This document shows positions 1-60,144 of a DNA stretch of 60,144 bases, one piece after another (the first letter of the stretch is position 1; every line of letters begins with the position of its first letter). Source of the DNA: a virus. A program made the position numbers and the translations under genes. Where the stretch lies: the IMG/VR virus record IMGVR_UViG_3300025632_000016, positions 1-60,144 of that record; one strand, given 5' to 3'. The notes under the pieces are model-generated. The model worked only from the letters and a program-made list of their open reading frames with translations, had not been told where the DNA came from and ran no database searches.

Positions 1-126
1 GCAGATGGAGATGTAATCATAACCGTAGATGGAGATGACGTAGAATCAATTAGCACATACAGCATAAGTTTAAATTCCTTAACGGGAGAAATTACTTTCG
101 GAACAATTGTATATACGGGAGTAAAG
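1..126. repeat. Terminal direct repeat, left copy (circular overlap)
   Basis: Bases 1-126 are identical to 60016-60141. After that the left copy continues with gta and the right copy ends with agc, as if two bases were missing at the right tip. The repeat lies inside an open reading frame that stays in phase when the copies are merged, so it is best read as the overlap of a circular or permuted molecule cut at an arbitrary point. A true short terminal redundancy of the packaged DNA is less likely. Confidence 0.9.
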
Positions 127-153
127 GTAGCTTATCACATAATTAAACCTTAA
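1..153 (+). CDS. C-terminal part of the junction-spanning virion protein (partial)
   Basis: Codons run in phase from base 1 to a TAA at 151-153 and join the frame that leaves the right edge. The joined protein has about 489 residues and ends ...VAYHIIKP. Serine/threonine/glycine-rich beta-type composition suggests a virion surface or tail component. The next gene starts three bases after the stop. See the entry at 58699 for the rest of the gene. Confidence 0.85.
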   Translation, partial: ADGDVIITVDGDDVESISTYSISLNSLTGEITFGTIVYTGVKVAYHIIKP

Positions 154-156
154 AAA

Positions 157-1047
157 ATGAAGAAGATATTAACCATATTACTAGTTGTATTTGCGTTTTC
201 AGCATATTCGCAAACCACAATTGATTATGTCTATAAAAGGCAGCCTATTAAGTTTAGCAAGATAGCCCTTGCTGATACAATGTTTTTAAGTTCTGAGTCC
301 CCTTACGGGACTTATGGTAACTTATTTGTCATTGACTCTACATTAGATGGAAGGTTCTTTATTAATGATGGATATGCATTAGCAGATTCGTTGTCTCAAA
401 TAAGAAGTGAAATTTCAGATACAGCCGCTCAATTAAGACTAGATATTTCGGATTCACTAGCCATAAATATTTCGGATACAGCGACACAGATTAGAGCAGA
501 ATTAACTGACAGCATTGCTCAGTTAAGATTAGATATTTCAGACACAGCTACACAGATTAGAAGCGAATTGTCAGACACAGCTACACAGATTAGAAGCGAA
601 TTGTCAGATAGTACTTACTTTCAATTAATGGGTGGTAAGTACTTAGCAATAAATAATACTGGATATGATTCATTGATTATAGGCGGAAATTCAAAAGACC
701 CTAATGCTGTATTGCAAGTAAACGGTCAGTTTAATCAATCTTTCACGTTTATGTCTCCTTCTGCTAATTCTGTATACAATGCTAGAAATGGAAATATAGT
801 TATTCTTAATAGCGATGGTAATATATCTGGGATAACCAATTGTGCAATAGGTTCGGTTATAACATTTACTTGTTTTACTGGAGTTACAAATGTGATACTT
901 AACCCAGCTAATTTCATTCCAAACGGGCAAACACTAAGGATTCCTAATGGTTCAATAAAAACATTTGACCAATACGATGTGTTTACAATTATATGTGTAG
1001 CGGATGATGAGTTTTTATTTCATTCTGAAAGCGGAGATAATCAATAG
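157..1047 (+). CDS. Signal-peptide-bearing fibre-like protein with coiled-coil repeats
   Basis: 296 residues. The first 19 form a textbook signal peptide: MKK, a hydrophobic core, then AYSQ, the usual Bacteroidota cleavage context. Residues about 75-150 are tandem 11-residue units of the form ISDTATQIRSE, which predict a long parallel coiled coil as in trimeric fibres. The C-terminal third is Gly/Asn/Thr-rich and beta-like. It sits in the tail/adaptor operon, three bases after the previous stop. A secretion signal on a phage structural-type protein is odd: it could be a fibre exported to the host envelope, a superinfection-exclusion factor, or a gene taken from a host secreted protein. Function is unproven. 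Confidence 0.8.
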   Translation: MKKILTILLVVFAFSAYSQTTIDYVYKRQPIKFSKIALADTMFLSSESPYGTYGNLFVIDSTLDGRFFINDGYALADSLSQIRSEISDTAAQLRLDISDSLAINISDTATQIRAELTDSIAQLRLDISDTATQIRSELSDTATQIRSELSDSTYFQLMGGKYLAINNTGYDSLIIGGNSKDPNAVLQVNGQFNQSFTFMSPSANSVYNARNGNIVILNSDGNISGITNCAIGSVITFTCFTGVTNVILNPANFIPNGQTLRIPNGSIKTFDQYDVFTIICVADDEFLFHSESGDNQ

Positions 1048-1050
1048 AAA

Positions 1051-1686
1051 TTGGGAGCAAATATAAATACCGTAAAGACGCAAGTCTTTGAGATTATAAA
1101 GAAGAATCAGTCAGGAGGCTATATAAAGACAAGCGACTTTAATAACTACGCAAAGCTAGAACAACTTTCTTTTTATAATGAAGTGCTAGGTATGTCTGAA
1201 AGTTCACAGCAAACAATGGACATAGCTGATGAATTAAAGGTGTCAGTTAATCTTTTTCCGAACTCAAGTGGTTTAGTAACCAAGCCTAGCGATTATATGC
1301 AATTGCAATCAATAACGGGTAGAGTTTATCTTAATCAAACACAGAGTAAGCTAGTTCAATTTCAAGTAATGGGTCAGTCAGAAGCAGATACATCGGAAGT
1401 TAGCGGCTTCTCAAGAGCAAGTGCAAAATACCCCATAGCTGTTGTTAATGCAGGTACAGTAGAGATTAAGCCTTATGCTACATTTAGTAGCGTTAAGCTT
1501 AACTATTACAGATTTCCATTAGACCCTATTTGGGGCTTTACGGTATCATCTAGTAGGGAAGTGTATGATTCGTCTACATCGGTTGATTTTGACATACCAG
1601 AGCAGCATACAGAAAGAATAGTACAAGGTATAGTTAGACGTTTTGGTTTCTCAATAGGAAACGAAGCGTTAGTTAATTACAAATAA
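1051..1686 (+). CDS. Virion neck/adaptor-type protein (TTG start)
   Basis: 211 residues if translation starts at the TTG at 1051, three bases after the preceding stop. No upstream ATG is in frame. The N-terminal third is helical and the rest beta-rich, without recognisable enzyme motifs. Its stop overlaps the next gene by one base (TAATG). Three proteins of 200-254 residues in a row, directly before a very large beta-rich protein, is the layout of head-tail adaptor and tail proteins in podoviruses; the assignment rests on that context. Confidence 0.75.
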   Translation: MGANINTVKTQVFEIIKKNQSGGYIKTSDFNNYAKLEQLSFYNEVLGMSESSQQTMDIADELKVSVNLFPNSSGLVTKPSDYMQLQSITGRVYLNQTQSKLVQFQVMGQSEADTSEVSGFSRASAKYPIAVVNAGTVEIKPYATFSSVKLNYYRFPLDPIWGFTVSSSREVYDSSTSVDFDIPEQHTERIVQGIVRRFGFSIGNEALVNYK

Positions 1687-2306
1687 TGACAAAAGTAGAT
1701 TTAGCATATAGAGCATTAAAGAAGCTTTACCCAAAGCTAACGCAAGACGCTAAGACTTCTCTTAGGGAAATGGTAGCCGCTGTTGGTAATGCTAGAGATA
1801 AGGTTGTTGCAGATTTCGCTTGGCAAGCGTGGAGTAATGACTTAATGGAAGATATGGTTTGGGAAGGCTGTATATCTACTTATGAGCAATTATCCCCTAC
1901 AAAAGACACTAGAACTAACAGATGGTATTTACAGCTACCATTTAAGCCATTGGTATTACCTAAGAATATGGGTATATATCAGATAACGCCTTGTAATAAC
2001 ACATTTGAATACTACCAAGTACCATCTACGTTTAATTCTTTATTTAACGGTTCAGCCTCAAAAGAGTTGGAGGGTAATACGGGATATTGGTTAAGTGGAG
2101 ATAGAATATACTTTACAGTAAGGCAAACAGAAGAAACTCTATTAGACGTACATTCAATATCTAGTAGCGAAGATATAGCGGATGATGATTATTTTCCATT
2201 TCCGCCTAACCTAGAGTTAGATATAATTAATATGGCTGTACAAGAATATGTATTGACAAAAGACATTCCAGAAGATTTAAGCGATAACAACCTAGCAGAT
2301 TCATAA
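1686..2306 (+). CDS. Head-tail adaptor or tail protein
   Basis: 206 residues. The N-terminal helical part (DLAYRALKKLYPKL, then a Trp-rich stretch near residue 45) is followed by beta-rich sequence with many aromatic residues. Start and stop each overlap a neighbour by one base, so it is translated with them. No family was recognised with certainty. Size, position and aromatic content fit a podoviral tail-tubular or neck component (inference from context). Confidence 0.75.
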   Translation: MTKVDLAYRALKKLYPKLTQDAKTSLREMVAAVGNARDKVVADFAWQAWSNDLMEDMVWEGCISTYEQLSPTKDTRTNRWYLQLPFKPLVLPKNMGIYQITPCNNTFEYYQVPSTFNSLFNGSASKELEGNTGYWLSGDRIYFTVRQTEETLLDVHSISSSEDIADDDYFPFPPNLELDIINMAVQEYVLTKDIPEDLSDNNLADS

Positions 2307-3070
2307 TGAATAGAGACTTACCCATATTATCCATAGTAAAAGACTACCTTAGAGAGCAAGGCAAAAAGACTACACACGATTTATCTTTTTACCTAGACTT
2401 TGCTATACAAGCATTAAGGGAGATGGAGTATGATTTTACGGGCATACCTGTAAGTAAGTTTGTTACATTAAACTCTAACGACCAAATAGTAATTCCTGCG
2501 GGTTGCGTAAGAATTATAGACTTAGGAATTGTAAATAGCGCAAACCATTTCATTTCATTAGGGTTAGGCAATAAAATCGCCAACGCAAGAGGAACTGATA
2601 GTGAAGGCAATACAGAAAGACAAACCTCTACGGGAAGGTTAGCTGAATCAAACGGTTACGGAGATTTTAACAACAGCCTATCCGTAAGTAGACACGGAGA
2701 GAACTTAGGAGGCAATTTCGGTAGCAATGGACACGTTGTTTATGGTGAGTGGAGTATAGACTACGAAAGAGGATTTATCAACGTAAATGGAGGCTTAAAC
2801 ACTACTGACAAGTATATGATAATATACCTTCAAGATATTTCCACAATAAACGGAGAGTTTATAGTTCATCAGTTTATGAGAGAGCCAATTAAGGCGGGTA
2901 TAGAATTGTTTAGTAAAAGAAGAAGAAAAAGCACACCAAGAGGTGTTATACAAGATTTAGAGCATAAGTTCACTTGGTCTTGCTATCATATGGCTGAAAG
3001 ATTCAGTTCAATGACACAAAACCAAATGATGAATCAGACTAGAAAGAGCAGCGCATTTACTAAAAGTTAA
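2306..3070 (+). CDS. Head-tail adaptor or tail protein
   Basis: 254 residues, coupled by one-base overlaps to both neighbours. It opens with a short helical segment (LPILSIVKDYLREQGKK), followed by a beta-rich middle with Gly/Asn stretches and a basic helical C-terminus (KRRRKSTPRG). The pattern resembles small connector proteins that bridge portal and tail. No motif proves it. Confidence 0.75.
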   Translation: MNRDLPILSIVKDYLREQGKKTTHDLSFYLDFAIQALREMEYDFTGIPVSKFVTLNSNDQIVIPAGCVRIIDLGIVNSANHFISLGLGNKIANARGTDSEGNTERQTSTGRLAESNGYGDFNNSLSVSRHGENLGGNFGSNGHVVYGEWSIDYERGFINVNGGLNTTDKYMIIYLQDISTINGEFIVHQFMREPIKAGIELFSKRRRKSTPRGVIQDLEHKFTWSCYHMAERFSSMTQNQMMNQTRKSSAFTKS

Positions 3071-6000
3071 TGATACAAGAGGATAGACGTTTTTTTTATC
3101 TTGGAATGAACCAAGATTCCGACCCTAGATACCTAAAAGAAGGTGAGTACATAGAGGCTAAGAACTTTTATGTATCAAGTACTGATGGGGGGAATGACAA
3201 CGCCTTAGAAAATGTAAAGAGTACACTTGAAGTAAGTTATACATTACCGTCTGGTGGTAGATATAAATGCGTTAAGATACAAGATGACGAAGAAAACCAA
3301 AGAACTTATATATTCCTATGGAGTAGTGAGGGAGCTCATATAATTCTTTATTATAGCTATTTAGATGAAACCCTTAGATTATTAGTTAGAGATAACTTTT
3401 ATTCAATAGTAGGTACTTTGGGCGGGGCTACACCTACATACGCAACATCTTACACCGCTGGTGATGTAGTATTAAGAACGGGCGGTATATCTTCAGAGAA
3501 TAAATATTATATTTGTTTAGTTGGGTTTACATCCGCTAGTTATGCAGGAGAAAAAGACCCCGAAAAGAACTCATTAATTTGGAAGGAGATAGGCAACTAT
3601 TTAAACTTTCAAGAGAATAATTACATAGATTCAGCTATAATAATAAGAGATGGTCAAACGTTATTGTTTTGGACTGACAATCATAACGAGCCTAAATATA
3701 TTAACGTAGATAAATTAATTGGGTCTGAATACCCTACTGCATTACAAGCAGAGCATTTTGATTTATGCCCGTTACAGCCGCTACATCAAACGTTACTAAG
3801 CGATATTCCTACAACGGGAGGTGCTAATAACTCACTTATCGGTAAGTATTTTCAGTTTAGATATAGATGGGTGTTTGACGATGATATGTATGGTGCTTGG
3901 TCACCTATATCAGAAATGAATACATACAATACAAATTTATTTGCTAACCCTACTACTGCTTACAGCGCATTAAAACTTAGGGTGTATAGAAACTCTTCTA
4001 TACCTAATAGATTAAAGAGAATAGAAGTGGCATATAGAGATTGTAGAGATGGCAACTCTGGAGATTGGTATAAGTTTGCTGATATAGATGGTTCTGATAT
4101 TAGCGCATCAAATAAATATAGGTTTACTAAGTTCGATACAAGTACATTTGCTCTGAATGGCAATTGGGGATTAACGGGTGGTGGGGTTCAATACGAATCA
4201 TTCTACGAGGTAATCTTTGATAATAACTGCGCTAAAGTGCCGATAGACCAAAATGAGGCTAATCAATTGTATTCTTTCTGCCCTAAAAAAGCAGGAACAA
4301 TAGCCGTTACGGAAGATAATAGATTGGTATTTGGCGACATAGAGGAAAATTTAGATATTAGTGGCGTAGAGTTAGATATGGCTGCATCTTATGTATATAG
4401 CGCACCTAGAGTAACATCCCCTAGTATAAGTTATGAAAGGACTTTAAAGACGGGCGCAAAATACAAATGGGGTATAAGGTATTCAGATGGTAAGGGAAGG
4501 CTGTCTACGGTATTAACTAATTTTGACTTAGAAAAAGAAACAGATTGGTATGATTCAATAGCAGTGACCCCTAGTGTAGCCGTTAGTCTAAATATGAGAA
4601 TAGGTCACGCACCGCCATCTTGGGCTAAAACTTGGCAACTATGTTACTTACCAATAGGTATTGATTATGAGGGAAGTACACCTTTAGCCTATCAATTTAT
4701 GGCGGGGGCTGACACTCCAGTAGCGGCTAACGGTCAATCATTAATTAGCCTTCAAATACCAAGAACATTTAATAATGATAACGATGATAGTCAATTTCCC
4801 CTTAGTTTTAGTGATGAATATTACGTCAGGGGGGTATATGATGCATCGGCATCTTCCTATTGGCCTCAATACGATGAATCTAAAGTAATAGAAACTATTG
4901 ATTCAGGAGAAATAGCTTCGGCAATGATACTAGATGGAGGCAGCGGGTATAGCCTGTCACCTACTGTTACTGTAGTTGGTGGTGGTGGTGAAAACTGCAC
5001 TGTAACTGTTAGTGTTGATGCAACTGGTGCAATAAGTACCCCCATATCTTTAACCGCTGGCTCTGGCTTTACATCTTTTCCTACAATAAGAATTTCTGAT
5101 ACTTCTGGCTCTGGAGCTAATATCGTAGTAGATAAAATAAAATTCAAGAAGTACATAAAGATAGATAGCAGCGGTTGGACGACAAAACCACTTGGTGATG
5201 ATATTTTAGAAGTTTACAAAAAAAGCACAGATGAAAATAATGCCTTATGGAGAGAGTTTGGCTATCCTTGTAAGGTAGGATATGATGCTAATGGAGATTT
5301 AGCCCACTTAGGATTAGATTCTTTAATAAATACTGTTTCGGGTTTTGGCGACCCCGATGCGCCAAGTCAAAACCAAGTAATATCAAGCCTTACGGATTTA
5401 GTATATAATCCTAAAAACGTGGGCGATATGTATTTAAGCTACACATTCTTAGACTATGACGCTGATAACTTTCCTCCTAGTAAAACAATACCAACAACGG
5501 GTAGAACAGCGGTAGGCGGTGCATTCTTCCTAGAAGTGCCATTTGCGGATATAAGAACAGCATCTAGGTCTACTAGCTTAAAAAGGCCATTAGTAGCACT
5601 AGAAGACAATAGGCTACCTGCGCTTAACACAACATTAAGGTGGAGTGACCCGTTAGTACAAAACACTAACATAAACGGACTAGGATTCTTTTACGATATA
5701 AACTTTAGGGAACTAAAGAACGAATACGGAACTATAAGAAAGATATTTGCTGAAAACGAATATCTAAAAGTATTATTCGACAGAAAGATGGGGCTTTTAC
5801 CAATGGGTAGAACGGAAATAAACTCATTAGACGGTAATAATTTCGTAGGTAAAACTACTGATGTATTCGGAACTCCTAGATATTCTGTATCAGATTATGG
5901 TATATCAGACAATCCAGAGAGCCTTTCCTATTTTGGCGGAGCATCAATGTTTGTAGATAGAAACAAAAACACAGTACTAATATCAAGTGGCATAGAAGTG

Positions 6001-6906
6001 AAACCTATTAGTGATGCTGGAATGAGATTCTTTTTTGATGAAGTTCTTATACGCTCTCAAAGGTTAATCAATAAACCCGTAATACAAAGCGTTTACGATA
6101 AAGAGTTCGATACGTTTATATTATCAATAAACAATAAGTCAACATCAACGGGAACAGTTGCAACCACTCCACCTACAACAATAGTAATAACGCTAACAGA
6201 AGCACAAATAAAAGAGCTTGAACTAAGCGAAGATATAGTGTTAAAAACATTTACAGCCGCACCATTTGTAACAGAAACGGTTAGTAGTGGAGATTGGTCT
6301 AAAACAACAAGTACTACAATAACAGCAACCGTAACAAGTTCGGGGACATACAATCCCGCTGTTGACGTAGAGGTAATACAAGGACAGCAATACGTTCTTA
6401 ATTACTCCCCCAAGAATAATAAATGGATGTCTTTCTTTGATTACAAAGGTGATGCATTCGGTAGTGCGAGAAGTAGATTATGCTCTAGTAAAGATGGCAA
6501 ATTCTATTTACATAACAGCCCTAATGTTTCCTCTTATGGAAACTTTTACGGTTCTCAACACGAATCATATATCACCATTCCTTTTGCCGCAGAGCCTACT
6601 AACACAAAGAACGCTAGGGCATTAGAGATAGAATCAACAGACACTAACTTCTACTTGGACAGCGGAACAAACGAAAGAGGACAAAGCACTAGCTTAATCA
6701 ACGGAGATTTCGAGGAAAAAGAAGGAAGGCAATGGGCTAACATACTAATGGATGAGAATACGCCTCTTGTTGGCGGCATAACAAATCCTATTACACAAGG
6801 GGACTTAATGATAGGCACATACTTTATTGCTAAAATCAACAATACAGCTACATCGTTAGTAAAAGTATTTAGCTCTACATTAAGATATGTTAAAAGCCTT
6901 ATTTAA
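3070..6906 (+). CDS. Very large tail/nozzle structural protein
   Basis: 1278 residues, beta-rich throughout, with many Tyr, Asn and Gly and no enzyme motif. The N-terminus (RRFFYLGMNQDSDPRYL, then EYIEAKNFY) resembles the opening of large podoviral tail proteins that build the lower tail or nozzle; this is recalled family resemblance, not a search result. It follows three adaptor genes with one-base overlaps and ends the operon before a fresh promoter at 6909. Internal Gly/Ser/Thr-rich stretches (residues about 615-700 and 1035-1105) look like loops or inserted beta domains. Alternative: receptor-binding hub. Confidence 0.75.
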   Translation: MIQEDRRFFYLGMNQDSDPRYLKEGEYIEAKNFYVSSTDGGNDNALENVKSTLEVSYTLPSGGRYKCVKIQDDEENQRTYIFLWSSEGAHIILYYSYLDETLRLLVRDNFYSIVGTLGGATPTYATSYTAGDVVLRTGGISSENKYYICLVGFTSASYAGEKDPEKNSLIWKEIGNYLNFQENNYIDSAIIIRDGQTLLFWTDNHNEPKYINVDKLIGSEYPTALQAEHFDLCPLQPLHQTLLSDIPTTGGANNSLIGKYFQFRYRWVFDDDMYGAWSPISEMNTYNTNLFANPTTAYSALKLRVYRNSSIPNRLKRIEVAYRDCRDGNSGDWYKFADIDGSDISASNKYRFTKFDTSTFALNGNWGLTGGGVQYESFYEVIFDNNCAKVPIDQNEANQLYSFCPKKAGTIAVTEDNRLVFGDIEENLDISGVELDMAASYVYSAPRVTSPSISYERTLKTGAKYKWGIRYSDGKGRLSTVLTNFDLEKETDWYDSIAVTPSVAVSLNMRIGHAPPSWAKTWQLCYLPIGIDYEGSTPLAYQFMAGADTPVAANGQSLISLQIPRTFNNDNDDSQFPLSFSDEYYVRGVYDASASSYWPQYDESKVIETIDSGEIASAMILDGGSGYSLSPTVTVVGGGGENCTVTVSVDATGAISTPISLTAGSGFTSFPTIRISDTSGSGANIVVDKIKFKKYIKIDSSGWTTKPLGDDILEVYKKSTDENNALWREFGYPCKVGYDANGDLAHLGLDSLINTVSGFGDPDAPSQNQVISSLTDLVYNPKNVGDMYLSYTFLDYDADNFPPSKTIPTTGRTAVGGAFFLEVPFADIRTASRSTSLKRPLVALEDNRLPALNTTLRWSDPLVQNTNINGLGFFYDINFRELKNEYGTIRKIFAENEYLKVLFDRKMGLLPMGRTEINSLDGNNFVGKTTDVFGTPRYSVSDYGISDNPESLSYFGGASMFVDRNKNTVLISSGIEVKPISDAGMRFFFDEVLIRSQRLINKPVIQSVYDKEFDTFILSINNKSTSTGTVATTPPTTIVITLTEAQIKELELSEDIVLKTFTAAPFVTETVSSGDWSKTTSTTITATVTSSGTYNPAVDVEVIQGQQYVLNYSPKNNKWMSFFDYKGDAFGSARSRLCSSKDGKFYLHNSPNVSSYGNFYGSQHESYITIPFAAEPTNTKNARALEIESTDTNFYLDSGTNERGQSTSLINGDFEEKEGRQWANILMDENTPLVGGITNPITQGDLMIGTYFIAKINNTATSLVKVFSSTLRYVKSLI

Positions 6907-6908
6907 CG

Positions 6909-6916
6909 TATATTTG
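6909..6916 (+). promoter_or_regulatory. TAnnTTTG -7 box before the cupin-like gene
   Basis: TATATTTG, an exact match to the Bacteroidota -7 consensus. Only six bases separate it from the ATG at 6923, so the transcript should have almost no leader. Confidence 0.65.
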
Positions 6917-6922
6917 TAGTAT

Positions 6923-7519
6923 ATGAAAATGGAAGACATAGATAATCAAATTGCAGAAGCTCCTTTAACAAAAGAAGAGTCTAAGGCTCAATTTATAGCG
7001 AATACAGAAAAATTAGGTTTAAAGCATACGTTTAATTTTGATGAAGCGTGGGAGATAGGTCAGGAGATTAAAAAGCGTAAAGACTTTAGAGAAAAGATTT
7101 CAGCCATAGAGCAGCAAGGACACGATAACGATATTTGGATGAGCGAGGAAGAATTACAGGAACGTAATCCCGTAAAGAATAGCTTTGCCGATGGTTGTTA
7201 TATTAGAGAAATATTTAATCCTGCTAACGAATTATTAGTCACTAAGATACACAAGAAAGAGCATCCTTTTTTCCTTATGAAAGGGGAAATGTCAGTATTA
7301 ACAGATGAAGGTATAATTCATTTAAAAGCACCTCATCACGGCATAACAAAGGTAGGGACTAAACGAATCATATACACGCATACAGATTGTGTGTTTGTAA
7401 CGGTTCACGCAACAGAATTAACGGACGTAAAAGAAATTGAAGAAGAAGTTATAGCTAAGGATTTTCAAGACCCAATGATTACCTTAGATGATTTAAAACT
7501 ATTAAAAGGAGAGATATGA
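6923..7519 (+). CDS. Phage protein with C-terminal cupin-like fold
   Basis: 198 residues. The N-terminal 80 are charged and helical. From about residue 90 the sequence reads as a cupin-type beta barrel: YIREIFNPANELLVTKIHKKEH, spaced glycines, then a second half with GTKRIIYTHTDCVFVTVHAT, ending in an acidic helix. This architecture recurs as a small conserved protein in many phages beside structural genes; its role is unknown. HKKEH and YTHTD could supply metal ligands. The ATG follows a -7 box by six bases, pointing to a leaderless or near-leaderless mRNA. It overlaps the next gene by four bases. Confidence 0.8.
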   Translation: MKMEDIDNQIAEAPLTKEESKAQFIANTEKLGLKHTFNFDEAWEIGQEIKKRKDFREKISAIEQQGHDNDIWMSEEELQERNPVKNSFADGCYIREIFNPANELLVTKIHKKEHPFFLMKGEMSVLTDEGIIHLKAPHHGITKVGTKRIIYTHTDCVFVTVHATELTDVKEIEEEVIAKDFQDPMITLDDLKLLKGEI

Positions 7520-8337
7520 GTTTCGTAACAGTAGCAGCAGTTTTAGGTGGCACAGCATTATTAGGTAAAGCAGCTATAGGTGGCACTAAAATGTTTCAAG
7601 GACATAAAAAAAGAAAAGAAGGAAAACTTGCGGCTAATACAGCAAATGTTCAAGAAATGGCATTAAACCTTCAGAACGAAAGGGAGCAGAAAATACAGCA
7701 AGGCACAATGGAAGCGCTTGCTAATCAAAGAATGTCTGAAATATCCTCTTTACAAGCTAGGTATGATGAAGCAGCTAAAGAGGGTATTCCAGAAGAACTA
7801 AAGGAACAATATTTAGAGAATATACAAGGTTCTCAGGCACAAACATTAAACGCTAATGCAAGCCGTAGAGGTGGATTAGTTGGTATGGCACAAGTAGACC
7901 AAAATGCTGTAAATGCGTATAAGGAATTACTTTCTATGGATGCTAATCAGAGGTTAGCTAACGAAAGAACGGCAATGAGCTTTCAAGGTAATGCGATAGG
8001 TCAAATGGATACTTACGCAAACAGAGGATTAAACTTTCAGATAGGAAACCAACAACAAAATTATGCAAGGGATTTAAGCAGCAATTACTTTGACCAAGAC
8101 TACGCAATGGCACTACAAGGTGCGGGAGAGCAGATGATGTACTCAGGGGCAGGGCAGATAGTAAATACGCTAGGTGAAGCATCTTCATTTGCAGCAAGTC
8201 TTGCTGGAGGTGGCTTAGGCGGAGGAATAGGTGGAAGGCCAGAGAATATACCTAAAATGGAATCAATCAAAACGCCTACAAGCGTTCAATCACAAGCACC
8301 GCAAGGGGGTAATGGGTTTTCATACGCACCGCAATAA
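7516..8337 (+). CDS. Internal virion (ejection-type) protein
   Basis: 273 residues. A hydrophobic Ala/Gly stretch at residues about 5-25 is followed by a basic patch (HKKRKEGK), a long Gln/Asn/Ala-rich helical body and a Gly-rich tail. No catalytic motif. Small glycine-rich membrane-active proteins followed by large helical ones are typical of the DNA-ejection proteins packed inside podovirus heads, and the next two genes fit that set. The start overlaps the preceding gene by four bases. Confidence 0.7.
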   Translation: MSFVTVAAVLGGTALLGKAAIGGTKMFQGHKKRKEGKLAANTANVQEMALNLQNEREQKIQQGTMEALANQRMSEISSLQARYDEAAKEGIPEELKEQYLENIQGSQAQTLNANASRRGGLVGMAQVDQNAVNAYKELLSMDANQRLANERTAMSFQGNAIGQMDTYANRGLNFQIGNQQQNYARDLSSNYFDQDYAMALQGAGEQMMYSGAGQIVNTLGEASSFAASLAGGGLGGGIGGRPENIPKMESIKTPTSVQSQAPQGGNGFSYAPQ

Positions 8338-8348
8338 TTAAATAAGGT

Positions 8349-9944
8349 ATGGCATTAGAAAGAAAACCACAGAATTTAAGGGGCTACGGATTAGCGCAAG
8401 ACCCTAAGGTAGAGTTAGATACAACGTTTATAGATGACCAAAATAGGCGTGCGTACCAACAAAGGGGTATAGAAGCGCAACAAGAGGCTCAACAAAAGAA
8501 CTTTGCTCAAAGGGATAAAGAAACTAGGGTAGACTTATTAAAGGGTATTCCTACCATAGAATCAAATTGGTCGCCAGAAATAAAGAACAAGATAAATACC
8601 GAAATAGATGCTTTTATAAAAGGAGCGGGAGATTTATCTACTGAGGAAATTGTAGTGGGGCTAAACGGATTAAAATCAAAGGCTGGGGCATATAAGAGCA
8701 TAGGAACTGCATTAAAAGATAGGGCAACTAAAGTAGCGGCTGGAGATATATATTCTGGCTTGGATGGTGATAAATTATTAGGGTTAAAGCTTGAAGAAGA
8801 TTTTAAGAATCTGACTTTTGAAGAAGCAATGGCTAAAGCTATGAATATAACTCAAAGTCAATTTGCGCCAATGCCTGATATGACCCAATGGGAAACCTTA
8901 AAGAATAATGTTTACGATTTTGCTAAATCATCATCTACGGGAGAAATGGAGTATGCTGGTAATCTAGGGGACAAGTCCTATGGTAGATTTGCATTTAATG
9001 TAGACCCTAATGCAAAGATAGCAGCCGTAAGTAACTTTATGACGGGTAATAGAGGTTTTTATAATTTATACGCTGAAAAAAATGATTTAGAATATGATGA
9101 AATAGAATCAACATTATCATCTCAAATAGATGATGTTGTTTTTGATAAGTGGGCTGAGAATACTCCAAAAGCTGATAAAGAATTTAAACCAACGTATAGT
9201 CGAGGCGGTGGCTCTAGCTTAGAATATAATTATGGGGTATCAGAAGGTACTAGAAAAGAGGAGGGGCGTGTTCCTCAGGGTCTTGGATTTCCAAATGTAG
9301 ATATTAATATGAATTATGTAGATATTATTCCCAAAGATGGCAAGACCTTACCGCTATCTAAAATAAAAGGTAAGAATGGGGAGGTAGTTACAGGGGTAAT
9401 AGTTTCAGTAACAGAAGGAAGTGATGGAGATTTAAAACTAGTGGTAAATAAAAAACTTTCTAGCTATGAGCAAACTCTTGACCTATACAATCAAGCAAAA
9501 GAATTATTAAAAGCCAATACTAAGGAATTAAATAATTTTAATGAATTAAATGATGAAGAAAAATTAGCTAAGGTAGAGAAGTTGGTTTTAAGCGGAAAAA
9601 TAAAGCCAAAAACAGAAACCACAGAGTTACTTGACTATGAGTCAAATAAAAACTTAGTAGCCCCCAATAGGAAAGAAATTTATAAAATGCTAGGTGATGT
9701 AAGGGCTTACGAAAATCCAGAGCAAATAAAAGAAGATGGATTTACTTACTTCGCTAAACAAGATGGAAGCGACCCAATAGGTATAGACGAACTACATAAA
9801 ACTTTCTTGAACGAGAAAAGGAAAGGTGACACTTTTGGTGAGTATATAAAGGGATTTGATTATATTCCACAAGAAGGTGATATGCCTAATGTAGGTGGAG
9901 CTAAGGTGGTAGAAGATTTTTCAGAATTTGAAGTTAAAGGATAA
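8349..9944 (+). CDS. Internal virion protein
   Basis: 531 residues, mostly helical and charged (RDKETRVDLLKGIPTIESNW; repeated Lys/Glu helices at 380-430). No recognisable enzyme domain. It is placed between a likely ejection protein and the 2517-residue giant, with a one-base overlap (TAATG) to the latter, so it is probably co-packaged with them. Function otherwise unknown. Confidence 0.7.
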   Translation: MALERKPQNLRGYGLAQDPKVELDTTFIDDQNRRAYQQRGIEAQQEAQQKNFAQRDKETRVDLLKGIPTIESNWSPEIKNKINTEIDAFIKGAGDLSTEEIVVGLNGLKSKAGAYKSIGTALKDRATKVAAGDIYSGLDGDKLLGLKLEEDFKNLTFEEAMAKAMNITQSQFAPMPDMTQWETLKNNVYDFAKSSSTGEMEYAGNLGDKSYGRFAFNVDPNAKIAAVSNFMTGNRGFYNLYAEKNDLEYDEIESTLSSQIDDVVFDKWAENTPKADKEFKPTYSRGGGSSLEYNYGVSEGTRKEEGRVPQGLGFPNVDINMNYVDIIPKDGKTLPLSKIKGKNGEVVTGVIVSVTEGSDGDLKLVVNKKLSSYEQTLDLYNQAKELLKANTKELNNFNELNDEEKLAKVEKLVLSGKIKPKTETTELLDYESNKNLVAPNRKEIYKMLGDVRAYENPEQIKEDGFTYFAKQDGSDPIGIDELHKTFLNEKRKGDTFGEYIKGFDYIPQEGDMPNVGGAKVVEDFSEFEVKG

Positions 9945-12900
9945 TGGATAAAAAATATTACATAGCAGGTGGAAAGAAATACGCTATTCCAAATGAGAAA
10001 TCGGAAGCTTTTATATCTAAATTTCCAGACGCACAAGAGGCAAAGTATTACGACAATGTAGAGGGAAAGAAATATTATATACCATTAGATAAGGTAGAAT
10101 CTTTTGAATCTAAATTTAATATAGCGCAAAGCACCGATGGGGGTGGTGCTATGGGAAAGCCCGAAGGCTCACAAGAGCCATTAGAGCAGTCGGAAGGTAC
10201 TACTACAACATCTTCATCGGAAACGCAATCACCTACTTCAGAACAGAGTGGAGAAGGGATTGATTTAGATTACTTTTTATCGCAAGCACCTAAAGCTACG
10301 GAAACTGATTCTGGTCAAGAACAGCCTAGAGAAACGTATGACCCCGAATACATAGCCGAAGAAGAGGCTAAGTTATCAGAAGAATTTAACCGTGTAAAGC
10401 AATTGGAAAAAGAAGTTGCTAAAAATACGGGGGGATATGAAACTGACATATCTGCTTTAAGGGACTCTGTTGATATGGAAATAAAATCCGTATCTGACAG
10501 TATAAGTTCAGAATTTGATATTATCAACAAGCAAGTTTCGGATTCTGTTTTAGCTGAATTAGATGTAAGAAAAGCCCAATTACAAGAGCAGATAAATTCT
10601 GGGAATATATCGGTAGAAGATGCTAATAAAATACTATCCGAAGAATCTGATAAATATAAAGTAGAGGCTAAAAAAAGTATAGACAGCAAGAAGCCAGAAC
10701 TAGCCGCTGCATTAAACAAGCGGGTAAGTGAAATTAATAATGCGTATCAATCATCATTAAATGAACTTCAAGATAAGCGGAATATATATAATAAGCAAAA
10801 GCAAGAAAAAGAAATAGAAGAAATGTCTCCTTGGGAGAATATAGGTAGGGCTTTTCAAAACGAATGGACTAAGACTAAGATGATTCCAGCCCAATCCATT
10901 CAAGTGGCATCTCAGTTAACACCAGAGGGCAATGAAAAAGAAACTAGAGTTATTATAGATGCTAATGGAATTAGATTAGTGGAGCAAACTCCAGCAGAAG
11001 GTCAAATATATAACAGAAATCAATTAGAGGAATTAAGAAAAGAAATAGAGCCAACAAAGCAAATAATTAAATCTATAAAGGATGGTGATTATTCTGGGGC
11101 TGCATCAGCAGTAGTTGGTAGTACTGTTAATTTCGCTGGCTCAATGGTCAGGGCATTAGCTAGTAGAGGGGCATCTATGGGCGCAGAAATGGGAGAGCCT
11201 ATGTGGGAGAGCGCTGTAAAGGCTGAGGCTGAGAAAACGGGTAAGACACCAGAGGAGGTGATAACAGAAGATTTAGAAGATGAACTTACAGCAATGAGTT
11301 TAGGTGCTGTTTCTGTTCTATCTGAGCGATTCGGAGTTAAGGCGTTTAAGAACGTAATGCAAAAAAACGTATTCAAAAAAGCTGTTAAGGATGAGATAAA
11401 TAAAAAAGCGCCTAGCCTATTGTCTGCATCTTTAAAAGAAACGGGTACTGAGTTATTTCAAGGTGGGATAGAAAAGGGTAATGAAGAAATTCTAAAAGGC
11501 GATGATGGGCTATATTCTCTTGAGGGTGGTAGTATTTTATATAATGAAATGAAAAACTTCATTGCCTCTGAAGAAGGTGCGGAAACGGCTATATCTACAT
11601 TCTTAGGCTCAATGATGTTATCTGGCGGAAGCAAGGGTGCTATGGCTGTTTATAACAACATAAATAAGAATCCTAAAGACATTACAGCGCCATCTATTGA
11701 TGAGATACTAAAAGACAGAGATAATGCAGCCGCATCATTTAATGAACTTTATGAGTCTGGTAAGCTATCAGAAGATGATTATAACTCATCATTAAATTTA
11801 ATAACAACTGTATCTGAATATGATAGTAAGCTATCGAAGGACAATACAAATAGAGCAGAGTCTATTAAATTAATGATGGAAAGAGACTCTAAGGCAGAGG
11901 AATTATCTCAATTAGATGAAACACAACAAGCTGGCGTAAAAAAAGAAATAGAGGATATTAACTTAGAGCTTGAAAAATTATCCGCTCAAAAAGAGGAAAC
12001 AAATGGAAAAGAAACAACTGAGCAACCCACAGCAGATATGCAAGAGGGTAAACGAGATAGTGAAGAAGTACAGCAAGAAGTAGAATCTCAAAAAGCTGAT
12101 ATAGGAAGAAGAAGACAAGAAGAGTTAAACTCTCCATTACAAAGCACAAGTTCACAAAAAGATGGTGCTAAAGGAAAAACTGTTGCTTCTCAATATGAAG
12201 ATGAATTTATATCAGTAGTAGCGTTTGAAGATGCTAATGGAACACCTTCAACAGTTATATCTATAAATCAAGGGGATAAAGACTCAACAAAAAAGGTAGT
12301 AGAACGAAAAACATTTGAAACATTAGACGAGGCTAAAGAATATGGTAACAACTATATAAAGCAAAGAAGCAGGATTTATGATAACCATATAGAAAAAACC
12401 AACGCTAGATATGATGCTGAATTAGCTGAGTTAAAATCTAATCAAGCGAGTGAAGAAGTACAGCAAGAAGACAGCGAAGCTAAGACTGAGAAAGCTCCTG
12501 CTGCTGAAACCGCTATACCTGAAGGTAAGAAAAAAGCTGAGGCTTATACCACTGAAGAGGTTGTTGAGATTGGAGACGACAGAATAGAGGAGTTCGTTGC
12601 TTCACAGGCTGAGGCTAAGGCTCAAAGGAGTGATGATGCACTTCAGGATACACCACTAACCGTAGAGGGTGTTAGGAAAATAAAGGCTGACGGAGGTAAG
12701 CTGTTCATGACTTCTGATGGAAAATCAGGGGGGTATGTTACCAAAGACGGATACATGGGTGGTCTATTCAAGCAGCCAAAATCTGGAAGAAGAGGTGCAG
12801 CAAAAGTATTGCAGGAAGCAAGAATAAAAGCAGGAGGTAAGTTCTTCGAAGCCTTTGGTATAAACCAAGAAACTGGAGAAGGAACTACGTTGGAGCAGAT

Positions 12901-15900
12901 ATATATTGAAAATGGTTTCAGACCTGTTGCTCGTATGACATTCAACCCAGAGATAGCTCCAGAAGGATGGGATGGAACTAACCTAAAAAGTAGACCAGAC
13001 AACGTGTTCTTTGTATACGACCCTAACGGTCAGTACGAGGCAGGAGATGGTGCTAGAATAGAAGACTACAATCAAGCATACGAATTAGCTAAAAATCAAG
13101 CAAATGAAACAAAAACAAAACCAAGTGCAGGGAACAGACTCTTCAATGAGCCCCTCAAGGCAGTTAAGGAAATTGCTGATAGATATTACGAAAGAGTTTT
13201 CGGTAAACCGAGGAAAGAGTTCCAAGGAACAAGAGAGCTCGATGTAGAGAGAGCTAAGAGACTCAGTGATGCCTTTGAAGCGATGAAGAACGACCCTAAC
13301 AACCCTGAGGTTAGAAAGGCTTACGAAGCATTAGCTAAAGAGACTATTGAGCAGTATAAAGACTTTGTTGATGCAGGATACGTTGTTGAGATAAACAACG
13401 AAGAGCCTTATGCTAACGCTCAAGAAATGATTGATGACCTTAGAAAAAATAAGAAAATCAAGATATTCTCAACAGAAAGTGGTTTTGGAGATAATGCCAT
13501 AACTGAGGAGCAGAGAGCAGAGAACCCATTATTAGCAAGAACTCAGTTCGTAGATGTTAATGGAGTGCCAATGCTTGTGAATGACTTATTCAGAGCTATA
13601 CATGACTTTTACGGTCACGCAGAGTTAGGTAACGGGTTTGGAGCTATTGGGGAGGAAAATGCTTGGAATTTACACGCAAGAATGTTTTCTCCACTAGCAA
13701 GAAGAGCCATGACTACTGAGACTAGGGGGCAGAACTCATGGGTAAACTTCTCTGGTGCTAACGACAAGATAAAAGCTCTAAGGCAAGAAGCTAGAAGGTT
13801 AAGAGAGGAAGGAGCTCCGAAAGAGCAGGTTCAAAAGATAGTTGATGAAATCTACGAGATAGGTTCTTTTGCTGACCAGAAGATAGGCTTACTTCCAGAA
13901 GAGTTTTCTGATATATCAGAGTCACTTGAAAAGCAAGATGCGTTAAAGAAGAAGCCGAGAGTGAGAATAAGGACAGCAAAAATTAAATTAAAGCCAGAGC
14001 AAAAAATAAATTACAAAGTAGGTGATGATATTTTAAGTGGTAAGGTTGTCGAGGATTTGGGTAACGAGGTGAGTGTTGAGACTCCTAGCGGAGATACAGT
14101 AGTGATTGATAAAAAAGACTTATCTAATCCACCTAAGCCTAAAAGAAAAAGAATAAGAACTGTACAGGATGAGACTGAAGGGCTTACTCAAAAAGAACAA
14201 ACAAAACAAGCCGTAGAAGAGTTATCAGATGCTTTTATTAGAGAGAAAAAGGCTGCTGTAAAAAAGATAAGAACATCTCTTCAAGAGAAAGCTAAACGTA
14301 TATTCGAGCTAAATAAAAAGAAAAAAGACAATAGAAAGTTATTAAAAGACTTTTCTAGGGATTTACTTGATAAAATGAATAAGTCTGGTATAAAGTCTGC
14401 TAGAATAAAGGAAGTTAAAACTATAATTAATCAAATAGGAAAGGACGTTTCTAGTGATAAACAACTTCAAGAGTCAGTAGGAAGAATAATAAACGCCATA
14501 CAAGACCTAAATGACTTAAAGAAAATAGAGGATTATAATAAAAAACTGTCCGATGCTAATAGTAAATCAAAGAGCATTAAAAGGAAATCTAAGTCAAAGA
14601 CTCAAATAGCTACGTTAAAAAATATAGCTAAACGATTTTCTTTGATAAACCCAAAGGATGTATCTAATATAGATGAATATCTAGAGTTTGCGGGAGAATT
14701 GAATAATGCGCTGTCAGCGCCAATAGTGAAGATGGATGGAGTTGAAACTAAGTCTCCAATAAATAAAGATAAAATTAACAACTACATAGAAGAGGCGCTT
14801 TCTGAAAATGAATCTTCAAGTAAAGCGAAACTGTTAGATAACTTCTCTGATTACGCTGATATGGGCGCTATTGACGGGTCAATGACATCTAAGGAGATAA
14901 AAGAAGTTATTGACGCTATAGAGGGCGGTAAGGATGTCCCTAGTAAAAACATAGAGGCATTTAGGCAGGTTGCTAGTAGATATTTATCCGCACAACAAAA
15001 GGCTCTTAAAGAGGTAATAAAGGAAGCCCCTCAAAACGTAAAGTCAAGATTAAGGGATTTATCTAACGCTAGGCTAGACTTATTAGACTACAAGGATATG
15101 GTTATGGCTATTAGAACTATTAACAACGCTATAGAAAATCTTGATATAGATAATGTTGATTTAATAACAGCAAGAGCTACGGCTAAAGAGAACGCTATAT
15201 CATTCGCAAAAGGAAGACCTAAAATAAGTGAGATTTCTTTTGGTAAAAGCCTAATGATTGGAGATACACTAAAGAGTTTTTCAAAAACATTAGCTAGACT
15301 ATATTTAAAAGGAGTAGGCTCTACAACATTAATAGCTGAAGGTATATTTGGATTTGAGGGTTTGGTTAAATTTATAGATAAATCTAGGTTTTTTGATGTA
15401 CTAAAAGGATATAAGGATTCTCAAAAATACTCCAAAAAAATATTTGATAAATACAATAATAAATTTAAAAATGTAAAAGATTTCTTTAGTAAGGATAATG
15501 TTTACGAAAGAGGAATAGTAGCATATCTAGGAAGGTTTAAGGATGATTCTGTAGCTGAATTTGAAAGAAGGAAAAAGCTATTAACAGAAACATTGTCAGA
15601 CCTAGAGAAGAGTGACTTCGAGAAGTATGAATCGTACCTAAGTGTTTACAATAAAGTAGTTAGAGATTCTAAGAATTTTGATGAAGTAAAGAGTAAGGCG
15701 GAAAAAAATAACGTTGATGCTGTTAATTTTTGGGTAGATGAGTTCTCTAAGCATTTCGATAGTATGAGTGATGTATCTATGGCTGTGTATAACACAATGC
15801 TAGATAAGGAGAATAATTATCTTCCAGACACCTATAAAAGAATAAAAGGTGTTGAGTCAAAAAATAAAGACCCAAAGCAAGTAGGCTCATCGTTTCTAGG

Positions 15901-17497
15901 TTCTTTTGATAATATAGATAAGTCGAAAAGCGGAAGGTTTAACGAGGTAGTGTCTCCAAAGACATTGGCTAAAAGAAGGTATGTAGATTTATCTTTTGAG
16001 GAAAATATGGTTAAATCTTTAGAGTCGATATTAACGGATATTAATACAGCAAAAGACATCCAATATTTATCAGAGTTTATAGATAGCGATGCTATTAGAG
16101 ACTTATTTAAGTCAACCGATGATTACAAATTTTTAAGAGGTAGAGTAATAAGCCTTATTGATAATATAAAACAAAACTCTATCCCAATGGATGAGGATTC
16201 AATGCAAGCATCAAAGTTAGTGAATAGAATAGGTAAAACATCTACAGGATTAGCTCTAGTAGGACTAGGTCAACCAATAAAGCAATTCGTACCAGTAATG
16301 CTTAACACGGTAATTAATCTAGTAGGAAAAGGGTTTACATTGCCAGACTTTAAGGTAAGAGAGGGTCAGAAGAAAATACTAGGAGAGTCTATAACATCAT
16401 TTAGAGGGCTAGAATCAACAGCAAACATTGATAATCAAGTAAACAAGTATTTAGACGGAAGACCAAATCTTTTAAATAAAGCCCTAGATAAGTCACTAAA
16501 AATGGCTATAGAAAATCCTGATAAAGCAGCGGCAGGAATATCTTGGGTGTCATACTACACGAAGAGATTGAAGTCGCAAGGCAAAGAAGTTCAGTTTGAT
16601 AAATTAGATAGGGAAGCTTCAATATATGCTGACTTGCAAGTATCTCGTCAACAAAACGTTCCTACTAAGGAATTAATGGGTGAGTTATTCACTAGCAAGC
16701 AACTATCTACAAGAATAGTTAAATCTATATTCTTCCCGTTTTCTGGTTTTGCGTTCAATATAAAAACAAGAATATGGACTGATGTAAAGGCGCTAAAGTC
16801 AAAGAACTCTACTAAGCCAGAGAAGCAAATGGCTGCTAAATCTTTGGTAGGAGCTACTACGGAATTAGTTGCGTATAGGATACTGCAAGGAGCTATAACA
16901 TATATGATAGGGTATATGGTTAATGTAATGCTTTTAGGTGAGGATGAAGAAGAGTTTAAGGAGAAACAAGCTAAAACATTCAAGAGAAGTCTGCTTAATA
17001 ACGGAATAAACGATGTATTGTCACCAGCACCACCATTAGACAAGGCTGTTGCATACACATTTAACAAGAAAATACTTGAGCCTACATACGAAAAAATGAA
17101 TGTAGAAGAGAAAGATAGGATATACGCTTATGATAAAAGCTATGGTAACGACTTAGGATTATTAGGTATCCCCTATGAGAAGGGTCAGAAATTCTATAAG
17201 ATGTTAGATATGGCGGCAGATATAGATGACGTTCCTCTTTTTGACGCAAAGCAATACTTTACCGATAAGGATATAGAAAAGAGAATATCTGAAAACGATA
17301 AAGCCGTAATGCAAGTGGTAGCTCCTATATATGGTTTATATTTAATGGGCTTAATGCCAAGAGAAGTTGGCTCTGCTGCTGAAAAAGCTATGCAGACAAT
17401 AGAAAGGAGAAGTAAAACAGATAAAAGCGGAAGCGAATCATCTAGCTTCTTGAAATTACCAACCCTAAAGACACCTAAAGTGCCTAAACTTAAATAA
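9944..17497 (+). CDS. 2517-residue polyvalent internal virion protein
   Basis: Features seen in order: residues 3-60, two copies of a K-YY-GKKY-IP-F-SKF unit; 60-330, acidic low-complexity and coiled coil; 370-600, helical with Gly/Ala membrane-like stretches; about 906-1026, a possible GNAT-like segment (LEQIYIENGF, then VARM); about 1045-1330, a helical lead-in and H1220-DFYG-H1225, GEENAW, H1244, TTE1259TRGQNSW, a candidate metal centre; 1400-2250, long basic helical regions; about 2305-2332, a membrane-like helix; then a Lys/Ser tail. Giant multi-domain proteins injected with phage DNA are described as polyvalent proteins, and the C-terminal part resembles such large-polyvalent-protein-associated domains. 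Codon choice between about 12480 and 13980 differs from the flanks, suggesting an acquired block. Confidence 0.85.
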   Translation: MDKKYYIAGGKKYAIPNEKSEAFISKFPDAQEAKYYDNVEGKKYYIPLDKVESFESKFNIAQSTDGGGAMGKPEGSQEPLEQSEGTTTTSSSETQSPTSEQSGEGIDLDYFLSQAPKATETDSGQEQPRETYDPEYIAEEEAKLSEEFNRVKQLEKEVAKNTGGYETDISALRDSVDMEIKSVSDSISSEFDIINKQVSDSVLAELDVRKAQLQEQINSGNISVEDANKILSEESDKYKVEAKKSIDSKKPELAAALNKRVSEINNAYQSSLNELQDKRNIYNKQKQEKEIEEMSPWENIGRAFQNEWTKTKMIPAQSIQVASQLTPEGNEKETRVIIDANGIRLVEQTPAEGQIYNRNQLEELRKEIEPTKQIIKSIKDGDYSGAASAVVGSTVNFAGSMVRALASRGASMGAEMGEPMWESAVKAEAEKTGKTPEEVITEDLEDELTAMSLGAVSVLSERFGVKAFKNVMQKNVFKKAVKDEINKKAPSLLSASLKETGTELFQGGIEKGNEEILKGDDGLYSLEGGSILYNEMKNFIASEEGAETAISTFLGSMMLSGGSKGAMAVYNNINKNPKDITAPSIDEILKDRDNAAASFNELYESGKLSEDDYNSSLNLITTVSEYDSKLSKDNTNRAESIKLMMERDSKAEELSQLDETQQAGVKKEIEDINLELEKLSAQKEETNGKETTEQPTADMQEGKRDSEEVQQEVESQKADIGRRRQEELNSPLQSTSSQKDGAKGKTVASQYEDEFISVVAFEDANGTPSTVISINQGDKDSTKKVVERKTFETLDEAKEYGNNYIKQRSRIYDNHIEKTNARYDAELAELKSNQASEEVQQEDSEAKTEKAPAAETAIPEGKKKAEAYTTEEVVEIGDDRIEEFVASQAEAKAQRSDDALQDTPLTVEGVRKIKADGGKLFMTSDGKSGGYVTKDGYMGGLFKQPKSGRRGAAKVLQEARIKAGGKFFEAFGINQETGEGTTLEQIYIENGFRPVARMTFNPEIAPEGWDGTNLKSRPDNVFFVYDPNGQYEAGDGARIEDYNQAYELAKNQANETKTKPSAGNRLFNEPLKAVKEIADRYYERVFGKPRKEFQGTRELDVERAKRLSDAFEAMKNDPNNPEVRKAYEALAKETIEQYKDFVDAGYVVEINNEEPYANAQEMIDDLRKNKKIKIFSTESGFGDNAITEEQRAENPLLARTQFVDVNGVPMLVNDLFRAIHDFYGHAELGNGFGAIGEENAWNLHARMFSPLARRAMTTETRGQNSWVNFSGANDKIKALRQEARRLREEGAPKEQVQKIVDEIYEIGSFADQKIGLLPEEFSDISESLEKQDALKKKPRVRIRTAKIKLKPEQKINYKVGDDILSGKVVEDLGNEVSVETPSGDTVVIDKKDLSNPPKPKRKRIRTVQDETEGLTQKEQTKQAVEELSDAFIREKKAAVKKIRTSLQEKAKRIFELNKKKKDNRKLLKDFSRDLLDKMNKSGIKSARIKEVKTIINQIGKDVSSDKQLQESVGRIINAIQDLNDLKKIEDYNKKLSDANSKSKSIKRKSKSKTQIATLKNIAKRFSLINPKDVSNIDEYLEFAGELNNALSAPIVKMDGVETKSPINKDKINNYIEEALSENESSSKAKLLDNFSDYADMGAIDGSMTSKEIKEVIDAIEGGKDVPSKNIEAFRQVASRYLSAQQKALKEVIKEAPQNVKSRLRDLSNARLDLLDYKDMVMAIRTINNAIENLDIDNVDLITARATAKENAISFAKGRPKISEISFGKSLMIGDTLKSFSKTLARLYLKGVGSTTLIAEGIFGFEGLVKFIDKSRFFDVLKGYKDSQKYSKKIFDKYNNKFKNVKDFFSKDNVYERGIVAYLGRFKDDSVAEFERRKKLLTETLSDLEKSDFEKYESYLSVYNKVVRDSKNFDEVKSKAEKNNVDAVNFWVDEFSKHFDSMSDVSMAVYNTMLDKENNYLPDTYKRIKGVESKNKDPKQVGSSFLGSFDNIDKSKSGRFNEVVSPKTLAKRRYVDLSFEENMVKSLESILTDINTAKDIQYLSEFIDSDAIRDLFKSTDDYKFLRGRVISLIDNIKQNSIPMDEDSMQASKLVNRIGKTSTGLALVGLGQPIKQFVPVMLNTVINLVGKGFTLPDFKVREGQKKILGESITSFRGLESTANIDNQVNKYLDGRPNLLNKALDKSLKMAIENPDKAAAGISWVSYYTKRLKSQGKEVQFDKLDREASIYADLQVSRQQNVPTKELMGELFTSKQLSTRIVKSIFFPFSGFAFNIKTRIWTDVKALKSKNSTKPEKQMAAKSLVGATTELVAYRILQGAITYMIGYMVNVMLLGEDEEEFKEKQAKTFKRSLLNNGINDVLSPAPPLDKAVAYTFNKKILEPTYEKMNVEEKDRIYAYDKSYGNDLGLLGIPYEKGQKFYKMLDMAADIDDVPLFDAKQYFTDKDIEKRISENDKAVMQVVAPIYGLYLMGLMPREVGSAAEKAMQTIERRSKTDKSGSESSSFLKLPTLKTPKVPKLK

Positions 17498-17517
17498 TCA
17501 AGTAATTTTAAATTTAG

Positions 17518-17525
17518 TATCTTTG
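17518..17525 (+). promoter_or_regulatory. TAnnTTTG -7 box
   Basis: TATCTTTG in the gap after the giant gene, 22 bases before the ATG at 17548. The leader is A-rich with no Shine-Dalgarno sequence. Confidence 0.7.
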
Positions 17526-17547
17526 TATTTAACAAAAAATAACCAAT

Positions 17548-18018
17548 ATGGCAACATTTAACGTAACAACCGACACATTTATTCCAGCCGATGCTGCTGC
17601 AACTGGAACTGTTGATACATTCGGGGCTTCATTTATAACAAGCACAGCCGACCAAGTAAAGGTAGGTGACTTCATAACAGACTCAACTCAAAAGGAATCA
17701 AGACGAGTGGAATGGGTTGAAAGAGATGGTGTTAGCGGATTACTTAATTCTGCATTTACATCTGACCTATCTACAACAGCATTAAAAGTAATCGACAAAG
17801 AAGATTGTAAGATTATATCAATAGGAATTGCGGCTGACCAAGGGGTAGATACAGAAGTAGATGGAGTTACAATTACCTCCACCACATCAGATAACAGTAG
17901 ATTTCTAGCAGACAGACAAGGTAGCTTAGGATATAACTTCGTAAAGCCTATATATGTAGAAGGCTCTACAACGGGTGCTTGTACAGTAACAGTTACTAAC
18001 TACGGAAACCAAAAATAA
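17548..18018 (+). CDS. Small beta-rich virion protein
   Basis: 156 residues, Thr/Ser/Asp/Gly-rich, with alternating beta-type sequence and no signal peptide or enzyme motif. Its own promoter lies directly upstream and the lysis genes follow, so strong late expression is expected. A decoration, head-fibre or tail-accessory protein is likely from composition and place; the family is not recognised. Confidence 0.7.
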   Translation: MATFNVTTDTFIPADAAATGTVDTFGASFITSTADQVKVGDFITDSTQKESRRVEWVERDGVSGLLNSAFTSDLSTTALKVIDKEDCKIISIGIAADQGVDTEVDGVTITSTTSDNSRFLADRQGSLGYNFVKPIYVEGSTTGACTVTVTNYGNQK

Positions 18019-18021
18019 GTA

Positions 18022-18630
18022 GTGAGTATTGCACTTGACATAGTAGCCAAGATATTAGTTAAGTATTGGCATTTTATAGTAATCGGGCTATTATTTGCGC
18101 TATTATTACTTACTTGCAATAAGAATACGGACTTACGAAATAAGAATCAGAAGTCGCAAGGAGAGTTGCAGTCAATGGCTTTAGATATTTCCCGTTCAAC
18201 CCAAGAGGCTACAATAAGCAAGAAGGGCTTTAGAGAAATATTAAAAGAAAAGAAAGAACTCCAATGGGTATTAGACTCTTTAAAAAAGAATCCTAAGACA
18301 ATAACGGAAATTCAATACATAAGAACAGAGAAATATAGTAGGGATACCGTAAAGATAATTACAAGCGATTTTGAGGGCTTAATGATAAACAGAGCATCTT
18401 ATAACACTTGCGGCTTAGAAGTGGATTTTATGTGGTTTAATATGGACACCATAGGAGATTTCAGCGTAAAAGACAAGACAGAACTTGCGATAGTGACTAC
18501 AGATGAAAGAAAGAGATTATTCAATTGGAATTGGACTCCACGTTGGGGTAAAAGACAATACGAAATTACAGTGTTAACTAGCTGTGGTGATTCAATAATA
18601 ACTAACTATAAAATAACCAAAGAGAAATGA
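18022..18630 (+). CDS. Membrane-anchored spanin-like lysis protein (GTG start)
   Basis: 202 residues from a GTG four bases after the previous stop. One strong transmembrane segment at residues about 15-35 ends in LLLLTC, which could also be read as a lipobox cysteine. A Lys/Glu coiled coil covers residues 35-100, then a compact beta-containing domain with Trp pairs. This is the plan of inner-membrane spanins and of the membrane-anchored coiled-coil lysis proteins of Bacteroidota phages. Four-base overlap with a holin-like gene supports a lysis role. Confidence 0.65.
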   Translation: MSIALDIVAKILVKYWHFIVIGLLFALLLLTCNKNTDLRNKNQKSQGELQSMALDISRSTQEATISKKGFREILKEKKELQWVLDSLKKNPKTITEIQYIRTEKYSRDTVKIITSDFEGLMINRASYNTCGLEVDFMWFNMDTIGDFSVKDKTELAIVTTDERKRLFNWNWTPRWGKRQYEITVLTSCGDSIITNYKITKEK

Positions 18631-18842
18631 ACGGACAAGTAGGGTTTTTTGAAGAGAGCGATGGAGTTAAATCCATTACAAGATTAAAGACATTTATAGC
18701 TGCAATGGCTGGTATATTAATATCTATTTGCTCTGTATTTGTAAGCAATATAACAATAGGCGATGCCTTACCAATGGTAGTTACTCTACTTGCTTATTCA
18801 GCGGGAACTAAAGTATTTCAAAAATTCGCAGAAAAGAAGTAA
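18627..18842 (+). CDS. Holin-like two-helix membrane protein
   Basis: 71 residues. A charged N-terminus (FFEESDGVKSITRLKTF) precedes two transmembrane helices at about 22-42 and 45-62 and a short Lys-rich tail. Size and topology fit a class II holin. It overlaps the spanin-like gene by four bases and is followed seven bases later by a membrane-anchored coiled-coil gene. Holins are diverse, so the call rests on topology and neighbours. Confidence 0.65.
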   Translation: MNGQVGFFEESDGVKSITRLKTFIAAMAGILISICSVFVSNITIGDALPMVVTLLAYSAGTKVFQKFAEKK

Positions 18843-18848
18843 TAAGTA

Positions 18849-19199
18849 ATGGAGGAGCTATTAAATCACATAGACTTTCTTATAGCACTTGTGGCTATAG
18901 TTGCGGGGTATGCAGATGTAAGGACAACCGTAAAAAGTTCTGTTGGTAGATTGGACAAGTTTGAAGAAACAGTGCTAAGAATATTAGAACGCTTAGAAGC
19001 TAACGATAAGGAAGATGCTGTGAGAGAACAAAAGATAATAGAACTTACAGCACATAAAGAGGCGAGTAATCAAAGTAAAGATGCGGCTATGGAGAAGCTT
19101 AATAAGATAGACGCAATGGTTGAAATGTTAATCAAAAGAGATGATGAACGCCATAAAGAATATTCAAGGAGACTTGAAATAATAGAATCAAAAATATAA
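18849..19199 (+). CDS. Membrane-anchored coiled-coil protein (lysis cassette)
   Basis: 116 residues: one hydrophobic helix near residues 8-24 (IDFLIALVAIVAGYADV) followed by uninterrupted charged coiled coil to the end. The arrangement resembles XhlA-type partners of holins or small spanin subunits. It belongs to the same run as the holin-like gene. Function inferred from topology and position only. Confidence 0.6.
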   Translation: MEELLNHIDFLIALVAIVAGYADVRTTVKSSVGRLDKFEETVLRILERLEANDKEDAVREQKIIELTAHKEASNQSKDAAMEKLNKIDAMVEMLIKRDDERHKEYSRRLEIIESKI

Positions 19200-19200
19200 A

Positions 19201-19236
19201 AACAAACAAGTAAATAACAAACAAGTAAATAACAAA
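19201..19236. repeat. Two tandem 15-bp copies plus a partial third
   Basis: AACAAACAAGTAAAT is repeated exactly at 19201-19215 and 19216-19230, then AACAAA, directly before the ATG at 19239. It forms the untranslated leader of the next gene; A-rich leaders favour translation in Bacteroidota. Confidence 0.8.
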
Positions 19237-19238
19237 TT

Positions 19239-19643
19239 ATGCCATTTTCACAATATTTAGCAGACGAATTAATTGATTGGGTAAAGGGAACTGATATGCC
19301 CACAGCGCCAACAACAGTGTACATCGCCTTATTCAATGGCGACCCATCGGGAGCGGGTACAGAAATAACAAACACAATAAAAGGTTCAACAACTAGAGAT
19401 GCAATTGCTTTGGGTGGTGTTACTACTAGCGGTAACTTCCGTCAAGCAGACAACACAGCAGAGATAACTATAACGCCAAGTGCATCAGCAGGAGCAACAG
19501 CAGATTATGCTGCTATATATGACGATGCAACGGGTGGAAACCTTTTATCATACGATACATTAACAGCATCTAAAACAATCACAACGGGAGATGGGGTTAA
19601 GTTTGAAGCAAACGCAGCAGTTTATAAGGTGAAAATAGCGTAG
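19239..19643 (+). CDS. Tail-fibre-associated structural protein
   Basis: 134 residues, almost all beta-type (TTVYIALFNGDPSG, then TSGNFRQADN and a threonine-rich C-terminus). The opening and the internal YIALF-G-P pattern are those of a small phage structural protein often found beside tail fibre genes; this is recalled resemblance. It precedes the repeat-bearing fibre gene by one base, so the two are probably expressed together. Confidence 0.65.
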   Translation: MPFSQYLADELIDWVKGTDMPTAPTTVYIALFNGDPSGAGTEITNTIKGSTTRDAIALGGVTTSGNFRQADNTAEITITPSASAGATADYAAIYDDATGGNLLSYDTLTASKTITTGDGVKFEANAAVYKVKIA

Positions 19644-19644
19644 T

Positions 19645-20826
19645 TTGGGTAAGCTAGGACGCAGAGGTATATTTAGTACGGGGGCTTCTCTAGGTGGAGG
19701 GGGTGGAATATCTACGCCCTCTAACTTTAAGATAGTTCATAAGCTAGACATAAGCTTTGAGAATGAAATGGAGTTGCAGTCAGAGATTCTTAAATTAAAG
19801 TCTTTAGGTATTCAGCTTGAGAATGAACAAGAACTCTCCGCTGACTTAAAGATAGCTCGTAAGCTTGGCATAAGCCTTGAGAATGAACAAGAACTCTCCG
19901 CTGACTTAAAGATAGTTCGCGGGTTGGGTATAAGCTTTGAGAATGAAATGGAGTTGCAGTCAGAGATTCTTATGTTAAAGTCTTTAGGTATTCAGTTTGA
20001 GAATGAACAAGAGTTGTTTGCTGACCTCACATTAGGAGGTATTGACCCAGACGCTCAAACATTTATTACGGCTCACGAAACGGATACGGGCGTATCTATG
20101 AACGCAATCCAACAAAAAGCTATTAACGGTTTTGTGACAAGGTTAAAAGGAATAGGAACTACACATAGTACTAACTTTTGGAGTGGTGCGTTTAATGTAA
20201 CTTCAATCTATCCTTATTGTCCTTCAAATGATAGTACTGCGTCTGCGGCTGGGTATAAATTAGACCTACTAAGAGTTAACGATATAACCTATACAAATTT
20301 TATTGCTGGGGATTTTACACCTACGGGGGCGACTGGTGGAGCTGGAAAAATAGCAAACACTGGAATAGGCATAGACGCAGCGGCTTACAATGATTATATG
20401 ATTAGTTTTTATTCAAGAGATTTAAGCGCAAGCGGTAGGGTTATGGGGGCGTTAAATGCGGCGGCAACAAGAGCATTAGACCCAGCGTTTACGGGGGCAA
20501 CAACATATAATAACTTTTACCGAAATACTGGGTCAAGTTCAGACGCAATAACAAACACTCAAGGTTTGTTTACCGAAAGTCAAAACAAGCAATATAGAAA
20601 TACAACACAATTCGGAAATAGGCAAAGTGCTAATTTCTCATTAGATAATAAAGATATTTATTTACATTCAAGAAACTTTAATGGTGCTCCAAACGCCCCT
20701 ATCTCAAATGAATTTGCTGGATTTGCAGTAGGAACTAAAAACTTCACAGCAGCAGCTATTCAAGATTGGTTTGAGTGTTGGGATTGGTATCAAACAAATG
20801 TAATAACTGGAGGTAGAAATGTTTAG
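19645..20826 (+). CDS. Receptor-binding tail protein with five 20-residue repeats (TTG start)
   Basis: 393 residues starting at TTG 19645. After a glycine-rich hinge (residues 15-25) come five tandem units of about 20 residues, pattern L-GI-ENE-EL-A-L, spanning roughly residues 28-130 and repeated at DNA level. The remaining 260 residues are an Asn/Ser/Gly/Tyr-rich, single-module domain ending IQDWFECWDWYQTN. A repeat shaft plus a C-terminal head suggests a receptor-binding fibre. Near-identical DNA repeats could expand or contract. Four small genes downstream may be its accessory or unrelated. Confidence 0.65.
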   Translation: MGKLGRRGIFSTGASLGGGGGISTPSNFKIVHKLDISFENEMELQSEILKLKSLGIQLENEQELSADLKIARKLGISLENEQELSADLKIVRGLGISFENEMELQSEILMLKSLGIQFENEQELFADLTLGGIDPDAQTFITAHETDTGVSMNAIQQKAINGFVTRLKGIGTTHSTNFWSGAFNVTSIYPYCPSNDSTASAAGYKLDLLRVNDITYTNFIAGDFTPTGATGGAGKIANTGIGIDAAAYNDYMISFYSRDLSASGRVMGALNAAATRALDPAFTGATTYNNFYRNTGSSSDAITNTQGLFTESQNKQYRNTTQFGNRQSANFSLDNKDIYLHSRNFNGAPNAPISNEFAGFAVGTKNFTAAAIQDWFECWDWYQTNVITGGRNV

Positions 20827-20998
20827 TGGGTTATTAGTAGATGATTTTGATTCAGTAAAAACTGAAAGTGGTATATATTGCAAACCAATGAAGTGTAATG
20901 AGGGGTATTTCTTACCGTTAGGTTGGGAGTCTTTTTTAGATGATAATAATATTAATTATACTAAAAGAGAAGATTTAACCGAGATTGAGTTAATATAA
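20819..20998 (+). CDS. Small protein overlapping the fibre gene
   Basis: 59 residues, ATG at 20819 inside the last codons of the fibre gene (8-base overlap), TAA at 20996-20998. Acidic, with two Cys near residue 21-26. No family recognised. Small proteins translated from the end of a fibre gene are often fibre chaperones or assembly factors; that is only a suggestion here. Confidence 0.6.
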   Translation: MFSGLLVDDFDSVKTESGIYCKPMKCNEGYFLPLGWESFLDDNNINYTKREDLTEIELI

Positions 20999-21004
20999 AA
21001 ATAG

Positions 21005-21012
21005 TATCTTTA
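21005..21012 (+). promoter_or_regulatory. Near-consensus -7 box (TATCTTTA)
   Basis: One mismatch to TAnnTTTG; four bases separate it from the ATG at 21017, the shortest promoter-to-start spacing seen among the plus-strand genes with an ATG. Confidence 0.45.
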
Positions 21013-21016
21013 CCTA

Positions 21017-21457
21017 ATGGCAAGAGGCAGAAGAAGTAAAGGTGGAAAAGGAAAACGAAGTAATAAAGACCCTTACCGTTCTAATTTAGAGCGTGAGTTT
21101 GCAAAGAACCTTAAAGCAAGGAGTGTAGACTTTGGGTATGAAACCGAGAAGATAAGTTACGTTATAGACCATAAGTATTGTCCTGACTTTATTTTAGAGA
21201 AGAAAGATGGTACTACTATGATAATCGAGGTAAAAGGTTTTTTAGATTCTAGTGACCGCAGGAAGATGCTCGCTGTAAAGAAACAGAACCCTGATTTAGA
21301 TATACGATTTATATTCGGGGATAGCCAAAAGAAAATAATAAAAGGTAGTAAGACTACATACGCTATTTGGAGCAAGAAGAACGGCTTTAAATTTGCGGAT
21401 AAGTCATTGCCTTCTGAATGGAAAAAAGAATTATTAATTAATATATTAAATTTGTGA
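21017..21457 (+). CDS. PD-(D/E)XK endonuclease (T7 endonuclease I-like)
   Basis: 146 residues. Basic N-terminus, then a nuclease core: SNLEREFA helix (E near residue 26), YCPDFILEKKDG, IIEVKGF and a following basic helix. E...PD...E-x-K is the metal-binding set of PD-(D/E)XK resolvases; the order matches T7 endonuclease I-type Holliday junction enzymes, which clear branched DNA before packaging and can degrade host DNA. It lies in the late strand beside basic DNA-binding-like proteins and has a near-consensus promoter box at once upstream. Confidence 0.75.
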   Translation: MARGRRSKGGKGKRSNKDPYRSNLEREFAKNLKARSVDFGYETEKISYVIDHKYCPDFILEKKDGTTMIIEVKGFLDSSDRRKMLAVKKQNPDLDIRFIFGDSQKKIIKGSKTTYAIWSKKNGFKFADKSLPSEWKKELLINILNL

Positions 21458-21458
21458 T

Positions 21459-21986
21459 ATGAGAATAAGAAAGAAAGTGCCTAAAGTAACTAAGCGAGAT
21501 AGAATAGTTAAAGCCAAAGCCAACGCTAGTATTCTAAAGAAAAAGATTAAATCAGCCCCAAAGAAGGGGAGGGTAGTAGAAAGCCAGTCACCTAAGACTG
21601 GAGAAACCACATACTCACTAAACAAAGACTCTACTAAAGAGGCAAAGAAAATGGCTATAAAAAGAGTAAACACTAAACTCAAGGCTCAGAAAAAAAACAT
21701 TAGGAAGACACATTCTGCGGCTAAAGCTAAGGCTAAAACCTCTACATTAGCATCTAGGGGGATTAAAACAGCTCCAAAATCACAGAAAGCGTCAATTAAA
21801 TCATCCACAAAGAGAAGTAAGGCGTTAGCTAAATCAACTCATAAGCTAAGAAAGGCAGGTGCAGGAAGCGGTTTTTGCTCAACGGGAGCTGGAGGCTCTC
21901 CATCTTGTAATTCCACATCTAGAGCAGCGAAGAAATCTGCTATGTCTAAGAGAAAGGTAAAAACAAAGGTTCGTTATAGAAGATAA
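21459..21986 (+). CDS. Lysine/arginine-rich protein
   Basis: 175 residues, about one third Lys/Arg, with Ala/Ser/Thr as main partners and few hydrophobic residues: strongly basic and probably disordered. A Cys pair sits in a Gly/Ser segment near residues 140-150. Start two bases after the nuclease stop. Histone-like composition suggests DNA condensation in the virion or packaging; no family was recognised. Confidence 0.7.
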   Translation: MRIRKKVPKVTKRDRIVKAKANASILKKKIKSAPKKGRVVESQSPKTGETTYSLNKDSTKEAKKMAIKRVNTKLKAQKKNIRKTHSAAKAKAKTSTLASRGIKTAPKSQKASIKSSTKRSKALAKSTHKLRKAGAGSGFCSTGAGGSPSCNSTSRAAKKSAMSKRKVKTKVRYRR

Positions 21987-21997
21987 TAAATATAATA

Positions 21998-22123
21998 ATG
22001 GCAAAGAAGGTTAGTTGGAAATACGGTGGTAAGAATTATAGCGGGACTCTTATAAGAGAAACCAAAACTCACAAATATGCGAGAACTACTAACGGTAAAA
22101 TTAAAACCATAAAGAAAAAGTAA
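21998..22123 (+). CDS. Tiny basic protein
   Basis: 41 residues (MAKKVSWKYGGKNYSG...), ATG 21998, TAA 22121-22123, which overlaps the next ATG by one base (TAATG). Lys-rich with a Tyr/Gly/Trp core, perhaps a single small beta unit. The overlap and leader support translation. Confidence 0.6.
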   Translation: MAKKVSWKYGGKNYSGTLIRETKTHKYARTTNGKIKTIKKK

Positions 22124-22377
22124 TGGCTACACCAAGAAAGGGAAAAGCAAAAGTTAAAATTACCTCCACTGGAAAGAAAGTAAGTTACGGTCAGGCAGGT
22201 AAAGCTAAGAAGGGTGGTTCTAGGGTAAAGGTAGGTACACCTAAAGGAGATAGTTATTGTGCAAGAAGTTTAGGTATAAAGAAAAAATTATCTAAGAAAA
22301 AACAAAACGACCCAAACACACCAAACAACTTATCACGCAAGAGGTGGAAGTGTTCGGGAGCAAAATCTAAAAAATAA
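22123..22377 (+). CDS. Basic Cys-containing protein of a conserved phage type
   Basis: 84 residues. Lys/Gly-rich first half, then a recognisable block GDSYCARSLGIKKKL followed by NDPNTPNNLSRKRWKC. Similar short blocks with two Cys and NxxN-L-RKRWKC occur in small basic proteins of other marine phages (recalled, not searched). The Cys pair could bind zinc or form a disulfide. Part of the run of lysine-rich late genes. Confidence 0.7.
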   Translation: MATPRKGKAKVKITSTGKKVSYGQAGKAKKGGSRVKVGTPKGDSYCARSLGIKKKLSKKKQNDPNTPNNLSRKRWKCSGAKSKK

Positions 22378-22383
22378 AAAAAG

Positions 22384-22506
22384 ATGGCAAAAACATTTAA
22401 GATGCACAATATGTATAGCAAAACAGGCGTAAAGAAAGTAGCTAAGACAATGGCACAACATTTATCTTTAAAGAAAAAAGGATATACTCATACTAAAAAG
22501 AAATGA
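22384..22506 (+). CDS. Tiny basic protein
   Basis: 40 residues, ATG 22384, TGA 22504-22506, six bases after the previous stop. Lys-rich with several Met and His. Unknown; kept because spacing and composition match its neighbours. Confidence 0.5.
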   Translation: MAKTFKMHNMYSKTGVKKVAKTMAQHLSLKKKGYTHTKKK

Positions 22507-22540
22507 ATTGTAGGTTTATAGGTGCTAATTAATAATACGT

Positions 22541-22548
22541 TACCTTTG
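22541..22548 (+). promoter_or_regulatory. TAnnTTTG -7 box
   Basis: TACCTTTG in the 112-bp gap before the gene at 22619; the leader would be about 65 bases and A/T-rich. Confidence 0.55.
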
Positions 22549-22618
22549 TAATTATACGTCTAAATATTTAAAGAAATCTGCAACATCTAGGAACAAAAGT
22601 TTGTTATAAAAAATAATT

Positions 22619-22729
22619 ATGGTTAAGAAAAATAAAGCTAAGTGTAAAACCAAGACTAAGGCTGTTACAAATAAGAAAAAAGGAACTACAAAAACTAAGG
22701 TTGTAAAAAGAGGTGCGAGAGGTTACTAA
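22619..22729 (+). CDS. Tiny lysine-rich protein, possibly frameshifted near its end
   Basis: 36 residues (MVKKNKAKCKTKT...) ending RGARGY at TAA 22727-22729. In the +1 frame the DNA keeps coding-like sequence VTKSTTPKKKK up to a TGA at 22755-22757 that overlaps the ATG of the next gene in an ATGA junction, the usual coupling here. KKSTTPKK also occurs in the basic protein at 44929. The true product may therefore end at 22757, with an indel in the GAGAGG stretch; sequencing error or genuine decay cannot be separated. Confidence 0.5.
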   Translation: MVKKNKAKCKTKTKAVTNKKKGTTKTKVVKRGARGY

Positions 22730-22753
22730 AAGTACTACTCCTAAGAAAAAGAA

Positions 22754-23161
22754 ATGAAACTACTAATTAAAAGATTTAGCCACGAAGAAAACCAAACACT
22801 AGGCTATGCAATCGTTTTTAACGAGAATAACGGGGTTCAATATACATTCAGTACGTTAGAGTTGCCTTGGAAGGAGAACGCTAAGAGGATAAGCTGTATT
22901 CCAGTGGGAGAGTATAAGGTAGTTAAGCGTTGGTCTGATAAATACAAAAGACATTTCCACGTTTTAGATGTACCTAATCGCTCTTATATTCTTTTACATA
23001 GCGGAAACTACAATATACACACATTAGGTTGTATTCTTTGCGGTAAAGAGCATTTAGATATTAATGGTGACGGAGAAAGAGACATAACATCATCTAAGGC
23101 TACAATGAAAAAACTTAATGAAATTCTTCCCGATGAATTTACTATGGTGATTGAGGGCTAA
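22754..23161 (+). CDS. DUF5675-type protein, lysis candidate
   Basis: 135 residues. Core motifs: STLELPWKEN, IPVGEYKVVKRWSDKY, FHVLDVPNRSYILLHSGNY, HTLGCILCGK. The H-x-G-N...T-x-G-C-I-x-x-G arrangement recalls the His/Cys centre of YkuD-like L,D-transpeptidases, and DUF5675 proteins are common in Bacteroidota phages. No other muralytic enzyme was recognised in the window, so this is the best endolysin or peptidoglycan-active candidate. Last gene of the rightward arm, followed by a bidirectional terminator. Confidence 0.75.
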   Translation: MKLLIKRFSHEENQTLGYAIVFNENNGVQYTFSTLELPWKENAKRISCIPVGEYKVVKRWSDKYKRHFHVLDVPNRSYILLHSGNYNIHTLGCILCGKEHLDINGDGERDITSSKATMKKLNEILPDEFTMVIEG

Positions 23162-23162
23162 T

Positions 23163-23221
23163 ACGCAAAAGCGTTACACAAAACGTGTAATCCGTCACAA
23201 ATTTATCAAATATTTGTGACG
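23163..23221. terminator. Triple hairpin between convergent transcription arms
   Basis: Three hairpins in a row: ACGC/GCGT at 23163-23174, TTACAC/GTGTAA at 23174-23190, and a perfect 10-bp stem CGTCACAAAT/ATTTGTGACG at 23193-23202 and 23212-23221. It lies where the rightward late arm ends and the leftward early arm ends, so it is probably a bidirectional terminator. No long U-tract on either side. Confidence 0.65.
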
Positions 23222-23272
23222 AAGAAAAGCCTTTATTTAATCGTTAAATTTTCTAACCATACCACAATCACG

Positions 23273-23479
23273 TTACCCACCATTAGGCTTATCAGGTAAT
23301 CCCATCCAATATTTTACAGTACTTAGTTTAAATGTGTTTTGGTCATCATCGTGCCACACTTCACCAAACTCACTATCATTTTCAAGCCTTGATATTACAA
23401 TGTCTATATTATCAATAGGGTGTACTAATACTCTAATACCCTCTTTTGGTTTCTGTGTTTTTATATTAATCCATTTCAT
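23273..23479 (-). CDS. DUF551-like small protein
   Basis: 68 residues with the DUF551 layout: WINIKTQKPKEGIRVLVH at the start, central acidic part, and YWMGLPDKP at the end (family ending W-PLP-PP). Function unknown; frequent in phages. Its ATG overlaps the leftover DUF3310 3' end at 23466-23519. Last gene of the leftward arm. Confidence 0.7.
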   Translation of the reverse strand: MKWINIKTQKPKEGIRVLVHPIDNIDIVISRLENDSEFGEVWHDDDQNTFKLSTVKYWMGLPDKPNGG

Positions 23480-23519
23480 AATATTCTATTAGTCTATCTA
23501 AGTACTCTTTAGCTTTAGT
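23466..23519 (-). pseudogene. Displaced 3' end of a DUF3310 gene
   Basis: In frame this reads TKAKEYLDRLIEYYEMD then TAA, closely matching the C-terminus of the intact DUF3310 gene 600 bp upstream (KKCREYLNRLIEWEE), including 15 identical bases ATAGACTAATAGAAT. It has no start and no upstream portion. It looks like the original end of the gene, left behind when the HNH gene and a replacement 3' end were inserted. Confidence 0.7.
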
Positions 23520-24135
23520 ATGTTTCTTTATTAAAAAGCTTGCGTATTGTGCTTGGTGCTACGTTATATTTTCTAGCTAATTCAGAAAAGTTTATTTCTT
23601 CTTTTTCTTTACCATTAAAAAACTCTAAAACCTCATCCAAAACTCCCTTTCCATAAAGAGTATAATCTCTATTTATAGCCTGAATTTTCCTAGTTGTGTA
23701 CCTGCAATTATGCGGCGAATAACCCAAAGAATTATCTATTCTGTCCAATGTTAATCCCTTTTTGTATCCGTTATCCAATGACCAATTTATAAAAGCTTCT
23801 GAGCTATCTGCCCATAAAGAGCAAACACCTCTTTTACTATAATATTCGTACTTCACATTTTTAGGATTATAACATCTATCTTTCATATTTAACCAAGTAG
23901 AATATAACGGATGCTTTCTTAGACCGTGAGTAATACTTTTACATTTATCACAGCCGACACCAACTCTTTTTCTAGTATAGTCACTAGTCTTTTTTACAAC
24001 TATATTTCCGCAATCGCAAGATGCTTTCCAATAATGACAAGCCTTACCGTGTTTATTTTTAGAAATGTATTCTTTATTTAATACCGTCAGAGTGCCTACT
24101 ATAAACCCTGTTAAATCCTTTGCTTTTCTTCCCAT
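23515..24135 (-). CDS. HNH homing endonuclease with C-terminal helix-turn-helix
   Basis: 206 residues. Paired Cys motifs (CDCG near 40, CDKC near 77), then the HNH core: a THGLRKHPLYSTWLNMKDRCYN block, GLTLDRIDNSLGYSPHNCR with the D-R-I-D-N...Y-x-P-x-N-C signature, and ARKYNVAPSTIRKLF as DNA-binding HTH. Free-standing HNH homing enzymes spread by cutting alleles that lack them. Its start overlaps the DUF3310 gene by 25 bp, and a second DUF3310 3' end lies right after its stop, which marks it as an insertion. Confidence 0.85.
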   Translation of the reverse strand: MGRKAKDLTGFIVGTLTVLNKEYISKNKHGKACHYWKASCDCGNIVVKKTSDYTRKRVGVGCDKCKSITHGLRKHPLYSTWLNMKDRCYNPKNVKYEYYSKRGVCSLWADSSEAFINWSLDNGYKKGLTLDRIDNSLGYSPHNCRYTTRKIQAINRDYTLYGKGVLDEVLEFFNGKEKEEINFSELARKYNVAPSTIRKLFNKETY

Positions 24136-24317
24136 TCTATTAGTCTATTTAAATATTCTCTACATTTTTTCAAATCTTCCGCACCGTTCTTTTCTTTCCA
24201 TCGTCTAATGTACTTTAGGATATTACCCTCACAGAAACCTATATCGTTATCTAAGCAAAACTTTATAACATCGTTATCTGATTCGTAGTGCTTTGGCTTT
24301 ATTTTATCTTCACTCAT
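24111..24317 (-). CDS. DUF3310 protein (T7 gp1.7-like family)
   Basis: 68 residues from ATG 24317: KPKHYES, DVIKFCLDNDIGFCEGNILKYIRRW and EDLKKCREYLNRLIEW are the family's diagnostic blocks. The family is related to T7 gp1.7, a nucleotide kinase; activity here is inferred. I chose 24317 over the ATG at 24359 because it overlaps the stop of the upstream small gene in an ATGAGTGA junction and gives the family's usual N-terminus. Its 3' end seems to have been replaced by the neighbouring HNH insertion. Confidence 0.8.
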   Translation of the reverse strand: MSEDKIKPKHYESDNDVIKFCLDNDIGFCEGNILKYIRRWKEKNGAEDLKKCREYLNRLIEWEEKQRI

Positions 24318-24459
24318 CTGTTTTAATATTATGTTTTTTTCTGTATTTAATTTCCGCAATATAAAATGGAATATATTTATTATCAGGTCTATACTTAGAG
24401 TGCGGTATTACTCCATTATGCAATTCAATTCTATTTGCTATAATAAATTTTTCTTTCAT
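24310..24459 (-). CDS. Small unknown protein
   Basis: 49 residues (MKEKFIIANRIELHNG...KTDE), start overlapping the upstream stop by four bases (ATGA) and stop overlapping the DUF3310 start. The coupling on both sides supports translation. No family recognised. Confidence 0.65.
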   Translation of the reverse strand: MKEKFIIANRIELHNGVIPHSKYRPDNKYIPFYIAEIKYRKKHNIKTDE

Positions 24460-24533
24460 AATCCTAAAAATATAATTGCAAACATAATAATCATTAGTAT
24501 TCCCGTTGCTACTTCTGCCGTGTATTTCTTCAT
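24456..24533 (-). CDS. Very small membrane protein
   Basis: 25 residues with one hydrophobic helix (ILMIIMFAIIFLGL). ATGA-coupled to the next gene. One of several tiny single-helix proteins in the early arm; they may act on host membrane proteins. Confidence 0.5.
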   Translation of the reverse strand: MKKYTAEVATGILMIIMFAIIFLGL

Positions 24534-24624
24534 TGTCTTTTTATTTTAGTTTAATAATCTCTATTATTTTTAGTACCCTGCAATATCAAAAGGCTATCGT
24601 GTTGATATTCATAATTTATTGTTT

Positions 24625-24867
24625 TTAAATAATTTCTAATTCTACTTCATCAACCAACCCTAAAAGCATTTCTAAGTTTCCTCTTGTTAGGGTTAGATAA
24701 GCATAGTCTTTAGTGTTTAAATGTACGCAACCGTCATTATGAAACTTACAATCTATAACGTCTAACTCTGCATCCACTATTTTAGCGGTAATAATTTCCC
24801 CTTCAATGATTAGCTTATCCCTTTCTGGGCAAAGAGCATCTTCAATATTAAATTCTTTCTTTTTCAT
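24625..24867 (-). CDS. Unknown early protein
   Basis: 80 residues from ATG 24867. The upstream ATG at 24885 lies within the -7 box at 24883-24890 and cannot be used from that promoter. Beta-rich, acidic, with two Cys (DCKFHNDGC). Function unknown. Confidence 0.65.
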   Translation of the reverse strand: MKKKEFNIEDALCPERDKLIIEGEIITAKIVDAELDVIDCKFHNDGCVHLNTKDYAYLTLTRGNLEMLLGLVDEVELEII

Positions 24868-24882
24868 AGTTTTAATTTGATA

Positions 24883-24890
24883 CAAATATA
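24883..24890 (-). promoter_or_regulatory. Leftward TAnnTTTG -7 box
   Basis: Reads TATATTTG on the minus strand, 15 bases before the ATG at 24867 and just after the terminator of the upstream gene. Confidence 0.65.
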
Positions 24891-24891
24891 A

Positions 24892-24920
24892 AAAGAGCCT
24901 CTACATAGCAAAGGCTCTTT
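24892..24920 (-). terminator. Leftward intrinsic terminator
   Basis: Minus strand AAAGAGCC, a 13-base loop, GGCTCTTT followed by further T. It directly follows the metallophosphoesterase gene and precedes a fresh promoter. Confidence 0.8.
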
Positions 24921-24945
24921 CTGTTAAAAATATTTAAAAGGATTC

Positions 24946-26103
24946 TTAAAAGTTGTGTGTAAGCCTACTTATCTGTCCTAATTCTGGGTGATGTATAAAT
25001 GCTTCAATAGCAACCTTTGCCCCAAAGTAGCCCGAATTTTTGTGCCATAAATCTACTGCGCTAGGAGAACGTAGGTACTCAACAGTCATGCCTATAAAGT
25101 CCTTGCCGCTTCTGAACTTAAACATATCTTTATGGTGTATGTGATGTAAATAAGCATATCTGTATTCTGTTTCAGCCCACATTTGCTTCTCTTCGTGAGC
25201 GGCAAGATATGGTATTTGGTCTAGCTTGCACCCATCACCGTGTGAGAAAGACAGCATATTGACTCCATACTTAGCGTATTTTCTGTGTATATTACTAACG
25301 TCTAACGTTACGTTTTTATTATTATGAAAGTAGCAACTAACAGCATCTGCTAACATAAATCCACTCATATAATCGTGATTGCTCGGACAATGGATGACAT
25401 TAACGTGCGCTATTGTGGTAAGTCTTTGTATTATCTGACAATAAACAATTCTAGCTATCTTAAAGTTGTCATACCACATCCCATCTGTATCTTGTGGCGT
25501 TCCAGCGGTTGTCGTTCTCTTAGTGTTGTCGATATGGAGTATATCATTACCTATTACAAAGTAAACCATATCTATATTATACGGCTTAGACTTGTCTATC
25601 AGTGATTCACTTCCTTCAATTGCTCTGCTAATCGCTAAGTCTACATCGTAGTATTCACCCGTTCCTTGCATTGTGGCTAACTTACCTATATGTAAATCAG
25701 CTATATCTAAAATAAGACAATGAGCATCCTTTATATTCTTTCTCTTGTATTTCTTAACTTTAGGGGATAGTTTACTCATCTCTGTAATCATATCCTCTTT
25801 AATCAAATCGTAGTCTACAACCTCGTCTTTAAAGTCAACGTTCTTAACTAATGTAGATGTTCCCGTTTCAGAATCTTTTACCCAAGCCACCTTCCAAGAG
25901 TTAGCTGTTATATTGTTTCGGTGTAAGGACTCATCTATAATAGAATCTAACTTTCCGTTTCTCCTCTTAATATACTTCCTTAGAGCATCTACTTTACTAT
26001 ACTCAACATCTCCTAGTATTTCTCTTGCCATTTTACTCCAATCAGACCTACCAGAACCTAAAAGTCCATCTATTTTAGTGTCATATTTAAACCACTTACT
26101 CAT
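24946..26103 (-). CDS. Calcineurin-like metallophosphoesterase
   Basis: 385 residues. The first 120 hold a likely HTH segment (DWSKMAREILGDVEYSKVDALRKYI). Then the metal-binding series: DLHIGK (about residue 136), GNDILH, PSNHDY, SHGDG and YLHHIHH, matching D-x-H, GND, GNH(D), H and G-H-x-H of the family. Such phage enzymes resemble SbcD/Mre11-type DNA nucleases. A terminator follows. No Shine-Dalgarno; the upstream gap holds a near-consensus CGAATATA box. Confidence 0.8.
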   Translation of the reverse strand: MSKWFKYDTKIDGLLGSGRSDWSKMAREILGDVEYSKVDALRKYIKRRNGKLDSIIDESLHRNNITANSWKVAWVKDSETGTSTLVKNVDFKDEVVDYDLIKEDMITEMSKLSPKVKKYKRKNIKDAHCLILDIADLHIGKLATMQGTGEYYDVDLAISRAIEGSESLIDKSKPYNIDMVYFVIGNDILHIDNTKRTTTAGTPQDTDGMWYDNFKIARIVYCQIIQRLTTIAHVNVIHCPSNHDYMSGFMLADAVSCYFHNNKNVTLDVSNIHRKYAKYGVNMLSFSHGDGCKLDQIPYLAAHEEKQMWAETEYRYAYLHHIHHKDMFKFRSGKDFIGMTVEYLRSPSAVDLWHKNSGYFGAKVAIEAFIHHPELGQISRLTHNF

Positions 26104-26134
26104 AACATTTGATTTTAGTTTTTACGAATATACT

Positions 26135-27004
26135 CTATTTTTTTATTTCTATATCCTGTAACCCTTTTGTTTTAAACATTTTGAGGTGGTTTCCGTCAAT
26201 AAAAGGGCAACTACTGCGAAATCCACAGACAGATTTACAGAACATATTACGCTCTCCTTTTTCATCTAATAGTTCTTTGTAGTCAGGGGTAAACATTCCC
26301 TTCATACCCATTTTTTCTACCTTTAATCTACCCTCAATCTCTAGTATTCTGCCTTCAGCGAACTCAATAGCCTCATCCATATCAGCCTTATTGAACTTAA
26401 TAACCTTTGGTTTGTCCCAAAATTGAAAGAACTCAAATATAAGCTGTTCGGGGTATTGTCCGTGTATTTGATGATAGCCATAAGCATAAACGTATAACTG
26501 TCTAGCCTTTTCTTTTACGTTTTTTCTTGTGAATCGCTTGCTTATTTTGTAATCCCTAATGGTTAAATTGCTCTTTCCATCACTATCAACGCTTACCCTA
26601 TCTACAAAGCCTTGAAATTTCTTGCCCGAAGGAAGGGTAAATTCTAGGTGTTCCTCCACCGAAACAGTTTCACCTAACAGCCAATTAGTATTCTCTTTAG
26701 TAAAGAAGGGAAGTGTTTTATTATAGTAATGTTCAGCGGCTTCTACTAGTTCACCTTCTTTATTGTAATATCCAAAAGGGTTATCTAATCCATCAACAGC
26801 ATCGTACCAGCTATTCTTAACGGCTTCTAAGCAATCCTCTTGCGTCATTTCGTCTTTAGCTGCGTGTTCCATTAGGTCGTGTTCAAATTTTCCCCCGACA
26901 TTCCATATGTTATCTTCACCTTTATTTTCTAGTACATAGTTTTGATAAAATGCAGCTAGGCAAGTGTAATTAACTCTACTCCAAGAGTATGTTGTTTCTT
27001 TCAT
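26135..27004 (-). CDS. Cas4/RecB-like PD-(D/E)XK nuclease with Fe-S cysteines
   Basis: 289 residues. N-terminal YTCLAAFY gives the first cysteine; KFEHDLMEH the conserved His; LTIRDYKISKR the D-x-K catalytic strand, followed by QLYVYAYGY (the QxxxY motif); the end carries FCKSVCGFRSSCPF, three cysteines that complete a 4Fe-4S site as in Cas4 and AddB. It probably resects DNA ends for the ERF annealing protein. A rare good Shine-Dalgarno (AAGGAGGA at 27011-27018) precedes the ATG by six bases. Confidence 0.85.
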   Translation of the reverse strand: MKETTYSWSRVNYTCLAAFYQNYVLENKGEDNIWNVGGKFEHDLMEHAAKDEMTQEDCLEAVKNSWYDAVDGLDNPFGYYNKEGELVEAAEHYYNKTLPFFTKENTNWLLGETVSVEEHLEFTLPSGKKFQGFVDRVSVDSDGKSNLTIRDYKISKRFTRKNVKEKARQLYVYAYGYHQIHGQYPEQLIFEFFQFWDKPKVIKFNKADMDEAIEFAEGRILEIEGRLKVEKMGMKGMFTPDYKELLDEKGERNMFCKSVCGFRSSCPFIDGNHLKMFKTKGLQDIEIKK

Positions 27005-27048
27005 ACTAAATCCTCCTTAATGTTTTCTATTATTGCTATTAGTTTCAT
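27001..27048 (-). CDS. Possible 15-residue leader peptide
   Basis: ATG 27048 to TGA 27001-27003, overlapping the nuclease ATG (ATGA). The peptide MKLIAIIENIKEDLV covers the Shine-Dalgarno. Too short to judge by coding statistics; the overlap alone is suggestive. Confidence 0.25.
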   Translation of the reverse strand: MKLIAIIENIKEDLV

Positions 27049-27052
27049 ATCT

Positions 27053-27451
27053 CTATCCTTTAATTAACCATTCTTTTTCGTAACTTTCCTTTGGGTTAGC
27101 GTGAATATATAAATGCCCTTCACGGCTGACTGCCATCCAAAGAGTAGAATCTAGTAATCTTTCTCCATTTCTTTTCATTTTGTGATGAATTTCCGTTGCA
27201 TCTAGGTTTGGATAAACTTCACACTTAGGGTTCTGCTCTAAAAATAATCTTCTTAAAATGGTGTAAGCTTGATTCATCCTAGCCCTTTTAGATGACACTT
27301 GCTTAATCTTTTGCCTTACTTTCTTGGTTTTTGTTTTAGGCTTGTATTTAGCGGAGCAATCTTTACAACCAAACTTTTTGGTAAAGTAATAACACATCTT
27401 ACCATCTTCTGTGTTGTTAGGGTCTTTACAGGGTTTCTTTTTGTTAATCAT
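27053..27451 (-). CDS. HNH-type / NinG-like nuclease domain protein
   Basis: 132 residues. An N-terminal Cys cluster (C8, C20, CKDC) suggests a zinc knuckle; a Lys-rich linker follows, then RRLFLEQNPKCEVYPNLDATEIHHKMKRNG and a C-terminal SREGHLYIHANP. IHH...N...H matches the HNH order seen in NinG-like recombination proteins. It lies between the RecB-like nuclease and unknown genes. Exact family uncertain. Confidence 0.65.
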   Translation of the reverse strand: MINKKKPCKDPNNTEDGKMCYYFTKKFGCKDCSAKYKPKTKTKKVRQKIKQVSSKRARMNQAYTILRRLFLEQNPKCEVYPNLDATEIHHKMKRNGERLLDSTLWMAVSREGHLYIHANPKESYEKEWLIKG

Positions 27452-27452
27452 T

Positions 27453-27460
27453 CAAACATA
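27453..27460 (-). promoter_or_regulatory. Leftward TATGTTTG box abutting a start codon
   Basis: Matches TAnnTTTG but lies one base before the ATG at 27451, too close for a normal leader. It is either a chance match or serves an internal start. Confidence 0.3.
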
Positions 27461-27480
27461 TTTTTTCGTGCCTTAAAAAT

Positions 27481-27535
27481 CCGTTATCCAACAGTTGCTA
27501 AGGAAACATTAAAACGCTGGCTTAGCTTGGTGTTA
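27481..27535. repeat. Palindromic intergenic element, copy 1
   Basis: Minus strand begins inside the stop of the upstream gene with TAACACCAAGCTAAG, then a stem GCTAAG/CTTAGC (27497-27502 with 27521-27526) and CTGTTGGATAACGG. Copy 2 at 29651-29725 shares the same order of blocks, including CGTTTTAATGT. It also starts at the stop codon of the gene before it. Function unknown; the palindrome could terminate or stabilise transcripts. Confidence 0.65.
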
Positions 27536-27808
27536 ACTTTTCTTCAACTCAAATATAGTGTCATCTAATTCCTTATCAACTATTTCATCAATCTTTTGTG
27601 ATAAATTAGTAATTACATCCTGACCTTCTACAAACACACCACCTACACTCACATCCTTTTCTAACTCTTTCATTAACTGATTGAGCAGCATCTTAGGCTT
27701 CTTATTGTACAGCTTAGTGCCTTTTATATCATCTAACACTTCTATGAAGCTTTGTCCGTGTAGGGCTAATCTAGCCCCTATTTTAAATAAGTCGTTATCT
27801 GATTTCAT
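27533..27808 (-). CDS. Unknown early protein
   Basis: 91 residues, helical and charged, one-base overlap with the upstream gene. No motif recognised. Its stop codon forms the first bases of a palindromic repeat element. Confidence 0.65.
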   Translation of the reverse strand: MKSDNDLFKIGARLALHGQSFIEVLDDIKGTKLYNKKPKMLLNQLMKELEKDVSVGGVFVEGQDVITNLSQKIDEIVDKELDDTIFELKKS

Positions 27809-28155
27809 TATAATGTTTTAAAATATTCATTAACTATGTATCGCTTGAAATACATAAATACAGCATCCCTTAACACGCTACTCCCTTTTAACTTAATCGC
27901 TCTGTTAACTAATTCATCTATATTATCTATTCTATCTTGCCAGTATTTAGTCATTTGTTCGTTGGCTAATTCTTTATCTATCTCATATACCTCTACGAGT
28001 GAGTCTTTAGCGTATTCTAAGCCTTTTGACGGGTTATCAGCTTTCTTTGGTATCTTACCTTCAGTTGTTAATTCATTGTACGCTAATGAGCCTAAATCAA
28101 AGCAATGTCCGTTGCGCTTGAAGTAGTTGTATTCTCTTTGTGTGGCGGAAATCAT
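27808..28155 (-). CDS. Unknown early protein
   Basis: 115 residues, helical; single-base overlaps with both neighbours. Contains YFKRNGHCFDLGSLAYNEL at the start and YFKRYIVNEYF at the end. Not recognised. Part of the recombination/nuclease run. Confidence 0.65.
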   Translation of the reverse strand: MISATQREYNYFKRNGHCFDLGSLAYNELTTEGKIPKKADNPSKGLEYAKDSLVEVYEIDKELANEQMTKYWQDRIDNIDELVNRAIKLKGSSVLRDAVFMYFKRYIVNEYFKTL

Positions 28156-28523
28156 TATAGGTATGCTGTGTTAAATTTTGGCTTATACTTTATAATCATC
28201 AATCTCTCTATTCTAAATATATCCTTTATGTTTTTATTTGCAATTTCAGCGCAAAACCATAATGCTTCATTAAAGTCAATATCATTACTATTATAATGTT
28301 CTGATATTCTTTTTTTTATACACTTACTCATACCTATATAAACTAACTCACCATCTTTAAATAAGTGGTATATTCCTAATGATTCTGGAATAACCCGTTT
28401 TAGGTCGCTGTTTATTATGTCTTTTATGTTTATTGGATAACCCACCTTCAAAGAGCCATTATAGAACGGATTAGAATACCTTATTTTATTATAATCTAAC
28501 CAATCCTTACCTATAAAATTCAT
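28155..28523 (-). CDS. GIY-YIG endonuclease-like protein
   Basis: 122 residues. The GIY-YIG core is clear: GIYHLFKDGELVYIGMS with K-KRISEH following, the catalytic Arg, and a Glu (RIERLMIIKY) before KPKFN, the usual terminal block. Either a free-standing homing nuclease or a small repair nuclease. An N-terminal extension of about 45 residues lacks known motifs. Confidence 0.8.
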   Translation of the reverse strand: MNFIGKDWLDYNKIRYSNPFYNGSLKVGYPINIKDIINSDLKRVIPESLGIYHLFKDGELVYIGMSKCIKKRISEHYNSNDIDFNEALWFCAEIANKNIKDIFRIERLMIIKYKPKFNTAYL

Positions 28524-28527
28524 AATA

Positions 28528-28977
28528 TTATTTCCCTTTTATAAATTGCTGTGATTGCATTTCATTCTTAACTACGCTTATTGTCTGCGTAAGAGAGCGT
28601 ATAATAGTATCATATACAGAATACCTATTACTTACTTCTTTGTATTCGTTTTCTAAAATAGATACTCCTTTAATTTCTGTTTCACAGTCTCTTTCTGCGT
28701 ATAACGTAGCTATTCTAGCCTTATCAGAACCCGTTAAGTCTTTTAAATATTCTATTTTCTTTTCGGTTAGGATTATTTTTAAGGCTGTTTTAGATTCGTT
28801 TAGGGCATTTCCCTTAGTGGTTTTAAGTTCCCCTAAATATGATAGTGATACAAGGTAATGGTTCTTCATAGCCTCTAACGTTTCAATAGGAACGGTATGA
28901 AGTTCTAGGGTATCTATATCTCCAAAGATTTCCGTAGTCCTCTTTTCGTGTGTCGTTAATGTTAATTCGTAATTCAT
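28528..28977 (-). CDS. Unknown coiled-coil early protein
   Basis: 149 residues, largely helical (YLKDLTGSDKARIATLYAER; repeated Glu/Lys heptads). ATGA-coupled to the DnaA-like gene upstream. No family recognised; genes in this place beside recombinases are often nuclease or annealing cofactors. Confidence 0.6.
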   Translation of the reverse strand: MNYELTLTTHEKRTTEIFGDIDTLELHTVPIETLEAMKNHYLVSLSYLGELKTTKGNALNESKTALKIILTEKKIEYLKDLTGSDKARIATLYAERDCETEIKGVSILENEYKEVSNRYSVYDTIIRSLTQTISVVKNEMQSQQFIKGK

Positions 28978-29426
28978 TTTTTATTGTATCTCTTTACTAA
29001 TCTAGTAGCTTTAGTTTCCATTCCGCAATTTTTAAGCATATCACAATACTTAATTCTTAATACAGTGTCTGTCTCTAGCAAATTATTTATAGCCTTAACT
29101 GAATGGGATGTTGTGGAGTGGTCTTTATCAAACAAATCGCCTATCATTCTTAATGAAGCATTTGTATTAAGTCTCAGGCAGTGCATTATCATTTGCCTAG
29201 TTTCTACAATCTCTGCCTTTCTAGTCTTAGTTTTAGTTAATAACTTATCTCTGTCTATATGGTGATGATTTTCAAAGTAAGAAAGAAGTCTGTTCTTTAG
29301 TTCTAGGTAATCTTTTTTTGCGTTCACCCTTTCCGCCTCAACACCAATCTTAAGTAACACTTGCTCGAATGGAGATAGCGACTTAGGAGTATTAATAACC
29401 TCAAACCAATCATTATTACTTATCAT
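28974..29426 (-). CDS. Stand-alone DnaA domain IV (DNA-binding) protein
   Basis: 150 residues. From about residue 68: RKAEIVETRQMIMHCLRL, SLRMIGDLFDKDHSTTSHSV and AINNLL match the C-terminal DnaA domain, including the D-H-S-T signature that reads DnaA boxes. The AAA+ ATPase domain is absent; the first 65 residues are a helical segment. It probably binds phage or host origin sequences, as initiator or to redirect host DnaA sites. ATGA overlaps on both sides tie it to neighbours. Confidence 0.85.
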   Translation of the reverse strand: MISNNDWFEVINTPKSLSPFEQVLLKIGVEAERVNAKKDYLELKNRLLSYFENHHHIDRDKLLTKTKTRKAEIVETRQMIMHCLRLNTNASLRMIGDLFDKDHSTTSHSVKAINNLLETDTVLRIKYCDMLKNCGMETKATRLVKRYNKK

Positions 29427-29626
29427 ACTATTTCATTTTTACTCATTAAATCTAACTTTCTATCTATACAGTTCTCCCATATATTCTGAGCCACTTCATA
29501 CAATAATCTCTCTGTTGCAATAGGCTCATTAGAGTTAAGTATAATGTCATTAAGAAACACCACCTTATCCCTGCTAGTCCAAGTGTTAAATAGTAAATCT
29601 CTTTCTTCTTCTGTTATTTGTTCCAT
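29423..29626 (-). CDS. Small unknown protein upstream of the DnaA-like gene
   Basis: 67 acidic residues, helical, no motif. ATGA overlap with the DnaA-like gene. Leader contains the palindromic element copy 2. Confidence 0.6.
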   Translation of the reverse strand: MEQITEEERDLLFNTWTSRDKVVFLNDIILNSNEPIATERLLYEVAQNIWENCIDRKLDLMSKNEIV

Positions 29627-29650
29627 TGTATTTTTAAGTTTTTAATATTC

Positions 29651-29725
29651 CGCACATTAAAACGTGCGTTAACTAACAGCCGCTAAGAAACATCGCTTCG
29701 CTTTACGTTTCTTAGCTTGGTGTTA
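29651..29725. repeat. Palindromic intergenic element, copy 2
   Basis: A perfect 10-bp stem GCTAAGAAAC/GTTTCTTAGC (29682-29691, 29707-29716) and a second hairpin CGCAC-GTTTTAAT-GTGCG on the minus strand (29651-29668). The minus strand starts with TAACACCAAGCTAAG in the stop of the preceding gene, as in copy 1 at 27481. Confidence 0.75.
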
Positions 29726-29902
29726 TACTTCCTTTAAAATGTCTTTAGTCTGCTGAAAGAACATCTCTACTCCATCTGCTTTACCTATTTCATAACCAAA
29801 CTCTAGGAGTATATTAACTGTGTCATCTCCTAATTGCTCTCTTAAAGAGTCTACTACCACCCTCTGTTGCGGGGATAGTTTACTTTCTATTTCTTCTTTC
29901 AT
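29723..29902 (-). CDS. Small acidic protein
   Basis: 59 residues from ATG 29902 (MKEEIESKLSPQQ). A longer reading from 29950 adds an unlikely Leu/Phe-rich stretch and would start within the preceding terminator region. Unknown function. Confidence 0.6.
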   Translation of the reverse strand: MKEEIESKLSPQQRVVVDSLREQLGDDTVNILLEFGYEIGKADGVEMFFQQTKDILKEV

Positions 29903-29932
29903 AATGTTTGTTTTTGTAAAAGTAAAAAGACA

Positions 29933-29966
29933 ATGCAGAAGAAGGCTCAATTAGAACCTCCTCTGC
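29933..29966 (-). terminator. Leftward terminator after the ssDNA-binding gene
   Basis: Minus strand GCAGAGGAGG / CCTTCTTCTGC stem with two G-U pairs and a short loop, then ATTGTCTTTTTAC. It separates the ERF/DUF3127 genes from those downstream. Confidence 0.65.
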
Positions 29967-29993
29967 TTTGCTTGTGTAATTGTTAATCATAGA

Positions 29994-30344
29994 TTAAAAT
30001 GGTAATCCAGAATCTATTGGCGCTGCCGTTTGCTTCTCGAACTCCTTGTTAGGCGTACTTGCTCCACTTTGACCATCAGCCTTGAAAACTTTCCACGCAA
30101 TTAGATTCACATAGTACTTACCTTTGTACTCACTGCCATTAATATTAAATGACACATCTACATCCTGACCAACCTTATTGTACTTTAGGAAATTATCTAC
30201 CTTATCCTTTAGCACTTCAAACTTAACGTCTTGTGGGTAAGTATCATTCGTGGTAATCACAAATTCTACCTTTTGAAATCCAGAGTCAAACGTTTGCTTT
30301 TCTCCGATTAATTTAATCTTTCCTGTTAATTTTAAATCACTCAT
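29994..30344 (-). CDS. DUF3127 single-stranded-DNA-binding-like protein
   Basis: 116 residues. The first 90 read as an OB-like beta fold ([41 protein letters not shown]). The tail is disordered and ends DSGLPF, which mimics the acidic-Pro-Phe tip by which SSB recruits partners. It lies directly downstream of the ERF annealing gene, the usual pairing of ssDNA binder and annealing protein. Confidence 0.8.
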
Positions 30345-30360
30345 CTTATTATTTATTTAA

Positions 30361-30888
30361 TTATTTACTTGTTAATAGTTTTTCTACCGCTTTACTTACG
30401 GTGAATGTTTGTTTAATTACTTCTAATGTAGTTTTACCTTCGCTTAACGCTTTCTTTGCCCCTTCATAGCGTGGGTGAGATTCTGTTAACGCTTCTTTCT
30501 TAGGTGGCGTTTTAGTTTCCTGCTCTCCGCAAGCGTCAATATCCTTATCTGTTATTAATCCTAATGCAGCAGACAGCGAGTACCTTCTGTAATATGTTAT
30601 AGCACTTCCTAGTACTTGAAACGTATTCATTTTAGCTAACTGTACTTCTTGCTGAATATGAACAGTAGACTCAATAGATTCTCCGCTTGTAACGTGGAAT
30701 ATAACGGTCTTTAAATCCTCTCCGTTTAGTAATTGGGTAAACCCTAGCTTATGCTTTTTCATTAATGGGTTAATCACTTTGAATATTGCCGAAAGGTCTG
30801 CGTATGAATACCCAAATCCCTGAGTTCCTTTATGGATTGGCGGAACTTCTTGCTGAAAATCAGCTAATGCTTTGTATATATTTTTCAT
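30361..30888 (-). CDS. ERF-family single-strand annealing protein
   Basis: 175 residues. Family hallmarks: IYKALADFQQEVPPIHKG, YSYADLSAIFKVINPLMKKH, then QVLGSAITYYRRYSLSAALGL. These proteins pair complementary strands at phage DNA ends and stalled forks. The C-terminal part is a Lys/Thr linker. The start overlaps the upstream acidic gene by ATGA. Neighbours are a DUF3127 protein and a Cas4/RecB-like nuclease. Confidence 0.88.
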   Translation of the reverse strand: MKNIYKALADFQQEVPPIHKGTQGFGYSYADLSAIFKVINPLMKKHKLGFTQLLNGEDLKTVIFHVTSGESIESTVHIQQEVQLAKMNTFQVLGSAITYYRRYSLSAALGLITDKDIDACGEQETKTPPKKEALTESHPRYEGAKKALSEGKTTLEVIKQTFTVSKAVEKLLTSK

Positions 30889-31025
30889 TCTTCTAGTTTT
30901 AATTCATCATTATAATCATCTGCTCTATCGGCAGCTTCGTTTTCCTCTTCTTCACTATCAATTGTATTTCCAAATACATCCTCGTCATCGTAAGGATTAG
31001 ACAGCTTGTAGTCATCGTAATTCAT
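30885..31025 (-). CDS. Small strongly acidic protein
   Basis: 46 residues, about half Asp/Glu, coupled by ATGA on both sides. Could be a DNA mimic or an adaptor, but only composition supports this. Confidence 0.6.
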   Translation of the reverse strand: MNYDDYKLSNPYDDEDVFGNTIDSEEEENEAADRADDYNDELKLEE

Positions 31026-31105
31026 TTCTCTTTAATTAAATGTTCAATTGCTTTCTTTCTTTTCTCTGTAAACTCACTGTTAATGTAGCTGTGATGCCTT
31101 GTCAT
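31022..31105 (-). CDS. Possible 27-residue protein
   Basis: ATG 31105 lies within the end of the upstream gene in another frame; TGA overlaps the next ATG (ATGA). Basic helical peptide. Kept because of the coupling. Confidence 0.4.
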   Translation of the reverse strand: MTRHHSYINSEFTEKRKKAIEHLIKEK

Positions 31106-31304
31106 TACTTCCAGTAGCTGCTCTAGCTGATGCCTCGATAGCTTGTTTAAGCTTTGCATCTTCAATCCTAAGTCTCTCCAAGTACGGTATTTCATTTGTC
31201 ATTTCTCTGTATTCTGCTTCTTGTGCTTTGCGATAGAAGTATTCATCATCCATTCCATCGTAGCCAGAATTAAATTGCTCTATGTTTCTTTTAGTTAAGC
31301 TCAT
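31080..31304 (-). CDS. Unknown early protein
   Basis: 74 charged, helical residues; first gene after the promoter at 31321, with a 16-base leader. No motif recognised. Confidence 0.6.
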   Translation of the reverse strand: MSLTKRNIEQFNSGYDGMDDEYFYRKAQEAEYREMTNEIPYLERLRIEDAKLKQAIEASARAATGSNDKASQLH

Positions 31305-31320
31305 ATCTCTAAATTTTACT

Positions 31321-31328
31321 CAAATATA
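31321..31328 (-). promoter_or_regulatory. Leftward TAnnTTTG -7 box for the recombination operon
   Basis: TATATTTG on the minus strand, upstream of the genes from 31304 leftward, including ERF, DUF3127 and DnaA-like. Confidence 0.7.
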
Positions 31329-31376
31329 TTATTTAACTTTCTGATTGACAAGCTTTTTAACATTTATTAATGTAAT

Positions 31377-31616
31377 CTAAATAGTGTACTCATTTAACAT
31401 TGATTCCAAGTAGCTCAATGCTTCCTTTTTATACTCATCTGGAGTGGGCATTAATTTCAGTAATTTTATTTTAATCTTAAGGTCATTTACTACTGATTCA
31501 TTAGCTATTTCTATAAACTTTTTGTTTGTTTCGTCATCCTTAAGCGCCCTCTTCCATGCGGCTGAATACACTGGTAGGATATTTTTATCGTAATGTATTT
31601 TTGTTAATTTTTTCAT
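31377..31616 (-). CDS. Unknown early protein
   Basis: 79 residues, helical, Lys/Leu-rich, 12 bases after the primase-helicase stop. No family recognised. Confidence 0.6.
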   Translation of the reverse strand: MKKLTKIHYDKNILPVYSAAWKRALKDDETNKKFIEIANESVVNDLKIKIKLLKLMPTPDEYKKEALSYLESMLNEYTI

Positions 31617-31628
31617 AATTATTTGTTT

Positions 31629-33599
31629 TTAAAATGGGGCTTCGCTAAACTCATCATCGAATGAATCGTTTGTAGGCATAGAACTTATTCTTTCTTTAGC
31701 CTCAGATAATGTTTCTGGCTTTTTAAATCCCATAGTTCCGTTGTCTTCGTGCCACTTCCTTATGGGGTTAACTCCATTTATAGTAAACTCACACATATTC
31801 TTCTCTAAAAGCATTTGTATTGGGTTATCTCTCTCCGTTGGCTTCCCCCCAGTTTCACTTTCTCTTTCTTTATCAACATGAAATTCAGTGATAAACCTAA
31901 TTAATCCCTCAGCTTTTGTTTTTCTATGAAGCACAATTCCTTGGTCTGCCCTATTACTCCACTTGCCACCTCCCTCAACATCATCGACCCAAGGGCATAT
32001 AAGGTTTCCATCATCATCTCTTTTTCTTCTAGCCTCTGTATTTGTGTGTGCATTTAGATATAATGATACTCCCGTTCTTTCAGTAAAGTCTAGTATTTCT
32101 GATGCCATCCTATAATCATAATCGTGACCATTTTCCTTCGGCTTCTGAGCCTTATTAAACCCTGAGTATGGGTCTGCCACTATAAAGTCAATTTCTTTTT
32201 CTTCTGAAAGCTTATATGATAGCTTAAGTAGTTTAGGTATATCATTAATAAATCCGCCTCTTGCTTTTATAATTATAAAATGCTCATTAACCCATCTTTT
32301 AGCTAAGTCAAATTCATCTTGAGTCATTTTATCTAACGGCCTACACATATAAAACTCCATTAACTTTCTCTTTGTAAACCCAGAAGAGTTCTCTTTCGTT
32401 ACAACAGCGCCCTTCCAATTATGATAAACAGATGGCAGGCACATTTTATAAAGAATAGCGGTTGTTTTCCCAATGTTTGAATGCCCAACTATCACGCAAA
32501 ACTTACCCCTTTTAAATCTAAAAAATTCATCCATCTCTCTGCATCCAGTAGAGAGGCCTAGTTCTAATGTACCCTCTCTTACGTCTTGCAAGTATTTATC
32601 ATCCTCTATACTGTCTGATATATGCTCAGAAACACTTGATATTTCACTATCTTGGTTTTCATACTGCTCTGTTGGGCTTAGTTCTTTCTTTTGCTCACCG
32701 TATCCTTTTTGATATAAATCTTTTGCTGCTGCTGAGTAATCCCCATTATGATTTAGTACAGCATAAACACCAAATGGCGGATAAGCCTTCTCTGGCTCAA
32801 ACTGAGTACTGCTACTAAACGCCTTAAATAATTTTCTATCTATTAAATAGTTACCGCTGTGCAATGCGGTGGTATCTCCCGCTCGCTTTAAGTAAATCCT
32901 ACTTGAAGTTGTCTTTACGTCAGACCAACCGTGAGCGTAAAGTTCCGATAAACCATCTTCTCTGTCGTTATAATCATCCCAAGGGGTTTTTCCAGAAACA
33001 TTCATTGTTGACTTAGGGATGTGAACTTCTTTTATCTCCTCATCAAATGTTCTTGCGCACGATAGGATAACATCTCTCTCACTTGTCGATATGGTAGGTA
33101 TTTCTGAAAACTTACCCTGTATTACTTCGTACCCTTTACTTGGGAATGATGCTATGTAGCCTCCCTCGCCTCTCGTTTCTATTAAAACTTTCCACTTCTC
33201 TCGCTTTATAGTTAACTCATCACCTGTAGCTTCCCTTCGTGCTAATTTTTGATTACCTTGTATTTCTTCACAACGATATATCCAATGATAGCCGCCAGAA
33301 GGCGTTTTAAGTATCATTAAGCGGTTATATAAGCCACTTGCATTATCATTTAATAGTCTAGTGTACCTATCGTATAAATCTCCGCTTATATCGTACTTCA
33401 AATCAATATCAATAACCTCCATATTACCCGATATTTTACCACAAATTAATCCCAACGCCTCTGAATTTATACTTTGAGGTATTCTAAATTCGTGCTGCCA
33501 CTTAGACCAAGAACCTTCTGCGGGTATTTTCTTATTAGTAAGACCTAATACATTTATACCGCTATCTAAAAATCTTTTAACTAAACTTTCTTGTATCAT
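31629..33599 (-). CDS. Prim-Pol / RecA-fold helicase (primase-helicase)
   Basis: 656 residues. N-terminal bifunctional primase/polymerase domain: LGLICGKISGNMEVIDIDL supplies the D64-x-D66 metal site and TPSGGYHW the conserved His near 105. A linker of about 130 residues follows. The C-terminal domain is a RecA-type ATPase: GHSNIGKT Walker A near residue 371, a hydrophobic strand ending in D (IDFIVADPYSGF) as Walker B, then an Asn-Ala-His-Thr motif. This makes primers and unwinds the fork. It is ATGA-coupled to the HTH replication gene upstream. No DNA polymerase was found, so synthesis probably uses the host's enzyme. Confidence 0.85.
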   Translation of the reverse strand: MIQESLVKRFLDSGINVLGLTNKKIPAEGSWSKWQHEFRIPQSINSEALGLICGKISGNMEVIDIDLKYDISGDLYDRYTRLLNDNASGLYNRLMILKTPSGGYHWIYRCEEIQGNQKLARREATGDELTIKREKWKVLIETRGEGGYIASFPSKGYEVIQGKFSEIPTISTSERDVILSCARTFDEEIKEVHIPKSTMNVSGKTPWDDYNDREDGLSELYAHGWSDVKTTSSRIYLKRAGDTTALHSGNYLIDRKLFKAFSSSTQFEPEKAYPPFGVYAVLNHNGDYSAAAKDLYQKGYGEQKKELSPTEQYENQDSEISSVSEHISDSIEDDKYLQDVREGTLELGLSTGCREMDEFFRFKRGKFCVIVGHSNIGKTTAILYKMCLPSVYHNWKGAVVTKENSSGFTKRKLMEFYMCRPLDKMTQDEFDLAKRWVNEHFIIIKARGGFINDIPKLLKLSYKLSEEKEIDFIVADPYSGFNKAQKPKENGHDYDYRMASEILDFTERTGVSLYLNAHTNTEARRKRDDDGNLICPWVDDVEGGGKWSNRADQGIVLHRKTKAEGLIRFITEFHVDKERESETGGKPTERDNPIQMLLEKNMCEFTINGVNPIRKWHEDNGTMGFKKPETLSEAKERISSMPTNDSFDDEFSEAPF

Positions 33600-34411
33600 T
33601 TATAACTTTTTTCTGCTCTACATAGGGTAGAGAAATAAGTATTTGGATTACTCTGCTTCATAGCAACATTCCAAAGATGCTCTAATACATCTAAACTAAT
33701 ACCATTCGCTTCTGGTATTTGTGGAATTTTAACATATTCAACTTCTTCTTCTGTCGGAACATAATCCCGCCACCCTTCATTAGCAAAGAATGACCTTCCC
33801 GCTTTTATATATTTCTCTTCGGTTTTTTCATCGGCTACTTTTTTTGCGTATTTAATAACAGATGATTTTATATCCGCTCTTTCTTTCTCCCTTGCTTTAG
33901 CGTTATAGTATTTCTTAGCTACTAGTTTATCTTTCTTACGAGGGTAAAGCGACCAAACATCTTCAAAATCAGTTTGCTCATCTTTTTGTTTTATATGTAC
34001 TTTGTTATTATAAGTACTTTGTAGTTGTTGGTTAGCCGTTGACGGGTGAACCGTTGACGGAAAACCCGCATCGGTGTCAATCTCTTTGGTAGCAACGGGT
34101 TCGTCGTAAAATAGATAATTCTTACCCTTAAATCTGCCGCTATCATCAGTAACCATATTTGTACTAATTAAGTACCCTTCACTTTCTAGTTCTTTAAATA
34201 TAGAGTTAAGTGCATCCCTTCCAATACCAAATTCTTTCATAACAAAAGATTTGTGTAAAATCCAGTCATCAGGTAAGCTAAGTATGTAACATAAAAACCC
34301 CTTGGCCTTAAAAGAAAGCGTTTTATTTTGAACCACATCGTTATGCACTATAAGGAATTTTTCCTTCGGCTTAGAGCGAGTTCTCTTTAATAGTTCAGTA
34401 TTGTTGCTCAT
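33596..34411 (-). CDS. Helix-turn-helix replication protein (DnaD/RepO-like)
   Basis: 271 residues. Residues 1-90 form a winged-helix domain (NKTLSFKAKGFLCYILSLPDDW, FGIGRDALNSIFKELESEGYL). A variable linker follows, then DVWSLYPRKKDKLVAKKYY and KYIKAGRSFFANEGWRDY, the signature of phage helicase-loading replication proteins. It overlaps the primase-helicase by four bases, the classical initiator-helicase pair. Its long leader contains a hairpin (34439-34502). Confidence 0.75.
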   Translation of the reverse strand: MSNNTELLKRTRSKPKEKFLIVHNDVVQNKTLSFKAKGFLCYILSLPDDWILHKSFVMKEFGIGRDALNSIFKELESEGYLISTNMVTDDSGRFKGKNYLFYDEPVATKEIDTDAGFPSTVHPSTANQQLQSTYNNKVHIKQKDEQTDFEDVWSLYPRKKDKLVAKKYYNAKAREKERADIKSSVIKYAKKVADEKTEEKYIKAGRSFFANEGWRDYVPTEEEVEYVKIPQIPEANGISLDVLEHLWNVAMKQSNPNTYFSTLCRAEKSYK

Positions 34412-34433
34412 AATAATAAAGTCGGCAAGACCT

Positions 34434-34502
34434 AGCGGGAGCTACACCATCGAAACGGATACCGCTAAATCTGCCTAAATAAGTTGTTGGATTGTGTAGC
34501 TC
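34434..34502 (-). promoter_or_regulatory. Structured 5' leader of the replication operon
   Basis: Perfect 9-bp arms GAGCTACAC/GTGTAGCTC at 34494-34502 and 34439-34447 enclose 46 bases; an alternative stem uses AGCGG (34434-34438) and CCGCT (34462-34466). With a -7 box at 34514-34521 the hairpin would begin at the very 5' end of the mRNA, some 90 bases before the ATG at 34411. Confidence 0.55.
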
Positions 34503-34513
34503 TAATCCTATTG

Positions 34514-34521
34514 CAAATATA
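34514..34521 (-). promoter_or_regulatory. Leftward TAnnTTTG -7 box for the replication genes
   Basis: TATATTTG on the minus strand, about 100 bases before the ATG of the HTH replication protein. Confidence 0.65.
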
Positions 34522-34527
34522 GGTAAA

Positions 34528-34941
34528 TTAACCCCAAGTCCTATGCTCTTCAGCAATACTTTCTAAGCCATCGTATTCACTTATAATCCAATCAATATCA
34601 TCTGGAACATCTACGATTTTTAATTCAGCACAAGAACCGAATGATTTACTACCAAGACTTCTAACTACTTCTATTAAGTCCTTATCAGGCCTAACCGAAT
34701 AATCATCCTTAATATTAAATAGTACCCCATCTTTGTATATGCAATATCCGTAAGGATGAGCCATATATCCGTCTTCTAAATCAATATACCCATTAAATTC
34801 CCCTTCCCATCCTTGTTTGTCTCCGTAATATTTATGCGGATTATATTTCTCTATACACTTAGCATTTCTTTTAACTAATTCTAATAAAGCAGGTGTTGAA
34901 ATTCCAAATCCGCCAAAACGAGTGTTTATAACTAATTCCAT
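34528..34941 (-). CDS. Conserved phage protein of unknown function
   Basis: 137 residues. Opens MELVINTRFGGFGIS and ends VPDDIDWIISEYDGLESIAEEHRTW, a pair of blocks that I recall from conserved small phage proteins of many hosts. No catalytic residues identified. It is the last gene of the unit headed at 36582. Confidence 0.7.
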   Translation of the reverse strand: MELVINTRFGGFGISTPALLELVKRNAKCIEKYNPHKYYGDKQGWEGEFNGYIDLEDGYMAHPYGYCIYKDGVLFNIKDDYSVRPDKDLIEVVRSLGSKSFGSCAELKIVDVPDDIDWIISEYDGLESIAEEHRTWG

Positions 34942-34953
34942 AATATTATGTTT

Positions 34954-35076
34954 TTAAATTAATCCTATAAATTCCGCCATCCCACGAAGGACAGTATAAA
35001 TAAACCCTATAATAACTCCCCAAGCTAATGCTCCTAATGAAGCAAGCATTAACCAATATATAAATTTGTATATCAT
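34954..35076 (-). CDS. Small membrane protein
   Basis: 40 residues, nearly all one or two hydrophobic helices (LASLGALAWGVIIGFIYTVL). ATGA overlap with the upstream gene supports it. Unknown role at the host membrane. Confidence 0.6.
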   Translation of the reverse strand: MIYKFIYWLMLASLGALAWGVIIGFIYTVLRGMAEFIGLI

Positions 35077-35264
35077 ATCTCTTTTTTTAATTGTTTAAGC
35101 GTTTTAATTACTTCTTTATACTCACATACCAAATCCATTTGTTTAGCCGTTAAAGCTACTCCTAAATCGCTGTGAGCTGTTAATTCTTTTGCTCCTTTCC
35201 GTTCTAATTCTTCTTTCAATATCATCCCTTCTGCAATGATAAGTGTAATATTTTGTTTTAGCAT
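35073..35264 (-). CDS. Unknown early protein
   Basis: 63 residues from ATG 35264, which follows an A-rich leader (AATTAAAAAA); an ATG at 35294 would add ten residues. Helical, Lys/Glu/Leu-rich, probably coiled coil. Confidence 0.6.
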   Translation of the reverse strand: MLKQNITLIIAEGMILKEELERKGAKELTAHSDLGVALTAKQMDLVCEYKEVIKTLKQLKKEI

Positions 35265-35310
35265 TTTTTTAATTGTTAAATAATTACCATACACTCAGCG
35301 TTATCCGCAA

Positions 35311-35496
35311 TTAGAACAAATGATTTTCCACACATTCATAAACAAAGGCGCTATCCTCATTTAATTCATCTAATTGCTCGTCAGTCATTGGTTTTCCATT
35401 ATAGTCCGCACTTGCTATAAATGCGTCACAAAAATCTGGATAGTCTTTAGTGTCTATTCCATCTACTTCAATGTTGTCAATTTTTTTATAGTCCAT
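35311..35496 (-). CDS. Conserved small acidic protein
   Basis: 61 residues from ATG 35496. The block DGIDTKDYPDFCDAFIASAD followed by MTDEQLDELNED and FVYE recurs in small proteins of many phages and bacteria (recalled). Function unknown. The longer reading from 35568 would add a membrane-like stretch that overlaps the preceding small gene. Confidence 0.7.
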   Translation of the reverse strand: MDYKKIDNIEVDGIDTKDYPDFCDAFIASADYNGKPMTDEQLDELNEDSAFVYECVENHLF

Positions 35497-35555
35497 TTTT
35501 AAATAAATTAAAAGCGCACAACAATGTATAAAATTAATGCGCTTGGTTCTAAAGG

Positions 35556-35639
35556 TTATAATAAACACAAACTTATTGCAATAAATCCACCTACCAAAAT
35601 AATAAATGTTAAAATGCTTAATGCGTTAAATGTTTTCAT
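35556..35639 (-). CDS. Very small membrane protein
   Basis: 27 residues, one hydrophobic helix (ILTFIILVGGFIAISLCLL). ATGA overlap with the upstream gene. Confidence 0.5.
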   Translation of the reverse strand: MKTFNALSILTFIILVGGFIAISLCLL

Positions 35640-35917
35640 AAATCTATTTCTAATGTTTCACCATCAACTTTTATTATTGTGTAAATTCCTTCTTCTAATT
35701 CGTCTGAGGTTAAATAAAACCTTCCTTTTTTTGATAGTTTCTTTAATGTTCCAGCGAAATTTAAAGAGGGTTTCTCTATATAAATAATTCCATCGTTGCA
35801 ATACACATTAAATTCTTTGCCGAAGTTAGGATTATCATTTAACCAATCATCACAATTTTCTAGGTATATATACCAGCCATTAAAATGTTGATTGTGTTTA
35901 GTAATTCTTGCTTTCAT
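35636..35917 (-). CDS. Unknown early protein
   Basis: 93 residues, beta-rich (WYIYLENCDDW, EFNVYCNDGIIYIEKP). No family recognised. ATGA-coupled to the following small membrane protein. Confidence 0.6.
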   Translation of the reverse strand: MKARITKHNQHFNGWYIYLENCDDWLNDNPNFGKEFNVYCNDGIIYIEKPSLNFAGTLKKLSKKGRFYLTSDELEEGIYTIIKVDGETLEIDL

Positions 35918-35919
35918 TT

Positions 35920-36099
35920 TTAATCCTCCAATATTTTAAACTCATCTGAAATATAAATGCAGTTATCTATTTTACAAATTCCTTTCTCTTTAAATTGCTC
36001 AAACTTTTCTTTACTAGGGTTTACATAAAAATAAAACTCTTGCAAATTAGTTTCCCTATCTTTTGTATAGGTTACGATGCTTGATATATTAGGACTCAT
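35920..36099 (-). CDS. Unknown early protein
   Basis: 59 residues (MSPNISSIVTYTKDRETN...), ATG 36099, TAA 35920-35922, closely packed between two genes. Aromatic and Lys-rich. Unknown. Confidence 0.65.
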   Translation of the reverse strand: MSPNISSIVTYTKDRETNLQEFYFYVNPSKEKFEQFKEKGICKIDNCIYISDEFKILED

Positions 36100-36103
36100 A
36101 ATC

Positions 36104-36553
36104 TTACTTATTTTTATAGTTTCTAAATTTCATTTGAGCGTATGCAATTTTCTGTTGATACGTCCCACCACCTTGACCTGCTGGTAGCTGTATTTCTTTG
36201 CTATTTTCACAGTCCCAAATAGCTAACTGACCATTAAGCATACCTTGAGTCCAAGCCTTTTCTAAGCTATCTATATTTATACTTAAATCTAAGTAAATGT
36301 TATTGTCACTTTGCCAAGCCCCAATAAATATGTTATCATTTATTTCTATGTCTCTAGCGTGTTTAAGAATGTACCCCGTTAAAACTTCTTTTGTTAGTCT
36401 TTTAGATATTTCCTCACACCCATCTAAGCTAACCATATAGCCTTTATTTGGATTCATTAACCCCGTGTTATAGTTATAACTACATCCGCCATCTTTAGCT
36501 ACATTATCACAAAAATTAACTAAAGTTCCTCTTCTATTATTCAATTCGTTCAT
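36104..36553 (-). CDS. Unknown early protein
   Basis: 149 residues. NTGLMNPNKGYMVSLDGCEE suggests a compact globular fold; the second half has Trp/Asp patches and ends in a basic helix. First gene after the promoter at 36582. Not recognised. Confidence 0.65.
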   Translation of the reverse strand: MNELNNRRGTLVNFCDNVAKDGGCSYNYNTGLMNPNKGYMVSLDGCEEISKRLTKEVLTGYILKHARDIEINDNIFIGAWQSDNNIYLDLSINIDSLEKAWTQGMLNGQLAIWDCENSKEIQLPAGQGGGTYQQKIAYAQMKFRNYKNK

Positions 36554-36581
36554 TTTGTTTTATTTTTAAAGTTTAATTGTT

Positions 36582-36589
36582 CAAATATA
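36582..36589 (-). promoter_or_regulatory. Leftward TAnnTTTG -7 box
   Basis: TATATTTG on the minus strand, 28 bases before the ATG at 36553; heads the unit running to about 34528. Confidence 0.65.
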
Positions 36590-36667
36590 TTATTATCTTA
36601 ATCCTAATCCAATCTAAGTTTGTTAATTTATTAAAACGGAACATCTGCATATTGTCTTAATTCTCTA

Positions 36668-36793
36668 TTAGCCCTCAACCCCCTCGCACCTAATTAAACG
36701 TTCTATCTCGGTTTTAAGGTCTTGCTTTTTAGCTTCTGACCAGCTTAAAGTATCTATTAAGCTGACTATTATTTTAAGAATTTTACTATTCAT
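36668..36793 (-). CDS. Small protein, apparently frameshifted in a run of five G
   Basis: 41 residues as read (MNSKILKIIVSLIDTLSW... to TAA 36668-36670). Dropping one G from the GGGGG run (minus strand) fuses it to LRANRELRQYADVPF with a stop at 36631-36633, giving a 53-residue protein with the DVPF-type tip seen on small replication-associated phage proteins. A sequencing indel in the homopolymer is the simplest explanation; slippage or decay remain possible. Confidence 0.55.
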   Translation of the reverse strand: MNSKILKIIVSLIDTLSWSEAKKQDLKTEIERLIRCEGVEG

Positions 36794-36819
36794 TTTGTTT
36801 TGTTTTAAAATTAATTATT

Positions 36820-36827
36820 CAAATGTA
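36820..36827 (-). promoter_or_regulatory. Leftward TAnnTTTG -7 box
   Basis: TACATTTG on the minus strand, 26 bases before the ATG at 36793. Confidence 0.6.
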
Positions 36828-36861
36828 GTTTAATTGTTTTACTTGTTAGTGTTAATTAGTG

Positions 36862-37524
36862 TTAATAACCCGTTGCCGCTGAATAAGGATAAACCTCTTC
36901 TTTGGTTTCTTTATTTATAAAGCATTGCTTTGATTCGTTTAATTCGTATCTATCATCATCATCTATTGTGTAAAAATCATCAAATGTTTCTTGGTTGCTA
37001 TTGTCGTAAAAGTCAACCGACCAACCTATAAAAAAATAGTCAGGGTCGTTAACTTTGAATACTTGCGTACTAGTGTAACCGCCTCTAATATCTGCGCCTT
37101 GATGTAATTGAAACAAGCAATATACATCACCGTTAAACCCTATTAATTGGTATTGAAAATCTTGAGAAAGGTCGTTTTCGCTGTTATAAGTATTGTTTGG
37201 TTCACTTGAGCATAAATAACCATTAACATCTAATTCAAACGCCTCAGAAAGTACATCAAACGCCTCACCAACCCAAAAATAAGATTTGCTCAATTTGCGA
37301 TTAAACATAGCCGTCACATCATCACATTCAAACATCGTATTCATATAAACATGAATAGGAATAGTTGCCCCGTATTCGTCTAATTTTACATCATCATTAA
37401 AGTCTAGCTTTCTTTTTTGATTCCTTTGCCAATGCCTGCCGTTTTCGCCGCCGCTGTCGCACATTGCTTTACCCGTTGATGTTTGCATTAATTTCTCAAT
37501 CTTTTTCTGTATGTAAGTTTTCAT
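36862..37524 (-). CDS. Conserved phage protein with a DSGG-GR-WQRN motif
   Basis: 220 residues from ATG 37524, which follows the -7 box at 37553 by 28 bases; the longer reading to 37605 runs through the promoter. The block AMCDSGGENGRHWQRN near residue 22 is the conserved part; the rest is acidic and aromatic, ending YSAATGY. The same motif occurs in hypothetical proteins of other phages (recalled). Function unknown. Confidence 0.7.
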   Translation of the reverse strand: MKTYIQKKIEKLMQTSTGKAMCDSGGENGRHWQRNQKRKLDFNDDVKLDEYGATIPIHVYMNTMFECDDVTAMFNRKLSKSYFWVGEAFDVLSEAFELDVNGYLCSSEPNNTYNSENDLSQDFQYQLIGFNGDVYCLFQLHQGADIRGGYTSTQVFKVNDPDYFFIGWSVDFYDNSNQETFDDFYTIDDDDRYELNESKQCFINKETKEEVYPYSAATGY

Positions 37525-37552
37525 AATTATATATTTTAATTGTTTACGAATG

Positions 37553-37560
37553 CAAACATA
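37553..37560 (-). promoter_or_regulatory. Leftward TATGTTTG -7 box
   Basis: Matches TAnnTTTG on the minus strand, 28 bases before the chosen ATG at 37524. Confidence 0.6.
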
Positions 37561-37605
37561 TAGCATCACTTCTAACCTCACAAATATTTTAACATTCGTT
37601 AACAT

Positions 37606-38094
37606 AATAAATACCTAACTATCTGTTATTCAATTGGTTTATATTCTAAACTATAATTATTAGGGTAATAACTATATAAATTGAAAGAAATAAACAACTA
37701 TTCTAGATAATTAAATATTGTTTTACAGCATACTCTACTTAACATAATGTACTGAACATAGGACAAAATAATTATATTCTTTGATGTGGTTAAATATTGT
37801 ATTTGGTTTGAATGTGAGTGTTTTGTGTGTGTGGGTTTATACCCTATTTAAACTTAAACACATCAACAAAACAAAAAAACTTTTACCACCTATATAAGGT
37901 CGTCACAAAAGTCAAAACTCAAAACCTTCTACAGACCAATGACAGCATAGGTTTGACGGTTATTTTTAAAATATGCGTGACTATTTTAGCCCCTCGAAAT
38001 AGTCATCGTGTCAAATATTAGATAGTGAATAAGAGGTTTTTTGACGGGTTTAAATTTGTATTGGTTATAATGTATGGACAGAAAGTTTAGCGCA
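37606..38094. other. 490-bp non-coding A/T-rich region, origin candidate
   Basis: No convincing gene on either strand. It holds very A/T-rich DNA (37606-37800), two similar TTAAATATTGT stretches, several TTTGACGG/GTCA motifs, and a perfect 9-bp hairpin TGACTATTT/AAATAGTCA (37978-38005). It lies between a terminator and a promoter. The layout would suit a replication origin or a regulatory RNA. Confidence 0.4.
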
Positions 38095-38095
38095 T

Positions 38096-38128
38096 AAAAA
38101 AACCCTGCTAAATTAATAGCAGGGTTTA
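38096..38128 (-). terminator. Strong leftward terminator
   Basis: Minus strand AAACCCTGCTA, 6-base loop, TAGCAGGGTTT followed by a T-run: a perfect 11-bp stem. It ends the unit that finishes with the gene at 38150. Confidence 0.9.
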
Positions 38129-38149
38129 AATTGTTTTGTTCGGTTAAAA

Positions 38150-38362
38150 TTACATCGGTTTAAAATGGTATAAATTTTTAGTAAACCAACTTCTGTTTAC
38201 TTCTAAATTTCTCATATTGGGAAGGACATCAAAAACGTGGCAAAATAAACAATCATTTATGGATAGTTCATTTTTGTTTAATTCAAACCTTTCTTTTGGA
38301 TACAATTCTAGTAATGGCTTGTTAAATATTCCTTTTTTGTAATTTGTTACTAATACTTTCAT
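38150..38362 (-). CDS. Unknown early protein
   Basis: 70 residues, mixed alpha/beta, two Cys (CLFCHVFD). Followed by a strong terminator. Unknown. Confidence 0.6.
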   Translation of the reverse strand: MKVLVTNYKKGIFNKPLLELYPKERFELNKNELSINDCLFCHVFDVLPNMRNLEVNRSWFTKNLYHFKPM

Positions 38363-38367
38363 AATTC

Positions 38368-38574
38368 CTATCTGTTTAAACTGTTAAATTTTGCTGTAAT
38401 TACTTCTTTGTAAAGGATAGTATCAAACCTATCCCAATGTGCCTTGTATGCGTCTATTTTAGCTTCATTACAAGCATTTACTAGCTTGTTAGTCGCTCGC
38501 TTGCTTTTGTACTTCAAGACCTTTGTATTAGGTCTGAAGCCAAATGTTAACGGATTGCCTTTTGAATTTGTCAT
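38368..38574 (-). CDS. Unknown basic early protein
   Basis: 68 residues, Lys/Arg/Asn-rich (KVLKYKSKRATNKLVNAC). Possibly nucleic-acid binding. Unknown family. Confidence 0.6.
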   Translation of the reverse strand: MTNSKGNPLTFGFRPNTKVLKYKSKRATNKLVNACNEAKIDAYKAHWDRFDTILYKEVITAKFNSLNR

Positions 38575-38586
38575 CTTGTTTAGTAT

Positions 38587-38829
38587 TTAATTAGTATGAT
38601 ATTTTATCGCATTTGATTGCAGTCTCCAGTTAGCCGCTTTGCCATTTTTAATATCAATCCAAAACAGTAAAGCCATTGGCTTATATAGCCTATTCATTCC
38701 CTTATGCTCTTCTGATATTTGCTGCATCCTATCTTTAAGAATTACACCTTTTGGCGTATGTAAATTTAGCCCTTTGTCAATTTTGAAAAACTCTCCTTGT
38801 ATTGCCGTTGTACAAATTATTTCACTCAT
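38587..38829 (-). CDS. Unknown early protein
   Basis: 80 residues from ATG 38829 (MSEIICTTAIQGEFFKID...). The 23 residues of the longer reading would be encoded by the tRNA-like sequence, and the typical A-rich leader (TTTAAAACAAGTAAAT) sits right before 38829, so the shorter start is preferred. Unknown function. Confidence 0.65.
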   Translation of the reverse strand: MSEIICTTAIQGEFFKIDKGLNLHTPKGVILKDRMQQISEEHKGMNRLYKPMALLFWIDIKNGKAANWRLQSNAIKYHTN

Positions 38830-38847
38830 ATTTACTTGTTTTAAATT

Positions 38848-38907
38848 AGTAGCGCTGCGGGAATCGAACCCGCTTGAACCGTTTGATTCATTAACCATTG
38901 GCGCTCC
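38848..38907 (-). tRNA. tRNA-like remnant: T-arm and acceptor stem
   Basis: The minus strand has a perfect T-arm GCGGG-TTCGATT-CCCGC (38857-38873) and flanking acceptor-like pairing AGCGC/GCGCT (38901-38905 with 38851-38855). Between them lie only about 26 bases, too few for normal D and anticodon arms; a 5-bp stem TGAAT/GTTCA with a 6-base loop is possible. It is about 60 bases long, so either a degenerate tRNA gene, a D-armless tRNA-like RNA, or a captured tRNA 3' half such as an attachment site. Confidence 0.4.
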
Positions 38908-38916
38908 TTATGCATC

Positions 38917-39168
38917 TTAGTCTAAGTATATCTGCCTGCTTTCGATTGCTTGGACTAAGTAGTCTTCTAGGCTTTCGTTATCCGCGTCAAGCCTAATGTG
39001 CGCCCAATTTGAACGGTTGTTTAAGTGTCCGTGTCCTATTTCTACGCCATCGTATTCAATGTTAAACCTATCGCTTTCTATATCTTTTTGCGTGGTTCTA
39101 ATTACTGCTAACTTTTCAGGATTAACTGTTTCTGTTACTGTAACCGTTTTTGTAATCTCTATTTTCAT
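38917..39168 (-). CDS. Unknown early protein
   Basis: 83 residues from ATG 39168, preceded by an A/T-rich leader. Thr/Val-rich beta start (ITKTVTVTETVNPEKLAVI), then FNIEYDGVEIGHGHLNNRSNW. Unknown. Confidence 0.6.
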   Translation of the reverse strand: MKIEITKTVTVTETVNPEKLAVIRTTQKDIESDRFNIEYDGVEIGHGHLNNRSNWAHIRLDADNESLEDYLVQAIESRQIYLD

Positions 39169-39188
39169 AATATATAGTTTTAAATTAC

Positions 39189-39209
39189 CCCCGCACAATA
39201 TGCGCGGGG
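39189..39209. repeat. GC-rich intergenic hairpin
   Basis: CCCCGC (39189-39194) pairs with GCGGGG (39204-39209). On the plus strand it is followed by CTTTGTTTTT, on the minus strand by an A/T-rich leader. It sits between two leftward genes and could moderate read-through; orientation as a terminator is ambiguous. Confidence 0.5.
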
Positions 39210-39217
39210 CTTTGTTT

Positions 39218-39499
39218 TTAGTGTTCTATTTTACAAGTTAGCTCAACCACCGTTGCCACATCACTACCTTCAAAGAATGTTCTACATAGCGTGATTATGT
39301 TATAAGTTCTAGAATATTGCGTTTGTAAATTATCAAAGGTCACTTGCTCACCTTTTGAATTTGCCGCCGTACTTATTGAATCCAGCATATTTAACGCTAT
39401 TGAGCAATCTATATCGCTCAATATTACATTGCCATTTAGTTCAACATTGATAGCTCTTCCCTTCGCTATGGCCTTAAATGCTTTGTTTAATTCGTTCAT
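39218..39499 (-). CDS. Unknown early protein
   Basis: 93 residues with one helical and one beta part (AKGRAINVELNGNVILSD). First gene after the promoter and operator-like hairpin at 39520-39550. Unknown. Confidence 0.6.
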   Translation of the reverse strand: MNELNKAFKAIAKGRAINVELNGNVILSDIDCSIALNMLDSISTAANSKGEQVTFDNLQTQYSRTYNIITLCRTFFEGSDVATVVELTCKIEH

Positions 39500-39519
39500 G
39501 TCTATTGTATTAAATTGTA

Positions 39520-39550
39520 GTATCCAATAGCGGATACCGAGACAAATATA
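39520..39550 (-). promoter_or_regulatory. Leftward promoter with adjacent hairpin operator
   Basis: -7 box TATATTTG (minus strand, 39543-39550) is followed just downstream by GTATCC-GCTATT-GGATAC, a perfect 6-bp inverted repeat (39520-39537) that would form the first hairpin of the mRNA or bind a regulator. Confidence 0.55.
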
Positions 39551-39659
39551 TGTTTAACTTTAAAGATAAATTGATATGTTCATTTGTTAAAAATTGTTAA
39601 AGCCAATAATAGCAAGGGATACAGAAGGAATAAATATATATACAAATATATTAATTGAT

Positions 39660-39800
39660 ATGTCAACAATGTAGTGCTGGTAGTTAGGTTTTTGAGGTCG
39701 GAATGTTGACCCCCTCGGTTGGCTAATTCGGGTTTGGCTTGTTGGAGCTGGCGGGGGTTGGACTATATATTATACCCCACTCCCGTACTCATACAACTTT
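39660..39800. other. Non-coding block rich in G on the plus strand
   Basis: No gene in 39552-39825. Within it, about 39675-39765 is far richer in G than the rest of the phage, with repeated GG pairs and a GGGGG run (39730-39761) that could form a two-layer G-quadruplex. GTCAACA and TGTTGAC arms (about 39662 and 39705) could form a long hairpin. Function unknown. Confidence 0.4.
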
Positions 39801-39825
39801 TTTAAAATTATTTTTTTATATGTTT

Positions 39826-40125
39826 TCATAGTTCTTTTATAATTCTCATTCTATCCGCTAGTACCCAAGTTCCTCCTTGAGATTTTGGTCTATTGTATAG
39901 ATAGAATCTATGAACCTCTACCTCTACCCATACTCTACCTTTCTCTGATAGATGTGGGGCTTTTGGTTCTAGTGTACAGTGCCATCCTTTTCTTTCTTTG
40001 AATCCTTTTGTGGGATGGTTTTCCGCCTCTAGCCATTCGCCTATGGGTATTCTACTTTTTTTGTTTATGAATAACGGAGATAGGCTACCGTCTTTCATTT
40101 TTCTTACTAGTTTATATGCTTTCAT
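39826..40125 (-). CDS. Conserved phage protein of unknown function
   Basis: 99 residues. DGSLSPLFINKKSRIPIGEW, a LEAENHPTKGF-ERKGWHCT segment, then KAPHLSEKGRVWVEVEV and QGGTWVLADRM are blocks of a widely conserved small phage protein (recalled). It has its own promoter at 40130, with a leader of only a few bases. Role unknown. Confidence 0.75.
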   Translation of the reverse strand: MKAYKLVRKMKDGSLSPLFINKKSRIPIGEWLEAENHPTKGFKERKGWHCTLEPKAPHLSEKGRVWVEVEVHRFYLYNRPKSQGGTWVLADRMRIIKEL

Positions 40126-40129
40126 AATT

Positions 40130-40137
40130 CAAATATA
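40130..40137 (-). promoter_or_regulatory. Leftward TAnnTTTG -7 box, near-leaderless
   Basis: TATATTTG on the minus strand, four bases before the ATG at 40125. Confidence 0.6.
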
Positions 40138-40181
40138 TATAATTAAGTAAGTGACTTATGTTAAATAAGCTTAAATACCCC

Positions 40182-40305
40182 CTCTACACACACAAAATTT
40201 AAATTATTTTTCTTACACATCTACATACATACAAAATTTTGAACCTCCATCTACATACAAAATTAAAATACATTTATTTCAGCAGTACCTCTACATTCAC
40301 GCAAC
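40182..40305. repeat. Four spaced direct repeats (iteron-like)
   Basis: Copies of the pattern TCTACATACAAAATT at 40182-40200, 40218-40240, 40248-40265 and a weaker one at 40287-40305, spaced by about 30 bases. They fill the whole gap upstream of the 40130 promoter. Such arrays serve as initiator-binding iterons or regulator sites. Confidence 0.65.
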
Positions 40306-40309
40306 TTTT

Positions 40310-40654
40310 TTAAAATAAATCTTTCACTGGTAGTAGTATTCCTTTTGATGAATTGCTATCTCCACCTCTTTTGTCACGGTTTGTATTTAGATGCTTTCTA
40401 CATAGTTTCTTTAGGGTGGTTGACGGGAGGATTATGAGTGTTTCTTGTATTGCTATGCAGTAGTATTTAGCTTCTGATGTTGCTATTCCTGATGGCCTTC
40501 CTCTTGATTGGTATTCTATGAATATATTTCCTGTTTTGTGTGCTTGTAGGTCTGTTTTAACTTCTATTTTTTCATTTTGAAGGATGTTAGCTAGTTCTTT
40601 TTCTTTTATTTGCCCTACCTTTAAGTCGTATTTGAAGTCTGAGTTATATTCCAT
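40310..40654 (-). CDS. PD-(D/E)XK-type nuclease-like protein
   Basis: 114 residues. DLKVGQIKEKELANIL provides the early Glu; KIEVKTDLQAHKTGNIFIEY gives E-x-K and a following strand; SRGRPSGIATSEAKYY completes a pattern I recall from small phage nucleases related to resolvases and restriction enzymes. Divergent from the HTH regulator gene, with an operator-like inverted repeat between them. Confidence 0.65.
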   Translation of the reverse strand: MEYNSDFKYDLKVGQIKEKELANILQNEKIEVKTDLQAHKTGNIFIEYQSRGRPSGIATSEAKYYCIAIQETLIILPSTTLKKLCRKHLNTNRDKRGGDSNSSKGILLPVKDLF

Positions 40655-40684
40655 TGTTTAGCGGCAAAAATTAAACTGAATACA

Positions 40685-40746
40685 TTAGCTGTATTTGAAT
40701 GTAGCGTTTATAATATATAATATCCTATTCTTTTTCATACAGCTAA
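40685..40746. promoter_or_regulatory. Inverted repeat between divergent genes (operator candidate)
   Basis: TTAGCTGTAT (40685-40694) and its exact complement ATACAGCTAA (40737-40746) lie 42 bases apart in the 177-bp gap between the leftward nuclease and the rightward HTH regulator. About four helical turns separate the half-sites, suitable for looping. Confidence 0.55.
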
Positions 40747-40814
40747 AGTAATTAATTATTCTATTCGCATATGTTAATAGGTGTTATTATATTTTTAGTA
40801 CACCCTAGTTTGAG

Positions 40815-40822
40815 TATATTTG
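40815..40822 (+). promoter_or_regulatory. TAnnTTTG -7 box for the HTH regulator
   Basis: TATATTTG; nine bases separate it from the ATG at 40832. It excludes the alternative ATG at 40820, which overlaps the box. Confidence 0.65.
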
Positions 40823-40831
40823 TTTTTAAAT

Positions 40832-41266
40832 ATGGATGATGTTAAATTAAATACAAGCTGGTCTGATGATGACCTATCTTCATTGTGTAGGATAGAGAAT
40901 CATAAGATTGTAAAGGATAGGGACTCTAATTACAGGTGGTATCACAAGTTGGGTGGCGTTTGGGGGGTTCATAGTATATGGGTGTTTGATGATTACAGGA
41001 AGCCTTCTGCTTATTTACATTTTTGGCTTGCTATGTGGTTAAAGGAGCTTAGACAGCGAGAATGCCGTGCTATTAGGCTAAGGACATCTAAGAATAGGAA
41101 AGCTAGGTTAATTAAGAAGAGTTTAAGGAAGGCTATGGTTAATAAGATTTTGGAGTTGAATAAATTATTTCCAGAATATTCTAAGCAGGAGTTGGCGAAT
41201 GAGTTGGACGTTAGCTTGAGTACGGTGCAAAGAGCCTTAAAGAGGCAAAACAAAAAAGCCCAGTAG
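40832..41266 (+). CDS. Helix-turn-helix regulator, the only rightward gene in the early arm
   Basis: 144 residues from ATG 40832. The N-terminal half has Trp-rich sequence (WYHKLGGVWGVHSIWVFDDY); a Lys/Arg stretch follows (residues 75-100), and the C-terminus carries an HTH: FPEYSKQELANELDVSLSTV. It is divergent from the nuclease gene and faces the tandem decamer repeats at 41307. Likely regulator of the early/late choice, binding the inverted repeat upstream; inferred from position. Confidence 0.7.
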   Translation: MDDVKLNTSWSDDDLSSLCRIENHKIVKDRDSNYRWYHKLGGVWGVHSIWVFDDYRKPSAYLHFWLAMWLKELRQRECRAIRLRTSKNRKARLIKKSLRKAMVNKILELNKLFPEYSKQELANELDVSLSTVQRALKRQNKKAQ

Positions 41267-41306
41267 TTAACCGAGCCTTTTTATATTCATTTCTTAAACT
41301 TTTTTT

Positions 41307-41343
41307 CGTATCATTATCGTATCTTATCGTATCTTATCGTATC
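41307..41343. repeat. Tandem 10-bp repeats, TCGTATCTTA
   Basis: CGTATCATTATCGTATCTTATCG and a further ATCTTATCG give three to four tandem decamers between two converging genes. TTATCG is repeated on one strand with one helical turn spacing, which suits cooperative protein binding; a weak resemblance to DnaA boxes (TTATC) is noted. Confidence 0.6.
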
Positions 41344-41344
41344 G

Positions 41345-41584
41345 CTACCATCTCCACCAATAATTACCATCCTCTAGTTCATTCTTATGCTTATCCTTGA
41401 TAGTCATTATATCTAAGCCCCGTATAGCTGTTACGTCATCTACTTCTATAACAGCAGACACATCGCCACAACATTGCTTATGTAGCTGTATTTTACCCCA
41501 TCCTGCGAGTTTTATGGTGTATTTTATAGAGTCTATCTCCACCGTATCTCCTACGGAGTATAATATGTCTTTGTGTAGTTTCAT
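41345..41584 (-). CDS. Unknown early protein
   Basis: 79 residues, beta-rich (VGDTVEIDSIKYTIKLAGWG), ending NYWWRW. Two adjacent Cys. Possibly SH3-like barrel by pattern, function unknown. Confidence 0.6.
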   Translation of the reverse strand: MKLHKDILYSVGDTVEIDSIKYTIKLAGWGKIQLHKQCCGDVSAVIEVDDVTAIRGLDIMTIKDKHKNELEDGNYWWRW

Positions 41585-41586
41585 AA

Positions 41587-41664
41587 TTATTTCTTTGTGT
41601 TTTGCGGGTAATTTACCAATATAATCTCACTTAATTCATAAGCGTGTTTAGAGCCATCTATCAT
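41587..41664 (-). CDS. Possible 25-residue protein
   Basis: ATG 41664 to TAA 41587-41589 (MIDGSKHAYELSEIIL...), fitting exactly between two genes. No other evidence. Confidence 0.35.
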   Translation of the reverse strand: MIDGSKHAYELSEIILVNYPQNTKK

Positions 41665-41676
41665 TATTATCATCCA

Positions 41677-41907
41677 TTACCTCCGCTTCATTCTGCTTGC
41701 GCCATTAGCATCAAGAGATATAACGTTACACTTCTTAGGTATAATACCTGAATCGCTGATTTGCTTCCAGCCACCCTTTACTTTCTCGTATATATCTAAG
41801 CCTATTTTAGCCCGTTTAACACCTTCTAGTGTTTCTGAGTAAGAAGAATACTCCGCAGCATCCATTAAGTCTTGTAGCGTACTGTTTCTAATCAATTTTG
41901 TTTTCAT
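41677..41907 (-). CDS. Unknown early protein
   Basis: 76 residues, helical start (STLQDLMDAAEYSSYSETLEG), basic end. Directly downstream of the HisRS-like gene, seven bases away. Unknown. Confidence 0.6.
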   Translation of the reverse strand: MKTKLIRNSTLQDLMDAAEYSSYSETLEGVKRAKIGLDIYEKVKGGWKQISDSGIIPKKCNVISLDANGASRMKRR

Positions 41908-41913
41908 AATTAT

Positions 41914-42546
41914 CTATTTACAAAGCATTAATCTATCAAACCCAATGGCAAACCCAATTCCTCTATCATAAGCACCACCTCCGCATATCTGTTCTTGCGC
42001 TCCTAGTTGTTTACAGCGTAATTCAAAGCCTTTATCTGTATAATAACCCAATCCCCTTGTTACGGAATAATCTATCGTTATATCCTTTGTTTGAAGTTCA
42101 CAAAGTTCTTTAGATATGTCTATTAATTCTTCTTTGATTAAATCAGTAGATGGGTTTATTACTTCGCAACCAAACTGCCAAAATTCTCTGTATCTGCCCC
42201 TTTGCGGTTTTTCGTATCTCCAGCATTTCTCAAAATACCAAACTCTTATTTCTTTTTTAGCTTGCCAAAAATGATTAGCAATTAATTGAACGGTTGCCGT
42301 TGCTTCTGGTCGTAAGCATACATTCCTTCCTTTTTTATCTGGAAATACCCACATTTGATTAAGAACCTCAGAACCCGCTTTATCAACGTATATCTCTGAC
42401 GGCTCTACGCTAGGTAGCTGTATTCCCTGAAAACCGTAAGATTCAACGGTAGCTATCATTTTATTTAATAGCGTGTATCTATCTCTTACTTCGTCACCAA
42501 ATAATATTCTAGTGCCTCTTGACTGTTTCTCTATTTTATATTCCAT
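41914..42546 (-). CDS. Minimal histidyl-tRNA synthetase-like catalytic core
   Basis: 210 residues, half the usual HisRS length. In order: LRPEATATVQLI (79-90), the motif 2 block WRYEKPQRGRYREF (109-122), GCEVI (126-130), the histidine motif RGLGYYTDKGFE (164-175), CGGGAYD (188-194) and motif 3 GFAIGFDRLML (198-208). Judged against E. coli HisRS, the contacts E83, T85, R113, E131, R259, Y264 and R311 all have equivalents (E81, T83, R110, E128, R164, Y169, R205); RGLDYY has become RGLGYY. The insertion domain and the anticodon-binding domain are missing. It probably still activates histidine, but the acceptor may not be ordinary tRNA; a HisZ-like or protein-modifying role is possible. Confidence 0.85.
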   Translation of the reverse strand: MEYKIEKQSRGTRILFGDEVRDRYTLLNKMIATVESYGFQGIQLPSVEPSEIYVDKAGSEVLNQMWVFPDKKGRNVCLRPEATATVQLIANHFWQAKKEIRVWYFEKCWRYEKPQRGRYREFWQFGCEVINPSTDLIKEELIDISKELCELQTKDITIDYSVTRGLGYYTDKGFELRCKQLGAQEQICGGGAYDRGIGFAIGFDRLMLCK

Positions 42547-42548
42547 TA

Positions 42549-42746
42549 TTATCTATATTTTTTTTCAAACTCATCTATTGTTGTAATTACCTTTGGGTTG
42601 TTATACGGTATAAAGCACCATATATTTGTGTCTGAAATACGCCCAAAGAAGCCTTCATCGATATATGGGTATATTTTTTCCCCATTTAATCCCGTCATAT
42701 TCTTTAAGCCTAAATTATTTGCAAGATATTCTTTTGTTATTTTCAT
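42549..42746 (-). CDS. Unknown early protein
   Basis: 65 residues (MKITKEYLANNLGLKNMTGLNG...), two bases before the HisRS-like start, so co-translated with it. Not recognised; a partner of the HisRS-like protein is conceivable. Confidence 0.6.
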   Translation of the reverse strand: MKITKEYLANNLGLKNMTGLNGEKIYPYIDEGFFGRISDTNIWCFIPYNNPKVITTIDEFEKKYR

Positions 42747-42755
42747 TTTATTTAA

Positions 42756-42941
42756 TTATTTATCGTTTAATTCTTCTGCTAATTCTATTATTCCGTTATC
42801 TACTGTTTCCTTATGAAATCCACTTCCGTAAAGCATTGAAACAACAGCGTCTAATACTTCATCCATCGTTACATCTTGGTGGTCTAATTCAACGGAAATT
42901 TTCTTACCGTAACCCTCATATGTTATTTTAGTTGTATTCAT
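42756..42941 (-). CDS. Conserved small protein
   Basis: 61 residues: ITYEGYGKKISVELDHQDVTMDEVLDAV and YGSGFHKETV match a short conserved phage protein pattern (recalled). Acidic, alpha/beta. Function unknown. Confidence 0.65.
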   Translation of the reverse strand: MNTTKITYEGYGKKISVELDHQDVTMDEVLDAVVSMLYGSGFHKETVDNGIIELAEELNDK

Positions 42942-42944
42942 ATC

Positions 42945-43376
42945 TTAATTATTTAATAAAATATGTATTACTATTCCCACTCCAATCAAAAACACAGCTA
43001 ATAACCTTACAAAAACATAGTTTAAGCCCGTTTTAAGGTACTTTCTAGCCATCTTATCAAGAAAAGCAGTTTGTCCTATGTAAAATATTCCCTTTCCCCT
43101 TAAAACGTTTAAAAACAAGTCAAAGGAAATGCTGTATGATAATGCACAAGCTATAAGTCTTGGAACGAAGTATCCATCTTTAGGTAGAGCGTGGTGTAAT
43201 AACGCACCACCTAGTAAAAACATTAGTATAAACTTAGCTGTGTGATACAGCCATTCTAGCTTGTATTCTCTTTTTATTAGGGTGGCATCAAAAGGGGCTA
43301 TAATCATCCCTAAGGCAAACCCTCCCATCACTACTAATGCAGTGGGGTCTATTTCTATGTTATCTATTTGTATCAT
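42945..43376 (-). CDS. Four-helix membrane protein
   Basis: 143 residues with hydrophobic helices at about 13-30, 47-64, 72-92 and 120-140. Early expression from the promoter at 43381 suggests a role at the host membrane, such as superinfection exclusion. No family recognised. Confidence 0.65.
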   Translation of the reverse strand: MIQIDNIEIDPTALVVMGGFALGMIIAPFDATLIKREYKLEWLYHTAKFILMFLLGGALLHHALPKDGYFVPRLIACALSYSISFDLFLNVLRGKGIFYIGQTAFLDKMARKYLKTGLNYVFVRLLAVFLIGVGIVIHILLNN

Positions 43377-43380
43377 AATT

Positions 43381-43388
43381 CAAATGTA
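43381..43388 (-). promoter_or_regulatory. Leftward TACATTTG -7 box, near-leaderless
   Basis: Matches TAnnTTTG on the minus strand, four bases before the ATG at 43376; heads the unit with the membrane protein and the HisRS-like gene. Confidence 0.6.
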
Positions 43389-43435
43389 TTAATAATGTCT
43401 ATTCGTTAATGTTAAAAAGGGTTAAAATTGAAACA

Positions 43436-43461
43436 TTAAAACGCACCTTATGCAATGCGTT
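43436..43461 (-). terminator. Leftward hairpin, weak terminator
   Basis: Minus strand AACGCA, 10-base loop, TGCGTT followed by TTAATGTTT. It follows the gene at 43460, whose stop overlaps its edge, and precedes the promoter at 43381. Confidence 0.55.
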
Positions 43462-43678
43462 AATTCTTTATCTCTGGCTTCAACAAATCAGTAAGTAATT
43501 TACTGTATTCCACTTGCTGATACAGTAATTCATTTTCTTCATCACAGAAGGATAATTCTGCTTCATAATATTCTAGCATTGATATAAGGTATTCCATAAC
43601 CGTTCTAGTAGGGTCTGTATAATCTTCTGTGTTTATATTTATTTGTTCTCCGTTGTTTAAAAATAGTGAAAATTTCAT
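43460..43678 (-). CDS. Unknown acidic early protein
   Basis: 72 residues with helical Glu/Tyr-rich middle (YLISMLEYYEAELSFCDEE). ATG lies four bases after the -7 box at 43683. Unknown. Confidence 0.6.
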   Translation of the reverse strand: MKFSLFLNNGEQININTEDYTDPTRTVMEYLISMLEYYEAELSFCDEENELLYQQVEYSKLLTDLLKPEIKN

Positions 43679-43682
43679 ATAT

Positions 43683-43690
43683 CAAATATA
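43683..43690 (-). promoter_or_regulatory. Leftward TAnnTTTG -7 box, near-leaderless
   Basis: TATATTTG on the minus strand; four bases to the ATG at 43678. Confidence 0.6.
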
Positions 43691-43745
43691 CCCTTTTTGT
43701 TTAGGAGGAGGTTATTGACTAATAATTATATTCCGCCATAATTCT

Positions 43746-44027
43746 TCACTTATTTAAAATATTAGAGATAAAATCAAATAATGGCTTTACTTCTTTTATG
43801 TTTATGCTTATTGAGTTATGATGTCTGTTTTCGCCTACTGTAACCTCGTCAAACGTAATCGTATGAGGCTTACCATCTAAATACATAGCAGAACATATTA
43901 CATCGCTAGAAACGCCTTTAACCTCAATCCATTTAGAAATGTATCTATCCGTATTACTATCCTTACTGAATATTAAGTCTATTTCAGCTTTAGTTTTTAA
44001 TGTTTGAAGGTTATCTTCTTTTTCCAT
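43746..44027 (-). CDS. Unknown first gene of the early arm
   Basis: 93 residues, beta-rich after a charged N-terminus (SSDVICSAMYLDGKPHTITF, ENRHHNSISINI). Being the first leftward gene behind the central non-coding region it may be expressed earliest. Function unknown. Confidence 0.6.
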   Translation of the reverse strand: MEKEDNLQTLKTKAEIDLIFSKDSNTDRYISKWIEVKGVSSDVICSAMYLDGKPHTITFDEVTVGENRHHNSISINIKEVKPLFDFISNILNK

Positions 44028-44043
44028 AATTCTTTATTTAAGG

Positions 44044-44051
44044 CAAACATA
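44044..44051 (-). promoter_or_regulatory. Leftward TATGTTTG -7 box of the first early gene
   Basis: Matches TAnnTTTG on the minus strand, 16 bases before the ATG at 44027. Confidence 0.65.
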
Positions 44052-44514
44052 AATAAAGCATCCTAACGTAAAGGTTAATAGAAGTTAACTTGAAGTAACA
44101 AACTGTGACATAAAGTTATCGAACATACTAGGTCTAATTGAAAGAAAGATAGGGGAGTGCATTAAAGCGCATAGCCTAAGTAACTAACATTAGTAAACCA
44201 AATCAACAAAGAAGGCAAGACCAAAAAAAACGTTTATCTAATTAAAAAAAGCATACTGCTCGTTTTTTCTTCTGTTATTGTGAGCTTTTCTTTATTCACT
44301 CCAATAACTCCTTCTTATCCGTCACATACCTAGCGCTTAGCAGCAGCCTTTCAATTCGGTGCATGGGTTGTTACCTCGTTAAAGACATCTCAATCCTTAA
44401 ACATTGCCCACATTAACGGCGATTATAAGTTGTTCTGAGGTTATTTAACGGCTTAGTGTCCGTGTATTCAGTCAGAAATGTTTCAAAAACACTGAATTGT
44501 ATGTACCTTATATC

Positions 44515-44626
44515 TATAAAAAAACCCAAGCTAGCGGCACGACTCGCATTACTTGGGTTTCAATATTCTTTCCGAAGAAAGGGTTATGAAAAATCTTTGT
44601 GGTTATCGTGCCATTTAAGATTGGAA
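44515..44626 (-). ncRNA. Candidate small RNA with UUCG hairpin and pseudoknotted terminator
   Basis: Minus strand. A -7 box TATATTTG at 44631-44638 starts it, and a perfect 9-bp terminator stem AAACCCAAG/CTTGGGTTT (44552-44560 with 44522-44530) followed by seven T ends it, giving about 110 nt. In between are CTTTC-TTCG-GAAAG (44568-44581), a classic C(UUCG)G tetraloop hairpin, and GGCACGA (44606-44612), exactly complementary to TCGTGCC in the terminator loop (44536-44542), so an H-type pseudoknot can form. No open frame of note. Could be a regulatory RNA, an attenuator, or a host-RNA decoy. Confidence 0.7.
44522..44560 (-). terminator. Terminator of the ncRNA candidate
   Basis: Perfect 9-bp stem with a 21-base loop and seven T on the minus strand. 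The loop carries TCGTGCC, complementary to the 5' part of the RNA. Confidence 0.8.
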
Positions 44627-44630
44627 AGGA

Positions 44631-44638
44631 CAAATATA
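44631..44638 (-). promoter_or_regulatory. -7 box of the ncRNA candidate
   Basis: TATATTTG on the minus strand; no protein start follows before the terminator at 44522-44560. Confidence 0.65.
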
Positions 44639-44810
44639 AACATTTTTTTATTATACAAACACAGTAAAAGAGATAAAAAAAAGAAAAAAACATATAGTTA
44701 GATGAATGAATATTCCATCATTAACTAAAAAAACAGCTATTAATGTAGCATATAAGCGACAATTTCAATCAAAATACAGCAGTTAAATTTAATATCTATC
44801 ATTATTTAAA

Positions 44811-44818
44811 TATATTTG
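44811..44818 (+). promoter_or_regulatory. Rightward TAnnTTTG -7 box with structured leader
   Basis: TATATTTG, followed by overlapping hairpins TTAACG/CGTTAA (44821-44846) and TTAAGG/CCTTAA (44843-44866), which are mutually exclusive. About 110 bases to the first rightward gene, which also has its own box at 44915. Confidence 0.6.
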
Positions 44819-44914
44819 TTTTAACGGTATCGTACCAGTGCGTTAAGGGTTTGGATATTACCTTAACTTAGACGAAGACAGCAGTTCAGCAACGAACATT
44901 GTTATTATTTTTAT

Positions 44915-44922
44915 TAATTTTG
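44915..44922 (+). promoter_or_regulatory. TAnnTTTG -7 box, leaderless start
   Basis: TAATTTTG, six bases before the ATG at 44929. Confidence 0.6.
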
Positions 44923-44928
44923 TATCCT

Positions 44929-45312
44929 ATGAAAGGAAAGAAAAAAAAGAAAACTGAAGTAAAAAGAACTAGCAAAGGCTTAGTTAGTTCTACCAATTAC
45001 AGTTCTATAAAGAAAACAAAGAACAAGACTAAGACTAAATCCGTTAAGAACGTTAAAGACACTAGCAAGTTAACTGATTTTAGCAATTTAAGAGGTGAGA
45101 GAGTTCATCCAATAAAATCTCAGACTTTCAAAAAAAACAAAGTAAACGCTAAGAAATCAAAAAGTAGGTCTGTTAGCGTAAATACATCTGTAGGGTCAAA
45201 CGGCTCAATAACAAGAAGCGTAGTAAAAAAGAGTACTACACCGAAGAAGACGGTTACTAGGTCAAGAGCGACTGGAGCTAAGCCTGTAAGAACCGTAAGA
45301 AAGAAGAGATAG
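44929..45312 (+). CDS. Lysine-rich basic protein
   Basis: 127 residues from ATG 44929; the earlier ATG at 44899 lies upstream of the promoter box. About one third Lys/Arg, with Ser/Thr/Val and no hydrophobic core. KKSTTPKK also occurs in the shifted frame of the small basic gene at 22619, suggesting a family. Likely DNA-binding or virion-packaged; unproven. Confidence 0.7.
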   Translation: MKGKKKKKTEVKRTSKGLVSSTNYSSIKKTKNKTKTKSVKNVKDTSKLTDFSNLRGERVHPIKSQTFKKNKVNAKKSKSRSVSVNTSVGSNGSITRSVVKKSTTPKKTVTRSRATGAKPVRTVRKKR

Positions 45313-45324
45313 TATTATTTTTAG

Positions 45325-45332
45325 TATCTTTG
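45325..45332 (+). promoter_or_regulatory. TAnnTTTG -7 box
   Basis: TATCTTTG, 16 bases before the ATG at 45349. Confidence 0.7.
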
Positions 45333-45348
45333 CCTTAAACTAATTTTT

Positions 45349-46032
45349 ATGTCTGCAAATAGTTCAATAACCAACTTAACTCTAACTAACGGAGAAACAA
45401 AGCGAATATCAACCTTTTCAATAGAAAGCGTAATAGATACAGGAACATATAGAGTTGTTAAAACTTTTCTACCTACAAACAGATATAGGTCTTCAGATTC
45501 TTTAGCGGCTATAAAAGCTGAATCTGGAAGTTTATTTTCTGCAACAGAAGGTGGCGTGAGTATATTATTAAGCTCTTTAATTATAGAAAATATCATTGAT
45601 TTTAATGGTGTTTGTCAGATAATACTCCAAGGAGGAAGGAAAATAACTTTAGATGAAACTGTTTCTGTTATAGAGGCTAGGATTGATGCTTTAGGTGATA
45701 AACCTGCATTAGACCAAACAGAACAAACTTCTATTTTCATTAAAGCACCAGAGGACGGAACAGAAAAAGTAATTTTAAAAGCAGCATACCCATTTACAAT
45801 AACAGAAGTAACTACAATTTCAACAAGTGGAACTTGTACGCTTGCGGTATCAATAAACGCAACTGCATTAGGAGGTAGTTCAAATTCTGTTAGCACATCT
45901 GAGGTTAGTCAAGCACATTCAACGGACAATTCCGTTGCGATAGGAGATGATGTGAGCATTTCAATATCAAGTAATGCAAATTGCGAGGATTTAAATGTTT
46001 CACTAACGGGCGTAAGAACTTTAGCTCAATGA
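45349..46032 (+). CDS. Virion/tail surface protein
   Basis: 227 residues. The first half ends in a short coiled segment (ETVSVIEARIDAL); the second half is a beta-rich domain with Ala/Ser/Thr repeats (TSGTCTLAVSINATALGG, VAIGDDVSISISSNA) like small phage tail-surface domains. ATGA overlap with the LamG-like gene suggests a fibre pair. Confidence 0.65.
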   Translation: MSANSSITNLTLTNGETKRISTFSIESVIDTGTYRVVKTFLPTNRYRSSDSLAAIKAESGSLFSATEGGVSILLSSLIIENIIDFNGVCQIILQGGRKITLDETVSVIEARIDALGDKPALDQTEQTSIFIKAPEDGTEKVILKAAYPFTITEVTTISTSGTCTLAVSINATALGGSSNSVSTSEVSQAHSTDNSVAIGDDVSISISSNANCEDLNVSLTGVRTLAQ

Positions 46033-46676
46033 GGCATATTAGAATAGACTCAGGAACATCGCCTCTTTTTGGTAAGGCATTAAGGCTAGACGGTATCAAT
46101 CAATATGGTAATTACGCAACGCCAATAGCGATAACGACTGGCACAACTATTTCGGTTTGGTTTAAAGCTAAAGATACTAATTGGGACGGTACGCTTTTCG
46201 GAGACAGCACATCTAATACAGTAGGATGTAATATTCAGTCTCCCACATCTATTCATCTAATAAACGGTACTGCTGTAGACTTCGCTGTTCCAGCAATGTC
46301 AGCCAACACTCGCTATCATTGTATGATAGGTATAGGTGCTACAACAACTAAGTTATTTTTAAATGCCGTAGAGAGTAGCTCTGGTGCGCTATCCAATAGA
46401 TTATTTACAATCAACCAAGTCGGAAAATTCGGAACAGTAGCCCCTACTTTTTTGTTTAATGGCGAAATTGATGAAATAGCTATCTGGAATGGTTCGCACG
46501 AGGGGGTATTACAGGATGCAATAGACTTATACAACAGTGGCAACGGAGAGTTAGCCACAAATGTTATTGCATCTCCAGATGTATATACTCGGTTTAATGA
46601 CAGCGATGGCACAGATAGTAGCGGTAACGGTAACACAATGACGTTATTTAATTCACCTACGTTTCCAACATTTTAA
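46029..46676 (+). CDS. LamG/concanavalin-like lectin-domain protein
   Basis: 215 residues from ATG 46029, overlapping the previous stop by four bases. The fold pattern is that of a LamG-type jelly roll: ALRLDGINQYGNYATPI, TTISVWFKAKD, RYHCMIGIGATTTKLFLNAV, FNGEIDEIAIWNG. Such domains bind glycans; as a phage tail component it probably recognises host surface polysaccharide. A terminator follows. Confidence 0.8.
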   Translation: MRHIRIDSGTSPLFGKALRLDGINQYGNYATPIAITTGTTISVWFKAKDTNWDGTLFGDSTSNTVGCNIQSPTSIHLINGTAVDFAVPAMSANTRYHCMIGIGATTTKLFLNAVESSSGALSNRLFTINQVGKFGTVAPTFLFNGEIDEIAIWNGSHEGVLQDAIDLYNSGNGELATNVIASPDVYTRFNDSDGTDSSGNGNTMTLFNSPTFPTF

Positions 46677-46689
46677 ATTATGAAATATC

Positions 46690-46730
46690 ATCATCGGCTA
46701 AACCGATAATTGATTTTAGCGGTGATTTTT
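46690..46730 (+). terminator. Rightward terminator after the LamG-like gene
   Basis: ATCATCGGCTAAA (46690-46702) pairs with TTTAGCGGTGAT (46715-46726) with one bulge, followed by a T-run. Confidence 0.6.
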
Positions 46731-46732
46731 CT

Positions 46733-46740
46733 TACTTTTG
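46733..46740 (+). promoter_or_regulatory. TAnnTTTG -7 box, near-leaderless
   Basis: TACTTTTG, seven bases before the ATG at 46748. Confidence 0.6.
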
Positions 46741-46747
46741 CTGTTAA

Positions 46748-47212
46748 ATGATAAAAGACGACAGTAAAATATTTCTACTAGATAAGCTATTACAAACAGG
46801 GCTTATATTTAAAGACATTAAGTTATTACTTAGTTTACCTAAAACTACTAGCACAAACGAAATACGGGAGATATTATCAGCACCTCTATACAGACTAAAC
46901 ATAAGTCAAGTGATAGCTATTGCATTAGCTTTAAATAAATCCCCTTCATACGTTATTGATGCAGCGCAATTTGGCGGTAAAGACTTAATACAGATGGATG
47001 AGAAGTCTTACAATATGTGGATACATAGACTAGGAACAGAGTCATTAGAGTCAGACGTAAGAAGAAACCTGTCTTGGGCTATGGGAAAGGGTATTGACGT
47101 ACAAGAAATGATATTAGAATACCTAGACAACCACCCCGAAAAAAGAATGAGACGGCTAAAGATTAGCCCCTACCAATATAAGCTCGCTAAAGAAAGAGAA
47201 GAAGCTAAATAG
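46748..47212 (+). CDS. Helical DNA-binding-type protein, small-terminase candidate
   Basis: 154 residues, all-helical: repeated short helices resembling HTH units (NEIREILSAPLYRLNISQVI, ALALNKSPSYVIDAAQFGG) and a basic C-terminus (EKRMRRLKISPYQYKLAKER). Located at the start of the packaging side of the late arm. A small terminase subunit is possible, but no family was recognised and the gene at 49738 is a competitor. Confidence 0.55.
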   Translation: MIKDDSKIFLLDKLLQTGLIFKDIKLLLSLPKTTSTNEIREILSAPLYRLNISQVIAIALALNKSPSYVIDAAQFGGKDLIQMDEKSYNMWIHRLGTESLESDVRRNLSWAMGKGIDVQEMILEYLDNHPEKRMRRLKISPYQYKLAKEREEAK

Positions 47213-47474
47213 ACAGGTCTTGTTCAATTAAAGCCTTGTACGCTGGCACGCCCTTCCATTGTTCTTCATAACTCTCGCTATCCTTTTGAATGAATATAAT
47301 GTATCTAGGAGTGTTGGTATTTATGAAGTGTAGTTCGTCAAATGTTATTCTTGTTATGGTAGCACTCATAGAGCGTATATGCTGACCAACGGTAAATGTA
47401 AACGTTCTAATATCCCCACTATTATACTTATCGTAAGATATGGAGCGTATTTTACCAAAAATTAATTCATCCAT
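47205..47474 (-). CDS. Lone leftward gene within the late arm
   Basis: 89 residues on the minus strand, overlapping the end of the preceding gene by eight bases. ATG 47474 has an A/T-rich leader and codon choice is like the phage's true genes. Sequence is beta-rich (IRTFTFTVGQHIRSM, ELHFINTNTPRYIIFIQK). Its transcript would oppose the late arm. No consensus -7 box was found for it. Function unknown. Confidence 0.6.
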   Translation of the reverse strand: MDELIFGKIRSISYDKYNSGDIRTFTFTVGQHIRSMSATITRITFDELHFINTNTPRYIIFIQKDSESYEEQWKGVPAYKALIEQDLSI

Positions 47475-47499
47475 AATGTAATTTGATTGATTTTAAATA

Positions 47500-47507
47500 T
47501 ATATTTG
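47500..47507 (+). promoter_or_regulatory. TAnnTTTG -7 box
   Basis: TATATTTG; excludes the TTG at 47483 as start and leaves a 29-base A-rich leader to ATG 47537. Confidence 0.65.
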
Positions 47508-47536
47508 TGGAAACAAAAATACAAAATGTACAAGTA

Positions 47537-47890
47537 ATGGATTCGCTAAGTAAAATGTTAAATCGGTTAAGACCAAATAATCCGCTATTTAAGGAGCAGC
47601 TTATATCCATAACATCGGTTTACTGCGATGTATTTGACTCCGATACTGTGATGCGGCATTTAGCTGAAGGAACTTTGCGAGAAGAAAAGAACGGAGATGG
47701 CATAGCATATATTCCCTGCATTGAATACTCAAAAGATTTAAACGACTATATATACCCAACAGAAATTATTATAGGGGATGATATTGTAATTCCATTTCCG
47801 CAAGACATAGAGGAATTTAGGTCAATGTGTTTAGCACACGGAATAAAAGTAAGGTTAAATAATCATACAGCACAAAAACTATTTAGATAA
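47537..47890 (+). CDS. Unknown protein
   Basis: 117 residues from ATG 47537 (MDSLSKMLNRLRPNN...), chosen because it follows the -7 box at 47500. Alpha/beta composition with an acidic middle. One-base overlap with the next gene. Not recognised. Confidence 0.6.
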   Translation: MDSLSKMLNRLRPNNPLFKEQLISITSVYCDVFDSDTVMRHLAEGTLREEKNGDGIAYIPCIEYSKDLNDYIYPTEIIIGDDIVIPFPQDIEEFRSMCLAHGIKVRLNNHTAQKLFR

Positions 47891-48084
47891 TGGGATATTA
47901 TACAGACGACCAAGATAGAGAAGATATAGACGTTTTGCTACACGAAATGCACATAGCATCCGATTTAGGAATAAACCCTACAAAACATGAAATAAAGCAG
48001 TCTATTTTAGACAAGAATAGATTGGAGTTAGCTATTAAAGAAATAGACGAAGATTACTATAAAGAAATATGTCCTTATGAATAA
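47890..48084 (+). CDS. Small acidic helical protein
   Basis: 64 residues, Asp/Glu-rich, helical (DVLLHEMHIASDLGINPTKH). One-base overlap upstream. A 16-codon reading (48077-48127) overlaps its end, too short to assert. Unknown. Confidence 0.6.
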   Translation: MGYYTDDQDREDIDVLLHEMHIASDLGINPTKHEIKQSILDKNRLELAIKEIDEDYYKEICPYE

Positions 48085-48153
48085 AGAAATTGAATTTATC
48101 GAAAATATACTGGCACTAACCAAGTAATTTTTATTGTTTCTAACAAAAGGCTC

Positions 48154-48173
48154 AGTCACGTTTTAATGTGACT
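48154..48173 (+). terminator. Hairpin with GTTTTAAT loop
   Basis: AGTCAC-GTTTTAAT-GTGACT, perfect 6-bp stem. The same loop occurs in a minus-strand hairpin at 29651-29668. It follows a gene and precedes a promoter, but lacks a long T-run, so termination is uncertain. Confidence 0.5.
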
Positions 48174-48195
48174 TTAGCTAAAGTTATAAAATGCT

Positions 48196-48203
48196 TATCT
48201 TTG
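48196..48203 (+). promoter_or_regulatory. TAnnTTTG -7 box, leaderless ATC start
   Basis: TATCTTTG; four bases separate it from the ATC at 48208. Confidence 0.6.
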
Positions 48204-48207
48204 TAGC

Positions 48208-48528
48208 ATCGCACCAAGAAAGAAACCATATAGCCAATTAAGTGATAGCGCAAAGTATTACAGAAATTCTAAAAAAGCTAGAAAGGTTAAGGCGGCTAAG
48301 GATAAGGAGATAAATTCTCGTCCTGAGCAAAAGAAAAAAAGAGCCGAACTATCAAAAGCTAGGCGTAAGCGAAACATTGTATGTAAAGATACGGGTGACT
48401 TAAGCCACACAAAGAACGGACTAAGATTAAAGTCCGTAAAAGCTAACAGAGGAAGTAAGAGCGATTCATCTGGAGATGTTAGGGCTAGAGGCGGTAAAGC
48501 CAAGAAAAGAAAAAGAGTTAAAAAATAA
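48208..48528 (+). CDS. Basic phage protein with an apparent ATC start
   Basis: 106 codons from ATC 48208 to TAA 48526-48528, and no ATG, GTG or TTG in frame at the expected place. Reading ATC as start gives (M)APRKKPYSQLSDSAKYY..., with NSRPEQKKKRAELSKARRKR and DTGDLSHTKNGLRLKSVKAN, blocks that I recall from small basic head/DNA-associated proteins of marine phages. The -7 box lies four bases before the ATC, the same geometry as other leaderless genes here. Either ATC is used or a base error replaced ATG. Confidence 0.7.
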   Translation: MAPRKKPYSQLSDSAKYYRNSKKARKVKAAKDKEINSRPEQKKKRAELSKARRKRNIVCKDTGDLSHTKNGLRLKSVKANRGSKSDSSGDVRARGGKAKKRKRVKK

Positions 48529-48531
48529 TAT

Positions 48532-48539
48532 TACCTTTG
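48532..48539 (+). promoter_or_regulatory. TAnnTTTG -7 box just before a terminator
   Basis: TACCTTTG, followed only 33 bases later by a terminator stem; any transcript would be about 55 nt. Confidence 0.5.
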
Positions 48540-48571
48540 TAAAAAGAACATCTTTTTTCATGTTATCTAAG

Positions 48572-48601
48572 AAGTCCCTGCCGTATGGTGGGGCTTTTTT
48601 G
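48572..48601 (+). terminator. Rightward intrinsic terminator
   Basis: AAGTCCC, 11-base loop, GGGGCTT with six T. Separates the basic-protein gene from the packaging operon. Confidence 0.8.
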
Positions 48602-48603
48602 TT

Positions 48604-48611
48604 TATATTTG
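48604..48611 (+). promoter_or_regulatory. TAnnTTTG -7 box of the packaging operon
   Basis: TATATTTG, 22 bases before the ATG at 48634; transcript probably covers the genes to the terminase. Confidence 0.65.
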
Positions 48612-48633
48612 TTAAAACTTTAATTTAATAGAT

Positions 48634-48915
48634 ATGACAGACAAGAAAGAGCGAGAAGCTAATATGGCTTATCAGCAATTAGCGCAAGGCGCACAGCAAG
48701 AATTTCAAGCAGAATTACAAAAAGCATCAGCATTAGAGGGTTCCTATAGATTTGCATTAGACTTAGCTGTTCGAGCAGGAGTAACAGAACCTAACGAATT
48801 ACTAGAGTTCGCAGATATAATTGTAGCTAAGACGGATTCATTTTCTGCTGTAAATTTTCACGCACCAGAACCAACGGTAAAACCACCTAGCAATCTTATA
48901 TTGCCAAATGCTTAA
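48634..48915 (+). CDS. Unknown helical protein
   Basis: 93 residues, Gln/Ala/Glu-rich helices in the first 70 (MAYQQLAQGAQQEFQAEL), Pro-rich tail. Overlaps the GroES-like gene by eight bases. Unknown. Confidence 0.65.
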   Translation: MTDKKEREANMAYQQLAQGAQQEFQAELQKASALEGSYRFALDLAVRAGVTEPNELLEFADIIVAKTDSFSAVNFHAPEPTVKPPSNLILPNA

Positions 48916-49741
48916 AGGAGGCATTTTAAACTACATCGCTGTAAAAGTAGACGATGATAAAGCCAATCTATTGAATGGGCTTATAATTGACTCTAATTGG
49001 GGTCACGAGGGTAAGCATATGACACACGATGGCATTGTCGTAGAAAACTCCACAAAGTTAGATGTAGAACTTAACGGTAAGATTTGGTTTGACCATAGAA
49101 TGTGTTGGCTAGATGACAGAAAGTTTTCTAGCGAAGATTGGAATGGTACAACTGAAAAAGGTATATTCTATTATCTTTTACGAGATTCAGAATACGTTCA
49201 GTATGTAAGAGCGATAAATGAAGTGCCTACGAATGGTTTTGTAGGCATTAAGAAGCTGCCAAAGAAAGAAACCACTGACAGCGGTATATATATTCCGCAA
49301 ACCGTAGAGCAGCCTAATGATAGGGGTGTAATCGTAATTGATTGCTACGACTTAAAGAAAGGTGATATTATAATCTACGCAGAGGATAACGACTATCCAT
49401 CAGACCAATTTGAAGGCGAGTGGATGCAAGTAGATGGAAAGGATGTTATATTCACGCATTCTAGCTATATTTTCGCTGTAATCAATGGGGATGAATTAAT
49501 TCCTTTTGGTGATTGGATTATAATGGAGGCTATGGATGATGACGAAGAATGGGTGGACTTTAACGGCATTTATTTACCTAGAAAAGAAAAGGTAACAAAA
49601 GGCTTAGGTAAGGTAGTGTATTCAAACTCATATAAGAAAGACACGCAGCTTATTTATATGAAGCGAGGGTATAACTCATTTGAGTTTAATGGTAATAAGT
49701 ATTACGCTGTAAAAGAAGATAACGTACTAGCAGAATTATGA
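48908..49741 (+). CDS. Tandem GroES-like protein (two clear, possibly three repeats)
   Basis: 277 residues. The last 80 match the GroES/Cpn10 plan: GDWIIMEAMDDDEEW, FNGIYLPRKEKVTKGLGKVV, KRGYNSFEFNGNKYYAVKEDNVLAEL. Residues about 105-195 repeat it: GFVGIKKLPKKETTDSGIYI, DRGVIVIDCYDLKKGDIIIY, YIFAVINGDEL. The first 100 give a weaker third copy (YIAVKVDDDKANLLNGLIID, DGIVVEN). Phage co-chaperonins such as gp31 help fold the major capsid protein; three in one chain is unusual. It sits in the packaging operon, coupled to the next gene by ATGA. Confidence 0.65.
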   Translation: MLKGGILNYIAVKVDDDKANLLNGLIIDSNWGHEGKHMTHDGIVVENSTKLDVELNGKIWFDHRMCWLDDRKFSSEDWNGTTEKGIFYYLLRDSEYVQYVRAINEVPTNGFVGIKKLPKKETTDSGIYIPQTVEQPNDRGVIVIDCYDLKKGDIIIYAEDNDYPSDQFEGEWMQVDGKDVIFTHSSYIFAVINGDELIPFGDWIIMEAMDDDEEWVDFNGIYLPRKEKVTKGLGKVVYSNSYKKDTQLIYMKRGYNSFEFNGNKYYAVKEDNVLAEL

Positions 49742-50076
49742 AGCATAGTTATATAGATAAACTTGATTTACCTGAAGCAAAACGAATACTTAAAAAGGTA
49801 TTTGAAAGCCCTTATTTAGAGGGATATGTTGCGCTGAAAAGTCAAATGGATGATATATCTAGGCAAATTAGTAAAGTGAAGATAATATTCGGTCAAGATG
49901 ATGACGCTTTCGATGAGTTTATAAAGTGGGGCGATAAAATGGAGAAGCTTACCGATGCTATATATAAATTAGAAACTAGAATTGACCCCACGGAACTTGC
50001 GAGAGCAAAGAAAGAAAGACTAAAGCCAAGCGAATTAAAACCAGAGTTCTATGCCCAACAAAGAAAAGACAAGTAA
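49738..50076 (+). CDS. Helical protein before the terminase, small-subunit candidate
   Basis: 112 residues, all-helical with coiled-coil stretches (YVALKSQMDDISRQISKVKI, DKMEKLTDAIYKLETRI) and a basic C-terminus. It overlaps the large terminase by 26 bases. Position is that of a small terminase, but no DNA-binding motif is clear. Confidence 0.6.
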   Translation: MKHSYIDKLDLPEAKRILKKVFESPYLEGYVALKSQMDDISRQISKVKIIFGQDDDAFDEFIKWGDKMEKLTDAIYKLETRIDPTELARAKKERLKPSELKPEFYAQQRKDK

Positions 50077-52114
50077 GGGCATAGAGGAATGTCACGAAAT
50101 TTACTATGATTTCCAAACAAACATACGAGTAGGTGACTATGATTATGTAAGACCCGACCCGCCAGATGTTGGCGATGTGTTTAATTTTGGTTTAGAGAAG
50201 GATGATAGAAAGTTTCCACTACACGATAGGGATATAATAGACACGCTATCTGAAAGCGAACTAATAGAATTTGTAGCAGAAGAACAAAGAAGGCTAGACG
50301 AAGGAATACACTTCTACAATGGCGACCAATTAGAATATGTAACGGGTAAGCATTACTTTATGCTCCAATGGTGGATAATACCATCCGTTAATGATGGTAC
50401 ATACACAACTCCAGATTTCATTGATGCACAGAGAGATGCGTTTTATCATTGGGACTGCACAGAGAACGATAAAGACTCGTTAGGTTCGGTTTGGGGGACT
50501 TGTAGAAGATTTGGGAAGACGAGTTTAGCGACATCTATATGCTATACAATAGCAATGATGCTGGAGGGTGCGAAGTGTTCAATACAATCAAAAACAAACA
50601 AAGACGCAATAGAAATTTTCTTGAAAATACAAGAATCTTGGCAGCGACTACCAGACTTCTTTAAGCCTATTGATACAGGGGAAACAAAAAGAAGCAATGC
50701 AATTTATTTTACAGCACCTCAAAAGAAAAGTTCTAAGGGTGAAACAAAGGAATATCAATATGTATTAGACTCTTGGATTAAACCGTTTCCAGCAAACAAC
50801 ATGGCTCAGGATGGATTAGGGTTTAGATTTGGGTACTACGATGAGGAAGGAAAGGTAGAGAAAGGTGTAGCAGAAGTAGATGAGCGTTGGGAGGTAAACT
50901 CTAAATGCTTTATGTCTAGGGATAAGGTGGTAGGTAAGTCCTTGCATACTACAACCGTAGAGGACATGGAGAGATTTGGGGGTGCTAGATTTAAAAAGAT
51001 TTGGGACAACTCAAACGTAAAGACATTAGACCCTTTACTTGGTAGAACTATAAGTGGATTAAGAAAACTCTTTATACCTGCTGATTACGGGTATAAGGTT
51101 GATGAGTGGGGGTATTCAGATAGAGAATACGCTAGAAGGTTTCACGAAGCTGAAATGGCTAGATTAAGTGGCTCTGAGCTTATATCATACAGAAGGAAAT
51201 ATCCATTAAGAGAATCTGATATGTGGTTAATGGAATCAACAGCAAGTCCTTGGGCGTTAGCTAAGATACAGCAGCAATCACAATATAACGAAGATGAAGG
51301 TATTTACGCAGAAAACAGACGAGGTAACTTCTATTGGAAAAACGGAGAAGAAAACGAAGTAGGTTTTCAAGAAGATAAAGAAAACGGTAGATGGACTGTT
51401 GCGTGGATGCCGCCAACAGAAGATAGAAACCAATACAGAATATCAGAATACGGTAGAGAACCAACAAGAGAACACGTTAGAATAGGTATTGACCCTACAA
51501 ACCTTAAAGCACCCGTAGTAGGAAGCGGCTCAGATAACGCAGCTTACGCAGTTCTTGATATAGGTTATATGGGAAATAAAACACCTAAAGCTGTATGCGA
51601 ATATCTATATAGACAAGACCACCCAACAGACTTTGCAGAGGATATGATAATGATGGCTGTATTCTATTCAGCTAGAGTGTTCGTAGAGAATAACGCAGGG
51701 TCAGTATTGATTCGTCATTTCGAGAATAAGAGATGTGAAGAATACCTAATGTATAACGAATTAGAGAAAGACCAAAAGAAAAAGTTTAAAGAAAGAGGCT
51801 TTTATAACGCAACTAATGGAGGAATACGAGAGAACCTAGTAAACGTCACTAGAGCGCATATTGTAGATGATATAGGTTATATTGAAGTAGACCAAACGGG
51901 TAGCCCTTCTTACGGCTCAATGCCATTCCCTAACCTAATAGAAGATTTACAAGATTTCGAGGTAGACAATTGGACTCCCTACGATGCAACGGTGGCATAT
52001 ATGATAGCAATACTAGCGTGTAAAATGAGTAGAATGAATATAGATACGTCAGAATTATCCGCTCCCGCAGACTTTAATGTAATGAGTTTTCATAAGATAT
52101 ATAAGGTTAAATAA
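50051..52114 (+). CDS. terL: Terminase large subunit
   Basis: 687 residues. ATPase: GTCRRFGKTS (149-158) as the Walker A-like P-loop with its Arg, preceded by the Q-rich adenine region. Nuclease: VRIGIDPTN near 475 starts the RNase H-like domain, and ARVFVENNAGSVLIRHFE near 540 its second acidic strand; LIEDLQDFEVDN near 635 holds a late acidic pair. It cuts and pumps the DNA concatemer into the procapsid. Directly followed by the portal, scaffold and capsid genes, each with its own promoter. Confidence 0.9.
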   Translation: MPNKEKTSKGIEECHEIYYDFQTNIRVGDYDYVRPDPPDVGDVFNFGLEKDDRKFPLHDRDIIDTLSESELIEFVAEEQRRLDEGIHFYNGDQLEYVTGKHYFMLQWWIIPSVNDGTYTTPDFIDAQRDAFYHWDCTENDKDSLGSVWGTCRRFGKTSLATSICYTIAMMLEGAKCSIQSKTNKDAIEIFLKIQESWQRLPDFFKPIDTGETKRSNAIYFTAPQKKSSKGETKEYQYVLDSWIKPFPANNMAQDGLGFRFGYYDEEGKVEKGVAEVDERWEVNSKCFMSRDKVVGKSLHTTTVEDMERFGGARFKKIWDNSNVKTLDPLLGRTISGLRKLFIPADYGYKVDEWGYSDREYARRFHEAEMARLSGSELISYRRKYPLRESDMWLMESTASPWALAKIQQQSQYNEDEGIYAENRRGNFYWKNGEENEVGFQEDKENGRWTVAWMPPTEDRNQYRISEYGREPTREHVRIGIDPTNLKAPVVGSGSDNAAYAVLDIGYMGNKTPKAVCEYLYRQDHPTDFAEDMIMMAVFYSARVFVENNAGSVLIRHFENKRCEEYLMYNELEKDQKKKFKERGFYNATNGGIRENLVNVTRAHIVDDIGYIEVDQTGSPSYGSMPFPNLIEDLQDFEVDNWTPYDATVAYMIAILACKMSRMNIDTSELSAPADFNVMSFHKIYKVK

Positions 52115-52142
52115 CTTTATAGTTAATTAATCTTAATTTTAG

Positions 52143-52150
52143 TATCTTTG
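52143..52150 (+). promoter_or_regulatory. TAnnTTTG -7 box of the portal gene
   Basis: TATCTTTG, 19 bases before the TTG start at 52170. Confidence 0.7.
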
Positions 52151-52169
52151 TAAAAAGAAATTCAGCAAC

Positions 52170-54707
52170 TTGGATAATATAAAAGCTCAAAAATCCTTTA
52201 GGGGATTCCCAAACCCATTTGATTCTGAAGAGAAGAAAGCTACACGAGAGTATGGTCTAGCTTATCTTAGGGCTATGTGGGGTGAGCATAGTAAGGATGC
52301 TAATAACTTTTTCGACCAAAGAAAGAAGTTCGTTACTTTACGGAACTTTGCTATGGGTACGCCTTCAATTGAGGAGTATAAAGACAGAGATACTTTAGAA
52401 GATGGTAATACATCATTATTATCTAAAGATTTCACTCCCGCAGCAGCAGGGGTATTAAAGAACCTAATCAACATTTCTTCTAACAAGCTAATAGACAGAC
52501 CTTACGATGTAATTGCCACGGCAATAGACAAGGACAGTACAGACAAGTTAGATAACCGAATGAAAGAGATGTTCGGTAAGGTTAAGATTAAAGCCGCTAT
52601 CGCTAAGATGGAAGCGCAAGGTCAAGACACATCGGGCTTAGACAAGATAAAAGAAGAGGTAAAAGACGCTCCAGACACAATAGACGAAGTACAATTTGAT
52701 GCAGAATTAAATTGGAAAACAGAAGAAGAAGAGTCTATTGAAAATGGAATACGATATGTTTACGCAAACAATAGTTTCGAGGAAATAAAGAAAACTATAT
52801 CAAGGGATTTGCACGTTTTAGACAGCGCAGGAACTTGGACTAGGTTCGATATAAACGGTAACATTATAACAGAAGCAATAGACAGAAAAAACTTAATATA
52901 CTCTTATTTCACTAAGCCAGACGCATCAGACGCAACCTATGTAGGCATAGTGCTAGAGATGACTATAAATGAACTAAGACAACGTTCAAACGGAGAGTTA
53001 TCAGAATCAGAACTATTTGACATAGCAAAGAGATATGCAGGAAATAAGGGCAGTGTATCTAATCAGAGTTGGTCATTTGGTTCTTACTACCAAGAAGGGA
53101 TAACCTCAAATGAATATGATAACTTTAATGTTCTTGTTATGTTTGGGCAATTCAAGTCTGAAAACCACAAGGTATGGAGAGAGAAAAAGTCTAAGAAGGG
53201 AAATAGCGTATCATTTGATAAAGTACCTAGTAATTACACAGAGTATTACGAGGATGAAGAAGGAAAGAAAGTTAAGAAAAGAGGCGTAACAGAAGTAATT
53301 AGAAAGTCTGTTATAGACATTTACGAGGGTTACTTAGTATGCGATACAAATAAATGTTTCGGGTACAAAAAGAAAAACGACATAGTAAGACGCATTAAGG
53401 ACAAGGTAATTGACACTAATGCAGAATTTGACATAGTATTCTATACGCCTAACGTGCAAGATACTATGAGTCAAGGGATGACTGAATCAATGATTCCTTA
53501 TGTACGTCAAATGATTAATATAGAGCAGAAGATACAGCACTTAATTAGTCAGGCAAGACCAAAGAACGTTGCAATAGATATTTCCGCCCTACAAGGGGTT
53601 ACATCTGGAATGGGTAGCGGTTTGGTAGACGACAAAGGACTAGCAGAGATTTACGATAAGACGGGTAGAATATACTACCGCTCTCACGATAAGAATGGTA
53701 GACCTCAAACCTTAACGGGTCAACCTCCTATAAGAGAATTAGAAAACGGGTTATCATCAGACGTAGAGAGATTAGTTGGGATATACAATCATTGGGTGAG
53801 TCAAATGTATCAAGTAAGTGGTATAAACCCTACGATTGATGGAACAGCAGCGGCTAAAGGTGCTTTAGTAGGCGTAGAAGAAAATAGAGAATCTGCTTAT
53901 AACTCCGCAACAAAACAACTTACAGACGCATACACTAATATCATAGAGCGCACATCAGATAGGATAGCTTTAATGATTAAGCATAATATAGCTAGAGGCA
54001 TAAAAGTTAACGGCTATAAAATGGCTATGGGTAGCTTGCGAGTAGAAGTGCTTAAAGCAAGTAAAGAACTTACAAATGCTGAATTAGGCATATCAATTAA
54101 GTTTAAGCCGTCAGAACAACAAAAAGCATTGTTTGAAGAGTCTGTTAAAATTGCGATACAACAAGGGCAAATATCAGTGGCAGAAGCTAATAGGTCAAGA
54201 GAGGTATTAGAAGCGGGAAGCTATAAAGCAGCTAACGAATATCTAGCTAGAGCGGCAGACAAGTTTATGCAGAAGGCGCACCAGCGCTCTATTGAATTAC
54301 AGCAAGCTAATGGTCAAATTCAGATTCAAAGTAATCAAGCGGCAAAAGCAGCAGACTTAGAATTAATGAAAATAGAGCATAGTTTCGCTATGCAAAAAAT
54401 GCAAGCTGAGTATCAATTTAAGGCTGAATTAGAGAAAGTAAAAGCGGGCGAAGGAAGATTAGGAACTGTTTTAAAAGGCGAAGTAGACCAAGACTTGATA
54501 AAAACAAGTATGAATATGGACGCAGAAACAGAGGTATTAAACAACACTCCAAGTGGAAGAACATCTTCTTCATTAACATATAAGCCTAATTCCGTACCTA
54601 GTGGTGGTGGCGGTCAGCGGGGAATACCGCAGCCTGCAAGAAGCACACCTAGACCAGCAGATGACGCACAGAAAAGAGCCGCATCAACGGGTCAAACACA
54701 GGCTTAG
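52170..54707 (+). CDS. Portal protein (TTG start)
   Basis: 845 residues from TTG 52170, 19 bases after its -7 box. Between residues about 420 and 600 lies the portal-type core: PNVQDTMSQGMTESMIPYVR, RLVGIYNHWVSQMYQVSGIN, GALVGVEENRESAYNSATKQ, followed by long helices. The C-terminal 150 residues are Gln/Ala-rich coiled coil and a disordered tail. Order TerL-portal-scaffold-capsid is canonical. It forms the dodecameric ring through which DNA passes. Confidence 0.85.
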   Translation: MDNIKAQKSFRGFPNPFDSEEKKATREYGLAYLRAMWGEHSKDANNFFDQRKKFVTLRNFAMGTPSIEEYKDRDTLEDGNTSLLSKDFTPAAAGVLKNLINISSNKLIDRPYDVIATAIDKDSTDKLDNRMKEMFGKVKIKAAIAKMEAQGQDTSGLDKIKEEVKDAPDTIDEVQFDAELNWKTEEEESIENGIRYVYANNSFEEIKKTISRDLHVLDSAGTWTRFDINGNIITEAIDRKNLIYSYFTKPDASDATYVGIVLEMTINELRQRSNGELSESELFDIAKRYAGNKGSVSNQSWSFGSYYQEGITSNEYDNFNVLVMFGQFKSENHKVWREKKSKKGNSVSFDKVPSNYTEYYEDEEGKKVKKRGVTEVIRKSVIDIYEGYLVCDTNKCFGYKKKNDIVRRIKDKVIDTNAEFDIVFYTPNVQDTMSQGMTESMIPYVRQMINIEQKIQHLISQARPKNVAIDISALQGVTSGMGSGLVDDKGLAEIYDKTGRIYYRSHDKNGRPQTLTGQPPIRELENGLSSDVERLVGIYNHWVSQMYQVSGINPTIDGTAAAKGALVGVEENRESAYNSATKQLTDAYTNIIERTSDRIALMIKHNIARGIKVNGYKMAMGSLRVEVLKASKELTNAELGISIKFKPSEQQKALFEESVKIAIQQGQISVAEANRSREVLEAGSYKAANEYLARAADKFMQKAHQRSIELQQANGQIQIQSNQAAKAADLELMKIEHSFAMQKMQAEYQFKAELEKVKAGEGRLGTVLKGEVDQDLIKTSMNMDAETEVLNNTPSGRTSSSLTYKPNSVPSGGGGQRGIPQPARSTPRPADDAQKRAASTGQTQA

Positions 54708-54728
54708 GTTTTTGTTAAAAAATCTTAT

Positions 54729-54736
54729 TAATTTTG
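54729..54736 (+). promoter_or_regulatory. TAnnTTTG -7 box with TTTGTTAAAA upstream
   Basis: TAATTTTG, with TTTGTTAAAA at 54711-54720 in the -33 position; 21 bases to the ATG at 54758. Confidence 0.75.
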
Positions 54737-54757
54737 TATATATCAATTTAATTTATT

Positions 54758-55924
54758 ATGGACGGAATAGAAATAAACACTAGCTTAGGAAAAAGCAAGG
54801 ACGAATATAGTTCTTTGAAATCAGAAGAGGTTGCACAAGAGGCAACTGAAGTAGTAGAAAACGAAACTCCCGTTGCAGAAACGGAAGAACCTATAAAAGA
54901 TGTGATAGTGGAAGATGCTGTCGCAGAAGATAACGTGTCCCAACCTCCATCGGTTGAGGAGCAAGCACCAGAACTAAATGAAGATTTGGTGCGCTCTAAA
55001 GCCAAAGAATTAGGTTACTTGACGCAAGAGGACTTCGAGGCTCAAAAGCAAGAATGGTTAGAATCACAATCAAATGTAACAGCAGAAAGTGATTTTATCA
55101 AACGAGCGAGAGAGTTAGAAGCGCAAGGGTACGACTTAAATGATAACAGCTATTGGTCTTTAGCAACTAGAGATTACGATAATTATGATTTAAACGATGT
55201 AAACCAAGCATTAGATGTTGTGTTAGAGGGATATAAATTAGATTTTCCTAATGTATCAGAAGAAAAGCTAATAGCTAAGTTAGAGAATGATTATGACGCT
55301 TTGTATGACGAATACTCTACACCAGAGGACAGGGAGCATCAACGAGCGAAAGCTGACTTAGACATAAAGGCTGAAACTTACTTAGGTAAGCTAAAAGAAA
55401 GACAAGAAAATGCAAAGCCACCTATGAATCCGCAGGATGAACAAAGGATAACGGCTCAAGAAGAAGAAAAAAGGCTACAAACTTTCCTTCCAAAAGCGGA
55501 GAGACAGTTTAAGGCAAAGGTTAATGATTACTTTAATAATAATAGTGCTTACGATATTAAAGTAGGGGATGACGTAATACAATACGAGTTATCAAAAGAA
55601 AACGTAGGCACATTGAATGAAGCTTTAGGAGACATCTTTAAGAATAACTTCAAATTATTAATTGACGAAAACGGCTCTATAGAAAATCGTGTTAAGGACG
55701 AAGGTTTAGCAGTCACAGTCGAGAATTTAATTTGGCAAAACCCAGAGTTAAGGTCTGGTATTCATAAGAAGATGTTGGAGCACAATTCAGCTAAGAATAA
55801 AAAAGAAGCGGTTAATGACTTAACTAATGCATCTTTACCTGAAACCACAGCCAAACCTAATGAGGTTGCTAAGGATAGGAACGCAGACGCATATAGAAAA
55901 GCCCATATACCGACAATTATGTAA
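54758..55924 (+). CDS. Capsid scaffolding protein
   Basis: 388 residues, very acidic (N-terminal Glu/Val/Pro-rich 100 residues), then helices with heptads (ERQENAKPPMNPQDEQ, EEEKRLQTFLP). No enzyme motif. Placed directly before the major capsid gene, with a strong promoter: the composition and position are those of internal scaffolds that guide shell assembly. A built-in protease domain was not seen. Confidence 0.75.
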   Translation: MDGIEINTSLGKSKDEYSSLKSEEVAQEATEVVENETPVAETEEPIKDVIVEDAVAEDNVSQPPSVEEQAPELNEDLVRSKAKELGYLTQEDFEAQKQEWLESQSNVTAESDFIKRARELEAQGYDLNDNSYWSLATRDYDNYDLNDVNQALDVVLEGYKLDFPNVSEEKLIAKLENDYDALYDEYSTPEDREHQRAKADLDIKAETYLGKLKERQENAKPPMNPQDEQRITAQEEEKRLQTFLPKAERQFKAKVNDYFNNNSAYDIKVGDDVIQYELSKENVGTLNEALGDIFKNNFKLLIDENGSIENRVKDEGLAVTVENLIWQNPELRSGIHKKMLEHNSAKNKKEAVNDLTNASLPETTAKPNEVAKDRNADAYRKAHIPTIM

Positions 55925-55951
55925 AACAATTTTTTTAAACAATAAATAAAA

Positions 55952-57376
55952 ATGGGATTTAATACAACACCAGCAACTACAGCGAATTACACAAACAACA
56001 CATACGTTGATTCGCTTGCTTTGACATACGACCAGTCGATTCGTAAACCAAACATCGACCCAACTTTAGTTAATCCTTTCGGAAACCAGATGATTTCTGG
56101 ATTTTGTGAGATGACTATGGCTATGAACGGAATCAATAACAACGAGTATATTCACGTTGAATCTGATTACATTAAGGAAGTAGTAAAACTAGCAGGCAAC
56201 GAATTAGCAGGTTCAGCAGGAGGAGAGGTTACACATACAATTGCAACAGCTTATAAGTGGGATGCCGCTAATAATGGTGGAGCTTATGTACAAACCTTAC
56301 CAGCAAATACTACCTCTTACCCTGTAAGAGTGAATGACGTGCTAATGTTCCCTAACCGAGTAAAAGGTTTGGTTACATTTGTAGATGGAGCAGATTACAA
56401 AGTAATTCCTTTGAATCCAACAGATGCTATTCCAGCAGTAGCAACTACTGATACTATTATAATCGCTTACAACTTAATGGGTGAGGCTTCTTCTCAAAGA
56501 ACTTCTTCTAGTAAGACTGTATTTGAATATAAGAATACAATCCAAACTCTAAGAAACGACCACAAAGTAACAGACAGAGAAACTGCTACTGAAACTTGGT
56601 TCGAGAACTTAGGTAAAGATGGTAACTCTAGCGGATGGTACAACGAAGCTGTTTATGACGCTTACAAAGTGCTTATGGTAGAATTAGAGCAGTCTATGTT
56701 GATTGGTGACCAAGTAACTAACACTACTTTGGCTAACTCTACAGATGGTTCATTCGGAACAGTATTGGGAAGTCAAGGTCTTATTCCTTGGATGGAGGCT
56801 TACGGAAACGTAGAGACTTACACCGCTGGTTCGTTTGCTTTAAGTGATTTCGATAGTTTAACTGCTAAGTTGGTTAAATACGAAGGAAGTAGAAAAAACA
56901 CAATGTGGGTTGGTCATACTCTTTCTGTTGAAATCGACAACCTTATGAGAGCTACAACTGGCTTAACAGCAGGTGGTATTTCTTACAACGGAACTCCTTC
57001 TGATTCAAGAAGTGTAGCGTTTGGATTCGGAGAAATCACTTATGGTGGATTTTCTTTCGATAAAAAACACTTATCTATCTTTGATAAGCCTTGGGGTCTA
57101 GGAGCTGAAGGACAAAAGTTCACTAATATGGGCTTAGTAATTCCTTCTGATAACGTAATCGTACCACAATTTGGTGGAGGAACATCTTCAGTACCTTCTT
57201 TAAGATTAAACTACTTAGAGACTAAAGGTTCTAATATGGGATTCCGTCAATGGGAAACAGGTGGATTAGCACAAATACCAACATCAGATGTTGCTGAACT
57301 TAACGTTCATATGACTTGTGATAGAGGATTTGAAGGATTCGCTGCTAACCGATACGGTATCTTTAAGGCTAACTAG
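55952..57376 (+). CDS. Major capsid protein (HK97-type)
   Basis: 474 residues. N-terminal flexible arm, E-loop-like region near 90-130, then a long helix (DAYKVLMVELEQSMLIGDQV) and a P-domain/A-domain alternation ending in NMGFRQWETGGLAQIPTSD and CDRGFEGFAANRYGIFK, typical of capsid proteins. Codon choice shifts to GCT, TCT, AAC, GGA, as expected for the most abundant protein. A strong terminator follows. The exact fold was not computed. Confidence 0.88.
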   Translation: MGFNTTPATTANYTNNTYVDSLALTYDQSIRKPNIDPTLVNPFGNQMISGFCEMTMAMNGINNNEYIHVESDYIKEVVKLAGNELAGSAGGEVTHTIATAYKWDAANNGGAYVQTLPANTTSYPVRVNDVLMFPNRVKGLVTFVDGADYKVIPLNPTDAIPAVATTDTIIIAYNLMGEASSQRTSSSKTVFEYKNTIQTLRNDHKVTDRETATETWFENLGKDGNSSGWYNEAVYDAYKVLMVELEQSMLIGDQVTNTTLANSTDGSFGTVLGSQGLIPWMEAYGNVETYTAGSFALSDFDSLTAKLVKYEGSRKNTMWVGHTLSVEIDNLMRATTGLTAGGISYNGTPSDSRSVAFGFGEITYGGFSFDKKHLSIFDKPWGLGAEGQKFTNMGLVIPSDNVIVPQFGGGTSSVPSLRLNYLETKGSNMGFRQWETGGLAQIPTSDVAELNVHMTCDRGFEGFAANRYGIFKAN

Positions 57377-57398
57377 AATTAACCTTATATAAACTATT

Positions 57399-57431
57399 AA
57401 AAGCCCTGATGGAAACATTGGGGCTTTTTTT
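57399..57431 (+). terminator. Strong rightward terminator after the capsid gene
   Basis: AAAAGCCC, 13-base loop, GGGGCTTTTTTT. Confidence 0.9.
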
Positions 57432-57448
57432 GTTTGTTAAAAATTGTT

Positions 57449-57456
57449 TAATTTTG
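57449..57456 (+). promoter_or_regulatory. TAnnTTTG -7 box with TTTGTTAAAA upstream
   Basis: TAATTTTG, preceded by TTTGTTAAAA at 57433-57442, the same two-part promoter as at 54729. 30 bases to the ATG at 57487. Confidence 0.75.
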
Positions 57457-57486
57457 TATTTACAAATTTTAATTTAATAAAGTATT

Positions 57487-58608
57487 ATGGCACAATTAGA
57501 GAAGTACGTTACATTCGTACTAGACAAAAGACACGTTGCACTAGACCCACGAAGAAGTGGCGCAAACAGAGGTGTATCAATTCCAGCTAAAGACATTATA
57601 AACGTAGAAAACCCTAAGACGGGAGTTATAAACAAGCGTATAGCAGTTTACAACCCTAGTAACGGTCAGCGTAGCATATACATGGATGAGTGGAATAACT
57701 ACAAAGGCGAAGAAGATTTCAGATTAATCTCCGCACCTAAAATCACATTCAATGATAAGATAATGATTTTAGACCCGAAAAGAAATTCAATGCTTATTGA
57801 GTATTTAAGAGCAATGAACTCTAACGGTAGCAATCCAGAAAGAAACCCAAATGCAGAAGTAATCTTTACAGAAGAATCAGAAGCTAAAGATGCGGAAGAA
57901 AGATTTGATTCAGAAGAATTAACTCACAAAGCAATTCAGTTTATTATTGAAGCTAGAGAAGAAAACCTAATTCAATTAGCTGAATTACTAGGTAGAAACA
58001 CTTTAGACAGAAACAATGTTCCATTGAATGAGAAGGAACTTAAAATGGATTTAATTTCTCACGCTAGAAGAAATCCAGAAGAAGTACTAGAGATTATCAA
58101 TGACCCTAGACTAGAAACTAGAATACAGATAAACAGAGCATTTACGCTTAATATTATCAAGTTTGATAAGTTGACTAGACAAATACTATGGGCTGACACT
58201 AAAGAGCCTGTAATCGCCTTAAAAGTAAGAAAAGGACTATTATCGAAAGATGTATTAGTTAATTATTGTTGTGAATCAGGTGGAACGGGTAAAGAAGTCT
58301 ACAATGACATCCTTTACAAGTTAAACGGAGAAATAGGAGATGATTATATCGTAGAAGAAAATCCAGATGTAATTGATAGCTTTAGTCCAAATGAATTAGT
58401 ACAAGCGGCTAAGGATGCGGGTATTCTTATTCAATCGGGTGCTTATTTATTCCTAGACGATAAAAAGGCAGAAAACCAATTAGCGAAAGGCAAAGGTGGC
58501 GTAGTTAAGATGATTGAGCAAGATGTAGAGTTCAATGGTTTTAATCTAAAAAGCTATTTAATAAGAATGTTGAAACTTGCTATGCAGTCTAAAATAACTG
58601 ATGAGTAG
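57487..58608 (+). CDS. Unknown virion-region protein
   Basis: 373 residues. Basic N-terminal beta segment, then acidic helical part (FTEESEAKDAEERFDSEEL) and repeated Asn/Leu/Ile helices. Located between the capsid and surface-protein genes with its own promoter and terminator, so probably abundant; a head-accessory or internal protein is likely. No family recognised. Confidence 0.7.
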   Translation: MAQLEKYVTFVLDKRHVALDPRRSGANRGVSIPAKDIINVENPKTGVINKRIAVYNPSNGQRSIYMDEWNNYKGEEDFRLISAPKITFNDKIMILDPKRNSMLIEYLRAMNSNGSNPERNPNAEVIFTEESEAKDAEERFDSEELTHKAIQFIIEAREENLIQLAELLGRNTLDRNNVPLNEKELKMDLISHARRNPEEVLEIINDPRLETRIQINRAFTLNIIKFDKLTRQILWADTKEPVIALKVRKGLLSKDVLVNYCCESGGTGKEVYNDILYKLNGEIGDDYIVEENPDVIDSFSPNELVQAAKDAGILIQSGAYLFLDDKKAENQLAKGKGGVVKMIEQDVEFNGFNLKSYLIRMLKLAMQSKITDE

Positions 58609-58636
58609 TCAGTAATTTAAACATATATTTTATATT

Positions 58637-58669
58637 AAAGGTGGGTTCATATCAGTTCCCACCTTTTTT
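58637..58669 (+). terminator. Strong rightward terminator
   Basis: AAAGGTGGG, 12-base loop, CCCACCTTTTTT; perfect 9-bp stem. The promoter of the next gene begins right after it. Confidence 0.9.
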
Positions 58670-58670
58670 G

Positions 58671-58678
58671 TATCTTTG
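58671..58678 (+). promoter_or_regulatory. TAnnTTTG -7 box of the junction-spanning gene
   Basis: TATCTTTG, 20 bases before the ATG at 58699; heads the late operon that continues from base 1. Confidence 0.75.
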
Positions 58679-58698
58679 TATTTAACAAATTATAACTA

Positions 58699-60144
58699 AT
58701 GGCAACTCAATCAACAGACATAACATTCACAACAGGTGAGTCTATCGCAGCCAAAAACGTAACACTTACAGATACATCTACTTATGCTTCTGGTGATTTA
58801 AGTTGGGCTTCGGGAGATTCAAGAATACTTGTTAAGATAGTAGACCCACAAGGAACTACATTTTATAATAATACAGACACATCTAGCCCCAATATGACAT
58901 CGGGTGGCTCTAGCGATACGCTAAGCCTACCAACTGATGCTGATTCATTAGTGGTTAGAGGCATTAATCTAGTAACGTTAACTTATTTCGATAATGATAA
59001 TGTAACGCCTACATCATTTGATTCTGCCGCAGTATCAGCGGGAGCGATAGTAGTTGGGACTAACACATTTAATACGGGGCAGTCAGTAGTTTATTCAGCA
59101 GAAGGAAACACTGTTATTGCCGCTCTTACAGATGGGGAAACCTATTATGTAAGTACTAATAGTACGAGTACAAATATATTTCTATCAACGACATACGCAA
59201 ACGCAATAGCGGGTACTGATTTAACTCTTGTGGCTACAACGGGAACTCAAAAACTAACAGCAACTCAATTTGAAAGAACATTTCAATTCGACAATACTTA
59301 TTCGTCACCAACGGCTGATTTAGACCTTAGTTATAGCGTAATAAACCCTATTTACTTTAAAGCAGTAGACGAAACAAGTTACGCTTATAATTCAGTAGAC
59401 CCTACAATAACGGGTACATTAACACTTACGCACCCACAAGGGCTAGGTTCTTATGTAACTAACATTGATAGTTCTACAAAGACATTAAACACAAAAGTAT
59501 TTTACTATTCAACTGACCCTGATATTACTTCGGTAGTAGCCTTGTCAGCAAATGCTACATATACATTTAACGGGTATTACACAGATGCAACTTCTACGGA
59601 TGTTACTTGGACACTACTAGATGCTGTAACGGTCTCTAAGGGTATCTATGTAAGCGGTGGAAGTGATGGTTGCGACCTTTATTGTTGTATGAAAGCATTA
59701 GAGCAGCAATTAGATGCAGCTATAAATACTGGAAACAAAACAGATGAAGCTAGATTAACGAAGCTATTCAATAGAGCGTCTAATCTTTGGCAGTTAATTC
59801 AGAACGCATATAACTGTGGTAAATCATCGGATGCAGCGGCTTATACCTCTGAAATAAAAGACTTATTAAGTTGTACGGGAGATTGCGGTAGTTCAGGAAC
59901 AGTATCTCAAGTAGTAGGTATAGGAACAACCCCTGCAATAGTAAGAATGGGTTCAGCTACAATGACGGCAGACGTTACTAGCTATACATTCACAGAACTT
60001 ATAAACTACAACTATGCAGATGGAGATGTAATCATAACCGTAGATGGAGATGACGTAGAATCAATTAGCACATACAGCATAAGTTTAAATTCCTTAACGG
60101 GAGAAATTACTTTCGGAACAATTGTATATACGGGAGTAAAGAGC
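58699..60144 (+). CDS. Junction-spanning virion protein, N-terminal part (partial)
   Basis: Open from ATG 58699 to the window's end; joined with 1-153 it encodes 489 residues. Ser/Thr/Gly/Asp-rich beta-type sequence for 330 residues, then a helical Cys-bearing segment (SDGCDLYCCMKALEQQLDAA, later YNCGKSSDAAAY, LSCTGDCG), then another beta part. Five to seven Cys clustered in one helical region could bind metal or form disulfides. It follows a strong terminator and promoter. Probably a tail or head surface protein; no family recognised. Confidence 0.8.
   Translation, partial: MATQSTDITFTTGESIAAKNVTLTDTSTYASGDLSWASGDSRILVKIVDPQGTTFYNNTDTSSPNMTSGGSSDTLSLPTDADSLVVRGINLVTLTYFDNDNVTPTSFDSAAVSAGAIVVGTNTFNTGQSVVYSAEGNTVIAALTDGETYYVSTNSTSTNIFLSTTYANAIAGTDLTLVATTGTQKLTATQFERTFQFDNTYSSPTADLDLSYSVINPIYFKAVDETSYAYNSVDPTITGTLTLTHPQGLGSYVTNIDSSTKTLNTKVFYYSTDPDITSVVALSANATYTFNGYYTDATSTDVTWTLLDAVTVSKGIYVSGGSDGCDLYCCMKALEQQLDAAINTGNKTDEARLTKLFNRASNLWQLIQNAYNCGKSSDAAAYTSEIKDLLSCTGDCGSSGTVSQVVGIGTTPAIVRMGSATMTADVTSYTFTELINYNYADGDVIITVDGDDVESISTYSISLNSLTGEITFGTIVYTGVKS
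60016..60141. repeat. Terminal direct repeat, right copy (circular overlap)
   Basis: Identical to bases 1-126. The three following bases differ from the left copy. Confidence 0.9.

Follow-up and report, generated by a model that had tools for sequence, protein, structure and literature searches.

Within a giant open reading frame (ORF) of the window, the whole 60,144-nucleotide stretch of viral DNA analyzed here, a short array of histidine and glutamate residues raises the question of whether part of the encoded protein is a metal-dependent enzyme and, if so, of what kind. The original prediction placed a possible iron center like that of the aromatic amino acid hydroxylases (AAAHs) at positions 13040–13930, in a protein delivered with the phage DNA. 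Our analysis indicates that this region is probably a phage metal-dependent enzyme that holds one metal through H1220, H1225 and a carboxylate, for which E1259 is a likelier candidate than E1237.

A discrete and mobile module in a giant phage protein

Translation of the 2517-residue ORF at 9944–17497 places every predicted element where it had been claimed: H1220-DFYG-H1225, GEENAW (residues 1236–1241), H1244 and TTETRGQ, which begins at residue 1257, so that its glutamate is E1259. The second histidine lies at +5 from the first, and the glutamate at +34 from the second and +39 from the first. The predicted span also fits, with the module proper at approximately 13124–13930 (Table 1).

Table 1 Features of the giant ORF and its conserved module
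Feature	Residues	Positions	Strand	Basis or conservation
Giant ORF, host of the domain	2517 aa	9944..17497	+	Relatives carry the annotation 'large polyvalent protein'
Conserved module	~1061–1329	13124..13930	+	Profile-hit borders, BLAST coverage, confident model of 13118–13930
Core matching compact stand-alone proteins	~1122–1272	13307..13759	+	Alignments; compact model pLDDT 96.9
Invariant P-Y, precedes first core helix	1155–1156	13406..13411	+	Y 100%, P 98% (n = 123)
N-D-x-F-R, start of HDxxGH helix	1213–1217	13580..13594	+	F, R 100%; N, D 98% (n = 123)
H-D-F-Y-G-H, predicted metal ligands H1220 and H1225	1220–1225	13601..13618	+	Both His 100%, D 99%, G 98% (n = 123)
G-E-E-N-A-W-x-x-H, second helix	1236–1244	13649..13675	+	G1236, H1244 100%; E1237 99% (n = 123)
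T-T-E-T-R-G-Q-N, third helix; E1259 predicted carboxylate ligand	1257–1264	13712..13735	+	E1259, Q1263 99% (n = 123)
Q-K, conserved C-terminal element	1312–1313	13877..13882	+	Q 92%, K 90% (n = 123)

Along the giant protein, BLAST coverage by 189 relatives is 0 to ~9 upstream of residue 1040 (~9 at residues 1001–1040), rises to 81–189 over residues 1041–1200 and 160–189 over residues 1081–1320, and then drops to 41 at residues 1321–1360 and ~20 further downstream. This sharp rise and fall marks a discrete module and, judged by sequence comparison, a mobile domain (residues ~1060–1325) within otherwise unrelated giant proteins. In protein searches, cyanophages as well as phages of Mycobacterium, Gordonia, Rhodococcus and Streptomyces proved to carry the domain; it is also present in several hundred contigs of IMG/VR and on four plasmids from actinobacteria, and one viral scan gave a lower bound of more than 570 loci. 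Complete short ORFs of 188–300 residues carry the domain alone, among them one of 188 residues in Streptomyces phage Dagobah and many of 190–300 residues in metagenomic phages; the domain protein of mycobacteriophage Sebata, gp107, has 433 residues. The long insert that separates the second strand from the HDxxGH helix is missing from the compact forms, which define the core. Accession AM265638, consulted for a hit in Pseudomonas phage LKA1, belongs to phage LKD16 and was left out of the analysis. Scanning cellular genome contigs with two patterns recovered no relative, a result that does not imply absence from cells because both patterns were narrow.

No Pfam or NCBIfam model covers the domain. 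The profile of PHROG 3170, a family of annotated unknown function that includes Sebata gp107 and is by sequence the same domain, matches the window at E 1.1e-16 and stand-alone relatives at E 4.3e-26 to 0. A literature search for PHROG 3170 or for DUF7178, a family encountered near the domain (see below), found no paper.

Upstream of the domain, positions 12636–13040 (residues ~898–1030, 'GGLF...GGKFFEAFG...LEQIYIENGFRPVARMTFNPE') read like a GNAT-type acetyltransferase; a PDB sequence search with this stretch returned nothing usable.

Invariant residues across the family

Clustering of relatives at 70% identity left 123 sequences. In this set, R1217, H1220, H1225, H1244, Y1156, F1216, G1236 and A1255 are 100% conserved, D1221, E1237, E1259 and Q1263 are ~99% conserved, and the only invariant histidines are 1220, 1225 and 1244. 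Because these positions are invariant or nearly so across 123 relatives less than 70% identical, the motif residues exceed chance, and their conservation is the strongest sequence-level evidence for this conclusion. The expectation of enzyme-like invariant residues in an autonomous domain is thus borne out by the conservation, the coverage borders and the stand-alone copies.

H1244, which the original prediction mentioned only in passing, is as invariant as H1220 and H1225. Plasmid versions of the domain (L178 and L179) read HDAIAH or HDAFAH, with glycine changed to alanine ahead of the second histidine, and keep all three histidines and the glutamate. An HD-domain phosphohydrolase, whose H...HD...D pattern includes a conserved histidine on an upstream helix, was rejected because no conserved histidine lies upstream of H1220 in the 123 relatives.

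Predicted fold

AlphaFold2 models both the window domain (13118–13930, with 62 relatives; pLDDT 92.6) and a compact homolog from contig L193 (pLDDT 96.9) with high confidence. The compact model runs helix, helix, strand, helix, strand and then three helices, with HDxxGH (H104 and H109) on helix 94–112, GE...H (E121 and H128) on helix 118–129 and the glutamate (E143) on helix 134–154. As the motifs occupy three predicted helices that follow one another in sequence, their residues do not lie in scattered disordered regions. From the order and lengths of these helices, convergence of the motif residues in space is plausible.

PDB searches with a single sequence and with a profile each returned only chance helical designs. 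Foldseek comparison of the window model with the PDB gave nothing below E 1.2, with AAAHs absent among the matches listed, and neither the window model nor the compact model had a PDB fold match at E < 0.5.

Comparison with aromatic amino acid hydroxylases and zincins

The domain could be a very divergent but true member of the pterin-dependent AAAH superfamily, reduced to its catalytic core, which would account for HDxFGH followed by a distal glutamate and for a similar order of structural elements. In hhalign, the family scores 27.7 against 13 hydroxylases (P 0.004), above all 201 column-shuffled decoys (mean 13.7, maximum 22.8) and 23 real phage families (maximum 24.2), whereas the M78 and M48 protease profiles score as background. 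Masking the six motif columns, however, lowers the score from 27.7 to 12.4 (background, 15.2 ± 3.1), so that the sequence evidence for an AAAH amounts to one motif; in an earlier hhalign comparison with few sequences, the signal likewise came from the motif only. No PF00351 match was found by hmmscan at E ≤ 1 or in the window record. The PF00351 profile comparison proposed at the outset thus did not support the prediction, with no hmmscan hit and an hhalign signal confined to the six motif columns.

Structural comparison is similarly divided. For the compact model, AAAHs occupy Foldseek ranks 1, 2, 3, 4, 9, 28, 42 and 48 of 350,542 chains, and these ranks gain some weight because AAAHs had been named beforehand. 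Nevertheless, the rows count as a single event because the AAAHs are homologous to each other, the shared motif contributes to the ranks because Foldseek also scores amino acids, and the matches at ranks 1–4 (E 0.59–1.7, TM ~0.2, rmsd 12–16 Å) give no superposition. A second structure aligner, VIA, found no AAAH at Z ≥ 2 with the compact model. In Legionella phenylalanine hydroxylase (lpPAH), whose ligands His122, His127 and Glu167 are spaced +5, +40 and +45, the phenylalanine-pocket residues beside the ligands are Pro118, Trp163 and Phe168 (PMC3821034). Taking the register from H122 and E167, these correspond to F1216, A1255 and T1260, and the pocket residues are therefore replaced. A pterin-4a-carbinolamine dehydratase gene was present in 0 of 42 carrier contigs. 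Hence, the hydroxylase-like part of the original prediction stands as far as HDxxGH, the distal glutamate and the leading Foldseek ranks are concerned, but it falters on the PF00351 result, the masked profile score, the TM values and the replaced pocket. We regard true membership in the AAAH superfamily as quite unlikely. The resemblance is a good lead rather than proof of membership in the family, and convergence on the motif appears as possible as remote homology.

A zincin-like metallopeptidase variant, in which HDxxGH replaces HExxH and which might, for example, process giant polyvalent proteins, is unlikely. In VIA, zincins alone reach Z ≥ 2 (IrrE, 2.5–2.7; selecase, 2.1), and the M48-type peptidases BepA and 3c37 are among the Foldseek rows. 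These Z values are at noise level, however, the M78 and M48 profiles show no similarity to the family, the base glutamate of HExxH is aspartate in 99% of relatives, the histidine spacing is +5, and only two strands precede the active helix in the compact form. We retain this alternative because polyvalent proteins are known to carry zincin domains, one clade of which has an HEXXXH motif (PMC5512222).

Gene neighborhood

Among 144 neighbors at 48 loci, those most common beside stand-alone copies encode portal, terminase large subunit, head morphogenesis, scaffold and protease proteins. In the window, the giant ORF comes after a tail-fiber gene, and the phage has terminase, portal, primase/helicase and exonuclease genes. 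This context fits a late-made, possibly packaged protein, and injection of the giant protein with the DNA is plausible. The proximity of stand-alone genes to portal, terminase and scaffold genes, together with annotation of Rhodococcus phage E3 gp205 as a structural protein, could instead point to a capsid protein, structural or DNA-binding, whose histidines and glutamate maintain a hydrogen-bond network or a structural zinc and have no part in catalysis. An invariant charged and polar set on an otherwise variable surface is, by contrast, typical of an active site, and the domain moves readily between unrelated giant proteins and plasmids; a purely structural role is decidedly unlikely.

Several associations were observed alongside. 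DUF7178 (PF23802; L189:2506-5082, L019:954-2756 and L193:5071-5712) forms a fusion with the domain in gp205 of Rhodococcus phage E3, lies next to it in Sebata, is encoded by the neighboring gene in Skog, a Gordonia phage, and occurs close by in L193; within the carrier contigs, to which the count is confined, it occurs in 12 of 42, in some cases in giant ORFs. On the Microbacterium plasmid pYJNG (L178:7332-11188), DUF3846, a protein of the Mom family and an anti-restriction-type protein (ArdC/M78) come after the domain protein. A link to Mom DNA-modification proteins was dropped, as these appear in 2 of 50 carrier records and none is listed at the other plasmids examined. Stand-alone copies often have an N-terminal tail ahead of the domain, 'DPSEARNNHGEFGTT' / 'DPNEARDYHGRWTAGSG' or 'HGSVHTTGGRVLP' (L121, L126, L172; L019, L189, L190), which is possibly a packaging or assembly tag. 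Elsewhere in the window, a 277-residue ORF directly upstream of the terminase region (48908–49741) matches the co-chaperonin GroES (PHROG 3188) over its residues 107–192.

Discussion

The claim of a metal-dependent enzymatic domain has gained a discrete domain, enzyme-like invariant residues and a confident model, from which we infer metal binding and activity. We propose that the domain folds as a small α/β unit comprising a long helix, a strand, a helix, a strand and three helices. One metal ion would be bound by H1220 and H1225, both on the HDxxGH helix, and by a carboxylate, for which E1259 on the third helix is the best candidate; D1221, E1237, H1244, R1217, Y1156 and Q1263 would line the pocket. 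The third ligand could instead be E1237, and H1244 could also be a ligand. H1244, D1221, R1217 and Q1263 may serve catalysis or substrate binding, and the domain, as an enzyme, would have a substrate belonging either to the phage or to the cell it infects. Both forms, the one borne by a virion-type giant protein and the one encoded within the head cassette, may reach the cell together with the DNA.

As to the chemistry, our guess is that Fe(II)-dependent hydroxylation or oxidation is slightly likelier than zinc hydrolysis, because the 2-His-1-carboxylate motif is hydroxylase-like. More specifically, and tentatively, the domain might represent a new family of phage non-heme iron enzymes of the 2-His-1-Glu type that has a fold of its own, or else a minimal, ancestral-like version of the AAAH core. 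Such an enzyme would be delivered along with the DNA or produced together with the head genes, and would oxidize a host or phage molecule.

The domain is common and nearly invariant at enzyme-like positions, and it has no assigned function or close PDB fold. The stand-alone versions of 180–210 residues make metal content, structure and activity directly testable. An iron oxygenase would add a new type of chemistry to the phage effectors; a zincin variant would represent a new clade of polyvalent-protein protease.

The domain can be set beside three known systems. Like the AAAHs, it has H-[D/E]-x-x-G-H (here H 100%, D 99%, G 98% and H 100% of 123 sequences) followed by a glutamate on a later helix, and its elements, judged from sequence, come in a similar order (strand, helix, strand, His-helix, helix, Glu-helix). 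The AAAH glutamate, however, lies 40–41 residues past the second histidine, whereas the 99%-conserved E1259 lies at +34, and the domain has an extra invariant histidine and arginine. With the zincins, including IrrE/M78, M48 and the polyvalent-protein metallopeptidases, it shares two histidines on one helix, a glutamate on a later one and the weak VIA rows, but it differs in having HDxxGH rather than HExxH, a histidine spacing of +5 and no catalytic glutamate within the motif. Finally, polyvalent proteins are built from shuffled domains, LPD1–LPD40, some of which are predicted enzymes (PMC5512222). No Pfam model matched the present stretch, a comparison that covers those of the 40 LPDs with a Pfam model of their own; like the LPDs, the module is shuffled among giant phage proteins.

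Follow-up and report, generated by a model that had tools for sequence, protein, structure and literature searches.

The stretch of DNA analysed here, a viral record of 60,144 nt from IMG/VR (IMGVR_UViG_3300025632_000016; hereafter the window), carries on its minus strand an ATG-initiated ORF whose 210-aa product corresponds to the catalytic core of a histidyl-tRNA synthetase (HisRS), at half the size of that enzyme. The question raised by this locus is what a phage does with such a reduced synthetase, and onto what acceptor it would load histidine. In the profile search the ORF matched the hisS model TIGR00442 with an E-value of 1.5e-52 and a score of 179 bits, and the Pfam family tRNA-synt_His at 5e-27; its PDB matches were HisRS chains of E. 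coli and archaea. These matches confirmed the half-size HisRS core that an earlier reading, made from the letters of the DNA (the sequence-only reading), had placed here. The score of 179 bits lies below 286.75, the curated cut-off of TIGR00442, which is an NCBI model of the full-length enzyme, and this is expected because the protein has half the length.

The window protein was aligned with the HisRS of E. coli MG1655 (Table 1). Class II motifs 1 to 3 and the histidine motif RGLxYY were all found, and each of the E. coli active-site residues quoted in the sequence-only reading had its equivalent. The ATP and histidine contacts E83, T85, R113, Q127, E131, R259, Y263, Y264 and R311 are kept in the window protein and in the other mini-HisRSs, as we call these short forms, apart from two rows of the alignment, L021 (R259P) and L032, the contig of which ends early. 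Absent from the window protein are E. coli residues 156-247 (the insertion domain) and 290-300 (a loop) and the whole part beyond 316 (the anticodon domain). It has neither the insertion domain nor the C-terminal HGTP anticodon domain of HisRS, just as had been read from the sequence. We filed it in a HisRS catalytic-core subfamily and not as a canonical HisS. In the exceptional gene L021:5998-6651, KPRYAYY replaces RGLxYY and the equivalent of the histidine-binding R259 is lacking.

Table 1. Positions in the window of the mini-HisRS gene and of its recognisable parts
Feature	Position	Strand	Evidence
mini-HisRS gene, catalytic core without insertion or anticodon domain	41914..42546	-	profile matches, alignment, model, dN/dS
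residues 10-60, RGTRIL start and motif 1 region (helix 17-34); the +1 frameshift of most relatives falls here	42367..42519	-	
residues 81-83; E81, T83 = E. coli E83, T85, histidine contacts	42298..42306	-	alignment
residues 97-130, motif 2 and loop; R110, Q115, R118, R120, Q124, E128 = E. coli R113, Q118, R121, R123, Q127, E131	42157..42258	-	alignment
junction of residues 152/153, place of the missing E. coli insertion domain (156-247)	42088..42093	-	alignment
residues 164-169, RGLGYY; R164, Y168, Y169 = E. coli R259, Y263, Y264	42040..42057	-	alignment
residues 189-193, GGGAY; Y193 = E. coli Y288	41968..41982	-	alignment
residues 197-207, motif 3; R205 = E. coli R311	41926..41958	-	alignment

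A structure prediction compared with HisRS had been proposed in the sequence-only reading. The AlphaFold2 model, which was built on 30 family members, had a pLDDT of 88.9 and retains the HisRS catalytic fold: Foldseek ranked the histidyl-adenylate complex of E. coli HisRS first (query TM 0.90), and the comparison with HisRS by VIA-align gave a Z of 25.8 and an rmsd of 1.5 Å with 205 residues aligned. Catalysis without accessory domains is expected of engineered catalytic fragments of E. coli HisRS and of HisRS urzymes, and likewise of the mini-HisRS, which differs from those constructs in being natural, conserved and phage-encoded, in keeping motif 3 and in having no insertion domain.

A gene of half size might also be junk or the decaying remnant of a full HisRS gene, an outcome that the sequence-only reading had foreseen should homologues point that way. 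The homologues contradicted it. The same short form, which was to be searched for in related phages, was present in five other contigs at 79-97% identity to the window protein. Short forms about 45-50% identical were carried by the isolate Sinorhizobium phage Phosso (469 kb) and by two uncultured phages of huge size (635 and 642 kb), and dozens of additional viral contigs, many of them 250-610 kb long, had short forms too. In trees that included archaeal and E. coli HisRSs as full-length representatives, the mini-HisRSs formed a single clade apart from the full-length enzymes (SH-aLRT 99 and 100), and the nearest cellular sequences in the genome scan, among the matches listed, were archaeal HisRSs. 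The dN/dS of the window gene against three of the five near relatives was 0.05-0.09, which indicates that it is under purifying selection. With such selection and a monophyletic short family spread over dozens of phages, decay has next to no chance of being the explanation; the comparisons show a long-lived, independently conserved short form that is widespread in phages. Set beside HisRS, a class II synthetase whose catalytic core, motifs, histidine and ATP contacts and fold it shares, the mini-HisRS is distinguished by its two missing domains, its half length and its separate phage clade. That histidine adenylation persists, as had been suggested, is well supported by the residues kept intact throughout the family, the predicted fold and the purifying selection. 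Two members of the family are incomplete in other ways: L051:5974-6600 has an internal deletion and a broken frame and is likely a pseudogene or an assembly gap, and in L097:3700-4471, from a Telmatospirillum MAG contig, no RGTR block could be recognised in any of the frames of the N-terminal part.

Another protein derived from HisRS and devoid of the anticodon domain is HisZ, and the window protein might be a HisZ-like regulatory subunit of HisG. HisZ indeed appeared in the fold list with Z of 22-23, and weaker HMM matches to hisZ were obtained. However, hisS scored 179 bits against 99 bits for hisZ, the catalytic residues are all kept, the insertion domain is wholly missing, and HisG was found in 0 of 14 records (the window, three near relatives and ten large phages, some of them partial), the control of this search finding HisG in 13 of 14 genomes. 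Since these records show no HisG partner and the HisRS catalytic residues have not been lost, we rejected this identity as very improbable.

As to the acceptor, the sequence-only reading had favoured an unusual one (a protein, a small RNA or a tRNA-like structure) or else tampering with host HisRS or histidine pools. In agreement with this, ARAGORN found no tRNA gene in the window, none was found in the (partial) records of the five nearest relatives, and catalytic-core paralogues of other synthetases, such as GluQ-RS and PoxA, have roles of this kind (PMC9437257). Against it, the motif 2 loop, which in HisRS reads the tRNA end at base 73 (PMC9976931), has kept the residues that contact this end, and in many relatives tRNA-His genes adjoin the gene. 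Within 600 bp of the mini-HisRS gene 14 of 78 tRNAs were tRNA-His, compared with 16 of 317 at greater distances (Fisher p = 4.6e-4); tRNA-His occurred in 22 of the 33 loci that have any tRNA, and it lies 6-46 bp from the gene in L016, L031, L036, L038, L046, L047 and L200. Nearly all of the gene-adjacent tRNA-His genes encode G-1 and C73, which are the chief identity elements for histidine. Acceptor-stem microhelices as short as 8 bp are charged by HisRS via G-1:C73, and one archaeal HisRS disregards the anticodon (PMC9976931); HisRS is thus a plausible survivor without its anticodon domain, the loss of which requires no new acceptor. Moreover, a His codon occupies the frameshift site in 23 relatives (see below), which makes most sense if the product alters the supply of His-tRNAHis. 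Because of these neighbouring genes and this frameshift layout, ordinary tRNAHis is the expected acceptor, and it is likely that the mini-HisRS charges it and not an exotic substrate. A non-tRNA acceptor or interference with the host's HisRS or histidine pools appears quite improbable. Of the earlier interpretation, therefore, the adenylation part stood, and neither the unusual acceptor nor the tampering with host HisRS found support.

Two candidate partners of the protein were discarded. The degenerate tRNA-like sequence that had been reported at 38848-38907 did not hold up: it comes down to a 17-nt T-arm-like match at 38857-38873 (13 bits, E = 0.34, under the Rfam threshold) that is absent from the relatives and is possibly a remnant of a tRNA 3' end, not a tRNA. 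A separately encoded anticodon domain was also discarded, because HGTP domains in the mini-HisRS phages are confined to ThrRS-like genes.

The phage tRNAHis with G-1:C73 is unlike the G-1-less tRNAHis of alpha-proteobacteria, and the E. coli HisRS/tRNAHis pair is orthogonal in Caulobacter, an alpha-proteobacterial host (PMC3875453). The mini-HisRS would be a natural, phage-borne counterpart of that pair, but not all hosts lack G-1: in the Thalassospira genome that holds L096, the host tRNAHis has G-1:C73, so that orthogonality is ruled out as the general reason for a mini-HisRS. Several further tRNA genes were observed in these phages. At L031:6692-6764, L047:4979-5054 and L056:4252-4327 lies an additional tRNA-His of the alpha-proteobacterial type (G1:U72, no G-1), in each case accompanying a G-1:C73 tRNA-His in the same phage. 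A second tRNA-His-like sequence with anticodon GTG, missed by ARAGORN and seen by eye before tRNA-Phe, lies at L007:272-343, and the same arrangement recurs at L006:3103-3257. Two CUA-anticodon (amber-reading) tRNAs, called tRNA-Pyl, are present on the minus strand of a 578-kb phage (L047:10367-10523).

In the genome of Phosso (PV764938.1; L008:4044-4686), HisRS is annotated from a late start at 4096 as a protein of 196 aa, and the conserved N-terminus (MLRGTRVISGNEARAYTNAIDTLRG...) lies just upstream of this start in another frame. A zero-frame N-terminal ORF with the remainder in the +1 frame was found in 23 distinct loci (L008, L016, L030, L031, L033-L036, L038, L047, L048, L056, L061, L063, L088, L092, L096, L200, L241, L249, L253, L254 and L264). 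Just before the split, the zero frame carries [C/G]UU CA[U/C] in 23 of 23. The slip codon is CUU in 14 loci and GUU in nine, and the A-site codon is always histidine (CAU 18, CAC 5); UGA follows the His codon directly in 14 loci and a sense codon in nine, where the zero-frame stop is reached no more than 12 codons from the slip codon. If the ribosome slips by +1 from NUU to UUC, the product regains the length of the in-frame homologues, the stretch between RGTR and the LPS block measuring about 37 aa. Among the 18 loci first analysed, UUCA is invariant at the site and codon-position variability switches frame there. The two frames overlap by as little as 2-5 codons in L030, L033-L035 and L038, which have no +1-frame start codon before +94 nt. 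Upstream stands AGG GGG, CGG GGG, CGG AGG or AGG AGG in the RF2 register, with a 3-nt spacer; over the 18 loci, the median anti-SD pairing at this register lay in the top 1% of gene 10-mers, so that a G-rich, SD-like element of the RF2 type precedes the slip codon by 3 nt in the median case. This element is weak or absent in L047, L048, L088 and L092 and, by eye, in L241 and L254. The records are in part fragments. No frameshift was seen in the window gene and its five nearest relatives, in which the genes are in frame; the window copy is without the switch.

This layout resembles that of prfB, the RF2 gene, which has an AGGGGG- or CGGGGG-type element, a 3-nt spacer, CUU and a zero-frame ORF of about 25 codons and is controlled by its own product (PMC13245932), as we propose for the split mini-HisRS genes. 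Pseudomonas prfB reads CGG GGG UAU CUU UGA (PMC13245932), and L061 reads CGG GGG UAU CUU CAU, with the His codon replacing UGA. The RF2 rule of CUU followed by UGA in the A site is not obeyed here: CAY occupies the A site in 23 of 23 loci, GUU serves beside CUU, and the gene encodes a synthetase. Given a His codon instead of UGA, the sensed product would be His-tRNAHis, not RF2. The +1 frameshift of Ty1 and ABP140 (CUU_AGG_C) likewise uses a CUU slip at a sense codon slowed by a scarce aminoacyl-tRNA (PMC5009743); there the ribosome pauses at a rare Arg codon that has nothing to do with the product's function, whereas in the mini-HisRS genes the pause would fall on the codon of the enzyme's own amino acid. 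In the open-access literature we found no paper linking frameshifting with HisRS or with any phage synthetase gene.

The split frames might instead represent a stop-driven, RF2-like frameshift, chance mutations or sequencing errors, the His codon being incidental. Such an explanation can draw on the RF2-like layout and on the 14 of 23 loci with UGA directly after the His codon, where slow termination could also contribute. It does not account for the nine loci in which CAY is followed by a sense codon and the stop comes later, on the basis of which a purely stop-dependent frameshift was rejected. In addition, a slip from CAU to AUU pairs badly while CUU or GUU to UUC pairs well, and the same split recurs at four positions, its carriers being an isolate phage, the assembly of a Thalassospira isolate and more than 20 contigs. 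Twenty other synthetase genes from these phages are unbroken, each in a single frame throughout; the device is thus specific to HisRS here and not a general phage trick for synthetases. We regard an incidental His codon as rather unlikely. An independent start of the +1-frame ORF was also dismissed, because about half of the 18 loci have no start codon upstream of or at the site, and a later start in this frame would drop motif 1; so was transcript slippage, because the sites have no long homopolymer.

The site, numbered from RGTR, is at residue 16 in L016, 17 in L264, about 25 in 20 loci and about 70 in L092 (codon 71 of its ORF), the positions in L016, L092 and L264 each coming from a single contig and L264 being a very long branch. 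In AU tests on the 18-locus set, with groups chosen after the tree was seen, a single clade of all frameshifted genes was rejected (p = 2.7e-4), as was the main group plus L016 (p = 0.014) and, narrowly, the main group plus L092 (p = 0.041); L092 groups with the in-frame L029 and L093 (SH-aLRT 97). From the four positions, the AU rejections and the grouping of L092, it appears that the Leu/Val-His slip site had three or more origins, one in the main group and at least two in separate cases. The His codon is partly inherited in the main group, so the independent evidence for it consists of the four positions, not of 23 loci. Three in-frame genes, L027, L029 and L093, lie inside the frameshift-rich clade, which argues that frameshift control is dispensable in some lineages; the position of L027 suggests a loss of the frameshift, and such loss is common for prfB (PMC13245932).

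Taking the evidence as a whole, we consider it quite probable that this family is a minimal HisRS charging tRNAHis, its synthesis gated in 23 relatives by a +1 frameshift at a His codon. As far as can be read from the sequences, the catalytic core is intact, the family is conserved, the UUCAY split is constant at four site positions, and tRNA-His genes adjoin the gene. The window protein would be a free-standing enzyme that activates histidine and charges tRNAHis through its acceptor end (G-1:C73), by means of the motif 2 loop and with the anticodon unread. Its substrate would be the host's tRNAHis in the window phage, and the gene-adjacent phage tRNAHis in many larger relatives. In the split genes, the ribosome would translate about 25 codons and then meet CUU or GUU followed by the His codon. 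When His-tRNAHis is scarce, it would stall at CAY; the P-site tRNA would re-pair from NUU to UUC, often aided by the G-rich anti-SD-binding element, and translation continuing in the +1 frame would yield the full-length mini-HisRS. When His-tRNAHis is plentiful, CAY would be read and a short peptide would end at the zero-frame stop. Synthesis of the enzyme would in this manner be tied to a shortage of what it produces. At the RF2 site no known +1 slip codon is more efficient than CUU, and +1 slips are favoured when the A-site codon is slow (PMC5009743). We infer that frameshifting takes place at the UUCAY sites and that it depends on the charging of tRNAHis. Since the layout argues that the product raises His-tRNAHis, tRNAHis would be the acceptor family-wide, the in-frame window member included, and the latter would probably do the same job unregulated. 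It seems to us fairly likely that a synthetase gene read only by way of a slip at a codon for the enzyme's amino acid originated in phages on at least three and perhaps four occasions, with the ribosome gauging charged tRNAHis and thereby gating HisRS synthesis.

If true, the half-size HisRS, the G-1:C73 tRNAHis and the switch would make up a self-contained, supply-on-demand module for histidine charging, usable where the host HisRS or tRNAHis is disabled or incompatible. The mini-HisRS would give a natural answer to the question of the minimal size of a working HisRS, long studied only by engineered fragments. What the relatives suggest is RF2 autoregulation transferred to a sense codon, with a 'hungry codon' as the signal of charged tRNA; a recoding review of 2016 described hungry-codon frameshifting and left open its use for starvation-specific products (PMC5009743). 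Such a switch would be a small, testable sensor of His-tRNA charging, and the enzyme with its tRNA might serve genetic-code work as a natural orthogonal HisRS/tRNAHis pair. The findings also suggest that phages protect themselves in particular against losing His-tRNA, which could hint at host defences attacking histidine charging.

Other synthetase-like genes were seen in the course of the comparison. L213, L215, L216 and L217 contain in-frame ORFs of about 420-440 aa with a class II core and an HGTP anticodon domain, apparently ThrRSs that lack the N-terminal domains. L223-L226, from the huge phages with mini-HisRS genes, are further short class II synthetase-like genes of 250-329 aa ('NVNGLMFW..LALRPETTPGSY'); a 106-aa piece had no NCBIfam match.

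Follow-up and report, generated by a model that had tools for sequence, protein, structure and literature searches.

The RNA predicted at 44.5 kb of the virus record analysed here (the window, 60,144 bases in total) probably belongs, as an orphan, to an undescribed class of Bacteroidota phage leader RNAs, in which a "kissing" contact between the loop of a 5' hairpin and the loop of an intrinsic terminator would tune the terminator that gates a replication gene. The class of kissing-terminator leaders as such is well supported, and we infer its expression and mechanism. The window represents a phage with Bacteroidota-type -7 boxes (TAnnTTTG); its terminase and portal share 22-30% identity with the corresponding proteins of Flavobacterium elemo, Cellulophaga, Maribacter and Tenacibaculum phages.

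The 44.5-kb RNA and its locus

The leftward RNA follows the -7 promoter box TATATTTG (44638-44631, minus strand) and, with its start site deduced from this box, is predicted to comprise about 110 nt (44515-44626, minus strand, as are all of its elements). According to the RNA fold it begins with a 5' hairpin (AAUCUU/AAGAUU, 44592-44622) of 6 bp with a 19-nt loop, followed in the linker by a C(UUCG)G hairpin (44581-44568), which is not a feature of the class, and by an intrinsic terminator (44561-44521) with an 11-bp stem, a 19-nt loop and a U-tract reaching to about 44515. The segment GGCACGA (44612-44606) in the 5' hairpin loop is the exact 7-nt complement of TCGTGCC (RNA UCGUGCC, 44542-44536) inside the terminator loop. 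All elements named by the sequence-only reading, i.e. the leftward -7 box, the gene-free transcript, the C(UUCG)G hairpin, the terminator and the GGCACGA/TCGTGCC pair, were found at this locus. Its proposal of a contact between the 5' end and the terminator loop stands as well; the simple pseudoknot does not, since GGCACGA is enclosed in the loop of the 6-bp 5' hairpin, which had been overlooked, and the contact is thus of the loop-loop type.

No ORF of at least 50 aa fits into the transcript (44638-44515, minus strand), the 59-aa ORF at 44514-44693 starting upstream of the promoter, and a search for tRNA or tmRNA at this RNA found none. No ORF of at least 25 aa was detected within 200 nt downstream. 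A minimal ORF (AUG GCA CGA UAA, 44604-44615, minus strand) overlaps the 5' kissing segment; it is not a feature of the class. The 430 bp between the RNA and the next promoter (44088-44515) are devoid of detectable homologues and contain, on the minus strand, overlapping tiny ORFs of 22 and 21 aa.

Judged by its own chance statistics alone, the 7-nt match is only suggestive. An equally long match occurred in 1.2% of cases when the 5' part of the RNA was shuffled, and dinucleotide-shuffled windows contained on average 0.08 promoter-terminator units with a match of at least 7 nt and 0.02 units with the match inside the 5' hairpin loop. The RNA has a fold z-score of -3.6, and in the nearest-neighbour model the kissing structure is favoured by no more than about 4 kcal/mol, loop penalties not yet included. 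With the RNA and its flanks as query, BLAST gave no match in phages, and a scan of viral contigs for the pattern GGCACGA...TCGTGCC returned 20 chance matches, none of them with a terminator. Since the orphan has no sequence homologue, covariation is applicable to its class relatives and not directly to the orphan itself. At the level of sequence comparison, the reality of the loop-loop complementarity is settled by these related RNAs.

Three contigs are approximately 95-98% identical to the window over much of the genome. The match extends as far as position 44631, where the -7 box ends, and resumes to the left of 44088. The intervening region (44088-44631, strand not assigned) is exchanged, according to the genome comparison, for a cassette of about 960 bp consisting of a kissing leader, an HTH_36 gene and a 54-aa ORF. 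The box of the relatives at this locus is TATGTTTG, and the cassette RNA, AACAACGAGUGCAGUCGUUAG...AAUCCUUCCGUUAGUAGGCUCUGCACAGCCGAAAGCGUGAAGGAUUUUUUU, starts straight after the common promoter. Its 5' hairpin loop contains GUGCAG and the apical loop of its terminator CUGCAC, which are exact 6-base complements and both unpaired in the MFE structure. The HTH_36 gene, whose domain is found in phage replication initiators, starts 16 nt past the U-tract. The RNAs of the window and of its relatives share the promoter and one architecture, with no evident sequence similarity. By way of the terminator-loop motif CGTTAGTAGG...CCGAAAGCG, the relatives' RNA can be aligned with subfamily 1 of the class and is, on this alignment, homologous to it. 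Starting from the kissing loop, it can also be read as GUG CAG UCG UUA GAA AAU AUU UAA.

The window contains a second member of the class (34521-34415, minus strand) with the box TATATTTG at 34521-34514. Here GAGCTACAC (34502-34494) is complementary over 9 nt to GTGTAGCTC (34447-34439) in a long hairpin; the U-tract is poor, and this member may therefore act on translation instead. Directly downstream lies an HTH_36-like replication initiator gene (33596-34411, minus strand), whose product scores 21.4 bits against PF13730, just under the cut-off of 25, and shares 38% identity over 101 aa with the HTH_36 protein of the relatives. The relatives lack initiator and leader at the 34-kb place and carry their HTH_36 gene at the 44.5-kb locus, so that by this comparison the predicted initiator module occupies the 34-kb position in this phage and the 44-kb position in the relatives. 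No remnant of an HTH_36 gene is detectable after the orphan RNA at its locus; the initiator may have been lost there, or the RNA may have arrived alone. The position at the point where both transcriptional arms diverge, to which the sequence-only reading had attached meaning, is not essential, as the second copy at 34.5 kb lies inside a leftward operon.

The class of kissing-terminator leaders

Other phages were scanned for the combination of promoter, terminator and loop complementarity. In members of the class the promoter is of the TAnnTTTG type, the transcript opens with a 5' hairpin and, some 30-70 nt after this hairpin, an intrinsic terminator follows, usually with a long loop; the two loops share 6-9 nt of exact complementarity, and their sequences differ among phages. 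The same design was detected in unrelated sequences of elemo, Harreka_1, 11b, phi19:3 and dozens of viral contigs. The elemoF leader (GUGGAGG/CCUCCAC) precedes the replication operon and has homologues at about 70% identity, and changed but still complementary pairs occur in these homologues, elemoA (UGAGAGC/GCUCUCA) and Harreka_1 (GUGGUGG/CCACCAC), as well as in the 11b leader (CGGGCAGG/CCUGCCCG). Loop complementarity is also present in phi13:2. In phi19:3 one leader (CUCUCACAA/UUGUGAGAG) precedes gp007 (DUF6291) and another (CCUUCAC/GUGAAGG; L100, 23510-23610, plus strand) a YopX-domain gene, so that members of the class also occur ahead of genes other than replication initiators. Additional hits of a loose scan in coding regions (e.g. 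L101 5741, L066 8471) were dropped as low-complexity. A leader-like unit (CATCCAC/GTGGATG) was also noticed in a bacterial assembly, the Flavobacterium MAG JACMLU010000006.1 (L192, approximately 1658-1760), where it is perhaps part of a prophage.

In nearly all of the 32 strict members an ORF starts 12-31 nt past the terminator U-tract (the longest frame was taken for L175 and L192, in which the downstream ORF is ambiguous), and a small ORF is annotated close downstream of the Harreka_1 leader. These ORFs mostly encode DUF6291 or replication proteins, a predominance that is expected because DUF6291 proteins served as bait, with which 80 viral and 17 genome contigs were collected; YopX and small ORFs were found, too. 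Scanning the genome contigs with the HTH_36 protein of the relatives revealed no relatives. Of 40 records with 8-bp stems, 34 have 15-18 nt between kissing segment and U-tract, compared to 10 nt in the orphan; this spacing and the ORF at 12-31 nt are usual rather than defining traits. The 44.5-kb copy shows the TAnnTTTG promoter, a 5' hairpin beginning within about 14 nt and 7 nt of loop-loop complementarity, the threshold being at least 6 exact nt. It departs from the class norm by its additional UUCG hairpin, its 19-nt 5' loop and the lack of the usual downstream gene, the last of which makes it an orphan.

The complementarity was evaluated in units upstream of DUF6291 genes, which had been chosen without regard to it. 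At least 7 complementary nt were present in 22 of 37 units, compared to 4% of cross-pairs with the loops of other units. After dereplication the proportions were 15 of 21 units and 9 of 420 cross-pairs, the contact being shorter than 7 nt in the remaining 6 units, and the summed match length of 147 (expected 94.5 +/- 4.7) was reached by 0 of 100,000 permutations. A comparable scan of the antisense strand gave no match of at least 7 nt. In L120, L123 and L126 the six-base loop pair of the window's relatives, GUGCAG/CUGCAC, was observed again in units lying about 1.8 kb ahead of DUF6291.

In subfamily 1, pairing in the kissing helix reaches 98.7%, 3 of its 7 pairs being changed on both sides, and the covariation of the whole structure amounts to 0.324 compared to 0.142 in shuffled and at most 0.125 in slid alignments. 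Changes on both sides affect 5 of the 7 kissing pairs in subfamily 2 (covariation 0.552 vs 0.190). Homologues keeping neither the complementarity nor the stems, which the sequence-only reading had named as evidence against the contact, are not what the comparison revealed: in the related RNAs compensatory changes have preserved the complementarity, and the contact thereby survives this test. The loop pair differs between lineages, which amounts to a natural set of distinct kissing pairs. The kissing columns evolve no faster and are no more variable than other columns, so that there is no sign of a diversifying specificity code, and diversifying selection on the kissing pairs was discarded as unsupported.

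Proposed role and alternative explanations

As the class is usually situated just before the gene that starts replication, it probably controls when this gene is switched on. The kissing contact would form as the terminator emerges from the RNA polymerase, as suggested by the 15-18 nt spacing of most members, and by bridging the long terminator loop it could tune the level of termination ahead of the initiator gene. The terminator would in this way gate the replication gene and release a compact RNA of about 100 nt. The contact may also act with the opposite sign and hinder closure of the terminator. Since the initiator of this phage has its own kissing leader at 34.4 kb and none follows the orphan, the latter should give rise to a stand-alone terminated RNA of about 110 nt, which would be a remnant or else a small RNA retained in its own right.

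Leader control is usually viewed as a matter of competing stems, and the data presented here argue against such a scheme. The complementarity of the leader to the terminator loop extends over 7.6 nt vs 4.6 nt, and that to the two terminator arms over 3.8 and 3.8 nt vs 4.1 and 3.9 nt by permutation (20 members). Being confined to the loop, the contact does not appear to compete with the terminator stem, and a classic terminator/antiterminator attenuator or riboswitch was rejected because the leader is complementary to neither arm. A less strict duplex calculation, in which pairing seemed to extend into the arms, had no control and was set aside. The initiator genes of pT181 and of pIP501 (repR) are governed by intrinsic-terminator attenuators, whose mutually exclusive structures are switched by an antisense RNA. 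Like these attenuators, the class places a leader that contains an intrinsic terminator immediately ahead of a replication initiator gene; it differs in that only the terminator loop and not the arms is complementary to the leader and in that no antisense unit is evident.

The sequence-only reading suggested a regulatory or host-targeting RNA. A structured RNA outside the known families is what we found; the host-targeting part is not borne out, as the class members look like leaders acting in cis, nearly every other member being followed by an ORF start, mostly that of a replication initiator. It nevertheless seems possible, if rather doubtful, that the 44.5-kb RNA itself is a small RNA acting in trans on phage or host mRNAs or on the leaders of competing phages, with the kissing contact serving stability or a controlled exposure of the loops. 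The RNA is free-standing, the next leftward gene at 44027 having its own TATGTTTG box, and it shows an intact promoter, two intact stems and an unbroken 7-bp contact even though neither an initiator nor a remnant is detectable at the locus. The fold stabilises pseudoknotted small RNAs such as RydC (PMC4337610), which is a short, terminated enterobacterial sRNA that depends on Hfq and has a seed. RydC resembles the orphan in its pseudoknot-type fold joining distant parts of the molecule (PMC4337610), whereas it is not a leader and has no kissing between a 5' hairpin loop and a terminator loop. The trans-acting function is opposed by the leader nature of the other members and by the loop sequence, which no relative shares and whose complement is no commoner elsewhere in the window than expected by chance. 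One of three other GGCACGA occurrences, ahead of the leftward gene that starts at 27451, was considered as a possible target and rejected, as this number corresponds to the chance level; being located upstream of the -7-like box TATGTTTG, it need not be part of the mRNA.

Kissing might instead occur between copies, terminated leaders pairing with nascent ones and adjusting the initiator to the genome copy number. Such a scenario is comparable to the countertranscript control of plasmids. It would agree with the location of the class before replication initiators, with the loops differing between phage lineages and with a loop-loop contact that leaves the stem free, as suits intermolecular pairing. 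We regard it as unlikely, however, because the partner is provided at high local concentration within the same molecule, no antisense unit is evident and the kissing columns are not faster-evolving. Even less probable is a structured leader enabling the RNA polymerase to pass terminators in the manner of the put RNA of phage HK022, which has about 70 nt and two stem-loops and acts on transcription through its fold, putL being located just downstream of an early promoter (PMC9378689). The likeness to this phage RNA in place after the promoter, in size and in the number of stem-loops is set against the conserved sequence of put and its lack of an internal terminator and of a loop-loop terminator contact; in the present class pairing is kept more than sequence, and the second hairpin is the terminator. 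A chance or deletion scar, i.e. a promoter stranded before a terminator by gene loss with a coincidental 7-nt match, seems similarly improbable. This phage does contain a promoter-terminator scar at 48540, between the parts of which the relatives hold a 434-bp gene, and the match alone has a chance probability of about 1%; yet after this promoter the relatives have an RNA of the same architecture but of different sequence, and an entire class showing covariation exists. The scar itself (48530-48600, plus strand), a promoter followed at once by a terminator, represents a clean site of gene loss or gene gain.

Taken as a whole, the preferred reading of kissing leaders gating replication genes can tentatively be widened to a new phage RNA class in which a lineage-varying kissing pair would set the initiator on or off, and which could detach and act in trans on other leaders. 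The orphan copy would be a test case for a leader turning into a trans-acting RNA.

Comparison with known RNAs and further observations

In agreement with the earlier statement that it matches no known family, an Rfam 15 scan assigned the 44.5-kb RNA to no family at the gathering cut-off. The best sub-threshold match was PhotoRC-I (23.1 vs 45), resting largely on the UUCG hairpin. Among 19 loci, most of them with class members, no Rfam match was obtained except for a neighbouring tRNA. A search of the open literature yielded no description of the class, which is apparently undescribed so far in phages of Flavobacterium-type bacteria, and there is a real chance that the mechanism itself is new. 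The class thus adds to the structured RNAs one that is absent from Rfam and recognised by architecture rather than by sequence. It sits at the replication switch of many Flavobacteria phages and raises the question whether a loop-loop contact sparing the stem can raise or lower intrinsic termination.

Two further systems invite comparison. The OOP RNA of phage lambda is antisense to cII. It likewise is a short, terminated, leftward RNA near phage replication genes, whereas the RNA described here is co-directional with the replication gene. Type III toxin-antitoxin systems such as ToxI consist of a promoter, a pseudoknotted RNA, a terminator and an endoribonuclease toxin gene. The order of elements is the same, but the genes downstream of the class encode replication proteins in place of endoribonuclease toxins, and a toxin-antitoxin system was rejected on the grounds that HTH_36, DUF6291, YopX or no gene follows.

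On the plus strand at 44810-44930 a rightward TATATTTG box is followed by the hairpins UUAACG...CGUUAA and UUAAGG...CCUUAA in a non-coding region that is 96% conserved in one relative; it is possibly another leader RNA, without a clear terminator. Finally, positions 1-425 and 59267-60144 of the window match overlapping parts of one stretch of the relatives (81% and 97%), which indicates that the two ends of the record are probably adjacent, in a region containing a repeated domain.
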